From positions 1 through 53,102 of the forward strand of contig JAOTWS010000010.1 in assembly GCA_029862745.1 (NCBI GenBank): a DNA stretch of 53,102 nucleotides, in the 5' to 3' direction. Each line of letters begins with the position of its first letter. Position 1 is the stretch's first letter. The notes under the pieces were generated by a model. The model was given only the letters and a program-made list of their open reading frames with translations, was not told where the DNA came from and searched no databases. Source of the stretch: Nitrosopumilus sp. GTDB taxonomy: Archaea; Thermoproteota; Nitrososphaeria; Nitrososphaerales; Nitrosopumilaceae. The translations under genes and the position numbers were made by a program. Shown piece after piece: positions 1-53,102 of the stretch.

Positions 1-74
1 TGGGCCCGAAGGGCTTCGATCCCTTGGCTCACCGGTTATGAGCCGGTTACTCTACCAAGCTGAGTTACGGGCCC
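1..74 (-). tRNA. tRNA-Met (anticodon CAT)
   Basis: Read on the minus strand, this folds as a complete cloverleaf. The acceptor is GGGCCCG/CGGGCCC with discriminator A at position 1. The anticodon stem ACCGG/CCGGT carries the loop CTCATAA (anticodon CAT), and the T-stem is AAGGG/CCCTT. The anticodon stem lacks the three consecutive G:C pairs (GGG/CCC) typical of initiators, so an elongator tRNA-Met is the best guess. A tRNA-Ile decoded by lysidine/agmatidine-type C34 modification cannot be excluded from sequence. The T-loop reads ATCGAAG, with A instead of U at position 54. No CCA can be judged because the window starts here. Confidence 0.9.
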
Positions 75-115
75 TAAGCAGATTAATTTTTTCTTAGGTA
101 TAAAATGTTATGAGA

Positions 116-748
116 TTAACAGTATTGTTCATAACAGCTATCAAGCAATAGATTTTGTGCAGAAATAGATTTGTCTGCAATCTCAATTAAGTTACTTGAA
201 TCAGCAAAAGATTTTTCCAATATATTTCTCCATGAGGCTGTATGTCTAATATCAGCTTCTGTATGTAGTTTGAAGTATTCTGTAGCTGCATTGCTTGTCA
301 TTCCATAGAACTCTGCTAATCCATCAAGTTTTGTTTGACTGATTTTAGGAATTTCTTTTTCAAATGCATACATTGCACACGCACCACTCTCAAAAGTATT
401 CATTAATTCATTTAGATCAGATACTGCTTTGCGGGTCTTTTCTGTTCCTGCATAAGAAGTTAATTCATCTTCAGATATTCCAAGTTCTCCAGCAAAAGCA
501 ATCCATGATTTTATGTGATCAGATTCTTCTTGTTGGTTCTCAATTAATTCACCCTTTACTGAATCAGGTGCGTTTGCAATAATAGGTGTCATAAAAGAAG
601 GAACTGTTTTTACAAGCTGAAAGTATTCTTTAGAATATCCAGCTAAAGATTCCTTTGATAATTTTCCATCAGACCATATTTTGTAAAATGCATGTTTTAG
701 TAAACTTCTTTCTTCAATCATTTCATCAATTTTTTTTATTATACTCAT
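116..748 (-). CDS. CADD/PqqC-like diiron protein, probable p-aminobenzoate synthesis
   Basis: This is a 210-residue all-helical protein of the TenA/PqqC/CADD fold. The metal-ligand pattern of the CADD branch is visible: ExxH at 75-78, Glu130, and an HxxxDxxH motif at His162/Asp166/His169. Characterised members from Chlamydia and Nitrosomonas supply p-aminobenzoate for folate-type cofactors by a self-sacrificing oxygenase reaction, and the same role is inferred here. The ATG at 748 was chosen because a strong GGAGG lies just upstream on the minus strand. A longer reading to 856 would run into the tRNA-Glu gene. The gene stands alone, divergent from that tRNA. TenA-like thiaminase activity is less likely because the ligand set is that of CADD. 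Confidence 0.75.
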   Translation of the reverse strand: MSIIKKIDEMIEERSLLKHAFYKIWSDGKLSKESLAGYSKEYFQLVKTVPSFMTPIIANAPDSVKGELIENQQEESDHIKSWIAFAGELGISEDELTSYAGTEKTRKAVSDLNELMNTFESGACAMYAFEKEIPKISQTKLDGLAEFYGMTSNAATEYFKLHTEADIRHTASWRNILEKSFADSSNLIEIADKSISAQNLLLDSCYEQYC

Positions 749-828
749 GATTATCCTCCAAATCCGCCAATAAAAAAATCTTTGCGGTTTACAAAAGATT
801 TTATGGTCAAAATACAGAATTTTCATGG

Positions 829-919
829 GTTCCAGTGGTGTAGACCGGTCAAGCATACTGCCCTTTCAAGGCAGTGATCCCGGGTTCAAAATCAATCGAT
901 GAAAGTCCCGGCTGGAGCA
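829..919 (+). tRNA. tRNA-Glu (TTC) with a T-loop intron
   Basis: The acceptor GTTCCAG (829-835) pairs with CTGGAGC (912-918) with one G.U pair. The discriminator is A919, and CCA is encoded at 920-922. The anticodon stem CTGCC/GGCAG (858-862/870-874) carries the loop CTTTCAA, giving anticodon TTC at 865-867. T-stem CCGGG (880-884) pairs with CCCGG (907-911), but 22 nt lie between the two strands instead of 7. Removing 891-905 restores the loop TTCAAAT. Without the intron the tRNA is a normal 76-mer. Introns at non-canonical positions are known in thaumarchaeal tRNAs; the position here is between nucleotides 59 and 60. Confidence 0.92.
891..905 (+). other. 15-nt tRNA-Glu intron with bulge-helix-bulge motif
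   Basis: The sequence around the insertion forms a strict bulge-helix-bulge. The T-stem is the outer helix. Bases 885-888 (TTCA) pair with 900-903 (TGAA) as the 4-bp central helix. Bases 889-891 and 904-906 form the two 3-nt bulges, and 892-893 pair with 898-899 inside the intron. Cutting after the second base of each bulge removes exactly 891-905. This is the substrate form recognised by archaeal tRNA splicing endonuclease. Confidence 0.85.
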
Positions 920-963
920 CCAAGATTTATTTACTTATTGTAAAGGTTTTTGATCAAGTCATC

Positions 964-1815
964 TTGGACAGGAAAAATATTGAAATAAATCCTTTACTTG
1001 AAACATATGGAAAGTACATTCAAAGAATAAATCAAGCTTTGGATGATGAGCTGGCATTATATTCAGAATCTGAATTCATTGAACCGTTAAAGTATTCCCT
1101 AGAGGGCGGAAAACGAATTAGACCAATTATTTTGACTTTGGCTGCTGAAAGCATAGGAGAAATAGATGAAAATACATTTGCAGCATCATGTGCTGTTGAA
1201 TTTTTACATATGGAGTCAATCATTCATGATGATATTATAGATAATGAAACCATGAGAAGACAAAAGGATCCATTTCATATCAAATATGGTTACAATACCA
1301 GTATTCTTACAGGAGATTTTGTTTTAGGATTAATTCTTGCCATATCTTCAAGATTAGATAATGCAAGAATTACAAAAGATTTGGCTACCACTGCAATGCT
1401 AATGAGTGAAGGAGAAATGATTGAAAGTAGATTAGAGACTAGTGAGGATGTGACATTTGATGACTATCTCAAAGTTATTGAATACAAGACAGCAACTGCA
1501 TTTGAAGTTGCAGCTAGAACAGGTGCAATTATTGCAAATGGAACTGAAGAACAGATTGAAGCATTAACTGAATATGGTAAAAATATTGGAATTGCATATC
1601 AAATAAGAGATGATTTACTAGATTGGAAAAACGAAGACAAGTTGTTTAATTTACTAATCAAAAAAAGTTCAGATCCAAGAGATGTTTTTAATAAAATGGA
1701 GGAATTGTTAAAAAAATATTCACAAAAAGCAAGAGATGAATTAAGAAAAATACCAGATAATAATGCTAAAAATAATTTAGATAATTTAATTAAATTTACT
1801 TTGTTTAAGGTATAG
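964..1815 (+). CDS. Short-chain polyprenyl (geranylgeranyl-type) diphosphate synthase
   Basis: This isoprenyl diphosphate synthase condenses IPP with allylic diphosphates to make precursors of archaeal membrane lipids. Both aspartate-rich motifs are present: DDIID at about 89-93 and DDLLD at about 216-220. The GGKRIRP substrate-binding segment is at 48-54. About 283 residues is normal for the family, though the end is slightly short. No ATG exists at the front. The TTG at 964 fits a leaderless transcript from the AT-rich box at about 926-934; an upstream reading would start inside the tRNA-Glu. The 3' end overlaps the convergent nuoN by 11 bp. GGPP versus farnesyl product length cannot be settled by eye. 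Confidence 0.85.
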   Translation: MDRKNIEINPLLETYGKYIQRINQALDDELALYSESEFIEPLKYSLEGGKRIRPIILTLAAESIGEIDENTFAASCAVEFLHMESIIHDDIIDNETMRRQKDPFHIKYGYNTSILTGDFVLGLILAISSRLDNARITKDLATTAMLMSEGEMIESRLETSEDVTFDDYLKVIEYKTATAFEVAARTGAIIANGTEEQIEALTEYGKNIGIAYQIRDDLLDWKNEDKLFNLLIKKSSDPRDVFNKMEELLKKYSQKARDELRKIPDNNAKNNLDNLIKFTLFKV

Positions 1816-3289
1816 GTCCTAAGCTAACTATAGGAGTTGCAAATTCTACAAATTTAATCAATGGATCTGGATATACACCAAAGCCCACCAAGAAGATTGT
1901 TGAGAAGATCATTACAGCAATAATAGATTTGGGTTCAGCAATTCTCTTCTCTGTTTCACCTTCAAAGTACATTTTTCTTGTAATCCAACCATAGTAAGCA
2001 AGAGATAATGCACTGTTAAGTACACCTGCTATTGCAAGCCAAGGTGCCCACCAGACAACAGAACCAGCATCTAATGCACTGCCAAACAACATCAATTTAC
2101 TCCAAAATCCTGAAAGTGGTGGAATACCTGCTAATGCAAACAAAGCAATTATCAAACCAAGAGCAGTAATTGGCATTCGTCTTCCAAGTCCCTTTAATTT
2201 ATCGATGTTAGTTACTGCAAGGGTAGTTACGATTCCTGCAATTGCAATAAAGGCAGCGCCTTTCATCACAGCATGATTCATTATTTGATACAAAGAACCT
2301 TGTAAGCCAAGTGAACTGTAAGGAGCAACGGCAAGTCCAATCAAAATGTATCCAGCATGTGCAATACTAGAATATGCAAGCATTCTTGAAAGATTCTTTT
2401 GCATGATTGCAGCAACATTACCAATTGTCATAGTCATCACTGCGATAATACCAAGAGCTAGAGTCCAATCAAGATTAAGAACAACCATTCCAAGAACCAC
2501 AACTCGTATTGTTGCTGCAAATCCAGCTTTCTTTGTTGCAGCTGCAAGAAGAGCAGTTATTGGAGAAGGTGCGCCTTCATATGTATCAGGAAGCCATTGA
2601 TGGAAAGGTACAAGTCCCATCTTAAATCCAAATCCTGCAATAAACATGCCAACTGAGAGTAAAGCAAGAGGTAAAAGAGTTGGATCAAGTGTTGAGTAAC
2701 CTTGAATTACTTCACCAATATTTGTAGAGCCAGTTAATCCATACGAAATTGAAATTCCGTAAACTATGATTGCAGATGATAAGGCACCAAACAAGAAATA
2801 TTTTAGAGCAGCTTCATTTGAGCTTGGATTCTTTTTCATAAATCCTACTAAAACGTATGTTGGAATACTCATGAGCTCCCATGCAACAAACAACATTACC
2901 AAGTCAGTAGAATATGCAACTAGTACCATTCCAATTGTTGCAAGTAAAATTAGTGAATAGTATACAGCAGGAGAGTTATGTTTTCGCATATAATTAAAAG
3001 AACCAACAGTAGTGAAGAGAGCAACAATTAACATTGCAATCGCAAAGAAGCCACCAAATGCATCATCTACTATCACATCTTGAGAGAAAAGAGCTGATGC
3101 GGATACATTATCATTTATGAATTGGTATCCAACATAAGCAATAGATACAATTAATGCTGCAAATGCAATTATTGCATAAAATGAATTAGAGCCTTGTTCT
3201 TTTCTTGAAATGCTAATAATTGGAAGAAGAATTCCAACAGTTCCCAATATTGCAATTAAGACCAATGGGGTTGAAGTAATTTCTAACAT
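1805..3289 (-). CDS. nuoN: NADH-quinone oxidoreductase-like complex I subunit N
   Basis: This is a 494-residue, very hydrophobic antiporter-like subunit of the membrane arm of complex I. The proton-antiporter core shows the conserved lysine-containing segments, including a KKAGFAATIR stretch, and the broken-helix GLVPFHQWLPD motif in mid-protein. It is last in the operon, 12 bp after nuoL, and its stop lies inside the convergent prenyl synthase gene. It pumps protons as electrons pass from the hydrophilic arm to quinone. Assignment as N rather than M or L rests on its length and its place at the end of the operon. Confidence 0.92.
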   Translation of the reverse strand: MLEITSTPLVLIAILGTVGILLPIISISRKEQGSNSFYAIIAFAALIVSIAYVGYQFINDNVSASALFSQDVIVDDAFGGFFAIAMLIVALFTTVGSFNYMRKHNSPAVYYSLILLATIGMVLVAYSTDLVMLFVAWELMSIPTYVLVGFMKKNPSSNEAALKYFLFGALSSAIIVYGISISYGLTGSTNIGEVIQGYSTLDPTLLPLALLSVGMFIAGFGFKMGLVPFHQWLPDTYEGAPSPITALLAAATKKAGFAATIRVVVLGMVVLNLDWTLALGIIAVMTMTIGNVAAIMQKNLSRMLAYSSIAHAGYILIGLAVAPYSSLGLQGSLYQIMNHAVMKGAAFIAIAGIVTTLAVTNIDKLKGLGRRMPITALGLIIALFALAGIPPLSGFWSKLMLFGSALDAGSVVWWAPWLAIAGVLNSALSLAYYGWITRKMYFEGETEKRIAEPKSIIAVMIFSTIFLVGFGVYPDPLIKFVEFATPIVSLGPIP

Positions 3290-3301
3290 TTCATCAATCT
3301 C

Positions 3302-5380
3302 CTATATCAACAATATCAGGACTACAAATAGTAATCCTGCTCCAAATACGAATAGATATGACTGAGATACACCAGTTTGAGTTCCTTGGATAACTTTAGC
3401 ACTCCATCCAACTGCTTTCTCAAATCCATCATTCATACCATAATCGATAGCCGTCTTTTCAAAGTATCTGAAAATGCCTCTTGCCAGCCACAAGGGTGCT
3501 ACTACAAAAAACCAATAGATAAGGGCATTAAGATACCATCGATTTAAAATAACTTTGTGTATTGCATAAAAGAAAATATTTGAATTAATGAATTTTACAG
3601 GATCAACCCATCTTCCAATATAGAAAATGTAACCAAGTCCTATACCAGTTCCAAATGCAACTAATGAAGAACCTAATGCAACAGGGTTTAGACCTTGCAA
3701 GAATTCTGGAAGAATTGATTCTTCAGTTGTGACATGTACAGTATGAATACCAAATGATTCTTCAAGATATTCTACAAATAAGTGATGAAGTCCTTCTTCA
3801 GCGGATAATCCAATAAGACCAATTCCAATAGTAAGCACTGCAAGAATTCCATATGGAACCCACATAGATAATGATGCTTCATGTATCTGATGACCTTCTT
3901 CTTCCATCTTTACGATGTGTTTGCTCTTCTTTCCGAAAAAGACCAATCCAATCATTCTTGTGGTGTAAAATGCTGTGATAACTGCAGTAAGTACTGCAAT
4001 TGCATATAATGGCATTGCCCATTCATTTCCAGATTCATAAACTGCTGCAAATATTGCATCCTTACTCCAGAATCCTGTTGTGATAAATGGAGCACCCATC
4101 AATCCAAGCCCGGCTGCCCACATGAATGCATATGTTTTCTTCATATGTTTTCTTAGACCACCCATATCACTCATAAATCGAGAACCAACAATGTGTAACA
4201 GAGAACCTGCAGCCATAAACAATGAAGCTTTAAACATTGCATGTGAAATCAAATGGAAGAATCCTGCAGTATAGCCATCAACATACTGATGAGACAGTCC
4301 TGCAACACCTAATGCCATCATCATATAACCTATTTGTGAACCAGTGGAATAAGCAAGAACTTTTTTAATTTCATTATTAACCATGCCTTGTGTTGCAAGT
4401 AACAATGCAGTAATTGCACCAACCCAAGCAACAATCTCAAAGAATTGATCTGCCATAATGCCTGCAGCACCTAATGCAAATACAAGTGGACCAATTCTTG
4501 CTACCAAGAATACACCTGCTTTGACCATTGTTGCTGCATGAATTAATGCAGATACTGCAGTAGGACCAGTCATTGCTTCTAAAAGCCATTCATTTAGTGG
4601 GAACTGAGCTGATTTTCCGATAGCACCTCCAAATAGTAAAACAAATGCAGGAACTAATAGTCCCTGTGCAGCCATTGTAGTTGCCCATTGAGTGTCTCCC
4701 ATTAATTCTTTAAATCCAAAAGTACCTGCAAACAAAAATATCAAAAGCATACCTGCAATCATCATTACATCACCAACTTTGGTCATGATGAATGCCTTCA
4801 TACCTGCATGTGTTGGTGCATAATAATCTAGCATACCAAGAACCGTTCTACCTTCGACACCAACATGATCTTTCTTTTTGTCACGATACCAAAAGCTGAT
4901 CAATGCATACGAAGCAAGTCCTACACCTTCCCATCCAAAGAATACTTGAAGTAAGTTATCAGACAAAACAATCAACTGCATTGAACCGATAAAGAACATC
5001 ATCCAGAACCAAAATCTTGTAATATCTTTATCGCCTTTCATGTATCCTGTACTGTAAATCATAATTAGGAATGAAATCCAACCAACCACATTTGCCATTA
5101 TTATTGAAAGTGGATCTGCTAATACTCCTCCTTTAAGACCGATTGCCTCTATCCACATAATTTGATGATGTATTTCATGTGCTTCTAAAGCAACAGGAAT
5201 CATAGTTGCTGCAGATAAAGCACTCATCAAAGCAAATGCAACTGCAACATAACCAGTTGCATGTTTTGATAATTTTCCAATACCTGGAATAATCATTGCT
5301 GCTGCAAATGGTAGAATCCAAACTAACCAAGCACTAAGAGCTCCAACGTCAAATGGTAACCCAAAAGATTCTGTTGCCAT
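3302..5380 (-). CDS. nuoL: Complex I subunit L
   Basis: At 692 residues this is the largest antiporter-like subunit. It includes the long C-terminal extension expected of NuoL (the lateral helix region follows the 14-helix core). The segment GKSAQFPLNEWLLEAMTGPTAV matches the conserved broken-helix region of NuoL (GKSAQ...W...AM.GPT). It starts at ATG 5380, 3 bp after nuoM, and is translationally close to nuoN downstream. The order M-L-N is typical of archaeal clusters and differs from the L-M-N order of E. coli. Confidence 0.94.
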   Translation of the reverse strand: MATESFGLPFDVGALSAWLVWILPFAAAMIIPGIGKLSKHATGYVAVAFALMSALSAATMIPVALEAHEIHHQIMWIEAIGLKGGVLADPLSIIMANVVGWISFLIMIYSTGYMKGDKDITRFWFWMMFFIGSMQLIVLSDNLLQVFFGWEGVGLASYALISFWYRDKKKDHVGVEGRTVLGMLDYYAPTHAGMKAFIMTKVGDVMMIAGMLLIFLFAGTFGFKELMGDTQWATTMAAQGLLVPAFVLLFGGAIGKSAQFPLNEWLLEAMTGPTAVSALIHAATMVKAGVFLVARIGPLVFALGAAGIMADQFFEIVAWVGAITALLLATQGMVNNEIKKVLAYSTGSQIGYMMMALGVAGLSHQYVDGYTAGFFHLISHAMFKASLFMAAGSLLHIVGSRFMSDMGGLRKHMKKTYAFMWAAGLGLMGAPFITTGFWSKDAIFAAVYESGNEWAMPLYAIAVLTAVITAFYTTRMIGLVFFGKKSKHIVKMEEEGHQIHEASLSMWVPYGILAVLTIGIGLIGLSAEEGLHHLFVEYLEESFGIHTVHVTTEESILPEFLQGLNPVALGSSLVAFGTGIGLGYIFYIGRWVDPVKFINSNIFFYAIHKVILNRWYLNALIYWFFVVAPLWLARGIFRYFEKTAIDYGMNDGFEKAVGWSAKVIQGTQTGVSQSYLFVFGAGLLFVVLILLI

Positions 5381-5383
5381 AAT

Positions 5384-6937
5384 CTAAACTCCTAACACTC
5401 CATTCATGTATGGGATTATTGTTTTCAAGAAAATATCTGGATAAATACCAACTACGATTGAGAATCCTGCCAATACCATCATTGGTGCAGTCATGTACCA
5501 ACTTCCTTCCTTTACATGTTCAAGATGTTCAGGAGTTTTTCCAAAGAAGACACGTTTTAACATCCATAACATGTAAGACATTGTAAGTGCTGTTGCAACA
5601 AGACCAAGACCAAAGGTTATTGCTCTAATTGTAGAACCTTCTTCAATTGCAGTCTCTAATGCACCAAAAAAGAGGATCCATTCACCCATAAAACCACTTG
5701 TTGGTGGAACACCCATTATTGTCAGTGCACCAATAACTGCACATACTGCTGTTATTGGCATCTTACCTGCTAATCCTCCAAGTTTAGAGATACTTCTAGT
5801 TCCAACTTTAACAATAATAATTCCAGCCATCATGAAGAGAATGCCTTTTCCAATAGCGTGTGTTACATACATCATCTCAGCACCTGAAAGACCTAGTACC
5901 GAAATTGAACCAATACCAAATAGGATGTAACCCATTTGACTAATACTAGAATATGCAAGCATACGTTTCAAATCATCTTGCATCAGTGCCATTGCACCGC
6001 CATAAATCATCGTAACAAGACCCCAAATATGGAACCAAATTGAGAGTTCTGCAAATGTTGAAGGTAAAAATTCAACAATTAATCTAAAAATACCATAAGC
6101 ACCAATTCCGATCATGGCAGGGGACAATAATGCACTGATTGGTGTTGGTGCTGAACCGTGAACATATGGAAGCCAAATGTGGAACATAAATACCGCCAGT
6201 TTAACACCAAGTCCTATAGAAATTGCAACTGCTGAAAGCATGAGAATGTCAGTAGGTATTTCTGATTCGTTGATATCTACAAAGTCAAAACTTCCAATGG
6301 TCAAACCAATCATCAAAAAGCCCAATAGTAAAACAACTGCACCAGCATGAGTCCAAAACAAAAACATTAAACCAATCTTTCTTCTTGGACCATCACCCCA
6401 AAGAGCAACTAAGAAGAAACCAGGAATTAACATAACCTCAAAGAAGATGTAAAATTCGATCAGATTTGTAGAAAGAACTGTTCCAAGCATACCCATTGCA
6501 AAAACGAGATATAGTGCAAAGTAAAGTCCAGATTTGGCATTAACATAATTTGTAAGAGATGATGACTCAATAATTGAGGTTTGGCCGTTTCTAGATATGG
6601 TTATTTTTTGTTCTTCTTCAAATTGTTCATGGAATTTATGAAGCATGTATGGCTTTGAATAAAGTACCAAGATTGTAGATAATACATAGATCATTATTGC
6701 AAATGGTGATGCTAAACCATCTAGCAAGAAACCAAACTCACCAAATTGTTGGGTCCAAGGATAGTGTTCCTCAACAGTTCCAGAGAGTGCAGCGTTGATT
6801 ACAAGTATTGTTGTATATAGTAAAATTACAAAGGTAAACCACATTGCGGGGGTTGGACCCATTTTTCTTCCAATAATGTATGCTATTGGAGATAAAAGTA
6901 AGGGCAAGAAAACTGCCTGTAATAACGCATACTCCAT
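5384..6937 (-). CDS. nuoM: Complex I subunit M
   Basis: This 517-residue membrane protein has about 14 predicted helices. It carries the antiporter motif HIWLPYVHGSAPTPISALL, corresponding to the conserved HxWLPxxHxxAPTPxSALL of NuoM. A charged loop of about 30 residues around 110-140 is longer than usual. Its ATG overlaps the stop of nuoK by one base, so translation is probably coupled. It is one of three proton-translocating subunits of this operon. Confidence 0.94.
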   Translation of the reverse strand: MEYALLQAVFLPLLLSPIAYIIGRKMGPTPAMWFTFVILLYTTILVINAALSGTVEEHYPWTQQFGEFGFLLDGLASPFAIMIYVLSTILVLYSKPYMLHKFHEQFEEEQKITISRNGQTSIIESSSLTNYVNAKSGLYFALYLVFAMGMLGTVLSTNLIEFYIFFEVMLIPGFFLVALWGDGPRRKIGLMFLFWTHAGAVVLLLGFLMIGLTIGSFDFVDINESEIPTDILMLSAVAISIGLGVKLAVFMFHIWLPYVHGSAPTPISALLSPAMIGIGAYGIFRLIVEFLPSTFAELSIWFHIWGLVTMIYGGAMALMQDDLKRMLAYSSISQMGYILFGIGSISVLGLSGAEMMYVTHAIGKGILFMMAGIIIVKVGTRSISKLGGLAGKMPITAVCAVIGALTIMGVPPTSGFMGEWILFFGALETAIEEGSTIRAITFGLGLVATALTMSYMLWMLKRVFFGKTPEHLEHVKEGSWYMTAPMMVLAGFSIVVGIYPDIFLKTIIPYMNGVLGV

Positions 6938-7242
6938 TATCCCTTTAAACTCCTAAAGTCTGCAATATCCACATTTTGGTACATACGATAAGCTACAATG
7001 ATTAGAGATAACCCAACTGCAACTTCTGCTGCTGCAATTGCTATTGAAAATAATGCTAAAGTTTGACCGCCGCTATGAGGTAAAAATCTACCAAATGCAA
7101 CCAGATTAAGATTTGCAGCATTGATTATAATTTCTACTGCAAAAAGCATTCGAATGAAATTACGTTTTACTGCAAGACCGTAAATACCTATTGCCAGCAG
7201 AGCAACAGACACAAGTGTAAAGTCAATTAACTCGTTGGTCAT
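6937..7242 (-). CDS. nuoK: Complex I subunit K
   Basis: This 101-residue protein has three membrane helices and the conserved intramembrane acidic residue in the motif MLFAVEIIINAANLNLVAF, as in NuoK/ND4L. Two ATGs lie close together. The second (7242) was chosen because a GGGAGG lies nine bases before it, while the first (7251) has almost no spacing. It overlaps the end of nuoJ by about 20 bp. Confidence 0.92.
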   Translation of the reverse strand: MTNELIDFTLVSVALLAIGIYGLAVKRNFIRMLFAVEIIINAANLNLVAFGRFLPHSGGQTLALFSIAIAAAEVAVGLSLIIVAYRMYQNVDIADFRSLKG

Positions 7243-7735
7243 ACTCCACATCCTCCCGTTTAGCTAAAATTAAGGCCCCAGTTACAGAGCCTGCTAGAAT
7301 CAATCCCATTAAGATAAGTGCTGGCCAATAATATGTTACAAAATCCGTACCAATATCTCTAAAATTAGTAGTAGGCTCATCAGTAGTTATGGTTTTTATT
7401 CCTGAATCAAAGAATACTGCACCTAACGATACCATCGTTATAAGCATCAATCCAATACCTGCAAATTTACGTCTCTTATCTTCAATGTTTTTGAAGATTA
7501 ATTCTCTTTTAACCAACATTACAGTAAACAAAATCAAAACAGCAATAGAGCCAACATATACTGCCAATTGGAATAATGCAACAAATGGTGCATCTAACAA
7601 GAAAAAGAACCCTGCAATACCACCAAGCGTTCCCATCAATGCGATTGAACCATAAATCAGTGATCTTAATTCAAGTGCTGCAATTGCAGATCCAATTGTA
7701 ATTACAGTTAGTGCAAGAAACGCAGCATCAGCCAT
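7223..7735 (-). CDS. nuoJ: Complex I subunit J
   Basis: This is a 170-residue membrane subunit with five helices. The third helix contains the family segment FQLAVYVGSIAVLILFTVML, the NuoJ/ND6 pi-bulge helix that moves during coupling. The ATG at 7735 was chosen over an upstream start that would extend deep into nuoI; the two genes overlap by 8 bp. It forms part of the quinone-to-antiporter hydrophilic axis together with NuoK and NuoH. Confidence 0.92.
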   Translation of the reverse strand: MADAAFLALTVITIGSAIAALELRSLIYGSIALMGTLGGIAGFFFLLDAPFVALFQLAVYVGSIAVLILFTVMLVKRELIFKNIEDKRRKFAGIGLMLITMVSLGAVFFDSGIKTITTDEPTTNFRDIGTDFVTYYWPALILMGLILAGSVTGALILAKREDVEYDQRVN

Positions 7736-8225
7736 GAGTTGCACCTCTGCTAGTAATTTGTATTTCGCTATCTTGTGAAACATATGGTTTGACTGCTAAT
7801 TGAGCAGGAGTATAGATTAGCCCTTCTTTGGAAAATGAAGATAATTCATAATCATTAGTCATGTAAAGAGCATAAAATGGACATGCATCAACACAAAGAC
7901 CACAAAAAACACATTTTCCATAATCAATTTGAGGCATAATGGATTTCTTGTTTTGTTTTTGTTGATCAGGAACCTTTACCATTGCAATTGCTTCAGCAAC
8001 ACCTTCACATGCAATAGAGCACAGTTGACAACCAGTACAGTGATCATGGAACAACATATGACGTCCTTTTAGTCCTGCAATTCCCACCCCAGTAGATGGA
8101 TCAAACTGATAACCATCACCAACAAACTTTAGTTTTTCTTCAGGATAACGAAGTGTAAATCGTTTAACTGCAATGTGCTTAATTCCAGAATTTAATGCAC
8201 GAATAATACCTGTTGCAGTTCCCAT
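7728..8225 (-). CDS. nuoI: Complex I subunit I, two [4Fe-4S] clusters
   Basis: This 165-residue ferredoxin-like subunit has two Cx2Cx2Cx3C motifs: CTGCQLCSIAC and CVFCGLCVDACP. The first motif lacks the usual proline after the fourth cysteine. It relays electrons to the N2 cluster on NuoB. Because NuoE, F and G are absent from this operon, NuoI may be the entry point for a soluble donor such as ferredoxin. Its start overlaps the stop of nuoH by one base. Confidence 0.94.
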   Translation of the reverse strand: MGTATGIIRALNSGIKHIAVKRFTLRYPEEKLKFVGDGYQFDPSTGVGIAGLKGRHMLFHDHCTGCQLCSIACEGVAEAIAMVKVPDQQKQNKKSIMPQIDYGKCVFCGLCVDACPFYALYMTNDYELSSFSKEGLIYTPAQLAVKPYVSQDSEIQITSRGATHG

Positions 8226-9523
8226 TATTGTAATCCTCCTGGTCCTAGCACTCCAGCGTAAAGCAATCCAAGTGCAATAAAGATGTTAATGAAGGCAAGA
8301 CCAATTAGTTTAGTCCAGCCAAGATTCAATAACATATCAATCCTGATTCTTGGGAAAACTCCTCTTGGTAACAATATGAAGAATATGACAGCGACAGTCT
8401 TTAGAACAAACCAAAGTGTGCCATTAAGCATCTCTTGTGTAAACAAAGGTAATCCTGGAATGTTTGCAGTTACAGGACCCAAAACAATTCCTTCAGTAAT
8501 AATTTCTGTTGGGAATGGAGGAACAACCATTGGACCATTCCACCCACCAAGGAACAATACAACAAACAATGCTGCAAATGCGTAGAGTTTCAGATATGTT
8601 CCTAATTGTACAAGTCCATACATCATTCCAGATAATTCGGTTAACCAACCTGCTACAATTTCACTTTCAGCTTCTGGTAAATCAAATGGTATTCTTTCTA
8701 GTTCTGCAAGCATAGTAATGAAGAAAACAATAGCACCAATGGGTAAAAATACAATCCATGGGAAGTTAGATTGGCTTGCAGCAATTTCAGATAAATTAAG
8801 AGATCCTGTCAACATCACAACCCCTAACAAAGATAAGATTAATGGAATTTCAAATGAGACCATTTGGAATAAGGCTCTGATACCACCAATGAATGGGAAT
8901 TTACTATTTGCAGACCATGCAGAAAGAATAGTAATAATTGGGAAAAATCCAATTACTGCAAATACACCAAGTAAGCCCAAATCTACATCTGCAACTACCC
9001 AACCAGGAGCAACTGGAATTAAGGCAACAAATGCTGCTGCTGCTGCAACAAATAGTACTGGTGCTGCCCAGAAGATAGGTTTATCAGCTTTTGCAGGTAT
9101 AATGATTTCTTTTGAAATTAACTTTAGTCCATCACCCATTAATTGTAAAATACCTTCAAGCTTTCCACAATAAAATGGTCCAACTCTTAATTGTAATTTT
9201 GCAAGCATCTTTCTTTCAACAAATATTGTTCCAGCAGCTAGTAATGCGGCAAATCCAAATCCTGGAAAAACCATTACTCTAAAAATATCAGTTGCCATGA
9301 ATGCTTTGACAATTGGAAGAATACGTGAAGGATCTGCTATCCAAGTTAATGCAAGAAACGGTGTAAGTAATTCACCATTAATTACAGGCATTTCAATAAA
9401 GAATAAAACCATCATAATTGCTGGAAGGCCAATCAAAGACAGTAGTAATACAGCCCAAAATGCATTATCAAGTAACGATTTGATAAATTCACTTAGTTTG
9501 AATTTTGGTGCAATAACAGACAT
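8225..9523 (-). CDS. nuoH: Complex I subunit H
   Basis: This is a 432-residue membrane subunit that forms the quinone-access chamber. The conserved cytoplasmic loop sequence ERIPFDLPEAESEIVAGW and the KLQLRVGPFYCGKLEGILQ segment identify NuoH. The protein is longer than the roughly 325 residues of E. coli NuoH, with an insertion near the C-terminal third (loop around VPPFPTEIITEGIVLG). ATG 9523 directly follows the nuoD stop. Confidence 0.94.
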   Translation of the reverse strand: MSVIAPKFKLSEFIKSLLDNAFWAVLLLSLIGLPAIMMVLFFIEMPVINGELLTPFLALTWIADPSRILPIVKAFMATDIFRVMVFPGFGFAALLAAGTIFVERKMLAKLQLRVGPFYCGKLEGILQLMGDGLKLISKEIIIPAKADKPIFWAAPVLFVAAAAAFVALIPVAPGWVVADVDLGLLGVFAVIGFFPIITILSAWSANSKFPFIGGIRALFQMVSFEIPLILSLLGVVMLTGSLNLSEIAASQSNFPWIVFLPIGAIVFFITMLAELERIPFDLPEAESEIVAGWLTELSGMMYGLVQLGTYLKLYAFAALFVVLFLGGWNGPMVVPPFPTEIITEGIVLGPVTANIPGLPLFTQEMLNGTLWFVLKTVAVIFFILLPRGVFPRIRIDMLLNLGWTKLIGLAFINIFIALGLLYAGVLGPGGLQ

Positions 9524-10660
9524 TTATCGGTCTGCCTCCACTGGCCAATAATTAAGGCTCCAATATACTGATGGCATATTACCAAGTTTTTCGCCCTTTA
9601 GAAGATACGGTAACGCAATCAAGTTTCTAAATGACCCAACACTTAGCTTTAGTCTGTATGGCTCAGGTTTACCATCAGATACAATATAGCAACCTAGCGA
9701 TCCTCTACCAGATTCTACGCGTTTGTAAACTGAATCAAGTCCCTTACCTTTTGGATTAGGTTTTAGCTTAGTTCTAACAGAACCAGACTTTGGCATTTTT
9801 TGTAATGCTTGCCTAATGATATTACAACTTTCTAACATGTCAAGCCATGGAACTTTTGATCTTGCATAAGAATCACCTTCTTTCATCACATTAGTGTGAA
9901 CATCTAATTCTTCATAAACATCATATGGTTCTTTCTTTCTAAGATCATAATCAACTCCACTTGCACGAAGTACAGAACCTGTCGTTCCAAGTCGTATCGC
10001 ATCTTCGCGAGAAAGGATACCAGTGTCTTTAGTTCTAGCAATCAAAATAGGGTTATCATAAAAGACAGCAGAATATTCTTTGATACGTTTTTCAAAATAG
10101 TTAACTTGACGTAAACAAACATCTTCAAAATTTGGAGGTAAATCATTTCTCACTCCACCTGGAATAAAATGTGCATGTGTTACTCTAGCACCAGTCATTT
10201 TTTCCATAAGATCAATTAAGAGTTCACGATCTCCTGCTGGCCACATGAACATTGTAGAATGTCCCAAAAAGATACCATAAATTGCAAGCCAATACATTGT
10301 GTAAATACATCGGTTTAATTCAGATGCAATAACTCTAACATACTTTGCACGTTCAGGAACTTCAATTCCAACAAGTTCCTCAACTCCTAATACATATGGA
10401 TACAATATATTACAAGAATCATGAATTACCGGTCTTTCTAAGTGAGGAATGTTTGTAATATAATTTCTATATTCAGCCATCTTCTCCTCTCCACGATGAA
10501 CATATCCAGGATCAGGATCACATGCAACGATATAATCACCATCGATTTGAACAATAATTCTCATGTGACCAGAGCCAGGATGTTGGGGACCAACATTGAG
10601 AGTCATTATTCTCTCATCAACTTTTTGGAGTGCTAATCCAGGTAGTAATTGCTCAGTCAT
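9524..10660 (-). CDS. nuoD: Complex I subunit D (49-kDa type)
   Basis: This 378-residue protein is homologous to the large subunit of [NiFe] hydrogenases and forms the quinone site with NuoB. The N-terminal NVGPQHPGSGHMR and the DPDPGYVHRGEEKMAEYR motifs are typical. The hydrogenase cysteines are absent, as expected for a quinone-reducing enzyme. It starts at ATG 10660, 2 bp after nuoC, with no C-D fusion. Confidence 0.95.
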   Translation of the reverse strand: MTEQLLPGLALQKVDERIMTLNVGPQHPGSGHMRIIVQIDGDYIVACDPDPGYVHRGEEKMAEYRNYITNIPHLERPVIHDSCNILYPYVLGVEELVGIEVPERAKYVRVIASELNRCIYTMYWLAIYGIFLGHSTMFMWPAGDRELLIDLMEKMTGARVTHAHFIPGGVRNDLPPNFEDVCLRQVNYFEKRIKEYSAVFYDNPILIARTKDTGILSREDAIRLGTTGSVLRASGVDYDLRKKEPYDVYEELDVHTNVMKEGDSYARSKVPWLDMLESCNIIRQALQKMPKSGSVRTKLKPNPKGKGLDSVYKRVESGRGSLGCYIVSDGKPEPYRLKLSVGSFRNLIALPYLLKGEKLGNMPSVYWSLNYWPVEADR

Positions 10661-10662
10661 CT

Positions 10663-11244
10663 CTATCTTCCCTTTATTGCAAAGTCCTTTCTAAGCGGAG
10701 GTAAGTCTGCCCAGTCTTCTGGCAAAAGCAATCGTCTATTATCAGGATGACCTTCAAAGTAAACACCAAACATTTCAAAAACTTCTCTTTCATGAAATTC
10801 TACACTATAAAATATATCTCTAAGAGTGGGAAGTTTAGTTGCATCATTTCCAGGAATTGGATTTTCTTCTCTTTGAGCCCTAGTGGATAAAACAAGTATT
10901 TGTCTTGCTAATGAAGAGTCTGAGTAAGATCCTATATGATACACAACTTCAATTTCTTTGTCTTGAGGATAATCAACACCTGAAACAGATTCTACATGAT
11001 CATAATTTAGCGCATCACGAATAAATTCAGCAACATCATGAATATTTTCTCTACCAGTTTTAATTCCAACTCTGTCTTCTTTGACAAATGTGACTTCAAC
11101 CTTGTCACCAAACTTTTTAATAATTTTATCAGAAATGTTTTTTTCAAATGCTGGTAATTCTACTTCTGGTTTTTTTGCTGCAGGTGGTGGTGCTTTTACT
11201 TTAGGAGGTTCATCTGCAACAGGTTTTTCAGAATCAGAACTCAT
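10663..11244 (-). CDS. nuoC: Complex I subunit C (30-kDa type)
   Basis: This is a 193-residue hydrophilic-arm subunit. The conserved C-terminal segment around REVFEMFGVYFEGHPDNRR identifies the family. The first 35 or so residues are a Pro/Ala/Lys-rich, probably disordered tail not seen in most NuoC proteins. Its ATG overlaps the nuoB stop (TAATG arrangement), so the two are translationally coupled. Confidence 0.93.
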   Translation of the reverse strand: MSSDSEKPVADEPPKVKAPPPAAKKPEVELPAFEKNISDKIIKKFGDKVEVTFVKEDRVGIKTGRENIHDVAEFIRDALNYDHVESVSGVDYPQDKEIEVVYHIGSYSDSSLARQILVLSTRAQREENPIPGNDATKLPTLRDIFYSVEFHEREVFEMFGVYFEGHPDNRRLLLPEDWADLPPLRKDFAIKGR

Positions 11245-11768
11245 TATACAAACTTCCTAGCCTTCATTCTCTTGATTTTTTCTTGTAACAACATACATCC
11301 TTGAATTAAAGTTTCAGGTCTAGGAGGACATCCTGGAACATAAACATCAACTGGGATTACTCCATCAATTCCTGGAAGTACATTGTATGAATCAAAATAC
11401 AAACCTCCAGTAATTGCACATGCTCCCATTGCAATAACATATTTTGGTTCTGGCATTTGATCATAGACTAACCTGAGACGTGGTGCCATCTTTCTTGTAA
11501 TAGTTCCTTGAACAACTACAAGATCACATTGTCTAAGTGATCCAAATGCTTCGATGATACCAAATCTTTCAACGTCATATCTAGGACTTGATGCTGCACC
11601 AAATTCTACACTACAACAGGCAGTTTCAATATGTACTGGCCAGAGGGACCAAATCCTACCCCAATTAATGGCATACCCCAATGGTTTATCAATTGCTCGT
11701 TCTAAAATATCTCCTAACTTTCCTACAAAGACATTTGCATTTTCTGGTGTTACTAAGTCTTTAAGCAA
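11244..11768 (-). CDS. nuoB: Complex I subunit B, N2 cluster
   Basis: This 174-residue protein carries cluster N2, the last electron carrier before quinone. The ligand pattern is complete: a CC pair in ETACCSVEFGA, a Cys in MGACAITGG, and a Cys in VPGCPPRPE. The start is TTG at 11768, preceded by a GGGGA site. A 40-bp spacer separates it from nuoA, the longest gap in the operon. Confidence 0.94.
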   Translation of the reverse strand: MLKDLVTPENANVFVGKLGDILERAIDKPLGYAINWGRIWSLWPVHIETACCSVEFGAASSPRYDVERFGIIEAFGSLRQCDLVVVQGTITRKMAPRLRLVYDQMPEPKYVIAMGACAITGGLYFDSYNVLPGIDGVIPVDVYVPGCPPRPETLIQGCMLLQEKIKRMKARKFV

Positions 11769-11808
11769 TATTATCCCCTACCCTTGTAAATACAATTTAT
11801 ATAAAAAA

Positions 11809-12183
11809 CTACCATATTCTTCGTCTCCCAGATTGATACAAAGCAAATGCCATTGCTCCAAACATTATTCCTAAAAAGCCCATCATTGGCAAAGTTGCAA
11901 TCTTTGGAATTTCCAAAAGTGAGCTGCCCCAAGCATATAAGAAAATTGCCATTACATCAAAAACAACAAACATCAAAATGTAAGGATAGTACTGCATCAT
12001 GAAATGAGTTCTTCCTTCTCCAGATGGAACTTGTCCACATTCCATTGGTAAAAATTTAACAGGATTACTTCGTTTTCTAGGAGAAATCATCCTGGAGATA
12101 ATTAATGCAGGAGCCATTGCTACTATAGCAAAACCAAACATCAATACAACGGTACTATAATTGCCCGCTAATTCCCCGACCAA
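11809..12183 (-). CDS. nuoA: Complex I subunit A
   Basis: This 124-residue protein has three membrane helices. The loop KFLPMECGQVPSGEGRTHFMMQYY matches the conserved NuoA/ND3 loop (Y/F..PMECG.......F.M.YY), whose cysteine reports the active/deactive switch in mitochondria. It is the first gene of the operon. The start is TTG at 12183, about 26-30 bases after a TATA-like box on the minus strand, so the operon transcript is probably leaderless. Confidence 0.92.
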   Translation of the reverse strand: MVGELAGNYSTVVLMFGFAIVAMAPALIISRMISPRKRSNPVKFLPMECGQVPSGEGRTHFMMQYYPYILMFVVFDVMAIFLYAWGSSLLEIPKIATLPMMGFLGIMFGAMAFALYQSGRRRIW

Positions 12184-12204
12184 TTTAGCTTTTGACCCTA
12201 ATTT

Positions 12205-12274
12205 TTGTATAAAAAGGTATGCTTCCTTTTTTCGATCAACTTCTGAAAAAATTATTGTTGTAAAGTACTTTATA
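12205..12274. promoter_or_regulatory. Divergent promoter region, nuo operon and peroxiredoxin
   Basis: Two separate TATA-like boxes face outward. The minus-strand box TTTATAC at about 12208-12214 precedes nuoA. The plus-strand box CTTTATA at 12268-12274 lies about 25 bases before the peroxiredoxin ATG. Both distances fit leaderless archaeal transcripts. Confidence 0.5.
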
Positions 12275-12295
12275 GAACATTGTCAAATAGCGATC

Positions 12296-12760
12296 ATGTC
12301 ATTGAATATTGGAGATACTGCTCCTAACTTCGAGCTTCCAGACACAGAATTGAAAATGCGAACTTTGGACGACTATAAAGGTGGAAAAATCGTTTTATCG
12401 TTCATAGTTGCTGCAAGTTCCCCAGTTTGTGAAACAGAACTGTGTAATTTTAGAGATTCATGGAAGGAAATTTCCGATTTAGGCGCAAAAGTCGTTGCGA
12501 TCAGTAATGATGGCCCATTTGCAAATAAGGCATTTGCCGAAAAAAATCACTTCAATTTTCCATTATTGGGGGATTATAGTAGCAAAACAATTCGTGATTA
12601 TGGAGTATTAATGCCAGATTTACTCCATATTAAAGGATACAATGCAGCAAAACGATCTGTTTTTGTTATTAATGAGGATGGAAAAATTGGATACAAATGG
12701 GTTTCAGAGGATCCATTAAAAGAACCAAACTATGAAGAGATTAAAAATTTCCTGAAATAA
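12296..12760 (+). CDS. Peroxiredoxin, BCP/PrxQ type
   Basis: This is a 154-residue thioredoxin-fold peroxidase. The peroxidatic cysteine lies in the motif SSPVCETELC. A second cysteine five residues later is the resolving residue arrangement of the BCP/PrxQ class, which reduces H2O2 and organic peroxides through an intramolecular disulfide. The ATG at 12296 fits the TATA box at 12268-12274; an upstream extension would overlap nuoA. Its position opposite the respiratory operon suits protection from oxygen by-products, but that link is inference. Confidence 0.88.
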   Translation: MSLNIGDTAPNFELPDTELKMRTLDDYKGGKIVLSFIVAASSPVCETELCNFRDSWKEISDLGAKVVAISNDGPFANKAFAEKNHFNFPLLGDYSSKTIRDYGVLMPDLLHIKGYNAAKRSVFVINEDGKIGYKWVSEDPLKEPNYEEIKNFLK

Positions 12761-12773
12761 GGAAAATATTTTT

Positions 12774-13286
12774 TTATTCTATCTCGGCTATTGGGTCGCC
12801 TTTAGCAACAGTTACAGTTTCTTTAATTTTTATGGATTTGACAACGCCATCCTTGTGTGCTTTCACTGATACTTGCATCTTCATTGATTCCAAAGTACAA
12901 ATTACATCTCCTTTCTTTACAGAATCACCTTCAGCAACAGAAATAGATACAACTTTGCCAGGAATTTGACTCTTCAATAATAATTGCACATTTCCAGCAC
13001 CTGCACCACCAGAATGTTTGAAGACGACTTCATCAAAGTGGGTATGACGATTAATTATGATTGGAACATTATCAATTACAATGTTCATTTCGTTAGTTGA
13101 TTGATCAAGATATTTTGCTTTGTGATATTTTTTATCTAAAATAAATTCAATCCCAGTAGAATTCATATTAATAATTTTTAATTCATGTTCATTATCATTG
13201 ATTTTAATTACATAATCATTGTTTCCAAGATTTTTTATAATCTTACCATCAAATGATTTTTCAATGTCAGCTATTTTGTAATCCAT
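12774..13286 (-). CDS. Biotin carboxyl carrier subunit of acetyl/propionyl-CoA carboxylase
   Basis: This 170-residue protein has a C-terminal biotinyl domain with the motif ESMKM. The lysine at about 136 is the expected biotin attachment site. It is the mobile carrier between the biotin carboxylase and the carboxyltransferase encoded just upstream. In thaumarchaea this three-subunit enzyme carboxylates acetyl-CoA and propionyl-CoA in the 3-hydroxypropionate/4-hydroxybutyrate cycle. The ATG at 13286 follows the upstream stop by 7 bp; a longer reading would overlap that gene. Confidence 0.88.
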   Translation of the reverse strand: MDYKIADIEKSFDGKIIKNLGNNDYVIKINDNEHELKIINMNSTGIEFILDKKYHKAKYLDQSTNEMNIVIDNVPIIINRHTHFDEVVFKHSGGAGAGNVQLLLKSQIPGKVVSISVAEGDSVKKGDVICTLESMKMQVSVKAHKDGVVKSIKIKETVTVAKGDPIAEIE

Positions 13287-13293
13287 TATTTCA

Positions 13294-14781
13294 TCAATCC
13301 AGTTTATTCTTCCAATTAGAATATGAGTTTGCATTATTTTGTACACGGCTCTTAAAGTATTCAGAATGAATTATTGCAGCAGCAATTGCGGCTTCGCTCT
13401 TCTCTAGTTTCTCATTCTTTAGGTCTTTAGTTAATTTGTCAATTATTCCATATCGTTTTAAGAAATCGGTAGAAAGTTCACCTTTTTTGTACTCTTCGGT
13501 ATTTAGAATTGTTTTGTAAAGTGGAATTGATGTTTCTACACCTTGAATGTAAAAATCATTAAGTGCGGTAAGCATACGAGTTCTGGATTCTTCAAATGTT
13601 TGTCCCCATGTACATAATTTAGCCATCAAAGAGTCATAAAATGGAGATACTGTACATCCAGGATATAAGTAAGTATCACATCTAACACTAGGTCCAGAGG
13701 GGATTGTTACATCTGGAACAGGTCCGGTAGAAGGTGCAAAGTCTAAGAATGTATCTTCGGCATTAATTCTACACTCTATTGCATATCCTTTCATTTTAAG
13801 ATCTTTTTGCTTAAATGGTAAAGGTTCACCATTTGCAATATCTAATTGAAGTTTGACAAAGTCCAATCCAGAAACCATTTCAGAAATTGGATGTTCCACT
13901 TGTAATCTTGCATTAATTTCAATAAAATAAAATTCACCATTATCTGCTCTTAAAAATTCGGCAGTTCCCAAATTAGTATAATCAACTGCTTCAGATGCTT
14001 TGACAACTAATTCACCTACTCTATCTCGTGTTTCTTGATCAACTACTGGAGAAGGTGTCTGTTCAATAAGTTTTTGATTTCTTCTCTGAATGGAGCATTC
14101 TCTTTCAAAAAGATGAACAGCATTACCATGTTTATCCCTACACATTTGATATTCAATGTGTCTAGTTTTTTCAAGGAATTTTTCAACTATAATTGCAGAC
14201 TTTCCAACTGCAGAAATGGATTCACTTGTTACTGTTTGAAAACCTTCACGTAATTCTTTGTCATTTGTAACAATTCTAATTCCACGACCACCACCACCAT
14301 AAACTGATTTTAACATAACAGGATAGTCAATGTCATTTGCAATTTTTAATGCTTCTTCAACATCTTTTACAAGTCCGGGACTGCCAGGAACTGTTGGTAC
14401 TTTAGCTTTAAGCATAGCAGCTTTGCATTGCATTTTATCACCACAAAGATCCATAGATTTTGCAGATGGTCCGATAAAGTTTATGTTATTTTTTTCACAG
14501 GTACTTGCAAAATCAGAATTTTCTGAAAGAAATCCATAGCCTGGATGGATAGCATCTGCACCAGAAGACAAAATAACTTCAAGAATTTTTTCTTGATTAA
14601 GATAAGATTTTGCAGGTGCAGCTTCTCCTATGTGATAAGCCTCAGTTGCTTGTTTTACGTGCATAGAGTCATAGTCTTCATCAGAATAAACAGCAACTGT
14701 TTTGATTCCCAGTCTCTTACAAGTTCTAATTACTCGTAAAGCGATTTCTCCTCTATTTGCGATAAGTACTTTTTCAATCAT
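13294..14781 (-). CDS. accC: Biotin carboxylase subunit of acetyl/propionyl-CoA carboxylase
   Basis: This 495-residue ATP-grasp enzyme carboxylates carrier-bound biotin using bicarbonate and ATP. The N-terminal MIEKVLIANRGEIALRVIRT and the glycine-rich GGGGRGI ATP loop are characteristic, as is EINARLQVEHPISEMVSG. The ATG at 14781 was preferred over a TTG two codons upstream; it follows the carboxyltransferase stop by 6 bp. It is longer than bacterial AccC by a C-terminal tail of about 40 residues. Confidence 0.92.
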   Translation of the reverse strand: MIEKVLIANRGEIALRVIRTCKRLGIKTVAVYSDEDYDSMHVKQATEAYHIGEAAPAKSYLNQEKILEVILSSGADAIHPGYGFLSENSDFASTCEKNNINFIGPSAKSMDLCGDKMQCKAAMLKAKVPTVPGSPGLVKDVEEALKIANDIDYPVMLKSVYGGGGRGIRIVTNDKELREGFQTVTSESISAVGKSAIIVEKFLEKTRHIEYQMCRDKHGNAVHLFERECSIQRRNQKLIEQTPSPVVDQETRDRVGELVVKASEAVDYTNLGTAEFLRADNGEFYFIEINARLQVEHPISEMVSGLDFVKLQLDIANGEPLPFKQKDLKMKGYAIECRINAEDTFLDFAPSTGPVPDVTIPSGPSVRCDTYLYPGCTVSPFYDSLMAKLCTWGQTFEESRTRMLTALNDFYIQGVETSIPLYKTILNTEEYKKGELSTDFLKRYGIIDKLTKDLKNEKLEKSEAAIAAAIIHSEYFKSRVQNNANSYSNWKNKLD

Positions 14782-14787
14782 ATCCAA

Positions 14788-16335
14788 TCACAAATTGATA
14801 TTTCCATGTTTCCTAGGAAGTTGTTTTTCTCTTTTGTTTGTAAGCATTTCTAAAGCTTTAATCAACATAGGTCTAGTCTCAGCAGGATCAATTACATTAT
14901 CAATAGTTCCATGAGACGCGGCAACATATGGATTTTCAAATTTTTCTGTAAATTCACCAATTAATTGCTTTTTAAGCGCTTCAGGATCTTTTGCCTCATC
15001 AAGGTCTTTTCTATACATTATTTTTACAGCTGCTTCTCCACCTAAAACAGCACATCGTGCAGTCGGCCATGCGTAATTAATATCAGTTCTGAGATTTTTA
15101 CTTCCCATTGCAATATAAGCACCACCATATGCTTTTCCAATAACTAATGTTATTCTTGGAACTGTAGCTTCACAATATGCATAAAGCAGTTTGCTACCAT
15201 GTCTAATAATTCCGTTATGTTCTTGATTAGAACCTGGCATGTATCCAGGGGTATCTACTAAAGTGATAAGAGGAATGTTAAATGCGTCACAAAATCTTAT
15301 GAAACGTGCTGCCTTGTTTGAAGAATCAATATCAAGTGCACCTGCAAGATGTATAGGTTGATTAGCTATAATTCCTGCAACTTTACCATTAAATCTTCCA
15401 TAACCTACTATAATGTTTGGAGCAAATAATTCATGCACTTCAAAGAATTCGTGATTATCAACAATTGAATTAATAATTTCTTTCATATCATAAGGTTGCA
15501 AAGGATTTTCTGGAATTATGTTGATCAGATTATGATCTAATCTATTTGGATCATCATCAGTGGTGATTTTTGGTGGCTCTTCAGTATTATTTTGAGGTAT
15601 ATATGAAATTAATTTTTTAATATAATCCATGCACTCATATTCATTTTGTGCAACAAAATGTGCAACACCACTTTTTGAACCATGTGTCATTGCTCCTCCA
15701 AGATCATCAAATGATATTTCTTCGCCAAGTACAGTTTTCACTACATCAGGTCCGGTAACAAACATTGTTCCCACCTTTTCTACCATAATTACAAAGTCAG
15801 TCATTGCAGGAGAATATACAGAACCTCCTGCTGAAGGACCAATACTTGCAGTAATTTGTGGAATTACTCCTGAAGCTAGTTGATTATGATAAAAAATATC
15901 TGCAAATCCATCAAGACTCATTATTCCTTCTTGAATTCTTGCTCCACCAGAATCCATTATTCCAATTATTGGACATCCGATTTTTACTGCATGATCCATT
16001 AATTTAGTAATTTTTTTAGCTCCCATCTGACTAAGAGTTCCACCAAGTACAGTAAAATCATATGCAAAAACAAAGATTTGTCTACCACTTACATTTCCAT
16101 ACCCGCCTACTACGCCATCTGTAAAGAATTTCTTTTTCTGCATATCATATTCATGGTAATGATGTGTGGTTAATGGATCAATTTCTGTAAAAGTCCCCTC
16201 ATCAAGTAAAAGATCTATTCGTTCACGAGCAGTTAACTTGCCCTTATCATGTTGAGCCTTAATTCTATCTTGGCCACCACCCTGTAATGCTACGTTATTC
16301 TTTTTGGCATACCCTTCAATCTTTTCAGAATGCAT
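14788..16335 (-). CDS. pccB: Carboxyltransferase subunit of acetyl/propionyl-CoA carboxylase
   Basis: This is a 515-residue, two-lobe crotonase-like carboxyltransferase. It shows the typical ARERIDLLLDEGTF start region, the oxyanion segments GGARIQEG and GPSAGGSVYSPA, and the C-terminal KAYGGAYIAMGSK. It moves the carboxyl group from biotin to acyl-CoA. It is the first gene of a compact operon with the biotin carboxylase and carrier. A TATA-like TAATATATG lies about 30 bases before the ATG on the minus strand. Confidence 0.92.
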   Translation of the reverse strand: MHSEKIEGYAKKNNVALQGGGQDRIKAQHDKGKLTARERIDLLLDEGTFTEIDPLTTHHYHEYDMQKKKFFTDGVVGGYGNVSGRQIFVFAYDFTVLGGTLSQMGAKKITKLMDHAVKIGCPIIGIMDSGGARIQEGIMSLDGFADIFYHNQLASGVIPQITASIGPSAGGSVYSPAMTDFVIMVEKVGTMFVTGPDVVKTVLGEEISFDDLGGAMTHGSKSGVAHFVAQNEYECMDYIKKLISYIPQNNTEEPPKITTDDDPNRLDHNLINIIPENPLQPYDMKEIINSIVDNHEFFEVHELFAPNIIVGYGRFNGKVAGIIANQPIHLAGALDIDSSNKAARFIRFCDAFNIPLITLVDTPGYMPGSNQEHNGIIRHGSKLLYAYCEATVPRITLVIGKAYGGAYIAMGSKNLRTDINYAWPTARCAVLGGEAAVKIMYRKDLDEAKDPEALKKQLIGEFTEKFENPYVAASHGTIDNVIDPAETRPMLIKALEMLTNKREKQLPRKHGNINL

Positions 16336-16439
16336 AACAGTAATCTAAAGAAAAACACTTTCATATATTAATTTATTTTGAAGATTTCAACAGTGTGAAA
16401 TTTTTACAAAAATTCAAGAATATCAAGAATTTTGGAAGT

Positions 16440-16751
16440 TTAGGAGTTAATAATTGGGAATTTTTTGTTTGTAGATTTTTGATAGAAACTAAAAGCATCT
16501 TTTTCATCACTACATTTCGTACAAATACAGAATTGGGATACATTTGGGATATCACAAATTTCGATAAATTTACATTGAGGGCATCCTGCAGGTGCTCCAC
16601 ATACAATACACTGTAATTGATCAATTTGGGCACATTTTTCATGTTTTACGCCTAATCCTTTTGCCCATAATCCAATTTCGTTGATCTCAATTTTTTTATT
16701 ACATATAATGCATTTTCCTGGAAATTTCATAGGAATTTTTCTCCAACTCAT
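16440..16751 (-). CDS. Small cysteine-rich zinc-ribbon protein, function unknown
   Basis: This 103-residue protein has eleven cysteines in three groups: CIIC with a following HEKC (14-40), CIVC with CPQC (48-60), and CICTKC (75-80). The pattern suggests two or three zinc-binding knuckles. I do not recognise the family. Its ATG overlaps the RFC large-subunit stop as ATGA, so it is probably translated together with the clamp loader and may be a DNA-replication accessory protein, but this is inference from position only. Confidence 0.6.
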   Translation of the reverse strand: MSWRKIPMKFPGKCIICNKKIEINEIGLWAKGLGVKHEKCAQIDQLQCIVCGAPAGCPQCKFIEICDIPNVSQFCICTKCSDEKDAFSFYQKSTNKKFPIINS

Positions 16752-17905
16752 TGAATTAGTCCAATCTCCTTTTCAATAATATCAGCATAAGTTTCTTCTA
16801 ATTCTAATTCAAGTGTTTTATTTTTAATACAAAATAAAACAAAAGGGAGACAAATTGTTACAAAAGCACTTGATGACAAGTGTAATTTTTTTGCCATAAT
16901 GGATGATAGGGATTTTATTTTCGCACCATCCCAACGAATTCTATTGAGTAACGGCCATGAAATATTGTATTGTGAATATCTAATTCTATCATCATTTTGA
17001 TATAATTTTATTAAAATATCATTTAGATATCTTAGTAATCTCCAATTTTGAGTTTTCATAATTTTTCCAAAAAGCATATCAGCGTTAGATATTATTTCTA
17101 AATATTTTGCAAGAGTAGAATTATCTATACTACTTGTAATGATACTAGAATAAAATGCGTTAATTTTTTCTCTTGGATCAATTTGCATAGAATACAAAAT
17201 AATTCTAGCTTCTTCAATTGAATTTGCTTTAAAGAAAGCATTTACTCCATCTTCAATATTAATATTTTCAAACTTTGTTTCTATTTGAGGGTTAAACCCT
17301 GTTACAAATGATTGTGTAAGATTAATCATAGAACGAATGTCTCCTTGTGATTTATCAATTACTTTTATTAAAGAACCTGGACTTAGTTTTGCATTTTCTT
17401 TTTTTAAAATATTCTCAAGGTAAACTTGCAACAGACGAGGAGGAATTTTTTTAAAATAAATTGTTTTTACAGCTTTTTTAATACTCTTCATTTTATCAGA
17501 TGTGTCACTGTTTGCAGCAAGAACAATTGGAACTGTAGGTTCTTTAAGAATACCAATAAGTGCTGAAACACCTCCAAAATCACTGCGACCATGAATTCCA
17601 TCTACCTCATCTATAAAGATCATGGGAGTTCCCATTACACTGACATTGGCTAATGCAGGTGTAAGAATTTCATTAATTCTGGATTTACTTCGAACGTCAC
17701 TTGCATTAAGACCAATCATGTCATATCCAAATTGTTTGGCTACAAGATATGCAATTGTAGTTTTTCCAATGCCAGGAGGTCCAACAAGAAGAATGGGTTT
17801 TGTACCTTTTTTCCACTTTATAAACCACTCCATTATTGATGCACGTGATTCTTCATTACCTACCATATCAGAAATAATACGAGGTCGATATTTTTCAGAC
17901 CACAT
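16748..17905 (-). CDS. rfcL: Replication factor C large subunit
   Basis: This 385-residue AAA+ clamp-loader subunit opens the PCNA ring at primer ends. It begins MWSEKYRP, as archaeal RFC-L proteins do. Walker A is GPPGIGKT (42-49) and Walker B is IDEVDG (about 98-103). The arginine finger of the small subunit is absent here, as expected. The protein is somewhat short because it lacks a long PIP-type C-terminal tail. The ATG at 17905 is used; a GTG at 17917 overlapping the upstream stop is the alternative. Confidence 0.92.
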   Translation of the reverse strand: MWSEKYRPRIISDMVGNEESRASIMEWFIKWKKGTKPILLVGPPGIGKTTIAYLVAKQFGYDMIGLNASDVRSKSRINEILTPALANVSVMGTPMIFIDEVDGIHGRSDFGGVSALIGILKEPTVPIVLAANSDTSDKMKSIKKAVKTIYFKKIPPRLLQVYLENILKKENAKLSPGSLIKVIDKSQGDIRSMINLTQSFVTGFNPQIETKFENINIEDGVNAFFKANSIEEARIILYSMQIDPREKINAFYSSIITSSIDNSTLAKYLEIISNADMLFGKIMKTQNWRLLRYLNDILIKLYQNDDRIRYSQYNISWPLLNRIRWDGAKIKSLSSIMAKKLHLSSSAFVTICLPFVLFCIKNKTLELELEETYADIIEKEIGLIQ

Positions 17906-17913
17906 CAATTCTA

Positions 17914-19029
17914 TCACTTTGGAAGTTTAGATTCAAACTCTGACCATTTATTGGCCTTTAGTAGTTTATTGTACCAATATTGATTATAATGCTCCACAGT
18001 CAAGAATAAAAATTCTAAAAATTCTTTGTGGGAAAATCCTTCAGGTAGTAATTCAAGTGCAAGTCGAGCATCTTGCAAATAGAGATTACTTTTTTCCATA
18101 GTAATCTCAAATCCTTTTTTCACATCATTTGCTAATAATGAATAATAAAGTGGCCATGAAGGAATTTTTACAAATCCATTTTTAACAGAGTCTTCAATTT
18201 CATTTCCACATCCAACACCTTCGGCAGCTCTTGCCATTCCCAAATAGAAAATCTCTCCTAATGGTCGTTCTGCTAAAGCCATATTTCTACCAGCAGTTCC
18301 CATAACCGAGCGGTATTTTTTGTAAGACAATGTTATTTCTTCTTCAGTTATTTCTGTTGGTTTTGATTTTAATTTTTCATCTAGGTATTGCCCAATTCTT
18401 GCATCTTTGAATCCCTCTTCAAATTCTTTTAGAACTTGATTGCCTCCTTTGGAAATTTTATCTCTAGCTAATTTTAGAATATATGGATTCATTAGTTTGT
18501 AATCATCTAGAAAATCTAAATCTTCATCTTTGTCTACAATTCGATCCATAGGTTCACTTAGATCAATTGCAAGTATATGACCTTCAACTATATCTTGTTT
18601 TAATTGAGAATTATTTCTTTCAGAATAATCTGCTGCACCATCAAATAACCCATTAAAAACAGGAAAAGTCATTTTTACAAAATTAGAATTTAAAATTCGA
18701 TTTACTCTATCTTTTAACACGTCGTAACTTTCTAATTTTGATTTTATAGGCTCAATTTCAGAAGAATTGAGTATTATTTCTGTAGAACCAACTTCATTAC
18801 CAAATCCTTGTTGTGTAGAATTTGGATCAGAATCAGACTTTATTTCATAAAGTAAGCTTTGTGCAAATCTTTCAGCAAAGTTTGGAAATTCAGCTTCTGT
18901 TTCTTCTTTGTACTTGGTAAATAATTTGTAGCCTTTTGATTTGAATAAAGCTTGTTTGATTATTTGTTTTCCAGGTTTTGTGCTCATCAAAGCTTCTTTG
19001 CTTATGACAGATTGATCTTTGCCACTCAC
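17914..19029 (-). CDS. Conserved protein of unknown function, upstream of RFC-L
   Basis: This 371-residue soluble protein is rich in Lys and Glu, with no membrane segment and no motif I recognise. Parts look helical. A more conserved-looking stretch runs from about 240 to 300 (YRSVMGTAGRNMALAERPLGEI, then AEGVGCGNEIED). The start is GTG at 19029, with a TATA-like box about 25-30 bases upstream and leaderless geometry. It is first in an operon with RFC-L and the zinc-ribbon protein, which suggests a link to replication, but no function is assigned. Confidence 0.7.
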   Translation of the reverse strand: MSGKDQSVISKEALMSTKPGKQIIKQALFKSKGYKLFTKYKEETEAEFPNFAERFAQSLLYEIKSDSDPNSTQQGFGNEVGSTEIILNSSEIEPIKSKLESYDVLKDRVNRILNSNFVKMTFPVFNGLFDGAADYSERNNSQLKQDIVEGHILAIDLSEPMDRIVDKDEDLDFLDDYKLMNPYILKLARDKISKGGNQVLKEFEEGFKDARIGQYLDEKLKSKPTEITEEEITLSYKKYRSVMGTAGRNMALAERPLGEIFYLGMARAAEGVGCGNEIEDSVKNGFVKIPSWPLYYSLLANDVKKGFEITMEKSNLYLQDARLALELLPEGFSHKEFLEFLFLTVEHYNQYWYNKLLKANKWSEFESKLPK

Positions 19030-19112
19030 AACCGTTTAATTTTTTTATTGTTATTTATGCTTTCAAAACAAATGTTTTCTTCACTTAAATTACGAATGAG
19101 TGAATTCTAAAT

Positions 19113-19934
19113 ATGGAAATAATAGAAATTCTTCGTGAGGCTTCAAAAAAAATTTATGAAAATGTAAAAGAACTTGCAGGTACTGAACATGCAGCAGGTG
19201 ATTTTGGCATAGGTGCAGGAGGAGACATTTCAAGAAACATAGACATAATTGCTGAAAAAACTGTTTTAGATTATTTGAAGGAAATCAATTTTCAATGCAT
19301 TGTTTTAGGTGAAGAATGTGGGCGAGTTGAATTATCAAATAATTCTAAAGGATATATTATAATGGATGCAATTGACGGTTCTGCAAATGCAGTTAGAGGA
19401 GTACCATTTTTTTGCAGTTCATTGGCATTTGCAACTGAAAATAAACTTAGTTCTGTTACAGATGGTGTAATTACAGATTTATCAAATGGTGAGATGTATT
19501 GGGCTTCAAAAAATAAGGGGTCATTTTTTAATGGAAAGCAAATCAAAGTACATCATAAAGATCCAATATACAAAATAATTGGAATTAATACATCTGGTGC
19601 ATCATCAGAGTTGATGAGACGATTATCTCCAATATATGAGGAGCATCAGCACATCAGACACTTTGGAGCAAATGCTCTAGAAATGGGATTTTTTGCTAGA
19701 GGAATAATGGATATTTTTATTGATTTAAGGGGGAAAATTCGGATTCATGATATTGCTGCAGGATATATAATTATCAAAGAAGCAGGAGGATTACTATTGG
19801 ATGCAGATTTGAATCCATTAGATGAAGACCTAAGTTATGAAACACGAATTTCCTTTATTGCTGCTTCAAATCAGAAAATTCTTGATGAAATAATGTCATC
19901 AATCGATCAGAAGTTCATCAACAACACCAATTAA
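19113..19934 (+). CDS. Inositol monophosphatase / fructose-1,6-bisphosphatase family enzyme
   Basis: This is a 273-residue metal-dependent sugar phosphatase. The metal-site motifs are all visible: GEECG at 66-70 (usually GEES/T), DAIDGSAN at 85-92 (usually DPIDGTxN, with P to A and T to S here), and HDIAAG at 212-217 (usually WDxAAG). Archaeal members often act on both inositol-1-phosphate and fructose-1,6-bisphosphate. The ATG is preceded by a TATA-like TTAAATTA about 25 bases upstream. The substituted residues leave substrate preference open. Confidence 0.85.
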   Translation: MEIIEILREASKKIYENVKELAGTEHAAGDFGIGAGGDISRNIDIIAEKTVLDYLKEINFQCIVLGEECGRVELSNNSKGYIIMDAIDGSANAVRGVPFFCSSLAFATENKLSSVTDGVITDLSNGEMYWASKNKGSFFNGKQIKVHHKDPIYKIIGINTSGASSELMRRLSPIYEEHQHIRHFGANALEMGFFARGIMDIFIDLRGKIRIHDIAAGYIIIKEAGGLLLDADLNPLDEDLSYETRISFIAASNQKILDEIMSSIDQKFINNTN

Positions 19935-20045
19935 GTTATTGTGATTAATTTTGCATTTAATTTGGCATTTTAGAACAATTATTTAATTTTTGAATCAAAA
20001 CATAACAGAAATATATTTATCCAAAGTCACAAAAAAACTTCTTGT

Positions 20046-20888
20046 ATGGTAACTGAAATGAAAGCAAAGGTCATTTATAGTGAGTTGCTAAAAGAAGATC
20101 TTGTAATTATTAGATTAGTTCCAGAAAAAGGGATGCCACAATATAAGACAGGCCAATTTTTGACAATAGGTCTTCCAATACCATCAGAAAAAAAGATAGT
20201 TAGAAGAGCATATTCTATTGCATCACATGCAGAGAATAGAGATTATTTTGAATTTGTAATTAGATGGGTAAGAAAACCACTTCCTGGTAGAGTTACAACT
20301 GAATTATTTTATCTAAGTGTTGGGGATGAAGTATATCTCGGTGATCCTACAGGAGCTGCATTACAAATTAGTGACAAATTACCTAACGGACAAAAAGATA
20401 CCAGACGAGTAATTTGTGTAGGTGGAGGTACAGGATTAGCACCATTTATTGCATTTGCAAAACATTTCCATGATACTAAGGATAAACGTGAAGTGGTTGT
20501 ACTTCATGGTGCAAGTTATGTGGACGAATTAAGCTACAAACGTCTTTTGACAGATTTAGAATTAGAAAGCGAGAGAGTAGGAAGAGACAAATGGGATTTT
20601 AGATATAGAGCTGCTATAAGTAGACCAAAAGAATATTTCAATAGATCATGGAATGGTCATGTTGGTAGAGTAGAATCATTTTTTGCAACTAATAAAAAAA
20701 CGGGTTTATCACCAGTAGAGGAAATGGTGGGAGAAAAACTAACTCCAGAAAATACAATCGTCTACATTTGTGGATATCAGGGAACAATTGACGGTGTGAT
20801 TGAGTATCTAGGTCCAAAAGGATTTGTTACAGAACATGAGAAAAAACCAGATGGAAGTTTTGGTATTAAATACGAGTCATACGGATAG
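20046..20888 (+). CDS. Ferredoxin-NADP+ reductase-like flavoprotein, copy 1
   Basis: This 280-residue protein has an N-terminal FAD-binding barrel with RRAYS at 53-57 and a C-terminal nucleotide-binding domain with VGGGTGLAPF at 125-134. A CGYQGTIDG motif lies near the end. It should transfer electrons between a reduced carrier (ferredoxin or flavodoxin) and NAD(P). A close paralogue lies at 32105-32950; the two share long identical blocks, for example KPLPGR and VLHGASYVDELSYK. A TATA box at about 20011-20020 fits a leaderless start. Confidence 0.88.
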   Translation: MVTEMKAKVIYSELLKEDLVIIRLVPEKGMPQYKTGQFLTIGLPIPSEKKIVRRAYSIASHAENRDYFEFVIRWVRKPLPGRVTTELFYLSVGDEVYLGDPTGAALQISDKLPNGQKDTRRVICVGGGTGLAPFIAFAKHFHDTKDKREVVVLHGASYVDELSYKRLLTDLELESERVGRDKWDFRYRAAISRPKEYFNRSWNGHVGRVESFFATNKKTGLSPVEEMVGEKLTPENTIVYICGYQGTIDGVIEYLGPKGFVTEHEKKPDGSFGIKYESYG

Positions 20889-20997
20889 CAATTTTTATTA
20901 CAACAATGATAGATTCCCATTTTTGGGAATAAAAAGGAATTTAGTATTAGTTAATTCATACCTGTGGATTTTTATACTGATTATTTTTCTACAAAGT

Positions 20998-21165
20998 ATG
21001 GCAAAACTCAAGTGTAATGATTATGGGTTTGAATGTGATTTTGTGGCAGAAGGGGAAATGGAAAGTGTGATTGATAAGTTTAGAAACCATACTGATGAAG
21101 AGCATGGAATAGATTATTCTAAAGAAGCCATCATGCAATTTCTCTTAAGAAAAGAAGGATTATAA
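20998..21165 (+). CDS. Small DUF1059-type protein
   Basis: This 55-residue protein begins MAKLKCNDYGFECDF, matching the short DUF1059 proteins common in archaea and actinobacteria, whose function is unknown. Two cysteines near the front are typical. The ATG at 20998 has TTTATACT about 25 bases upstream. A longer reading would start inside the preceding reductase and is not supported. Confidence 0.75.
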   Translation: MAKLKCNDYGFECDFVAEGEMESVIDKFRNHTDEEHGIDYSKEAIMQFLLRKEGL

Positions 21166-21170
21166 CAAAA

Positions 21171-22256
21171 TTAAGTATCTAGTCTTTTCATTCTAGCAGA
21201 TAAAACAGGAAGTTCACTTTCAATAATTTTTTCAACTGCAGGAACAATACCGATTCGAGTTCTCACACTTTCTTCATAAATTTCTGCTATTTGATCTCTG
21301 AATAATAATTTGATTCCAGGAAGAACAGTTATTCCTTCATCAACAGCTCTAGGATCAGACAAATCCAAAATTAATGTACCCTTAGTCTTTTCTTCCATTA
21401 CTAATCTAATTCTATCATAGGTAATTAAGAAATAATCAGATGTGGTGGCAACGAAAATAATATCATATTTATCAAACCCTATTAAGACATCGTTAAAATC
21501 CACAGGAGTTCCACCAAGAATAGTGGTAAAACCAGTAGCACGTTCAAGAGTTCTACTTGTGACATTAAATGGGATATTCTTTTTATCCAAAGCTTTTACA
21601 AGTGTTGCAGCAGACTCACCAGTTCCAATTATCAATACCTTTTTCTTAGAATCTAATCCTGCTTTTTCATCCACGAGTTTTACAGCAACATCACCAAGTG
21701 AAACAACATCTTTTGAGATTCCAGTTGTATTTCTCATTCTAGCAGATAATCTAATTACACTTTCAAATAATTTATTTAGAATTGGACCAGATGTTCCTGC
21801 ACTTTTTGCAGTTGTAATAGATTGAACAACATCATCAAAAACATTTTGCCATCCAACAACTAAAGAATCTAATCCAGAAGCTAATCTTAAAAGATTAAGA
21901 TACACATCATCACCCTTGTAAACTTCTAGAGTTTGATCAAAATGATCAATATCAATTTGCTCTAATGATGATAAAGACATCCAAGTATCTTTGATTTGAT
22001 TCAACACAAGTGTTTTACCTTCTGCTCTTCTTGCATCTGGAGAATCACTAGTTTCAACATTACTAACTGTAAATATTTCAACTCTAGTTCCAGATTGAAT
22101 TATTACACATTCTGCAACACCAGGAATTTTTTTAAATTCTGCACAAGCTGCATTGACGTCTTTGAAAGTAAATTTTGATAATGTATGTATAGGGACATTT
22201 TTGAAAGTTACTCTCGCGTTAACTACATCAAAAGATATTTGACTCAAATCATTCAC
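21171..22256 (-). CDS. hemA: Glutamyl-tRNA reductase-like protein lacking the catalytic Cys
   Basis: This 361-residue protein aligns by eye with HemA, the first enzyme of C5 tetrapyrrole synthesis. ASGLDS is at 126-131, the NADP-fold GTGESAATLVKAL is in mid-protein, and a helical dimerisation tail follows. Two key features differ. The nucleophile motif STCNRTE reads QSGTRVE (54-60), replacing Cys with Gly. The GEPQIL segment reads GWQNVF. The nearest cysteine is Cys50. It may be a divergent thaumarchaeal HemA or a non-catalytic paralogue. The start is GTG, 3 bp after the upstream gene. Confidence 0.75.
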   Translation of the reverse strand: MNDLSQISFDVVNARVTFKNVPIHTLSKFTFKDVNAACAEFKKIPGVAECVIIQSGTRVEIFTVSNVETSDSPDARRAEGKTLVLNQIKDTWMSLSSLEQIDIDHFDQTLEVYKGDDVYLNLLRLASGLDSLVVGWQNVFDDVVQSITTAKSAGTSGPILNKLFESVIRLSARMRNTTGISKDVVSLGDVAVKLVDEKAGLDSKKKVLIIGTGESAATLVKALDKKNIPFNVTSRTLERATGFTTILGGTPVDFNDVLIGFDKYDIIFVATTSDYFLITYDRIRLVMEEKTKGTLILDLSDPRAVDEGITVLPGIKLLFRDQIAEIYEESVRTRIGIVPAVEKIIESELPVLSARMKRLDT

Positions 22257-22259
22257 CTA

Positions 22260-22991
22260 TTACGCCTTAATCTTGTCCCTTCCACCCTTAGCTGTTCTAA
22301 AAACATTCATTCCAATATAGAAATTTTCATGTAAAGATTCTAAATAAATAATTTCATTTTCAATATCTTGTATTTCTTTTTTCGATGCCTCTGGATCATT
22401 TTTTAATTTTTCAAGTTTTAATTTTGTCTCTTCTAAAAATGAATCAACACCTCGCTCATAATTTGAAACACCACCAAATTCTGGACTAAGTACATGCTGA
22501 GGGATATAAGCAGGAGTTTGATCTTTGGGGGTTTCTGCATGTCTTGTTAATGATTCTTGTTGTTCTTGTGAAAGTATTGGCCTTGGGAATCTATCTTTTT
22601 TATCTAAGAAAAATTCAGGTTCACCCATCTCCCGTCTAAATATTTCTTCACCTTGTCGCTTAAAGGTGAAATCGGGTTTCTTGGCAGCATCAGCTTTAAC
22701 TTCAGCTGCTATTGCCTTATATTCTTCTTCAGCTGCTGCTTCTGCTGCAGCTTTAGCAGCTTGAGCTTTTGCTAAAGCTACTTTTGCAGCAGCTTCTGCG
22801 GCTTCTGCTGCTTTTTCAGCTGCATCTGATTTCGCGATTGCTTCATCAGCTGCTTTTGCTTCATCAGCTGCTTTTGCTTCATCAGCTGCTTTAGTATCAA
22901 TTTTAGGAGATTCTTCAACTGATGTCTTTTCAGAAGATGAATCTTCAGTAGATTTTTGATCTACTTTAGATTCTTTTTTCTCTTCAGACAT
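22260..22991 (-). CDS. Ala/Glu/Lys-rich coiled-coil protein, function unknown
   Basis: This 243-residue protein has an acidic, Ser-rich front of about 30 residues. Next comes an Ala/Lys/Glu stretch with three tandem KAADEA units and a long predicted coil to about residue 105. A less biased C-terminal half contains KLKLEKLKNDPEASKKEIQDIENEIIYLESLHENFY, likely a second coil. There is no signal peptide and no membrane segment. It precedes hemA by 3 bp. I do not recognise a family. The low-complexity part may be a flexible linker. Confidence 0.65.
   Translation of the reverse strand: MSEEKKESKVDQKSTEDSSSEKTSVEESPKIDTKAADEAKAADEAKAADEAIAKSDAAEKAAEAAEAAAKVALAKAQAAKAAAEAAAEEEYKAIAAEVKADAAKKPDFTFKRQGEEIFRREMGEPEFFLDKKDRFPRPILSQEQQESLTRHAETPKDQTPAYIPQHVLSPEFGGVSNYERGVDSFLEETKLKLEKLKNDPEASKKEIQDIENEIIYLESLHENFYIGMNVFRTAKGGRDKIKA
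22843..22896 (-). repeat. Three 18-bp tandem repeats inside the Ala-rich gene
   Basis: Three adjacent 18-bp units lie at 22843, 22861 and 22879. The first two are identical (tcatcagctgcttttgct) and the third differs at its last bases. They encode the KAADEA repeats. The perfect identity of two units suggests recent slippage. Confidence 0.85.
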
Positions 22992-23118
22992 CACATTTTA
23001 CTAAAATTGCCTGAATTTTAATATTCTTGTAGGCGATTATAATATAACATATTTTTTTAATAACAATCATGAAAAGTCTAATTGATAGGAGCAGATTTTT
23101 ATAATTAAGAAATAATGG

Positions 23119-23193
23119 CGCCCTCGGCGGGATTTGAACACGCGTCTCAGCCGTGACAGGGCCGAATTCTAGACCGGGCTATACTACAAGGGC
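23119..23193 (-). tRNA. tRNA-Asp (GTC)
   Basis: On the minus strand the acceptor GCCCTTG pairs with CGAGGGC, with discriminator G and CCA encoded at 23116-23118. The anticodon arm is CGGCC-CTGTCAC-GGCTG, giving anticodon GTC. T-stem GCGTG/CCCGC has one U:C mismatch at the 52:62 position. All other arms pair well. There is no intron. Confidence 0.93.
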
Positions 23194-23288
23194 ACAAGTT
23201 GAATGAGTCAAATTGCCAGATTAAAAGTTTCTGTCAGAATAAAATTTTTTGTAAAAGACTAAATTATACACGATAAACATTTTTGTCA

Positions 23289-23362
23289 GGGTCTATGGCG
23301 CAGCCAGGTAGCGCACCGGACTTTTAATCCGGTTGTCAAGGGTCCGAATCCCTTTAGACCCG
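23289..23362 (+). tRNA. tRNA-Lys (TTT)
   Basis: The acceptor GGGTCTA pairs with TAGACCC, with discriminator G at 23362. The anticodon stem CCGGA/TCCGG carries CTTTTAA, giving anticodon TTT. T-stem AAGGG/CCCTT encloses TCCGAAT. CCA is not encoded here (CTA follows), in contrast to the tRNA-Asp and tRNA-Glu genes of this window. It is convergent with argH, 7 bp from its stop. Confidence 0.95.
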
Positions 23363-23369
23363 CTATTTT

Positions 23370-24830
23370 TTATTTTATAAGTTCATCTATTTGTTTTGAT
23401 AATATTTCAATAGAAGAATTAATTTTATTTTCTCTTTTAGCAACAGTGATCCTATATTGATTAATCTTGCTTATTCTATCAGCAATCATTCTTTTTTGTT
23501 CTTCATATCCTGAGGAGCCAAATGATTTTCTGTCCTTAAGAGAAGAAACAACAGTTGTAGTAGAGATAATTTGTAAAACAATTTTTGGATCAACTTTAGT
23601 ATCAAGTACAGATTTTTTTATTTGATCTAAAGTTAATTTTGAAATAGGTTTTTTTGATTGGTAAGATAATTGAACCAAAACTCCTGCAATTTTATGGGTT
23701 ACACGAAATGGTATCCCTTCCAAAACTAATTTTTCAGCAATATCTAATGCAATTAGATTACTTGATTCAGTAACTTTTTTCATTTGTTTTTGATTTACTT
23801 TCATTGTAAGAAATACTGATTTTAAAATTACCAATGCGCTGATAGATATTTTTGATGTAGACCAAATAGAAGATTTAATTTGTTGCAAGTCACGGCCGTA
23901 TCCGGATGCTAGACCTTTAACGGTAGTTAGAACTGCAGTAAGATTTCCTATAACTTCAGCAGTTTTCCCTCTTGTTAATTCTAAAAGATCAGGATTCTTT
24001 TTTTGAGGCATAACACTTGAAGGCGATGTAAACTCGTCAGATAACTCAATAAAAGAAAATTCCGATGAGGACCAAATTATAAGATCTTCAGAAATTTTAC
24101 TTAGATTAGTCATTAAAATTGAAACCATTGCAACATATTCTGCTACAAAGTCTCGTGTGCTTGTTGCATCAATAGAATTTTCGACAAGATCATCAAAACC
24201 CAACATCTTTGCAGTGAAATGTCTATCAATTGGAATACTTGTTCCACCAACAGGCCCTGCGCCAAGTGGACTTTGATTTACTCGTTCAAACGTTCCAAAT
24301 AATCTTTGAAAATCCCTAAACAAAACATCTGCATGTGCCAAAAGATAATGAGAGAAAAGACCAGCTTGAGCTTGCTGAAGATGAGTGTAAAGTGGCATGA
24401 TTGTTTTTTGATGATTTTTAGCCACAGAGACTAGAGATTCAATAGTATCTAAAAGACAATTACAGATAATGTTGATATCATCTCTAATCTTCATGCGAAT
24501 ATCCAAAGCAACTTGGTCATTGCGAGATCTTGCAGTATGCATTTTTCCTCCACTTTCCATCCCAGCCTTTTCGATAACCAGAGATTCAATTAATTCATGA
24601 ATATCTTCTGCTCCAGATGCTGAGTCAAGTTTTTCACTTTTCAGAGTCTCCAAGGCTGATAGTATTTTTTTTGTATCATTTTTTGTGATGATATCATTTT
24701 GAAATAACATCAAAGTGTGAGCTTGACTTCCAATAATATCATAAAACACAATATCAAAATCATCATTAATGGATGAAACGTAATCTAAAGTAAGATCACT
24801 CAAATCCGTACCAAGTCGTGAACGATACAT
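23370..24830 (-). CDS. argH: Argininosuccinate lyase
   Basis: This 486-residue member of the fumarase/aspartase superfamily splits argininosuccinate to arginine and fumarate, the last step of arginine synthesis. The signature SSVMPQKKNPD is at 271-281 and the conserved HTARSRNDQ is at 98-106. ATG 24830 lies about 25 bases from a palindromic TATA box that also serves the divergent MIP18-like gene. The length is slightly above the usual 460-470 residues. Confidence 0.94.
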   Translation of the reverse strand: MYRSRLGTDLSDLTLDYVSSINDDFDIVFYDIIGSQAHTLMLFQNDIITKNDTKKILSALETLKSEKLDSASGAEDIHELIESLVIEKAGMESGGKMHTARSRNDQVALDIRMKIRDDINIICNCLLDTIESLVSVAKNHQKTIMPLYTHLQQAQAGLFSHYLLAHADVLFRDFQRLFGTFERVNQSPLGAGPVGGTSIPIDRHFTAKMLGFDDLVENSIDATSTRDFVAEYVAMVSILMTNLSKISEDLIIWSSSEFSFIELSDEFTSPSSVMPQKKNPDLLELTRGKTAEVIGNLTAVLTTVKGLASGYGRDLQQIKSSIWSTSKISISALVILKSVFLTMKVNQKQMKKVTESSNLIALDIAEKLVLEGIPFRVTHKIAGVLVQLSYQSKKPISKLTLDQIKKSVLDTKVDPKIVLQIISTTTVVSSLKDRKSFGSSGYEEQKRMIADRISKINQYRITVAKRENKINSSIEILSKQIDELIK

Positions 24831-24851
24831 TATCTAAGATTCTAAAATGGT

Positions 24852-24859
24852 TATATATA
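24852..24859. promoter_or_regulatory. Shared palindromic TATA box for two divergent genes
   Basis: The perfect 8-bp palindrome TATATATA is centred between the argH ATG (24830, minus) and the MIP18-like ATG (24880, plus), 24-26 bases from each. No second TATA-like element is visible in the 49-bp spacer. One TBP site therefore probably directs both leaderless transcripts. Confidence 0.65.
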
Positions 24860-24879
24860 GCATCGACGCTTTTGCCGAC

Positions 24880-25197
24880 ATGAGCCAAGATATCAAACAG
24901 CTTCGAGTGAAATTATTTGATGAACTATCAAAGATTGTAGATCCTGAAATCAATACATCAATTGTTGAACTAGAATTAATTGATGAGGTGGATATCAACG
25001 ACAACAATGTTAAAGTTGATTTGCATCTTACCAGTCCATTCTGTCCAGCAGTGTTTGGTTTTAAGATTTGTCAAGACATCCACGATAACCTTTTGAAGGT
25101 TGATGGTGTAAATGACGTTAAAGTTAATGTTTCAAACCACTTTATGGCTGAACAAATTAACAATCAAGTAAATAATAGCCCAAAACCAAAAAATTAG
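24880..25197 (+). CDS. MIP18/DUF59-family Fe-S cluster assembly protein
   Basis: This 105-residue protein of the PaaD/SufT/MIP18 group carries DPE at 21-23 and the TSPFCP motif with the functional cysteine at 55. Family members help load Fe-S clusters into target proteins. Ten or so residues at the C-terminus (Asn-, Lys-, Pro-rich) are an added tail. The ATG at 24880 was chosen from the TATA geometry. It sits beside complex II, whose SdhB needs three clusters, but that functional link is inference. Confidence 0.85.
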   Translation: MSQDIKQLRVKLFDELSKIVDPEINTSIVELELIDEVDINDNNVKVDLHLTSPFCPAVFGFKICQDIHDNLLKVDGVNDVKVNVSNHFMAEQINNQVNNSPKPKN

Positions 25198-25198
25198 A

Positions 25199-25966
25199 TT
25201 AACTTCTAAAACCAAGTAGGTATCCACGAAGTAGTTGAATTCCCATTGCAGGATCAACTCCTTTTGGACATACTTGACTACAAGAACCAGCAAAGTGACA
25301 TCTCCAGATTCCGTGAGAGTCATCAATTATTTTTAGTCTAGAATCTTTTCCTTTATCTCTACTATCTGCAACGTATCGATATGCTTGTGCCAATGCTTGA
25401 GGTCCAACAAAAGAAGAGTCAGTTGCCATCGTAGGACATGCAGAATTACATAAACCACATTTAATACAATTAGCAAATTGGATGTATTGTTCTACTTCTT
25501 CAGGAGACTGTAGAAATTCTCTTTCGTCAGATTCTAGCTCCGAATCATCTCGTATTAGATATGGTTTAATTTTTTGATGAGTGTCAAATAATCTTTCAAA
25601 TTTTACTGCCAAGTCACGAATAATCGGAAAATTATTCATAGGCTCAACTGTAACAACATTGGAGTTTAATTCACTAATTTTTGTAAAACATGCCAGCTTT
25701 GGTTTTCCATTAATCATCATACCACATGAACCACACGTAGCTTGTCTACAAGAATAACGAACTGCTACAGAATGATCAAAATGTTTTTTCACATCAAGGA
25801 TTGCCTCTAAAACGGTAGTCCATCTCTCATAAGGAACTGTAAACTCCATAAATTGACTGGAATCATCATGTGTAGGATTAAATCTTGAAATCCTCAGAAT
25901 AATTGTATTGGAAGAAGATAATGGTGTTGATGTTTTTTCATCTGCAATTCCAGAAACTTGAGCCAT
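25199..25966 (-). CDS. sdhB: Succinate dehydrogenase iron-sulfur subunit
   Basis: This 255-residue protein has an N-terminal plant-ferredoxin domain with CRQATCGSCG...C for the [2Fe-2S] cluster. The C-terminal domain has CIKCGLCNSACP and CHFAGSCSQVCPKG, matching the [4Fe-4S] and [3Fe-4S] ligand spacing of classical SdhB. It passes electrons from SdhA to quinone. It is last in the operon and is convergent with the MIP18-like gene with 1 bp between them. Confidence 0.94.
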   Translation of the reverse strand: MAQVSGIADEKTSTPLSSSNTIILRISRFNPTHDDSSQFMEFTVPYERWTTVLEAILDVKKHFDHSVAVRYSCRQATCGSCGMMINGKPKLACFTKISELNSNVVTVEPMNNFPIIRDLAVKFERLFDTHQKIKPYLIRDDSELESDEREFLQSPEEVEQYIQFANCIKCGLCNSACPTMATDSSFVGPQALAQAYRYVADSRDKGKDSRLKIIDDSHGIWRCHFAGSCSQVCPKGVDPAMGIQLLRGYLLGFRS

Positions 25967-25967
25967 T

Positions 25968-26312
25968 CTATACCATCCCCATATTGGTCATAATAATTGT
26001 TCTTGAACCATAGGCTATTAATACAATCATTGCAGTAAGGGACCCATAAGAAACAGCTTTTTCATAAATTCTTCCTTGTTTTAATTCTAATAAAATAACT
26101 CGAAGTCCATTAAATCCATGAACTGAAAGCAAAATGAGAATAAGTTCGAGCATCCCAGCATATGGAATGAATTTATAGTTGGCAAGGACATTTTCATATT
26201 CTAAGGATTCTGCAAATCCTTGTGTGAGACGCATCAAAATATGAACTGCTACTAATGCTACTGCAGCTAAGGCAGTACCATAATGAATTTTCATAATTGT
26301 ACTTTCTCTCAT
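25968..26312 (-). CDS. sdhD: Succinate dehydrogenase membrane anchor, SdhD type
   Basis: This is a 114-residue protein with three membrane helices. A histidine in the first helix (ALVAVHILMRL) and one in the second (LLSVHGFNGLRV) are candidates for heme b or quinone contacts. The VHxxNGLRVIL segment recurs in SdhC/D anchors. The ATG at 26312 follows the sdhC stop by one base. Confidence 0.8.
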   Translation of the reverse strand: MRESTIMKIHYGTALAAVALVAVHILMRLTQGFAESLEYENVLANYKFIPYAGMLELILILLSVHGFNGLRVILLELKQGRIYEKAVSYGSLTAMIVLIAYGSRTIIMTNMGMV

Positions 26313-26313
26313 A

Positions 26314-26745
26314 TTATTCACCAAACATTACCGCTAGACCATACAACATTGCAATTCCTGCAAGAACTATCGCTGAGTAAATTCCTATTTTATGTCTGTA
26401 ATTTTGTGATGCAGGATCATATGGATAATCAGGTCTTGCAGGTTTTCCTACACCAATTCCTCCATGTCCCAACATCACTCTAATACCATTAACAGTATGA
26501 AATACACACATTGCAATCACAATTGCCAAAATTGCATGTCCCTCAGTAGTTTGAGTTAATTCAAGAAATTCATCCCATCCTACTTGTCCTCTTAAAATAT
26601 TGCTTGTTTCATAAATATGACCAATGAAATATGCTAACAATCCCAATCCAGTTAATCGCATTAACCAATATGCAACACGTTCGATTCCATATCGGCGAGG
26701 ATTTGCCATGCCTTTAATTCCTTCTTTGTGTTCGTCTTGAGTCAT
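26314..26745 (-). CDS. sdhC: Succinate dehydrogenase cytochrome b-type anchor, SdhC type
   Basis: This 143-residue membrane protein has a short hydrophilic front and three helices. It contains RLTGLGLLAYFIGHIYETS, reminiscent of the RxTG..L...H motif of SdhC, and FHTVNGIRVMLGH in the last part. The histidines are likely heme b ligands. Its ATG immediately follows the sdhA stop. Confidence 0.82.
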   Translation of the reverse strand: MTQDEHKEGIKGMANPRRYGIERVAYWLMRLTGLGLLAYFIGHIYETSNILRGQVGWDEFLELTQTTEGHAILAIVIAMCVFHTVNGIRVMLGHGGIGVGKPARPDYPYDPASQNYRHKIGIYSAIVLAGIAMLYGLAVMFGE

Positions 26746-28458
26746 CTAGTATTTCCTCTCCACTGGTTGATATTTCGTAATGGTTACTGGATATGTTTTC
26801 ATTATTGGCTCGTTTGGATCATAGTAAGCTAGTGTGTGATGTAAAAAGTTTGCGTCATCACGTTTAGTGTAATCAGTTCTTGCGTGTGCTCCACGGGATT
26901 CCTTTCTATTAATTGCGCCCATCAATACAATTTCTGCTACTCTGAACATAGAATCAAGTTCCATTACATTTGAAAAGTTGGTATTGTACTCTTTTGATTT
27001 ATCATCAACGTGTTTCCAAGTCTGTTTTTTTAATTCACGAATTTTCTTAAGACCTTCAATAAGATTAGTTTCATTTCTATAGACATATGCCTTCTCATTC
27101 ATAGTATCAGTTAGTTCCTGCCTAATTTCATATGGATTGACATCGCCATTACCTCGAAATATTCCATCATAGATTCTCTTTTCTTCTGCTGCAACCAAGT
27201 GATGGGGCCAAGGATTTGAAGAAGTATTATTGATAGCATATTCTGCTGCCAACTCACCTGTGATTTTACCCCAAACAATACATTCAGAGGTGGAATTTGC
27301 ACCTAGACGGTTTGATCCATGAACACTATTACATGCAGCCTCACCTGCAGCCCAAACTCCTTGAATTTCAGTTGCACCATCAATATCTGTATGAAGTCCA
27401 CCCATCATATAATGACAAACAGGTCTAATGTCAAGTAAATCCTCAGCAGGATCAATACCAGAAAATTTTATAGATATTTCTCTAATACCACCCAATTTTT
27501 CCTTGATTTTTTCATCTCCAAGATGTCTCAGATCAAGCTTCATACAATCAACACCGGTCTCATGTTTGAATCCACGGCCTTCTTGAATTTCAGTCATAAT
27601 TGATCTGGATACTATGTCACGAGGAGCTAACTCCATTTTCCCAGCAGCATATGTTTTCATAAATCGTTCGTCTTTATTATTAAGAAGATAACCACCTTCT
27701 CCTCTTGCACCTTCTGTAATCAAAATTCCAGATGGTAAAATTCCTGTTGGATGAAATTGTACAAATTCCATATCCTTTAACGCCATACCAGCACGTAATC
27801 CCATATCCAAACCATCAGGAGTTGATGAAAGGGCATAAGTTGAAAAGCTGTACAGTCGTCCTGCACCGCCAGTTGCAATGATGAGGGATTTTCCTTTGAT
27901 AGAGTAAAACGTACCAGATGATAGTTCTATTGCAGTAACACCCATGAATTTTTTCCCATCATGAATAATTGATGTTACAAACCATTCGTTAAGATATTCA
28001 ATGTTTTCAAATTTTTGACATGTATCATACAAAGTTTGCATTTCAAAGAAACCTACTTTGTCTGATGCATATGTTGCTCTAGGAAAACTATAACCTCCGA
28101 AATTTCGTTGATCTATTCTTCCGTTTGGTCTTCTAGACCATGGCATACCCCAATGATCTAACTGATGAATTTCTTGAGGCATTTCAACACAGAGTCTTTC
28201 AGCAACATCTTGGTCAGCAAGAAAATCACTTCCTTTTACAGTATCATAAACATGAGATTCGATTGTATCACCTTCCTCCTCAAAAAGTACTGCTGCTGTT
28301 CCTCCCTCTGCTGAAACAGAATGAGATCGCATTACTTGCACTTTTGAGACTACACCAATTTTGAGATGAGGTCCTTTTTTTGCAGCCGCTATTGCTGCTC
28401 TCAATCCAGCAAGACCAGATCCACAAATTATCAAATCAAATTCCAATGATTCTACCAT
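26746..28458 (-). CDS. sdhA: Succinate dehydrogenase flavoprotein subunit
   Basis: This 570-residue FAD protein oxidises succinate to fumarate. The N-terminal dinucleotide fold is GSGLAGLRAAIAA. The flavin-linking region MRSHSVSAEGGTAAV has the histidine expected to carry covalent FAD. RLGANSTSE and the active-site HPTGI and HxRxDY-type motifs are present. The ATG at 28458 is used; the TTG at 28479 is less likely. A minus-strand CATATTTA box about 30 bases upstream starts the sdhA-C-D-B operon. It links the citric-acid branch of the 3HP/4HB cycle to respiration. Confidence 0.94.
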   Translation of the reverse strand: MVESLEFDLIICGSGLAGLRAAIAAAKKGPHLKIGVVSKVQVMRSHSVSAEGGTAAVLFEEEGDTIESHVYDTVKGSDFLADQDVAERLCVEMPQEIHQLDHWGMPWSRRPNGRIDQRNFGGYSFPRATYASDKVGFFEMQTLYDTCQKFENIEYLNEWFVTSIIHDGKKFMGVTAIELSSGTFYSIKGKSLIIATGGAGRLYSFSTYALSSTPDGLDMGLRAGMALKDMEFVQFHPTGILPSGILITEGARGEGGYLLNNKDERFMKTYAAGKMELAPRDIVSRSIMTEIQEGRGFKHETGVDCMKLDLRHLGDEKIKEKLGGIREISIKFSGIDPAEDLLDIRPVCHYMMGGLHTDIDGATEIQGVWAAGEAACNSVHGSNRLGANSTSECIVWGKITGELAAEYAINNTSSNPWPHHLVAAEEKRIYDGIFRGNGDVNPYEIRQELTDTMNEKAYVYRNETNLIEGLKKIRELKKQTWKHVDDKSKEYNTNFSNVMELDSMFRVAEIVLMGAINRKESRGAHARTDYTKRDDANFLHHTLAYYDPNEPIMKTYPVTITKYQPVERKY

Positions 28459-28530
28459 GATAGTCAGATTTTGCTGCAAGTGAGTTAAATATGTAGTAAT
28501 GGTTAGTGAAAAACCGAAAAATTGAAATAT

Positions 28531-28554
28531 ATCACTAGTAATATCACTAGTGAT
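28531..28554 (+). promoter_or_regulatory. Tandem palindromic operator at the PadR start
   Basis: Two adjacent 12-bp units read ATCACTAGTAAT (28531-28542) and ATCACTAGTGAT (28543-28554). The second is a perfect palindrome. They begin at the end of the TATA-like GAAATATAT and run through the transcription start and the ATG, so a bound repressor would block initiation. Autoregulation by the PadR protein is the natural reading. Confidence 0.6.
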
Positions 28555-29062
28555 GATTTCAGAATGGTTTCAAAGAGTAGGAAGTTCAGTTCCAAGAGGT
28601 TTTTCACGATATTTCATTTTAGAGCTACTACAAAAGAAACCTCACACAGGTACAGAAATTATCAATTATGCATCAGAGCAGAGTAATGGAATATGGAAAC
28701 CTTCTCCAGGGTTGATCTATCCGTTACTTGGAAGATTACTTGATGGGGGATTGATTGAAGAAACAAAAGATGGTAGATATCAATTGACAAAAAAAGGAAT
28801 TGAAACTGCACAAGATGTTGACAAAGTTAATGATATTGTAAAAAAACAATTAGATGTTCTTTTCAGATTAGGGAATGTGGGTAGATTTGTTGCATTGGAT
28901 TTATTAGATAAAATCTCGAGCATTGGAGCTATACTAAGCTCAAATATATCAAACATGACAGATGAGGAAACTGAAAAATATAGAAAATTTCTTCAAGATG
29001 AACTAAAGAAAATAGATGAAAATAATTCAAAGAAAAAAGGAAAAGAGATTAAAATAGAATAA
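28553..29062 (+). CDS. PadR-family transcriptional regulator
   Basis: This 169-residue protein has an N-terminal winged helix of the PadR type. The motifs RYFILELLQKKPHTGTEII and PSPGLIYPLLGRLLDGGLIEE are characteristic, followed by GRYQLTKKG in the wing. The C-terminal half is helical and probably dimerises. The Lys-rich tail (about 15 residues) is unusual. The ATG at 28553 overlaps the operator. The gene is divergent from sdhA, 95 bp apart, so it could also affect complex II; regulation of its own gene is better supported. Confidence 0.86.
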   Translation: MISEWFQRVGSSVPRGFSRYFILELLQKKPHTGTEIINYASEQSNGIWKPSPGLIYPLLGRLLDGGLIEETKDGRYQLTKKGIETAQDVDKVNDIVKKQLDVLFRLGNVGRFVALDLLDKISSIGAILSSNISNMTDEETEKYRKFLQDELKKIDENNSKKKGKEIKIE

Positions 29063-30073
29063 TTTTTTGAAAAGTAGAAATTAATCTAATTTAGAATTAT
29101 CACGGATCACTACCAAATAATAAAAATCCATAGTTTTTGGATCATGGTTTGATGGATAACTTGATGGTTATGATCTAGTTTTGTTATTAGTCATCCGATT
29201 AATTAGCAAGATATTTTTTGTGTAGAGAATCTACGTTTTCACTTTTAGTTACATTTGCAGCTTATATCATTGCATTAATTATACAACCATTTGATAGTTT
29301 ATTTTTGAAAATTTTGGTGATGAATAATGTTCTTTATAGGAATAATTTCTGGACTTGTTGTATTATTTCTCAGATTTAGAATGAATCACAAGTATGGCTT
29401 GTAAAACAAAAGAAAACTGAAAAATCACCATTAAAAAAACTTCTTTCAAGAAAAGGTGGAAGAAATGATTCTTTTTCTTTTTGATTTTTTTGACAGGTTC
29501 ATGTATACATATTATACATTAATTGAATTTTATACAATATTTTTACAAAATTATGTGAAAATTAAGAAATCTAAAGTTTTAGCATTAATGATTATGTGAA
29601 CATCTTTGTTTTATCAATTCTTTACAGGCTATCATAGTCAAAAAAAATTAGAAAAAAGAAAACAATCGCATTTTTTCAATAGTGATATTTACAGTTCCAA
29701 CAGTCTATCGGTTATACTATTGCCAAATCGATATATGAGATTATAGTATAAACGGTAATTATGATTATTCTTGAAACTACAGATTTTGGACCAATCCGTG
29801 CATTTTGTCTGAAAGGTTTTTGACGGAATTTGGAAACATTACAAATGGTTTTATGTATAATGACTGATTAATTTTTGGTGCATGTATACCTCAAAGTGCA
29901 GTGACAATACCATCAAAGACATAGAATTAATTTCAGTTTAACTTAGAATGAACATAATATGAGTCTAGTGATCATGTTAATTGATTCGAGGATCAATCCA
30001 GAAACAAGTTTTACGTAGATTAAATTATGATATTTTTTTAAAATCATAAATAATTCATAGAAAAAATAGATTC
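29063..30073. other. Intergenic stretch of about 1 kb without an intact gene
   Basis: There is no open frame of convincing length on either strand, no tRNA, and no clear repeat. It is very AT-rich. The part at 29203-29404 looks like a decayed membrane-protein gene (listed separately). From about 29405 to 30040 I see only short fragments. A TATA-like ATAAATAAT at about 30044-30052 belongs to the next gene. Confidence 0.6.
29203..29404 (+). pseudogene. Possible frameshifted small membrane protein
   Basis: One frame from 29203 encodes a hydrophobic stretch containing LLVTFAAYIIALIIQPFD and ends out of register. A second frame starting at ATG 29327 continues with FFIGIISGLVVLFLRFRMNH and stops at 29402-29404. 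Joined by a one-base shift near 29325, they would give a protein of two membrane helices and a basic tail, a plausible small thaumarchaeal membrane protein. No family is assigned. It could also be chance. Confidence 0.3.
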
Positions 30074-30940
30074 ATGAAAAATTTACGTAGTATGTTAAAG
30101 TCAGGTAAACCTCTTGTTATTCCTGGAGTATATGACGCCATTGGTGCAAAAATTGCAGAAAAAGTTGGTTTTGATACAATGTTTCAAACAGGTTATGGAA
30201 CTTCTGCAACTTTATTTGGAATGCCAGATTATGGATTCATCGGTGCAACTGAAACAGTAGATAATGCAAGAAGAATATGCAGAGCAGTTTCAGTGCCAGT
30301 TATTGTTGATTCAGATACAGGTTATGGGAATGCTCTAAGTGTTTGGAAATTAGTAAAAGAGATCGAGTCTGCAGGAGCTTCTGGTATTTTTCTAGAAGAT
30401 CAGAAATGGCCTAAAAGATGCGGACATATGCAAGGAAAAGAAGTAATTTCACAAGAAGAGTACACAGAAAAACTAGGGGCAGCAATTGATGCACGAGAAA
30501 ATAAAAATTTTATTATTGTTGCTAGAACCGACGCAAGAGCTACAGAAGGATTGGATGCTGCAATTGAACGAGGAATCAAAAATAAAAAAACAGGTGCAGA
30601 TGCCATATTCATCGAGGCACCAAGATCAATAGATGAAATGAAAACAATTGGAAAATCAATCAAAGCACCTCTTGTTGCAAATATGATAGAAGGTGGAGCC
30701 ACACCATTGAATTCTTCTGAAATATTAAACAAAATTGGATTTAATATAATACTATATCCACTTTCAGTGTTATTTGCAAACACATTTGCTACGATGAGCA
30801 TTCTAAAAGAATTAAAGAAGACTGGAACTACTGCAAAATTCAAACAGAAAATTGTTAATTTTGATCAGTTTAATGATTTGGTAGAATTACCAAAGTTTAA
30901 AGAAATGGAAAAACGGTATGGGTTTTCAAAACGTGAATAA
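30074..30940 (+). CDS. Isocitrate lyase/PEP mutase superfamily enzyme (PrpB-like)
   Basis: This 288-residue TIM-barrel carbon-carbon lyase has the metal-binding DSDTGYG at 79-85, LEDQ at 107-110, and the catalytic KRCGH at 114-118. Together these mark the methylisocitrate lyase/2,3-dimethylmalate lyase branch. The substrate cannot be read from sequence. No methylcitrate synthase or dehydratase lies nearby. ATG 30074 has a TATA-like box about 26 bases before it. It is convergent with the Alba gene. Confidence 0.82.
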   Translation: MKNLRSMLKSGKPLVIPGVYDAIGAKIAEKVGFDTMFQTGYGTSATLFGMPDYGFIGATETVDNARRICRAVSVPVIVDSDTGYGNALSVWKLVKEIESAGASGIFLEDQKWPKRCGHMQGKEVISQEEYTEKLGAAIDARENKNFIIVARTDARATEGLDAAIERGIKNKKTGADAIFIEAPRSIDEMKTIGKSIKAPLVANMIEGGATPLNSSEILNKIGFNIILYPLSVLFANTFATMSILKELKKTGTTAKFKQKIVNFDQFNDLVELPKFKEMEKRYGFSKRE

Positions 30941-30966
30941 AATAAAAAATTTCAAGCAAAGTACGG

Positions 30967-31254
30967 TTAAGATGTAACTCTCTTTACTTCAATTTCTATT
31001 GTTGAAACATTTCTAGTTCTACCGTCTTGAGACTCTAATGATTCTGAGCCAATTTTAATTTCTCCTATAGAGTAGCCTGCATTTTCTGTTTTTCTTGCAA
31101 TGATTTGAGCTACATCCACAGCACGACCTATGCTTAGTCCTCTAGCTTTTATACTGACGGAAGGTAAGTTTGCCAATTGAATTAGCGCTGATGTTACATA
31201 TGCCATCAATGGTTTCTTACCAATGAATACGGTGTCTCGGGTTTCATTTGACAT
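30967..31254 (-). CDS. albA: Alba-family chromatin protein
   Basis: This 95-residue nucleic-acid-binding protein has the family front VFIGKKPLMAYVTSAL, which includes the lysine pair where acetylation is known in Sulfolobus Alba. It also has the GRAVDVAQIIARK helix. Alba dimers coat DNA and bind RNA. The gene is monocistronic and small for a chromatin protein in a genome that probably also has histones. Confidence 0.9.
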   Translation of the reverse strand: MSNETRDTVFIGKKPLMAYVTSALIQLANLPSVSIKARGLSIGRAVDVAQIIARKTENAGYSIGEIKIGSESLESQDGRTRNVSTIEIEVKRVTS

Positions 31255-31369
31255 GTCGTATTTCCTATTTAACGATAATTTAAAGCTAGGAGGGTTTTAA
31301 TGAATTTAATAAAAAGAATTTGAAAGATTTGAACTAATATTAACCTGAAAAAATGAGTTTCTTCATAAC

Positions 31370-31924
31370 TTGGAAAATATTTTAAAAATTTTAGAGTCAG
31401 GCAAAAATATAGAAAAAATCAAAATTCTGGAAACCTTAGAACAAACAGACAATCCAACAATTTTAGAAAAAATAATCTCAAAGTTAAATGATGAGAGTAT
31501 TCAAGTTAGAGGAGAGGCATTTAGTGCACTCCTATTAAATAAAAACAATATTTTGAAGTTTTTAATTAAAAATTTGAATTCTGCAAGTGAAAACATTAGA
31601 GGTTATACGTCATTAGTGCTAGCAAATAGAAATGAGACATCATCAATTCCCGAAATAATGAAACTTGTAAAAGATGAACATCCTATAGTCAGATCATGTG
31701 CACTTGGTGCACTAGGACATCTTAAATCTCAGGAAGCGAAAAAGATTTTTCTGAATTCACTTTTTGATTCAAATATAGAAGTAAGAAAAAGTGCACTTCA
31801 AGCAATTATTGAGTTAAATATTTTAATTTCAGAAGAACAAATCAAGCAAATTCTTAAAGAAAAAGATCATGAAATTGAGAAAATGATTTCTAAATTAAGA
31901 AAAAGTGGACCGGAAGGGATTTGA
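31370..31924 (+). CDS. HEAT-repeat protein
   Basis: This 184-residue protein is made of four or five HEAT-like helical pairs of about 30 residues. Examples are DESIQVRGEAFSALL, SENIRGYTSLVLA, HPIVRSCALGALGHL and NIEVRKSALQAII. Such scaffolds mediate protein contacts; the partner is unknown. The start is TTG at 31370 with an AT-rich box about 28 bases upstream. The last six codons and the stop lie within the tRNA-Ala gene on the opposite strand, so the C-terminal GPEGI comes from the tRNA sequence. Confidence 0.72.
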   Translation: MENILKILESGKNIEKIKILETLEQTDNPTILEKIISKLNDESIQVRGEAFSALLLNKNNILKFLIKNLNSASENIRGYTSLVLANRNETSSIPEIMKLVKDEHPIVRSCALGALGHLKSQEAKKIFLNSLFDSNIEVRKSALQAIIELNILISEEQIKQILKEKDHEIEKMISKLRKSGPEGI

Positions 31925-31979
31925 ACCCTTGATCCGATGCATGCCATGCACCTATCCTACCAGACTAGACGACCGGCCC
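31906..31979 (-). tRNA. tRNA-Ala (GGC)
   Basis: On the minus strand the acceptor GGGCCGG pairs with CCGGTCC with one G.U pair; the discriminator is A. The G3.U70 pair is the alanine identity element. The anticodon stem GGTGC/GCATC carries ATGGCAT, giving anticodon GGC. T-stem AAGGG/CCCTT encloses TTCAAAT. CCA is not encoded. The 3' end overlaps the HEAT-protein gene on the other strand. Confidence 0.95.
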
Positions 31980-32104
31980 AAATATCAGAATTCTGATCGA
32001 AATACGTTTTTCAAATTGGTTATTAACGTTTAGCGGTATAAAATAAAATCAAGATATCAAGATAACACAATATATTTAACCGTGTGAATGTTGATTCAAT
32101 CGTT

Positions 32105-32950
32105 ATGGTAGTAGATAACAAAGCAACTATCACTTATGTTCAATTATTAAAAGAAGATCTTGTAATTCTCAGAATAGTTCCAAAAGAGGGTCCTGTTCCA
32201 GATTATAAAGCAGGTCAATTCATCACATTAGGGTTACCAAATCCTTCAGAGGGAGGTAAAATTGTTAGACGTGCTTATTCAATTGCATCTCATCCTGAAA
32301 ATAAGGAATACATTGAGTTAGTAATAAGATGGGTAAGAAAACCTCTTCCAGGTAGATTAACTACACAAATATTTAATGCAAAAGAAGGAGATGAAATTCT
32401 TTGGCTAAAGCCTACAGGTAGAGCTTTATTGATTAATGAAGAACTATCAAGTGGTGAAAAAGATAATAGAAGAATTGTTTGTATTGGTGGAGGTACAGGT
32501 CTTGCTCCATTTGTAAGCTTTGCTCAACACCTTCATGATTCTGGAGATAAAAGAGAGATAATTGTTTTGCATGGTGCAAGTTATGTCGATGAATTAAGTT
32601 ACAAAGATCTTCTAACTAATTTAGAATATGAAAGTGAAAAAAAGGGTAAGAGTGAATGGAACTTTAAATATAGAGCTGCAATAAGTAGACCACAGGAATG
32701 GTTTAATAGATCATGGTCGGGTCAAGTTGGACGAGTTGAGACTTTCCTAAGACCTAAAGAGAACGGAATATCTCCACTTGAAGAATTAGTTGGAGATAAA
32801 ATTACTAAAGAAAATACAATGTTCTATGTTTGTGGTTGGCAAGGAACAATTGATGGTGTTATGGATTTCTTAAAACCAAAAGGTTTTGCCACAGAACATG
32901 ACAAACGAGAAGATGGTAGCTTTGAAGTCAAATACGAATCATACGGATAA
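32105..32950 (+). CDS. Ferredoxin-NADP+ reductase-like flavoprotein, copy 2
   Basis: This 281-residue paralogue of the gene at 20046-20888 has the same RRAYSIAS flavin motif, the same GGGTGLAPF nucleotide motif, and the same C-terminal KYESYG ending. Differences cluster in the segment at 95-120 and near 235-245, which may change the partner or cofactor. The ATG at 32105 is about 26-30 bases after ATATATTTAAC; a GTG seven codons upstream is less likely. Two such reductases could connect different carriers to NAD(P). Confidence 0.88.
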   Translation: MVVDNKATITYVQLLKEDLVILRIVPKEGPVPDYKAGQFITLGLPNPSEGGKIVRRAYSIASHPENKEYIELVIRWVRKPLPGRLTTQIFNAKEGDEILWLKPTGRALLINEELSSGEKDNRRIVCIGGGTGLAPFVSFAQHLHDSGDKREIIVLHGASYVDELSYKDLLTNLEYESEKKGKSEWNFKYRAAISRPQEWFNRSWSGQVGRVETFLRPKENGISPLEELVGDKITKENTMFYVCGWQGTIDGVMDFLKPKGFATEHDKREDGSFEVKYESYG

Positions 32951-33019
32951 AAATTTTAAAAAAGATGATTGGTTTACAAATCAATCATTGAAATATGAGA
33001 CTTGATCAGGATATAGAAA

Positions 33020-33661
33020 TTGATTACTGCATTATATCTTGCTCACTTAAATCCAGTAACTAATGCTCATGTGGAGATAATTTCAGAGCTAAAAAAAGAA
33101 GCAGACATTGTAAAAGTTATGCCTGTAGTTTTCAAAGATGGTGAAAGAGAGATCAATAGTAAGAGTTTTCCATTTAATTTTGAAACCAGAAAAAAAATGC
33201 TAATGTCTATTTTTGGGGACTCAATTCAGATTAGTGATGATTATGCATTTTTTGCTCCATTCAAAAAATACTTGCCTCCATTATTGACTCCTAAATCATG
33301 GCAATTGCGAAAGCAAGTTCTTCGTGGGGTTAAAGGAGGATTTTTTTCATATACAGGAGATAAGGTTGAAGGTTACATGTTAAAATTTTATGGACTAAAA
33401 CCAAGAATAAGAGCAAGAAAGAGACTTTCAGCCTCATTAGTTAAAGAAAAATTGTTTGATGCAGCACTAGGAAAAGAATCATCATGGAAAAAAGATGTTC
33501 CAGAAAGCATAGCAAAAATAATTGAAGAAGAATGGAAAACAGTACAGAAATTTGCTAATTCAGAAGATATGACTAGAAGAGTAGCAGGGATGAAATTTCC
33601 TAAAGAAGGGTATAGTCAAAAAACACTCAATATCCATCCTGGAAGTAAACCTAAGATATAA
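33020..33661 (+). CDS. Nucleotidyltransferase-fold protein (NMN adenylyltransferase-like)
   Basis: This 213-residue protein has an N-terminal HLNPVTNAH (9-17), a variant of the HxGH nucleotide-binding motif of the cytidylyltransferase superfamily. RLSASLVKEKL stands near the usual second motif (ISxSxxR). The superfamily joins a nucleoside triphosphate to a phosphorylated small molecule (NMN, phosphopantetheine, glycerol-3-P). The lengthened C-terminal half is basic. It may not be NadM, since the motif glycine is replaced by Asn. The start is TTG 33020 with a TATA-like AAATATGA about 26 bases upstream. Confidence 0.68.
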   Translation: MITALYLAHLNPVTNAHVEIISELKKEADIVKVMPVVFKDGEREINSKSFPFNFETRKKMLMSIFGDSIQISDDYAFFAPFKKYLPPLLTPKSWQLRKQVLRGVKGGFFSYTGDKVEGYMLKFYGLKPRIRARKRLSASLVKEKLFDAALGKESSWKKDVPESIAKIIEEEWKTVQKFANSEDMTRRVAGMKFPKEGYSQKTLNIHPGSKPKI

Positions 33662-33699
33662 TTGAAAATAGATTAATACACACCGTGTAAAAGTTTCCT

Positions 33700-34617
33700 A
33701 TGAAACTTCCGCTTTCAAAATATGTATGGTTTGATGGAAAGTATGTTTTAACGGAAAAAGCCACTGTGCCAATAACAACTCATGCAATTCATTACGGGAC
33801 ATCAATCTTTGAAGGGATTAGAGCATATTGGAATGGAAAAAATCTGTATGTGTTTAGATTAGATGAACATGTTAAACGATTTAGAAGATCAGGTCAATTT
33901 TACAATATTTCATTAAATTTCTCAGATAACGAAATTACGGATGCAATAATAGGAGTTTGTAAGAAAAATAAAATAAAAAAATCATGCTACATAAGACCAT
34001 TTTATTTTGTAGGAGATTACGGAATTAATCTACATGTAACTGAAAAGGCTCCAACAAATGTTGCGATATTTACATTTCCTTTTGGGGATTTGTTTAACAA
34101 GAATGGGATAACTGCAGGAGTTGTATCATGGAGAAAATTCTCAGATATATCTACACCACCACAAGCAAAAATGGGAGGGAATTATCTAAATTCCATAATT
34201 GCAACACAAGAAGCAAAAAGAAATGGTGTTGATGAAGCAATTTTGCTAGATCATAATGGAAATGTTAGTGAAGCACCAGGTGAAAATATCTTCATTGTAA
34301 GAGAAGGTCAATTATTAACACCATCACTTGCTTCATCAGCACTTGAAGGGATTACACGAGATGCAATTATCAAAATTGCAAAAGATTTGGATATTGATGT
34401 CATAGAAAGAAACATTACAAGAAGTGAGTTAATTATATCAGATGAGGTTTTCCTGACAGGAACTGCAGCTGAAATTACTCCAGTAGTAGAAATTGATTCA
34501 AAAACGATTGGAAATAGAAAGCCTGGCGATATCACAATAAAGATGATGCAAGAATATACAGACATAATAATGAACAAAAATGATAACTATTCTTATTGGT
34601 TAACTAAGGTGTATTAG
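33700..34617 (+). CDS. ilvE: Branched-chain amino acid aminotransferase
   Basis: This 305-residue fold-type IV PLP enzyme makes valine, leucine and isoleucine from their keto acids. The N-terminal THAIHYGTSIFEGIRAY, the PLP-binding Lys157 in AKMGGNYLNS, and the SEAPGENIF and GTAAEITPV segments are typical of IlvE. It is followed directly (zero spacing) by the Gfo/Idh gene, so it may head that operon, though its role in the glycan pathway is not implied. Confidence 0.9.
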   Translation: MKLPLSKYVWFDGKYVLTEKATVPITTHAIHYGTSIFEGIRAYWNGKNLYVFRLDEHVKRFRRSGQFYNISLNFSDNEITDAIIGVCKKNKIKKSCYIRPFYFVGDYGINLHVTEKAPTNVAIFTFPFGDLFNKNGITAGVVSWRKFSDISTPPQAKMGGNYLNSIIATQEAKRNGVDEAILLDHNGNVSEAPGENIFIVREGQLLTPSLASSALEGITRDAIIKIAKDLDIDVIERNITRSELIISDEVFLTGTAAEITPVVEIDSKTIGNRKPGDITIKMMQEYTDIIMNKNDNYSYWLTKVY

Positions 34618-35553
34618 GTGAAAATTGTTCAAATTGGAACTGGCGGATGGGGTAAAAACCACATTAGGATTTTATCTCAACTAGGAGTTTTAGTTGGAAT
34701 ATGCGATGCAAATTCTGAAAAAAGTAAAGAGTACGGAGAAAAATATTCTGTAAACCATTATGAGACATTAGATGAATTACTAAATTCTGAGGATTTTGAG
34801 GGTGCCTTTGTTGTTACACCTACATCAACACATACAGAGATTACAGAAAAATTGCTAGAGGCAAAAAAACATGTATTTGTTGAAAAACCAATGACATACA
34901 CATCACAAGAAGGTGAAAAACTTACAAGGCTTGCAAAAAAAAACAAGGTGATTCTTACATGTGGGTATATCGAACGATTCAACCCAGCAGTAGATGTTGT
35001 AAAAAAAATGGTTAAAGAAAAGAAATTTGGAGATCTGGTAATGTTAGAATTTCATCGTGAAAATAGAATGCCCCTACATATCAAAGATGTTGGGATTATT
35101 TATGATACATCTGTTCATGATATTGATACTGCAAATTGGTTGTTCGATGATATGCCTCATGTAGTATTTGCAAGAGCAGGAAAAATAAAACATGAACATG
35201 AGGATTTTGCAAGTATAATGTTGGGATATAAAGATGACAAAGTTGCAATTATTTCATCTAACTGGGTCACACCAAAAAAACTTAGAAAATTTAATGCAGT
35301 TTGTACAGATGCAATAATTTCTTCAGATTTTATCACCCAAGAAATTATCGTAGAAAAAGACGATGAAACTCAAACAGTTCAAAATAAAAAACAAGAACCA
35401 CTATTGTTAGAAATTCAAAGTTTCTTAGGGGCTATCGAAGGGAAAAACGAGCAGGTTGTTAAGTCACAAGAAGCAGTAAACGTTACAAAAATAGCTGAAG
35501 CTGCACTTTTATCTAGCCAAAAAGGGATACCAATCTATCTGGATCTAAAATGA
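34618..35553 (+). CDS. Gfo/Idh/MocA-family sugar dehydrogenase
   Basis: This is a 311-residue NAD(P)-dependent oxidoreductase. The Rossmann motif GTGGWGKNH is at 7-15 and the catalytic-region EKPMTY at 89-94. An HDIDTANWL segment holds the second active-site histidine. Together with the acetyltransferase two genes later, it resembles the WlbA/WlbB pair that makes acetamido-uronic sugars. Start GTG 34618 directly follows ilvE. The exact sugar nucleotide is not determined. Confidence 0.78.
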   Translation: MKIVQIGTGGWGKNHIRILSQLGVLVGICDANSEKSKEYGEKYSVNHYETLDELLNSEDFEGAFVVTPTSTHTEITEKLLEAKKHVFVEKPMTYTSQEGEKLTRLAKKNKVILTCGYIERFNPAVDVVKKMVKEKKFGDLVMLEFHRENRMPLHIKDVGIIYDTSVHDIDTANWLFDDMPHVVFARAGKIKHEHEDFASIMLGYKDDKVAIISSNWVTPKKLRKFNAVCTDAIISSDFITQEIIVEKDDETQTVQNKKQEPLLLEIQSFLGAIEGKNEQVVKSQEAVNVTKIAEAALLSSQKGIPIYLDLK

Positions 35554-35819
35554 ACAAAACAATGATGAATATTTTAGCATGTCCAATTGACAAAAATTAT
35601 CCTTTAGAATTATTTGAAATTAATGAAAAAGGGAATGTTGTATCAGAAGGAGCATTATTCTGTACAAAATGTTCCAGATTTTATCCAATAATAGAAGAAA
35701 TTCCAATCATGCTACCTGATGAATTACGAGACAAAAAACAAGAGATGGAATTTTTAAAAAACAATAAAAACATGCTGCCTGAAAAAATTATTACAAAGGC
35801 AAATCCATGGCATTTGTGA
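35550..35819 (+). CDS. Trm112/UPF0434-like small zinc-ribbon protein
   Basis: This 89-residue protein has LACPIDKNYPLEL at the front and LFCTKCSRFYPIIEEIPIMLPDE after it, as in Trm112. The usual first CPxC pair is reduced to CPID, so only three of the four zinc cysteines remain. In archaea Trm112 activates several methyltransferases. Its ATG overlaps the upstream stop as ATGA, so it is translated with the sugar dehydrogenase, an unexpected pairing. Confidence 0.75.
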   Translation: MNKTMMNILACPIDKNYPLELFEINEKGNVVSEGALFCTKCSRFYPIIEEIPIMLPDELRDKKQEMEFLKNNKNMLPEKIITKANPWHL

Positions 35820-35823
35820 GAAA

Positions 35824-36300
35824 ATGGTTACAAATTTTATTTCTGAAAAAGCCAAAATTGGTAAAAATGTGCAGATTTGGCATTTTTCATATGTTGGTGA
35901 TGATACAGAAATTGGGGACGGTGTCAAAATTGGCTCTCTTGCGCATATTGATTACAATGTAAAAATTGGTGCAGATACAAAAATTGAAGGTCAAGCATAC
36001 ATTCCACCACTATCAAGAATTGGGAAAAATGTATTCATCGGTCCTGCAGCAGTATTAACAAATGATCCTTACCCTATGTGTAACAAAATGATAGGTGTTA
36101 CAATTGAAGATAATGTGATAATTGGTGCACGTGCAGTTATCAAAGCAGGTGTAATTGTGGGAAGAAATAGTGTTGTTGCAATGGGTGCAGTTGTAACAAG
36201 AGATGTTCCTGAGAATTCAGTTGTTGTTGGTTCTCCTGCAACTATAAGATACAGCAGGGATGAGTATGACAAAAAACAAAGGCAGTGGAAAGAAAGTTAG
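35824..36300 (+). CDS. Left-handed beta-helix N-acetyltransferase (WlbB/WbpD-like)
   Basis: This 158-residue hexapeptide-repeat protein has about ten turns of the [LIV]-G-x4 type (for example IGKNVQI, IGDGVKIG, IGADTKI, IGKNVFIG). The segment LTNDPYPMC is at the catalytic loop. Relatives acetylate UDP-3-amino-uronic acids to make diacetylated sugars. It lies 4 bp after the Trm112-like gene. A trimeric, CoA-dependent enzyme is expected from the family. Its end overlaps the minus-strand membrane protein by 4 bp. Confidence 0.8.
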   Translation: MVTNFISEKAKIGKNVQIWHFSYVGDDTEIGDGVKIGSLAHIDYNVKIGADTKIEGQAYIPPLSRIGKNVFIGPAAVLTNDPYPMCNKMIGVTIEDNVIIGARAVIKAGVIVGRNSVVAMGAVVTRDVPENSVVVGSPATIRYSRDEYDKKQRQWKES

Positions 36301-36527
36301 GATTTAATTTCTTTTCTGAAAATCATATTTTTTAATTTTGATAGAATTAAAATCCAAACCACAACTAAAACAATGGCAATTATTGCTTTTATAACAGATG
36401 CAATAAACCAATCAAGATCACCAAATCCAGAAATAGATATCGGTCCTAAAAGAGTAACAACGATTCCACCTCCGGCAAGAATCAAAACCCACATTGTAAA
36501 CAAAAATCCAAATAAACTATATTTCAA
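36297..36527 (-). CDS. Small membrane protein, function unknown
   Basis: This 76-residue protein has two hydrophobic helices (about 5-30 and 40-62) and a basic Lys/Arg tail, so the C-terminus probably faces the cytoplasm. No family is recognised. The start is a TTG that overlaps the stop of the GlcNAc-1-P transferase upstream (TTGA), so it is probably cotranslated. It may be an accessory of that membrane enzyme. Confidence 0.55.
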   Translation of the reverse strand: MKYSLFGFLFTMWVLILAGGGIVVTLLGPISISGFGDLDWFIASVIKAIIAIVLVVVWILILSKLKNMIFRKEIKS

Positions 36528-37516
36528 AATGATATCTCCATTAGAAATGCAGTAATTATAGCCAAGATTCCTGAAAAAATAGCCAGTCTGAAAATTGCAT
36601 ATACTACCTGTAGTTCAGATAATGGACCTCCGGCAAGAATTAGTCTTACTAAAGTTACAGGAGCAGTTTTATCATCAGTAGCTTTTAGTCTAAAATCATT
36701 AGTATGTTCTACAGGCTTTCCTTTGATTTGTCTATGTTCTACAATTCGCTTTACGCTTGATAAGAACAAAAATGAGTTGATTATAGCAGGTAATAGTGCA
36801 ACTGCCGCAATAATTTCTACATCACCTACAATGGCAATTGCACCATACATTGCACCTAATGTTAACGCTCCTGAATCACCAGGGAAAATTTTACTTGGAA
36901 TTTTATGATACTTGTAAAATGCTAATGAAACAAACCCAAGCGGTAAACTAACTATTGCAATTTCATAATGTTGCACGATAAACAAGCAGATTGATAAGGA
37001 AAAGCTTGCAATCATCATAAAACCACTAGCAGCACCATTAAGAACATCAATGGAGTTGATTGTGTTTCCAGTTATAGTTATCATTAAAATTATCAATGCA
37101 ATGTACAATACAGGGATTTGCACTGTTCCAAAAAGTGGAAACGCAAGATCTGAATCATAGGTACCAAATATTATAATTGGAATTGCTGCAAGCGCAAGTG
37201 CCACAGGTTTAAACCAACCTCCCATTACTTTTCTGTCATCAACATAACCTATTACAAAAGCAGCTGCAGTTGTGATGATTATTACAAGAATTTCATTCAT
37301 CTGTAAAAATGCATAAAGTGTAATTTCTGATGCAATTATTCCAATAATTATTGAAGGGCCACCAGGTCTAGGTACCATTACATCTTCTTTTTTATTCATG
37401 TCCTTCACAGCAAGATTTCTTTTTTCAAGTAATTTGATTAGTGGTGGAGTCATTGCAAATACTACAAAGAAGGCAATAATGCAAGATAGTATAGCAGGAA
37501 GTATTAATTCAATCAA
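36524..37516 (-). CDS. Glycosyltransferase family 4 lipid-linked sugar-1-P transferase (AglH/MraY/WecA type)
   Basis: This 330-residue protein has about ten membrane helices. It transfers a sugar-1-phosphate (usually GlcNAc) from UDP to a polyprenyl/dolichyl phosphate, the first step in making lipid-linked glycans. The loops contain VDDRKVMGGW (catalytic acidic pair), NSIDVLNGAASG, and PGDSGALTLGA, as in MraY/WecA/AglH. The start is TTG, directly after the helicase stop. It is the last enzyme of the GINS-MCM-Hel308 transcript, an odd mixture of replication and surface-glycan genes. Confidence 0.85.
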   Translation of the reverse strand: MIELILPAILSCIIAFFVVFAMTPPLIKLLEKRNLAVKDMNKKEDVMVPRPGGPSIIIGIIASEITLYAFLQMNEILVIIITTAAAFVIGYVDDRKVMGGWFKPVALALAAIPIIIFGTYDSDLAFPLFGTVQIPVLYIALIILMITITGNTINSIDVLNGAASGFMMIASFSLSICLFIVQHYEIAIVSLPLGFVSLAFYKYHKIPSKIFPGDSGALTLGAMYGAIAIVGDVEIIAAVALLPAIINSFLFLSSVKRIVEHRQIKGKPVEHTNDFRLKATDDKTAPVTLVRLILAGGPLSELQVVYAIFRLAIFSGILAIITAFLMEISF

Positions 37517-39643
37517 TTATCTAACCTTTCGTAATTCTGTTTTTATGTTATCTGCAAGGGTTAAACCAATTTTATCAATTTTTGCTAATTTACTTACAGG
37601 GATTTTTCTCAAATCATCTAGATTCTTTACTCCATGTTTGTAAAGAATTCTGGATCTAACTCTTCCTATTCCTTTAATTTGAACTAAATCAAGTAGCTCC
37701 TCTCTTATTCCATAAGCTATTCGGTTTCTTAGATCACCTAATTCTTCAAGTAAATCTGCCCTCTTAACATGTTTTGATATTTCTCTGAGGCAGTATACAA
37801 GCCAATCAGCATTTTCAGTCATTCGGTGCATATCTCCAGACTCTATTCCAAGACTATCAGAAAGAGATAATTCACTAGATTCAGTAATCCATGCCTGCAA
37901 GGCCAAAAGACTTCTTGAGCAATCATATTCTGATATTGGTTCCAACAGTTCTGAAGAATTATTTTCAATCATCAGACTAGCTGATTCATAGTCTTTTTGT
38001 CGGAGTGAAAATTTTGGAAAGAATTCTTCACAATTTGTAATTAAATGTAAAAATCCAAATGTGTGTTTTCTTTTTTGAGATATATTTTCAATAGCATCTC
38101 GAAAATATGTTGCAGTTAGAGGATCAATGTATAACATCGATGTCTTTTTTCCAAATTCAGTAGATGCATATCTTTCGCCTTTTTTAATAATCAAATATTG
38201 GCTAGAAAGAAAACGGAGCGAAATATCAATTGCAAATTTTAATGTGGATTTTCTTGATTGTAGTCCACCTAACGTTTCCAAAAAGAATTCTAAGATCTCT
38301 TCTTTTTTAATTCCAGGATGAGTTACTATAACACTAAGAATATGGGTTCTCAAAGATTTATCATCAGTAATTTTCGAAATTATTGGTTCAGGTTCACCAT
38401 TAATGTAATATTCAATTAATTCCTCAGCGTTTCCATTTCCAACAATTATTGATTCACCATAATCATCATATTGAGGTCTACCAGCTCTTCCACAAAGTTG
38501 TTTGTATTCTAAAATACTGATTGGCCTATTTGCTCCAACTTTAGCATTATATCTATTAATATTTGAAATTACAACTCTTCTTGCAGGAAGATTAACCCCA
38601 GCAGCTAAAGTAGGAGTAGATGAGATAAGTTTGATAGTTCCATTACGAAATTCGGTTTCTATGATTTCTCTACATTTTTGATTCAATCCAGCATGATGAA
38701 ATGCAACTCCTTTTTTTACAAGTGAAGCTAATGTTTTTACTAATTCCGTATGTTCATTTTCAGAAAGAATTTTTTTAGATATTTTTTCTAATTCAGCTAG
38801 TTCGTTTTTTTTTAAATTTTGAGAAATTATATCTGCAGCCTTTGTTGCAAGTGATTTTGAGCGAGTTCTAGTTTCTGCAAAAACAAGTGATTGACCTCCT
38901 TGTTGTACTGATTGTACACCTAGATCTATTGGAGTTCCACGTAAACTACGTTCAATTTCAAAGGTTTTACCATCATTCATGGTAACCTCACCGCCATCAC
39001 ATACACCTTCAGAAAGAGGAACTGGTCTCCAGTTATTTTTTACAAGCGTACAGCCAAGCCAATCGGCAATCTCATTAGAATTTGTTATTGTTGCACTAAG
39101 ACCTACAATCTGAGGTTTTGTATCCAATAATTTAATCTGAGTAAGAATCATTTCAAGTGTTGGGCCTCTACTTTCATCACCAATTAGATGCACTTCATCA
39201 GAAATAACTAAGCCAATTTCTTCAACCCATTCTACACCATGTCGAATAATAGAATCCATTTTTTCATTTGTTAAAATCAAGACATTACTAGTCTCTAAAT
39301 TCTTCTCAATATTTTCAAAGTCACCAGTTGATATACCAATTTTAATTTTTTTACCTAGAGAAATTTTTTCTAATTTTTTAAACTCTAAAAATTTTTCAGC
39401 AGCTAAAGCACGCAATGGACTAAGATAAACGACCTTACCAGTATTTTTTGAAAGATAATTAAGTATTGCAAGCATAGCAATCAGTGTCTTTCCACTTGCA
39501 GTAGGAGCTGAAACTAGGATACTTTTTCCGTCAAGTAATCCAGATTTTACACTATCAGCTTGTGGAGGATATAGTTTTTCAAAACCTTGTGATTTCAAAA
39601 AATCAATTACAGGATCAGGGAGTTCTAATTTTTCTATTTTCAT
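37517..39643 (-). CDS. hel308: Hel308-type superfamily 2 DNA helicase
   Basis: This 708-residue Ski2-like helicase acts at stalled replication forks. Walker A APTASGKT is at about 46-53 and DEVH is at 148-151. Further motifs include SATITN, FHHAGLN, and the QLCGRAGRPQYDDYG motif VI. A helix-hairpin-helix pair near the end (KGIGRVRSRILYKHGVKN and IPVSKLAKIDKIGLTLADNI) agrees with Hel308 domain V. The ATG overlaps the MCM stop by 4 bp (ATGA). Confidence 0.92.
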   Translation of the reverse strand: MKIEKLELPDPVIDFLKSQGFEKLYPPQADSVKSGLLDGKSILVSAPTASGKTLIAMLAILNYLSKNTGKVVYLSPLRALAAEKFLEFKKLEKISLGKKIKIGISTGDFENIEKNLETSNVLILTNEKMDSIIRHGVEWVEEIGLVISDEVHLIGDESRGPTLEMILTQIKLLDTKPQIVGLSATITNSNEIADWLGCTLVKNNWRPVPLSEGVCDGGEVTMNDGKTFEIERSLRGTPIDLGVQSVQQGGQSLVFAETRTRSKSLATKAADIISQNLKKNELAELEKISKKILSENEHTELVKTLASLVKKGVAFHHAGLNQKCREIIETEFRNGTIKLISSTPTLAAGVNLPARRVVISNINRYNAKVGANRPISILEYKQLCGRAGRPQYDDYGESIIVGNGNAEELIEYYINGEPEPIISKITDDKSLRTHILSVIVTHPGIKKEEILEFFLETLGGLQSRKSTLKFAIDISLRFLSSQYLIIKKGERYASTEFGKKTSMLYIDPLTATYFRDAIENISQKRKHTFGFLHLITNCEEFFPKFSLRQKDYESASLMIENNSSELLEPISEYDCSRSLLALQAWITESSELSLSDSLGIESGDMHRMTENADWLVYCLREISKHVKRADLLEELGDLRNRIAYGIREELLDLVQIKGIGRVRSRILYKHGVKNLDDLRKIPVSKLAKIDKIGLTLADNIKTELRKVR

Positions 39644-41727
39644 ACTCGGTTATAGTGACCTGGTTTTGATTCATAAATAGATGCTTCTCTAAGCATTCTT
39701 CGTATATAGTTTCTTGCTTCTTCTTCTGTGAACTTTTCACTCTTTTCAAGCTCTTTGACAAATGTTTTTTCATCTACTGGAACTTTATTGTCTCCTTCAA
39801 GACTTTTGAGAACATCCATGAATAATTGCATCTTTGAAACTTCACTTCTTGGTTTTCCTTGCAATACTCCAAGATCAACCTTACCAGTATTGACATCAAC
39901 TCCTGCATCTTGAAGCATACTCTCAATCAGAAATATTGCACGTATTGCATCTTCCTCTTCAACCTTGTCTTTCATGAGCAATCTTGCTCTTGCAGTTGAA
40001 AGTCGTATTATTCCCTCAAGTTGTCTAGGGGTTACAGTAATCATTTCTTCAGATTCTACATTTCTCATCTGAAGATAATAGGCTAAAATTTTTTCTTCTG
40101 CTTCTTTTGTCATGTCAGGAACTCCACGTTTTGCATAGGAAAGATATTTTGTCAGCAAGTCAACTTCAATGACAGATTTTTTGTCTGTTCCCTGTGTGGT
40201 GTTTCTTTGAATAATGTGTCTTGCAATCTTTTCATCTCGTTCCTTAGTAGGAATATCTCTAACAACAAAGATCAAATCAAATCTAGTAAGTAATGGAATA
40301 GGTAAATTTACATTTTCTGTGATATTTTTGAATGGATCATATTTTCCATACATCGGGTTTGCTGCAGCTAAAATTGAAGTTCTGGCATTTAGTGTTGCTA
40401 CAATACCACCTTTTGCAATACTGGCTGATTGCTGTTCCATAACTTCATGTAATGCACTTCGGTCCTCAGGTTTCATCTTATCAAATTCATCTATACTTAC
40501 AATACCTTGATCACCAAGTACTACAGCACCAGCCTCTAACATCATAATACCAGTTTTATCTCGAACTACAGCAGCTGTAAGTCCTGCAGCTGTTGATCCT
40601 CTACCTGAAGTATATAGACCTCTTGGTGCAATTCTTGCACAGAATTTTAGCATCTCAGATTTTGCAGTACCAGGATCTCCAACCAGAAATACGTTAATGT
40701 CTCCTCTAATTTTACTTCCATCACCAAGTAATTTTTGATTAGATCCTACAAGGAGCAACAAAATAGCCTCTTTAATTAATGATTGACCTTGAATATGTGG
40801 AGCAAATGAATCAATTAGTCTTTGATATACATCAGAGCCCTGACTAAGTGCAATGATCCTTTTTTCTTCTTCAGGGGAGATCTCTTCTCTTCCTATTTTT
40901 CTGTCAGTTTTTGAACCACGGCCACTCAAAAATTCAATATTATTTCCCTCAATTCTCAATCGGTATAAGCCACTATGTCCTCTTTGAACTCCTGCTACTG
41001 ATTCTTGTTCTACCCTCACCACTCCAGTAAGAATAATTCTATCACCTGGTCTTGAATTATCTACCAAATCCTGTCTGATTGTGACGTCAATATAGTGTGG
41101 AAGCTGTCCGGGAGGTAAATCCTCAGGAAGTTCCTGTAATCTCAAAATTTGAAAATCTATGAATTTACTTGCTTCTGGTTTAAGTTCAAAATCTCTGTGT
41201 TTACAACTTGGGTTATCACAGACTACTGGAAGTTTTACATCCATTCCTTTGAGCTGAATTATTTTGGTTTGGTGTTCATCAGGACATACAAAAATTAGTT
41301 CTTTTGCAAGAGGTTTCACCTCTGAGGCTCTAACAACCATTCCCGAAACACTGGTAATATGTCCAATTGTTTCTGCATTAATTTGTCTTAGACTTCTTTC
41401 AAGTGGAAAATTAATTAATCTTACACGAACTTCATCCTTAATTTTTTCAGCATAATCAGGAAATCTTGTTTGTAATGCTTCTTTGATAGCTCTAGAAAAT
41501 GCATCAAATATCATATCAGGATTTTTAGAAAAGATAACTTCAATTTCAGGTTCTATTACCAAATCATTGTAATCAACGATGATGAATTTTGCATTTTTGG
41601 GCATCATTTCATCGATTGCATTTACATACTTGTAATTCCCTTGTATGTCTTTAAATCTAGTTAGAAATTCTTTTACTCTATCTGACAATGCAGAAGGAGT
41701 AAATGTACTAGATTGCACGTTACTCAT
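39640..41727 (-). CDS. mcm: Replicative helicase MCM
   Basis: This 695-residue protein is the hexameric 3'-5' helicase of the replisome. The N-terminal zinc site has CPDEHQ...CDNPSC; one cysteine of the usual four is replaced by histidine. The AAA+ core has GDPGTAKS, the DEFDKM Walker B, and the LLTRFDLIF arginine-finger segment. The C-terminal winged helix runs from about 610. ATG 41727 was chosen (MSNVQSS); a GTG three codons earlier is possible. It overlaps the GINS stop by 8 bp. Confidence 0.95.
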   Translation of the reverse strand: MSNVQSSTFTPSALSDRVKEFLTRFKDIQGNYKYVNAIDEMMPKNAKFIIVDYNDLVIEPEIEVIFSKNPDMIFDAFSRAIKEALQTRFPDYAEKIKDEVRVRLINFPLERSLRQINAETIGHITSVSGMVVRASEVKPLAKELIFVCPDEHQTKIIQLKGMDVKLPVVCDNPSCKHRDFELKPEASKFIDFQILRLQELPEDLPPGQLPHYIDVTIRQDLVDNSRPGDRIILTGVVRVEQESVAGVQRGHSGLYRLRIEGNNIEFLSGRGSKTDRKIGREEISPEEEKRIIALSQGSDVYQRLIDSFAPHIQGQSLIKEAILLLLVGSNQKLLGDGSKIRGDINVFLVGDPGTAKSEMLKFCARIAPRGLYTSGRGSTAAGLTAAVVRDKTGIMMLEAGAVVLGDQGIVSIDEFDKMKPEDRSALHEVMEQQSASIAKGGIVATLNARTSILAAANPMYGKYDPFKNITENVNLPIPLLTRFDLIFVVRDIPTKERDEKIARHIIQRNTTQGTDKKSVIEVDLLTKYLSYAKRGVPDMTKEAEEKILAYYLQMRNVESEEMITVTPRQLEGIIRLSTARARLLMKDKVEEEDAIRAIFLIESMLQDAGVDVNTGKVDLGVLQGKPRSEVSKMQLFMDVLKSLEGDNKVPVDEKTFVKELEKSEKFTEEEARNYIRRMLREASIYESKPGHYNRV

Positions 41728-42238
41728 TTGTAACACCTGTTATTTGTCGTTCAAATTCTATGCTGTTATCATAGATAGTTTTGTAGAAAACGGTTTCCTC
41801 AACAGTTAGTTTATTGTATAACTCAGAATTTAGTTTGATAGAGTCTGCCATCTTTACAAGTTTTCCCCTTCTCATTCTAAATAATTCCAACTTCATACTT
41901 TCAACTTTATCAAAATCATCGCGATTTAGTACTTTCATAGATTCCTTTAATTTTATGTAAAAGTGAGGATCCAAGGTAGATAGTTGATATTCTCCAACCA
42001 TTTTTTCTTTTGACAGAGCTTGTTTTAGTTCAGTAATCATGTCAGGTGAATGCATTATACCTAAATTATTATCAGATAGAATCTTTCCTACCCATTGAGG
42101 CATGTTATTAGTGTCACCTTGTGTTCCCTCAATCTTTACTCCTGCCACATTAAATTTGAAATCCTGATTAACGGTAAACTTAGCATCCTTTAGGCGGTAT
42201 CCAATCGAATGCACTTTTTCTATTTTATCTATTTCCAT
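41720..42238 (-). CDS. GINS complex subunit
   Basis: This 172-residue protein is positioned directly before MCM. It carries an N-terminal beta-rich part and a helical C-terminal half, including LYNKLTVEETVFYKTIYDNS, reminiscent of the helical core of Gins51/Gins15. GINS links MCM with the archaeal Cdc45/RecJ-like protein in the CMG helicase. The gene order GINS-MCM is conserved in archaea and supports the call. The A and B domains could not be told apart with certainty by eye. Confidence 0.75.
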   Translation of the reverse strand: MEIDKIEKVHSIGYRLKDAKFTVNQDFKFNVAGVKIEGTQGDTNNMPQWVGKILSDNNLGIMHSPDMITELKQALSKEKMVGEYQLSTLDPHFYIKLKESMKVLNRDDFDKVESMKLELFRMRRGKLVKMADSIKLNSELYNKLTVEETVFYKTIYDNSIEFERQITGVTNE

Positions 42239-42242
42239 ATAA

Positions 42243-42339
42243 GATCACTTATGGTCATTAAGATCCTCAAGTATCGGATCGATCAATTCTCTTAACAATT
42301 TAGTTAGATCAATTGATCCTAATTAATCTCAGGCTGATC
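42243..42339. promoter_or_regulatory. Cluster of seven GATC sites between the GINS and RFC-S genes
   Basis: GATC occurs at 42243, 42262, 42277, 42281, 42307, 42315 and 42336. Two occurrences form GATCAATTGATC (42307-42318), a perfect 12-bp palindrome, and two are fused as GATCGATC (42277-42284). The stretch is in the divergent spacer of two replication transcripts. An operator for coordinated control, a methylation-sensitive site, or an origin-like element are possible readings. Confidence 0.5.
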
Positions 42340-42431
42340 GCTTATAGAATAGAGCATATTTTGATTTTAAGGTGTAGTATTACACAATAACCAATTCGGA
42401 TTTATTAATGGGGATTAATCCTTTGATACTC

Positions 42432-43382
42432 ATGTCTACAACAGGTATGTGGGTAGAAAAATATCGACCAACAAAACTTTCTGAAATCGTAAACCAGACA
42501 GAAATTATTAACAGTTTGGAGGCTCTAATCAAAGATCCAACAGATATGCCTCACTTAATGTTTTCAGGATCTGCCGGAGTTGGAAAGACCACTGCAGCAT
42601 TATGTATTGCAAGACAAATTTTAGGGGAAAATGCTAAAGACTATACACTTGAGCTAAACGCATCTGACGAAAGAGGAATTGGCATGGTCAGAGAAAAGGT
42701 AAAAAAGTTTTCAAGATTTGCAGGAATGGTAGAAGTTCCATTTAAGATCATTATTTTAGATGAATCAGATGAAATGACTGCAGATGCCCAGACAGCACTC
42801 AGAAGAATAATAGAAGATACTGCAAAAATATGTCGATTTATTTTCATTGCAAATAATATTTCAAAAATTATTGATCCTATTCAGAGCAGATGTGCTACCT
42901 TCAAATTCACATCAATACCTGAAGAAGATATAATCAATAGATTGGAAGAGATTGCAAAAAAAGAAAAGGTAAAGGCTGACAAAAAGGGTCTAAAGACAAT
43001 TTATGATTATACTGAAGGAGATTTAAGGCATGCCATTAATCTATTACAAGCAACTGCGAGTCTAGGTGGAATTACCGAAGAGAATGTAAAGGCATCCGCA
43101 GGGCTGACAAAAATCAGCGATGTTGATGTGGTTTTAAAAATTGCATTATCTGGAAAAGTTCTAGAAGCCAGAGAGAAAATGATTGAATTAATCAAAGTTT
43201 ATGGAATGTCTGAATCAGATTTTCTAAAATATATCAACGCATCGGTATTCAAATCAAAACATGATAAATTGGCAGATATTTTAGAAGTGATTGCAAAGTA
43301 TGATTATAGAATATTAGTTGGGGCAAATTCTGAGATTCAGCTTTCAGCATTGCTTGCAGAACTTGCAAAAATAGAAAGTTGA
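42432..43382 (+). CDS. rfcS: Replication factor C small subunit
   Basis: This 316-residue AAA+ clamp-loader protein begins MSTTGMWVEKYRP. Walker A is GSAGVGKT (46-53), Walker B is DESD (110-113), and the SRC arginine-finger motif is at 152-154. With RFC-L (encoded in this window at 16.7-17.9 kb) it forms the loader of PCNA. ATG 42432 is about 28 bases after TTTATTAA, favouring it over an ATG eight codons earlier. It is divergent from the GINS-MCM operon. Confidence 0.94.
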   Translation: MSTTGMWVEKYRPTKLSEIVNQTEIINSLEALIKDPTDMPHLMFSGSAGVGKTTAALCIARQILGENAKDYTLELNASDERGIGMVREKVKKFSRFAGMVEVPFKIIILDESDEMTADAQTALRRIIEDTAKICRFIFIANNISKIIDPIQSRCATFKFTSIPEEDIINRLEEIAKKEKVKADKKGLKTIYDYTEGDLRHAINLLQATASLGGITEENVKASAGLTKISDVDVVLKIALSGKVLEAREKMIELIKVYGMSESDFLKYINASVFKSKHDKLADILEVIAKYDYRILVGANSEIQLSALLAELAKIES

Positions 43383-43522
43383 AACGCAGAGAGTGCCTAT
43401 AAGGTTTTTGGTAACCCACAATGAATGAAAACGGAGAAATGATATCTAATGGACTCCATCCGGTCTATTTTCATTTTTTCAATACGGACAACATCTTTAT
43501 GTAAAGTTATGTGTAGAAAAAT

Positions 43523-44053
43523 ATGGTAAATATTTTTAACAATGTAGATTTAGAGAAGGTTTCTCAAACATTGGAAAAAGGAAAAGAAGAAAAATCATCT
43601 CTTAAAAAACCAGTTAAACTCGAAGGAGAATGGGTTTTAGATTCAAATCAAGGATATCAATTCAGAACAGAATTGGGTTTTGAGAAGGGAAAGCAAGTCA
43701 TCGAAGTTGATTCTCCATCGTTTCTTGGAGGTCAAGGAAATAGATTGGGTCCTATGGCTTATTGTGTTGCAGGAATCACATCATGTTTTATTGGAACCTT
43801 TGTAGGAATTGCAGCTCAACAGGAAATAAAATTAACTAAATTAAAGGTGAATACAGAATGCCAAGTAAATTTCGCAAAAACATTTGATTTGGCTGATGAA
43901 CCAATTACTGAGGGAATTAATTTCCATGTAGAGGCTGAAAGTGAAAATGCAGACAAAGCAAAACTTCAAGAACTATTAGGCATGGCCAAAGAGCGATGTC
44001 CTGCCATGTACAGTATGTCTCACAATATCAATGTCGATGCAAAGATAGTATAA
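43523..44053 (+). CDS. OsmC-family peroxiredoxin-like protein
   Basis: This 176-residue OsmC/Ohr-family protein removes organic hydroperoxides using two reactive cysteines. The first is in AYCVAGITSCF (about 80-90) and the second in KERCPAMY (about 153-160). The N-terminal 40 residues are extra and charged. A TATA-like TTTATGTA about 24 bases before ATG 43523 suggests a leaderless start. The methyltransferase-RHH gene follows after 21 bp, so the two may be cotranscribed. Confidence 0.86.
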   Translation: MVNIFNNVDLEKVSQTLEKGKEEKSSLKKPVKLEGEWVLDSNQGYQFRTELGFEKGKQVIEVDSPSFLGGQGNRLGPMAYCVAGITSCFIGTFVGIAAQQEIKLTKLKVNTECQVNFAKTFDLADEPITEGINFHVEAESENADKAKLQELLGMAKERCPAMYSMSHNINVDAKIV

Positions 44054-44074
44054 TTTGAAACTAAATGGATTCAG

Positions 44075-45307
44075 ATGGTTACTACATCTCAAATAATCAA
44101 TGCATATAGAAAATATGCAGACAAATATGATTTTGCTGTAAAACTTTATCCTCTGTTAGGAATCAAAATTGGAAAATATAGAAAAATGACAATAGACGCA
44201 CTTAAGCTTTCAAAAGGAGATACAGTTGTAGAGCTTGGCTGTGGAACTGGTTTGAATTTTTCTCTAGTTTTAGAAAAAATTGGTCCTGAGGGAAAATTAA
44301 TTGGTGTTGATCTAGTTGACAAAATGCTTGATCAAGCTAGGAAAAGAGTCAAAGAAAATGGATGGAATAATGTTGAATTGATACAAAGTGATTTTACCGA
44401 TTATGGGTTTCCAAAAGAAGTAGATGGAATTTTTGCAGGTGGCGCACTTCAATATTCTCCAGAGTATGATAAAATAATCAAGCGAGGTTATGATGCATTA
44501 AAACCTGGTAAAAAATTTGTATTATTGGATTTTAAAATGTCACAAGGTCCTGCAAGAATCTTTGCACCAATATTGATTTTTTTCACTAGCCCTTTTGAAG
44601 CTAAAAAAGAATACTTGGAACGCCATGGATGGAAATCGATTGAAAAATATTTTGATGACACATCTTACTTAGAAGGATGGGGAGGATTTTTGTATCTTTC
44701 CGTTGTAAAAAGAAAGCAGCATTCTACTACAAAAGAAAAGACAAAGACGATCACATATCGACTTCCTGCTAAAATGATTGACGAACTGGAAACTCAGGCC
44801 ATGCAGCAAAACACATCACAAAACGTACTAGTAAAGCAAATCATCCAGAAATACTTACAATGGGATAGATTTTCTGAGGGAATTGCAATGATTCCAATCC
44901 CTAAAAATATTCTGCAGATGATGGGACACGACATGACCGCAACAGACATTGACCTGATAGTCGAATCAGTAAAGCCAATCATCAAAGACAGCGTCATGTT
45001 CATGAAAGGTAAATACGATCTGAAAAGATGCATAGAGACACTTGAGGATTACATGCAGGCAACAGGGATGAATTCAGACCACAGAATAGAAGGATCGCTG
45101 CACCACTTTATCGTACAGCATGGATTGGGAAAGAACTGGTCCTTGTTTACAGAACAACTGCTAAAGGAGATATTTCACGAGTTTTTGCCAGAAAAGAATA
45201 TCAAATGCCAGACCACCGATTCCACGGTGATTATTACCATAGCGTTGGGTTCAGACTTTGATGAGCATGATTATCAGGAAAAAAAGAAATCAATTGTTGA
45301 GAATTAA
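44075..45307 (+). CDS. SAM methyltransferase fused to a ribbon-helix-helix regulator domain
   Basis: This 410-residue two-part protein has a class I methyltransferase at residues 1-213, with the SAM-binding VVELGCGTGLN (51-61) and acidic residue in GVDLVDKML. A ribbon-helix-helix segment follows at about 223-262 (TITYRLPAKMIDELETQ...). Residues 265-410 form a domain also found in the stand-alone regulator at 52422-52949. The C-terminal part is less AT-rich than the methyltransferase half and uses more C- and G-ending codons from about base 44714, which suggests a fusion of genes of different origin. Function is unknown: a DNA-binding methyltransferase, or two functions that became linked. Confidence 0.75.
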   Translation: MVTTSQIINAYRKYADKYDFAVKLYPLLGIKIGKYRKMTIDALKLSKGDTVVELGCGTGLNFSLVLEKIGPEGKLIGVDLVDKMLDQARKRVKENGWNNVELIQSDFTDYGFPKEVDGIFAGGALQYSPEYDKIIKRGYDALKPGKKFVLLDFKMSQGPARIFAPILIFFTSPFEAKKEYLERHGWKSIEKYFDDTSYLEGWGGFLYLSVVKRKQHSTTKEKTKTITYRLPAKMIDELETQAMQQNTSQNVLVKQIIQKYLQWDRFSEGIAMIPIPKNILQMMGHDMTATDIDLIVESVKPIIKDSVMFMKGKYDLKRCIETLEDYMQATGMNSDHRIEGSLHHFIVQHGLGKNWSLFTEQLLKEIFHEFLPEKNIKCQTTDSTVIITIALGSDFDEHDYQEKKKSIVEN

Positions 45308-45628
45308 CTCAACTTCTATCTGACCATTATCAAATGTACTTTTCATTCCCTTGATTTTGCTTTTGTACATAAACAGTCTTTTTCCTTCATCAGTGATTGT
45401 TCCAGATATGTGCAGAAGTTTATTGTCATGAAGGTTCTGAACTCTCCTGTACACCGTACTCATTGGGATGTTGGTGTCAGAAGTTATTTCAATTACGGAT
45501 TTTGGCTTGTACATGATGGATTCAAGGATAGATCGGCAGTACTTGTCTGATAAAATTTCTAGCAGGTAGTCTTTTCTTTCTGTTTCTTCAATTTTGAAGG
45601 CTTGTGATTGTTGTTGTAATGTTTGCAT
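45290..45628 (-). CDS. Winged-helix transcriptional regulator (ArsR-like)
   Basis: This 112-residue protein contains a helix-turn-helix core, EILSDKYCRSILESIMYKPKSVIEITSDTNIPMSTVYRRVQNL, followed by a short wing. It resembles small thaumarchaeal ArsR/TrmB-type regulators without a metal site. The ATG at 45628 starts MQTLQQQSQ; a longer reading lacks support. Its 3' end overlaps the end of the methyltransferase-RHH gene by 18 bp in convergent orientation, so the two transcripts are mutually antisense there. Confidence 0.75.
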   Translation of the reverse strand: MQTLQQQSQAFKIEETERKDYLLEILSDKYCRSILESIMYKPKSVIEITSDTNIPMSTVYRRVQNLHDNKLLHISGTITDEGKRLFMYKSKIKGMKSTFDNGQIEVELILNN

Positions 45629-45821
45629 ATTGTAATTATGACTATTTTTGATATAACCACTGAGTATACACTGTCTTACATGGAGTGCAAGTGAAATTAG
45701 TGTTATTTTTATCAATTGAGGGAAATATGAAAATCCAAGATGATGAGGGTGCATTGATGAACAATTACCATTGATGAGAATTTAAACTGATTTTATAAGA
45801 AAATCCTCCAGTTACACAATC

Positions 45822-46319
45822 ATGGTAGCCATAACACCAGATGTAAAAAGAATGATGAACTCACAACATGTAATTCTAATTGGCACTGTCAATGATCAAA
45901 AAATTCCTAACGTTTCACCAAGAAGTTCATTTTATGTTGACAATGATGTAATTTACTGGTATGAAATTTTCATGCACAAATCCTATCAAAACTTTACAAA
46001 AAACAATTGGGTGAGTGTGTCAGTAGTTGATTATAATGAATTTTCAGGATATCAGTTAAAAGGACATACAAAGATAGTCACTGACAAGAAAGAATATTTT
46101 CATGCTGACACCAGGCTCTCAGAGAATCTCCCAAAAAACCATGAAGAAAAAGTTAGGAAATTAATCCTGAATAACGATACCAAGATAATCCAATTCAAAC
46201 CACTTGTGTTATACTCGTTGAATCCTGCAGACTTTGAAAAAGCACCTGGCTTGCTGGAATCAGATGTGGATCTAGACAAGCTACAGAAACTTGAAGAGTT
46301 TTCAATGCTAGACTACTGA
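45822..46319 (+). CDS. Pyridoxamine 5'-phosphate oxidase-like (split-barrel FMN) protein
   Basis: This 165-residue protein has the split-barrel front HVILIGTVNDQKIPNVSPRSSFYVDNDVIYWYE, as in FMN- or F420-binding PNPOx-like proteins. The specific reaction is unknown; such archaeal proteins are often flavin reductases or heme-degrading enzymes. ATG 45822 is preceded by TTTATAAG about 28 bases upstream. The following nuclease-like gene starts 2 bp after its stop. Confidence 0.78.
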   Translation: MVAITPDVKRMMNSQHVILIGTVNDQKIPNVSPRSSFYVDNDVIYWYEIFMHKSYQNFTKNNWVSVSVVDYNEFSGYQLKGHTKIVTDKKEYFHADTRLSENLPKNHEEKVRKLILNNDTKIIQFKPLVLYSLNPADFEKAPGLLESDVDLDKLQKLEEFSMLDY

Positions 46320-46321
46320 AT

Positions 46322-46711
46322 ATGTCCCTCAGTCTGGCAAAAGATGAACATCAAAGGCTTGTAAGAAAACTGATGGAACATTTTGAAGATGATATGGGTC
46401 TGATAGTCACATGCGCGTGTTCAGGATATGTAAATTGTGAAAAGACAAAGAGTTTTGAGCCTGATATCCGGGCATTTGACAATAATACTGGTTTGCATTA
46501 CATTGGAGAGGCAAAAACGTGTGACAATCTTGACAGCCAGCACACCAAAGATCAATTCTTGGAATTTTCAAATAGAATCATGACAGGAGGAAAATCTCAC
46601 GGTGTGGATGTACCTTTTTACATCATAGTGCCAGAAGATTGTAAATCTCATCTTTTCAAGGTACTCGAAGAGATTGATTTGTCAAAGAATGACAATATTC
46701 ACATAGTTTGA
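46322..46711 (+). CDS. PD-(D/E)XK nuclease-like protein
   Basis: This 129-residue protein shows EPDIRAFDNNTGLHYIGEAKT at about 48-68, which fits the PD-x(n)-(D/E)xK active site (PD followed by EAK). A helix with QFLEFSNRI follows, like the Q-motif helix of the fold. Its three cysteines (CAC, C at about 36-43) lie before the active site. It probably acts on DNA, but no partner methylase is adjacent. It is coupled to the PNPOx-like gene by a 2-bp gap. Confidence 0.6.
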   Translation: MSLSLAKDEHQRLVRKLMEHFEDDMGLIVTCACSGYVNCEKTKSFEPDIRAFDNNTGLHYIGEAKTCDNLDSQHTKDQFLEFSNRIMTGGKSHGVDVPFYIIVPEDCKSHLFKVLEEIDLSKNDNIHIV

Positions 46712-46827
46712 AGGGATTCACTTCAAAAATGATGTAAATCTTTTTCAATTTTATAAGAAATAGAATTTTGAAAATCAAATGTGAAAAAAATAAGTAGATT
46801 TAATTTCCTTCCACTGGCATTTATTTT

Positions 46828-47418
46828 GTGTCAATACCTACTCATAAAAAAAATCTTTTAAAAAATAGCGTTATAGCTGCATGGGTTATCTTAACTGTCT
46901 TTTTGGGGTTTGTTTTGGGGTTTTCAGCTCCTTGGCAAGAACTGATGGGAGACAGTCCATTTTCATCCCTTGCCACAATTCATGGAATTTTTGCAACTTT
47001 GGGAGTAATATTTGGTTCTGCTGCAGGATATCTAGGATGGCGTTTATTGTTAGGGCATTTGAGAGCTTATAGAGATCTCAGGATCTTATCTACAATTTCA
47101 TCTGTTTTAGCAGTACTTGCCATAGTTACAGGTAATTGGATCTATACAGCTTATCGAGGCCCTGGGGGACCGCGAGAGTTTTTCATGTCTACATTTCCGG
47201 AAATTCATGAAGTTTTTTTTGAATTCAAAGAACACATTTCACTTTTTCCACTTCCTATCGCTATAGCTGCTACCTTTATCCTTTGGAAGTACAAGGATGC
47301 AATACCTTTTGATGAAAGATTACGAAACGCATTAGGGGTGATGATAGCTACGGCCTGGACCGTCCTGATGATAACATTTGTTCTTGGAGCGGCAATAACA
47401 AAACTTATGGCGGTATGA
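46828..47418 (+). CDS. Four-helix membrane protein, function unknown
   Basis: This 196-residue protein has predicted helices at about 14-32, 46-72, 82-104, 133-149 and 166-190. Histidines in ATIHGIFATLG, and in EIHEVFFEFKEHIS in the outer loop, could bind heme or a metal, as in cytochrome b-like membrane proteins. I cannot assign a family. The start is GTG at 46828. The gene is followed after 1 bp by a second small membrane protein, so the two probably form one complex. Confidence 0.6.
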   Translation: MSIPTHKKNLLKNSVIAAWVILTVFLGFVLGFSAPWQELMGDSPFSSLATIHGIFATLGVIFGSAAGYLGWRLLLGHLRAYRDLRILSTISSVLAVLAIVTGNWIYTAYRGPGGPREFFMSTFPEIHEVFFEFKEHISLFPLPIAIAATFILWKYKDAIPFDERLRNALGVMIATAWTVLMITFVLGAAITKLMAV

Positions 47419-47419
47419 T

Positions 47420-47788
47420 ATGACTCAAGAAAATAAAAAATCCAAAATGAAAAATGGCATTGCTGCTGCTGCTATGATCTCATCAATGATAGGAGTGTTA
47501 TCATTATCCATATCTCATACACTAAGTGTACTCTCCCAGGAATCAAAAATGATGATTCATGAAATTGGAAAGGCGTGGATTCCAGGAGCAGAAGCAATCG
47601 GCCCATACAGTGGAAAAGAAACAATCATGCTGATAGGATGGGGAGTTAGTTGGATTATCCTACATTATGTTTTAAGGAACAGAGATGTCAAACTTTCATA
47701 CTATACAATTGTTTTTATGATTGGGGTGGGTATTGCAATCTTGTTAGTCTGGACGCCATTTGTTCATCTGATTACAAATCAAACCTAA
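47420..47788 (+). CDS. Three-helix membrane protein, partner of the preceding gene
   Basis: This 122-residue protein has helices at about 12-34, 65-84 and 95-117. The loop between helix 1 and 2 contains MMIHEIGKAWIPGAEAIGPYSGKE. The ATG lies one base after the upstream stop, so it is translated in tandem with the four-helix protein. No family is recognised. Confidence 0.6.
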   Translation: MTQENKKSKMKNGIAAAAMISSMIGVLSLSISHTLSVLSQESKMMIHEIGKAWIPGAEAIGPYSGKETIMLIGWGVSWIILHYVLRNRDVKLSYYTIVFMIGVGIAILLVWTPFVHLITNQT

Positions 47789-47833
47789 TTTTTGATTATT
47801 TTAGATTGCCAATAAATGAATTTTAAAATTAAG

Positions 47834-49252
47834 TCATCCCCATATCAAAGGAATTAAAATGGTCATCATAATTGTAACCACTAAAATGCTGATTATATTT
47901 AATGGAAGCCCAAATCTTGCCATTTTGCTAGCAGTAACATATCCGCTGCCAAAAACAATTGCATTTGGTGGTGTTGCTATTGGCATGATAAATCCATAGC
48001 TTGTAGCAATGGCAACTGGTGCCATTAACCAGATTGGATTCATATCTAATATAGTGGCAAGTGATGCCATTACAGGCAATAGCAATGCAGCACCTGCAGT
48101 ATTACTCATTAATTCACCTGAAAAAATGGTTATAGTCACAATGACTAAAAGTACTACAAATAACTCCATTCCGGATACAAATATCAATTGATCTGCAATC
48201 CATGAATCTAATCCTGTTACTGTGAATCCACCGGCCAATGCCAATCCACCTCCAATCAATACTAAAACCCCCCAAGGAATTTTTCTAGCTGAATTCAGAT
48301 CTAAAAGTCGTTTATTGGTCTTTGCAGACGGAATAGCAAGTAAAATTATCACTGCAACAAGTACTATAGTATAATCTTCTATGAAAGGAAAATAATCCTT
48401 CCAAATTAAACCTCTAGAAATCCATCCGATAGCTGTTCCAGCAAAAACAATCATCACTATTTTTTCATCCTTGATCATTTTTCCAATCTTTTCAAGTTCT
48501 AATTGCACCATCTGTCTTGTACCTGCAATAGGAGTATTACCTAATTTTGACATATTTACCATATAGAGCCATAAAATAACAAGAGAGATTGCACTAACTG
48601 GAACACCGATCATCATCCACTGTCCAAAATTGATATCAATTCCTGCAAGCGGTTGTGATAATGATGCAAACAAAGCATTTGGTGGAGTTCCGATTAATGT
48701 TGCCACACCACCAATGCTTGCAGAATATGCAACACAAAGCATAAGGCATGTGCCAAATCTTGATCTTTCCTGAGAATTTTTTATTTGAGAAATTACTGCA
48801 ATAGCTATCGGAAGAATCAATAGTGTAGATGCAGTATTTGTCATCCATGCACTAAGGGATGCAGTAATTATGATAAAAGCACCTATGATATATCGAGGCT
48901 TGGTGCCAAAAGTTTTGAGCATGTTTAGAGCAAATCGTTTGTGAAGTGCCGATGTTTCAATAGCTTTTGCAAGCAAGAATCCACCTAGAAATAATAACAC
49001 AATTTTATCAACATAGTATAATGGTATTTTTGCAATATCTATGATTCCTAATGCTGGAAACAAAACAAGTGGAATTAGGGATGTAGCATAAAGAGGAATT
49101 GTTCCTAGTATCCACCAGCTTGCCATCCACAAGGCAATTCCAAGAACAAATTTAGGCTCATCAGATAAGCCTTCAATAGGAGATAAAATGACTAGTAAAA
49201 ACAAAGTAGGGCCTAATACTAATCCTAAAAAAGTTTTTTTGACTTTGAACAT
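47834..49252 (-). CDS. DASS/SLC13-type anion transporter
   Basis: This 472-residue transporter of the divalent anion:sodium symporter family has about eleven helices. The two family motifs with the SNT-like sequence are present: WMTNTASTLLILP near 136-148 and LMSNTAGAALLLP in the C-terminal half. Known substrates are dicarboxylates or sulfate. Next to sulfur genes (TauE, persulfide dioxygenase), sulfate or sulfite transport is a fair guess, but dicarboxylates such as those of the carbon-fixation cycle fit as well. Confidence 0.85.
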   Translation of the reverse strand: MFKVKKTFLGLVLGPTLFLLVILSPIEGLSDEPKFVLGIALWMASWWILGTIPLYATSLIPLVLFPALGIIDIAKIPLYYVDKIVLLFLGGFLLAKAIETSALHKRFALNMLKTFGTKPRYIIGAFIIITASLSAWMTNTASTLLILPIAIAVISQIKNSQERSRFGTCLMLCVAYSASIGGVATLIGTPPNALFASLSQPLAGIDINFGQWMMIGVPVSAISLVILWLYMVNMSKLGNTPIAGTRQMVQLELEKIGKMIKDEKIVMIVFAGTAIGWISRGLIWKDYFPFIEDYTIVLVAVIILLAIPSAKTNKRLLDLNSARKIPWGVLVLIGGGLALAGGFTVTGLDSWIADQLIFVSGMELFVVLLVIVTITIFSGELMSNTAGAALLLPVMASLATILDMNPIWLMAPVAIATSYGFIMPIATPPNAIVFGSGYVTASKMARFGLPLNIISILVVTIMMTILIPLIWG

Positions 49253-49550
49253 AATTTAATTTTTTCATAATCTTAAATTAAATTCTACTAAAACCATTCA
49301 AGACTAATTCATAAAACCAGAATTATAAAATTCTGACTAGATAAAATAGAAATTATTGCATTATATCAAATCTAAATATTTCTACACTGAATTTTTGTCT
49401 CAGTCAAAAAGAATTTTGTTCCACGTGGGTCTTTTATTATACCGCTAAACTATAACCCCAGTACAACATGTGTGGGATATAGTTAATGATGATGATACTG
49501 GACCCACGTGGAACCGAATTATTCAAAATATCTTAAAACCATAATTTAAC
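49253..49550. other. Spacer between the transporter and a small membrane protein
   Basis: This stretch of about 300 bp contains no coding frame of note. Its main content is the inverted repeat at 49418-49514. The rest is AT-rich. A TATA-like AAAATATCTT (49525-49534) probably serves the gene at 49551. Confidence 0.6.
49418..49514. repeat. 42-bp imperfect inverted repeat, CCACGTGG cores
   Basis: Arms at 49418-49459 and 49473-49514 match at 30 of 42 positions, separated by 13 bp. The outer 14 bp (gttccacgtgggtc and its complement) match perfectly and contain the palindrome CCACGTGG in each arm; the inner ATATAGTT-type block also matches. The left arm read on the minus strand looks like the 5' half of a tRNA (acceptor- and D-arm-like) but no T-arm follows. 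It could form a long hairpin in RNA or a cruciform in DNA. Function is unknown. Confidence 0.7.
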
Positions 49551-49748
49551 ATGAAAAATATTGACTTTTTCTTTTTTAATTGCTGGCTTTTTGGTTCGAA
49601 GATTGCAGGTTCAACTAATAAGAACTCCAATACTATTTTGGAGATGGAAATGGACGAAAATATAGGACAAATAGTAATGATTGTTTTGATTGTGTCCGCA
49701 GTTGGAATTTTTGTCGGTTCTAGAATTTGGATGCTTTTTAGAAAATAA
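49551..49748 (+). CDS. Small single-pass membrane protein
   Basis: The reading frame of 65 residues has a clear C-terminal membrane helix (QIVMIVLIVSAVGIFVGS) and a short basic end, WMLFRK. Two starts are possible. The ATG at 49551 has a TATA-like box about 22-26 bases upstream. The ATG at 49650 has GGAG six bases before it and would give only 32 residues (MDENIGQIV...). The front of the long form is low-complexity Phe/Asn and less convincing. No family is recognised. Confidence 0.45.
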   Translation: MKNIDFFFFNCWLFGSKIAGSTNKNSNTILEMEMDENIGQIVMIVLIVSAVGIFVGSRIWMLFRK

Positions 49749-49767
49749 CTAAAAAATAAAATAACTC

Positions 49768-50655
49768 TTAAATTATTCCAAAGCCACGATTTAGTAAAAA
49801 TATTGCTGCAATTAGTATAATTATGCTAAATGTGGCAATTAGTTTTCTAGGGGAAATTTTTGAGGTTAATTTTACTCCTAAAAATACGCCAGGAATAGAA
49901 CCAATTAACAAAAACAATACCAAAAGAAAGGGAACATTTCCCATGTTATAGTGCAATATTGTACCTACTGCAGATATTGCAACACCAAAAAGAACAGATG
50001 TTCCAGCGACATGCTTTGGAGGGCAATGGCATTTTTTTATAAGCAGTGGTAAAGTCATAGCCCCTGCTCCCGTTGCAGTAATCTGCGTGATGAAACTGAT
50101 TATACTTGAAGCTCCAAGAAAGGTTGTTTTTTCACCTCTTGTGAATTTACGGGTGGTGGGATGTTCTGAGATGACATTGAGATTGTTCTTTTTTAAAACA
50201 TTATTTTTGATCATGTACAAACTAATTCCTATGAGAATAGTTCCCAACAATAATAAAATTACAGTATCTAAAATATCAGAACCATAATTTTCTTTTATTC
50301 CAGTCCAAACCCAACTTGCAAAAAGCATTACAGGTACAACTGGAATGAGTAAGAAAACTAATGCTTTCCAGTTGATGTTTCGTTCTTTTCCATGTAAAAT
50401 TGAAGCAAAAAGTTTTGTTCCAAAAATAAAAGCCAAATCAGCACCAATAACTATCTGTGGCGGTATACCAATTAGTACAAGTGATGGAAGTAATAATGGT
50501 GCTCCGCCTAGACCTGAAAGACCAATTGCAATACCTACCATCAACCCAATCAAAATCAATCCTATTGCAAATGTAGGATCTGATACCAATTCATCAGGAT
50601 TGGACAATACACTTGTTGAAACCAAACTTACAGTATCTAAAAGTGTAAAAACCAA
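49768..50655 (-). CDS. TauE/SafE-family sulfite/organosulfonate exporter
   Basis: This 295-residue protein has about eight membrane helices arranged as two repeats. The GIAIGLSGLGGAPLLLPSLVLIG front and the GAGAMTLPLLI and GTSVLFGVAISAVGTILHY segments are typical of TauE/SafE. It probably exports sulfite or related anions. Start TTG 50655 is 10 bp after the persulfide dioxygenase gene, so both are in one operon, consistent with removal of sulfite made by that enzyme. Confidence 0.83.
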   Translation of the reverse strand: MVFTLLDTVSLVSTSVLSNPDELVSDPTFAIGLILIGLMVGIAIGLSGLGGAPLLLPSLVLIGIPPQIVIGADLAFIFGTKLFASILHGKERNINWKALVFLLIPVVPVMLFASWVWTGIKENYGSDILDTVILLLLGTILIGISLYMIKNNVLKKNNLNVISEHPTTRKFTRGEKTTFLGASSIISFITQITATGAGAMTLPLLIKKCHCPPKHVAGTSVLFGVAISAVGTILHYNMGNVPFLLVLFLLIGSIPGVFLGVKLTSKISPRKLIATFSIIILIAAIFLLNRGFGII

Positions 50656-50665
50656 AAGAAGAAAT

Positions 50666-52075
50666 CTATACTCCCGCTATGCTGCACCTGTTTGGACCCA
50701 ATTCCAAATCAGGGACATCGGAGGGATTCAAAGGAATGCTTCCTTTGTTTATCTGAATAATTTTCTGATAATTCATGGGTCTTGGCACTGTAACACCAAC
50801 TACTTGTTTTATGAAATCTGCTTCAGACAGATTCAAAATGTCATGTTCTTTTGTCTTTGCTATGGTAGTTGAAAATACTCCATTTGTTGAAGTTACAGAT
50901 GATCCATGATGAGTTGGGAATACTATCGTATCTAAAGGAAGTTTCAATAGTTTATTGTGTAGTGAATCATAAAGTTGTGCTGCAAACTCTTCTGCCTTAT
51001 CTCTGAGATCAGGTCTACCAATACTTTCAATGAATAATATGTCTCCAGTGAACACATATTTTTCATCTACTACATATGATAGACTTCCAGGAGTATGACC
51101 AGGAGTATGAATGACACGAAGTTTAGAGTTGCCAAACATTATCTCTTGACCATCATCAAGAAAATTAGCTGATCTATCCCACACCTCGAGTTTACTTTCA
51201 TACATTGGGGAACCAGTAAGATTTGCTAGTTGTTGGGCAGCAGAGACATGATCGGCATGTTGGTGTGTATCAATTATGTGAGTGATTTTTGCCCCTTCTA
51301 GTTTTACTATTTCCAGATATTTTTCAGCAGGATAAAGTGGATCAATTACTATTGCAGACTTTTGGGATATTACAATATGAGAAAGACATCCTTTACCCAC
51401 TTTTTCCACCTGAATTACAGTTGGATTTTTTTCTGCATTTACTGAATTGAGAACTTGACTCCATCCAGCAAGACCATCTTCTAGAACCCGGGATTTAATC
51501 CCATTTCTTGCAAGAGCAAAAGTTGCAATCGTTGCCATGTTGCCATGAGGGCAAATTGTGACGATTTCCTTGTCTTGTGGAATTTTTGACATATTTTCAG
51601 GCTTGAACAGGTCTGATAGTGGAATGTTTTTACTACCTGGAATATTATAATCAGAAAATTCATCAGAATCTCTAACATCCAACATGTACAAATTAGAATC
51701 ATGTAATCTCTTTGAAAGATTGTTTGGATTAATTGCTGTGGGAGGACTGCCCCTTATCAATTCCTTGGTCCAGTTTTTCATTCCACCTTTCAAATAATTA
51801 GCATTTAATCCAAATGAACGCATCATCATGGTAGTTTCTTCAGCCATCTCCCCATCACCATCAATTAAAACAAGCTTTACATTCTTTGGAATTTTAGGCA
51901 TCAAAGTTTCTTTAGTTCTAGTATCACAAACGGCATGAACAGAACCACTAATGTGTCCATCTTTGTAAGTATCTTGCAACCTCAAATCAAACAAAAGTAA
52001 TGGTTCTTTATTTTGTAGCGAATCATACAATTCATCAGCAGTTATTTCAAATTCCTTAGAATGTAGTTCGGCCAT
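50666..52075 (-). CDS. Double-rhodanese / metallo-beta-lactamase persulfide dioxygenase-like protein
   Basis: This 469-residue protein has three modules. Rhodanese 1 (about 8-108) lacks the active cysteine: the loop reads LIDGDGEMA, with Asp72 in its place. Rhodanese 2 (about 115-210) keeps Cys175 in TICPHGNMA. The metallo-beta-lactamase domain (about 222-440) has HQHADH (271-276), PGHTPG with His327, Asp345, and GRPD (353-356) as in ETHE1-type persulfide dioxygenases. The enzymes oxidise glutathione or protein persulfide to sulfite. Here the rhodaneses precede the MBL part, the reverse of many bacterial fusions such as CstB. Confidence 0.85.
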   Translation of the reverse strand: MAELHSKEFEITADELYDSLQNKEPLLLFDLRLQDTYKDGHISGSVHAVCDTRTKETLMPKIPKNVKLVLIDGDGEMAEETTMMMRSFGLNANYLKGGMKNWTKELIRGSPPTAINPNNLSKRLHDSNLYMLDVRDSDEFSDYNIPGSKNIPLSDLFKPENMSKIPQDKEIVTICPHGNMATIATFALARNGIKSRVLEDGLAGWSQVLNSVNAEKNPTVIQVEKVGKGCLSHIVISQKSAIVIDPLYPAEKYLEIVKLEGAKITHIIDTHQHADHVSAAQQLANLTGSPMYESKLEVWDRSANFLDDGQEIMFGNSKLRVIHTPGHTPGSLSYVVDEKYVFTGDILFIESIGRPDLRDKAEEFAAQLYDSLHNKLLKLPLDTIVFPTHHGSSVTSTNGVFSTTIAKTKEHDILNLSEADFIKQVVGVTVPRPMNYQKIIQINKGSIPLNPSDVPDLELGPNRCSIAGV

Positions 52076-52132
52076 GACTAATTTCCTCCCAATTAATTAT
52101 TTGTATATTTTTAACATGTTGTTTCATATTGT

Positions 52133-52354
52133 TCATCTAGAATCTTGATTATGATTCATCTTATCAGAAGCATAGGTTGGAAACAAAGAAGGTATCCAAG
52201 CATGAATAAACAATGCCACACTCATTGACATGGCTCTCCACCAATGGGCTTTGTAGGTTGTGTTGTTTTCTTTAATGTGTTTAATTGTACCGATTTTTTG
52301 CTTTAAAGTATCAATATTCATGGAATTTTGTTTTGCGTGTTGATTCTTATTCAT
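52133..52354 (-). CDS. Small membrane protein resembling DUF6356
   Basis: This 73-residue protein contains HIKENNTTYKAHWWRAMSMSV and LFIHAWIPSLFPTYAS. The H...Y..HWW.A and IHA..P spacing resembles small bacterial DUF6356 proteins, whose role is unknown. One hydrophobic helix is likely. ATG 52354 has a TTAAATA box about 25 bases upstream on the minus strand; an internal ATG (MNIDTLKQ) is an alternative start. Confidence 0.55.
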   Translation of the reverse strand: MNKNQHAKQNSMNIDTLKQKIGTIKHIKENNTTYKAHWWRAMSMSVALFIHAWIPSLFPTYASDKMNHNQDSR

Positions 52355-52421
52355 AATTCAATATTCTCAAAATTGTATTTAACCGATATGTATTATTTGC
52401 AACCATTTGCAAGCACTTGAC

Positions 52422-52949
52422 TTATTGAGAAAACCTGATGGTAACTGAATCTTCAGCAGTTATTGTTTTACAGGATTTTTCCAATGTGGATCGAATTAAT
52501 GACTCCAAAAATGTCTTTAGAAAAATCGTACCTTTTTTTCCTAGTTGATGGTGAATGCTAATTGCTATGCTGCTTTCAGTTTTTTCCAAATCACAAGTTC
52601 CATATCCGCAATGCTCAAAATACATTTTGATAAAATCAGATACAATCTCAGAATTCATGTCCTTCCATTTGAAAAGAATGAATTCCTTGGGTTCCTTTGA
52701 GCCTATACCTGATGCCAACTGTATCAGTTGCTTCTCGTCAAGAACATCGATAATGGATGAAAAGGCATCATGACTCATCATCAAAACCCCGAATTTTTCC
52801 ATATATCGTTCAAGTTGGACATAATTTCCCAGGATTTGGTTTGCCAATGTATTGAGGCTGACATTTTTGTCTTCAGCAATGTTTCTTAATTTCTTACTGT
52901 TGTCTTCATCTATCCTAAATGTGATTGTGGATGTTTTCTTTTTGTTCAT
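52422..52949 (-). CDS. Ribbon-helix-helix regulator with a thaumarchaeal C-terminal domain
   Basis: This 175-residue protein has a ribbon-helix-helix DNA-binding segment at about 6-45 (TITFRIDEDNSKKLRNIAEDKNVSLNTLANQI). The 130-residue C-terminal domain aligns without large gaps to residues 265-410 of the methyltransferase fusion at 44075. Shared positions include the TxTITxR front, the conserved SIHHQLGKKGTIFLKTFLESL (HHFIVQHGLGKNWSLFTEQLL in the other), and the VTI end. It is probably a dimeric transcription factor of unknown target. Confidence 0.78.
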   Translation of the reverse strand: MNKKKTSTITFRIDEDNSKKLRNIAEDKNVSLNTLANQILGNYVQLERYMEKFGVLMMSHDAFSSIIDVLDEKQLIQLASGIGSKEPKEFILFKWKDMNSEIVSDFIKMYFEHCGYGTCDLEKTESSIAISIHHQLGKKGTIFLKTFLESLIRSTLEKSCKTITAEDSVTIRFSQ

Positions 52950-53014
52950 TTGTATAATTTTGGTAAGATTGAGTATTAAATTAAGTATTAAAAAGAAAAA
53001 AAGAAATGATTTGT

Positions 53015-53102
53015 CTAGATTCTTGGCATGATGCTAAGTCTTGACCTTGCAGAAACTGCAATTACAGATATTATTGCAACTGCCAATATCATGGCTGCAA
53101 TC
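53015..53102 (-). CDS. C-terminus of a PEFG-CTERM surface protein (partial)
   Basis: Only the last 28 codons are in the window; the frame continues past the right edge. They read a hydrophobic helix (IAAMILAVAIISVIAV) followed by the basic SARSRLSIMPRI and a TAG stop. This is the tail end of the PEFG-CTERM sorting signal known from thaumarchaeal exported proteins; the PEFG box itself would lie just beyond the edge. The protein is probably exported, and processed by an archaeosortase. Confidence 0.8.
   Translation of the reverse strand, partial: IAAMILAVAIISVIAVSARSRLSIMPRI

Follow-up and report, generated by a model that had tools for sequence, protein, structure and literature searches.

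A probably recent, single-genome fusion of a SAM methyltransferase with a ribbon-helix-helix regulator in a marine ammonia-oxidising archaeon

In one marine ammonia-oxidising archaeon (Nitrosopumilus sp., assembly GCA_029862745.1), positions 44075-45307 of the forward strand form a single open frame of 410 codons (ATG to TAA; 410 residues), in which a class I SAM methyltransferase (residues 1 to about 210) continues in frame into a ribbon-helix-helix (RHH) regulator that has a C-terminal domain of about 130 residues. Positions refer throughout to the window, that is, the whole stretch of 53,102 nucleotides that was analysed (contig JAOTWS010000010.1, positions 1 to 53,102). Both genes stand alone in all relatives examined. 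The fusion is most likely young and species-specific, with the regulator placed under the expression of the methyltransferase, and there is little to suggest a new conserved function. Our best explanation, held with moderate confidence, is a recent fusion that rewired the expression of the regulator and that has no conserved DNA-targeted or SAM-sensing function.

A sequence-only reading of this DNA had claimed the fusion and both of its halves, and all three claims were confirmed: one frame spans the two domains, the joint is in frame, and neither stops nor frameshifts occur inside the 410 codons. A frameshift or read-through origin was discarded, as the frame is clean and the relatives have two separate genes with their own ends. 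The methyltransferase part (44075..44698, forward strand) matches Methyltransf_31 (PF13847) at residues 46-159 with 68.6 bits, against a gathering cut-off of 27; the motif VVELGCGTGLNF is intact and the SAM-binding motif I is present (ELGCGTG). It thus resembles the Methyltransf_31/25 and UbiE/COQ5 kind (PF13847, PF13649, PF01209), scoring well above cut-off, and differs from it in bearing a C-terminal regulator. Among the NCBIfam models listed, every one leaves this half under its cut-off, including two candidates that were rejected, namely arsenite methyltransferase ArsM (NF008823; 70.5 bits vs 263) and demethylmenaquinone methyltransferase MenG/UbiE (58.6 vs 235 and 58.1 vs 420). No family match in Pfam or NCBIfam links the enzyme to DNA methylation. 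The model of the full fusion has a mean pLDDT of 64.6, and its methyltransferase half, built from few relatives, is modelled poorly.

The second part (44699..45307, forward strand) comprises the RHH region (about residues 222-266) and the C-terminal domain, and shares 60-72% identity, across about 190 residues, with genes that stand alone in many genomes. Broadly, CopG_antitoxin and BrnA-type RHH models of Pfam and NCBIfam do match the C-terminal part of the fusion, although below their cut-offs: CopG_antitoxin (PF12441; gathering cut-off 28) gives 23.3 bits for the fusion and 26.4 for a stand-alone relative, and 25 of the 29 RHH members match it at E<=0.01. The fold is that of the CopG/Arc RHH proteins according to the model predicted for a relative that stands alone (mean pLDDT 79), in which the RHH lies at residues 14-64 and aligns with Arc (1myk, Z 5.8, 1.7 A over 45), AmrZ (3qoq, Z 5.8) and 3ft7 (Z 5.9). 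For the C-terminal domain of the same model the best hits are H-NOX, BcsD and TRAPP chains (Z 5.7-8.0, rmsd 3.3-4.5 over 97-125 residues), with designed proteins intermixed at Z 6-7.7. In SCOP, H-NOX and TRAPP share a single fold of ligand-binding domains, and the modelled domain is suggestive of a ligand-sensing role. Two further candidates were set aside: Mad2 of the MADS defence system (PADLOC PDLC04134, 492 positions), of which the fusion matches 254-421 only and the stand-alone relatives about 277-403, and a PDB sequence match to 5v5t (E 0.0045), which looks like helical background. As for a type II antitoxin, the constant neighbour of the RHH gene is a winged-helix protein and no recognised toxin.

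The fused half is akin to the stand-alone Nitrosopumilaceae regulators with a C-terminal domain of about 130 residues and a winged-helix partner, with which it shares its identity over the full length and the same partner; it differs from them in lacking a promoter of its own, in standing behind an enzyme and in carrying about 10 extra C-terminal residues. No established family name for these RHH regulators was found. A stand-alone gene of the same RHH-plus-C-terminal-domain kind, as the earlier reading had pointed out, lies at 52422..52949 (reverse strand; 175 residues), but it is a distant paralogue (26% identity over 184 columns, E 7e-12). It was rejected as the source of the fused half, whose closest kin are genes of other genomes (60-72% identity) and a pseudogene elsewhere in its own genome, described below.

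The fusion was searched for in 250 genomes of the family, 139 of which hold relatives of the query at E <= 1e-30. It occurs in one of the 250, and among the matches listed all others cover one half; nor does a second fusion appear among the matches listed for 400 genomes of the class, so the count of fused against stand-alone forms that the earlier reading had called for gives a single fusion. On the matches listed for these 250 family and 400 class genomes, the idea of a conserved fusion family was rejected. At 68% identity or above, the methyltransferase half is present in 8 genomes, of which one is the window's own and the other seven have it as a stand-alone open frame of 215-227 codons; it is absent from most regulator-bearing genomes; the RHH half stands alone in the remaining family genomes with matches. 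Nitrosopumilus sp. CSMAG_1990 and Ca. Nitrosomaritimum khambatensis, whose species may already be represented among the genomes counted, carry the methyltransferase alone. Judged by its named relatives, the organism belongs to the Nitrosopumilaceae and probably to Nitrosopumilus. In G072 and G192, matches extending beyond the methyltransferase end proved to be stops read through, with no RHH remnants. A search of genome contigs yielded single-half relatives only, viral contigs gave no relative, and nothing on this fusion was found in the literature.

The birth of the gene can be read at its joint. Stand-alone relatives of the methyltransferase, 68-76% identical, end in GGFLYLSVGTK[IV] and a stop codon, and stand-alone RHH genes begin with TTG, ATG or GTG, followed for example by DVSTVKRKPHS; the fusion reads GGFLYLSV-VKRKQHS, so that the methyltransferase part is missing its last four or so native residues (GTKI/GTKV) and its stop codon. 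The two parts meet at TCCGTT (44699..44704, forward strand), where about five bases are common to both parents. When 161 bases around the joint were searched as DNA against the window's own genome, two other relevant places emerged, whose matches abut at 44699. One, on contig C17, is the end of a broken, unfused methyltransferase copy (matching window 44640-44699), a pseudogene at L069 4222-4786 that lacks its N-terminus and is frameshifted; the other, on contig C9, is the beginning of a broken, unfused RHH copy (matching window 44699-44753), a pseudogene at L011, about 3240-3670, with stops and a deletion. No other site spanning the joint was found in the genome by this search. Nearly complete coding parts joined in frame at a short shared stretch point to illegitimate recombination and are hard for an assembler to yield, and an assembly join is thus unlikely. 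The sequence-only reading had noticed a change of composition at about 44714; the change is real, with GC3 rising from 0.188 in the methyltransferase part to 0.458 in the RHH part, but its position was off, the joint being at 44699-44704. The GC3 of the RHH half stands against 0.19-0.37 in the neighbours and a median of 0.277 (highest 0.512) in stand-alone relatives, and hints at arrival from another lineage.

On the other side of the regulator, the winged-helix partner gene (45290..45628, reverse strand; 112 residues, starting at a conserved ATG) lies tail to tail with the RHH gene and overlaps it by 18 bases; its matches to HTH_20 and TrmB are below cut-off. RHH and winged-helix genes adjoin in relatives as well, in convergent or tandem order, and since the window keeps the partner tail to tail, the pair moved as a unit. 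Upstream of the partner gene's TATA box, within region 45655-45690, lies the promoter element TGTAAGACAGTGTATACT (45663..45680, reverse strand), the sole exact copy in the genome. It is found in the same place, upstream of GTTATATC, in most of the partner promoters compared, while the partner proteins are only 43-77% identical; in other lineages TTGTCTTGCANTGCA replaces it upstream of the winged-helix TATA box. From this conservation we infer that TGTAAGACAGTGTATACT is a candidate operator of the RHH/winged-helix pair. An overlapping stretch of 82 bases (45665..45746, reverse strand) has a remnant, 88% identical by blastn, at about C4:49156-49236 (L157 1436-1516), where a CDC48-like gene of the same genome has its 3' end; this is likely an earlier position of the cassette, and so the footprint of a move or duplication. 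CDC48 was not found adjoining the RHH pair in relatives.

Some side observations concern the surroundings of the pair. In G013 the RHH orthologue is split by a frameshift (L082 3256-3866) and its winged-helix partner is intact. To the right of the pair in the window, a PPOX-type gene (45822-46319) is patchy, being present in 4 of 37 genomes, and is near the RHH pair also in G152. Furthermore, a rhodanese/metallo-beta-lactamase gene (50666-52075 in the window; L083 5103-6539; L161 5037-6422; L070 5686-7071) lies a few kb or less from the RHH pair in G003 and G177 and from the methyltransferase in G012, just as it does in the window; the recurrence points to a flexible genomic island carrying stress or sulfur genes.

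The fusion has also altered what precedes the regulator. A TATA box precedes the start of the RHH relatives by about 35 bases, with a median score of 7.8 that 0.3% of random window positions attain. At the equivalent place in the fusion, upstream of an in-frame TTG (44690..44692, forward strand), the score is 0.6, which about half of random window positions reach. With the TATA box lost, and unless another type of promoter serves, the regulator can be made only from transcripts starting further upstream. An OsmC-like gene (43523..44053, forward strand; PF02566, 65.9 bits) ends 21 bases before the fusion and is possibly co-transcribed with it. The TTG falls, with no gap, exactly where the relatives have their RHH start codon, which would allow separate translation from the long transcript. 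Two products would result, the RHH protein being read from 44690 as the downstream member of an overlapping gene pair with no fusion protein formed. That TTG is the commonest start in the relatives speaks for this; the missing box at the usual -35 speaks against it, as does the fact that TTG is a methyltransferase codon in most relatives, so that its presence needs no selection. We consider two products unlikely, and take a single polypeptide as the most likely outcome of the fusion.

Both halves have evolved fast. Among 49 RHH proteins arranged in a tree, none has a longer end branch than the fused half (0.43 vs a median of 0.061), which is placed beside the tail-to-tail group (94/90 support), a position made unsure by that branch length. 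Changes at conserved columns are most numerous in the fused RHH half, where the near-invariant G of KIGMIP is changed, and the same holds for the methyltransferase half among nine; the private methyltransferase changes at invariant sites are too few to bear on selection. Counted against the remnants in its own genome, and thus also taking in time before the fusion, the window-specific changes number 30 in the RHH half, 20 of them third-position (18 silent, 12 replacing), and 39 in the methyltransferase half, 19 of them third-position (15 silent, 24 replacing). The RHH half therefore seems to have been under constraint for at least part of the counted time, and the methyltransferase half looks weakly constrained. 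The fast evolution could be an adaptation to a new task.

An alternative is a bifunctional trigger enzyme, whose RHH half would bind the candidate operator and whose methyltransferase half would sense SAM or a substrate and set DNA binding. Key motifs are kept in both halves, the operator sequence is intact 0.4 kb downstream and the third-position bias of the RHH half would be expected of it; nevertheless, the architecture occurs in one genome only, the RHH half is accelerated even at KIGMIP, and replacements exceed silent changes in the methyltransferase half. We regard a trigger enzyme as quite improbable, and give still less credence to the fused halves acting jointly at the partner-gene operator, thereby coupling SAM or substrate state to transcription in a newly born system of a single archaeal lineage. 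The role that the sequence-only reading had proposed, in which the regulator targets the enzyme to DNA or SAM binding becomes a transcriptional signal, finds support in the architecture only; all relatives keep the halves apart.

The fusion might instead be a dying gene, a step in the loss of both genes of the kind seen in the decayed C9 and C17 copies. The speed at which both halves evolve, the pseudogene state of both copies in the same genome and the frameshifted RHH gene of the pair in G013 are in keeping with decay, but an open frame of 410 codons free of stops and frameshifts and the third-position bias in the RHH half are not, and we give decay a low probability. Finally, an assembly artefact joining two unrelated stretches is very improbable, since the joint, despite the change of composition there, is in frame and has only about 5 bases in common between the parents, the genome holds no repeat across it, and the right-hand neighbours (the winged-helix gene, and PPOX as in G152) are natural ones for an RHH gene.

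The preferred reading is thus a recent fusion with rewired expression. Comparison with the relatives and remnants shows illegitimate recombination at about five shared bases to have joined the 3' end of the patchily distributed methyltransferase gene to the 5' end of the RHH gene, which arrived together with its convergent winged-helix partner. The RHH half is probably still able to dimerise and to bind DNA; in the methyltransferase half the SAM-binding motif is retained. Deprived of its own promoter, the regulator would probably follow the methyltransferase in the amount and timing of its expression, and possibly the upstream OsmC gene as well. With selection relaxed or altered, the enzyme probably either rides on the regulator as a passenger or bears it as a tolerated tail.

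Fusions of ArsR-type regulators to UbiE-like methyltransferases are widespread, and they too place a transcription regulator in the same chain as a class I methyltransferase; they differ from the present case, known from one genome, in DNA-binding fold and domain order. The RHH fold is also linked with SAM in MetJ, a SAM-binding RHH repressor that binds SAM on the RHH dimer itself (PMC1282579). The likeness to MetJ is at the level of fold and ligand, with no sequence relation claimed, and in the fusion SAM would sit on a separate enzyme domain.

As an event in one genome, the fusion means less than was first proposed. It is nonetheless an unusually well documented birth of a fusion gene, with the parents present as remnants in the same genome, the ancestral ends given by the relatives and the breakpoint placed within a few bases. 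Besides, it draws attention to RHH and winged-helix proteins as a widespread, unnamed two-regulator module of the Nitrosopumilaceae, for which there is a conserved candidate operator. Should the fused protein work as a unit, it would illustrate the conversion of a metabolic enzyme into a transcription factor in one step.
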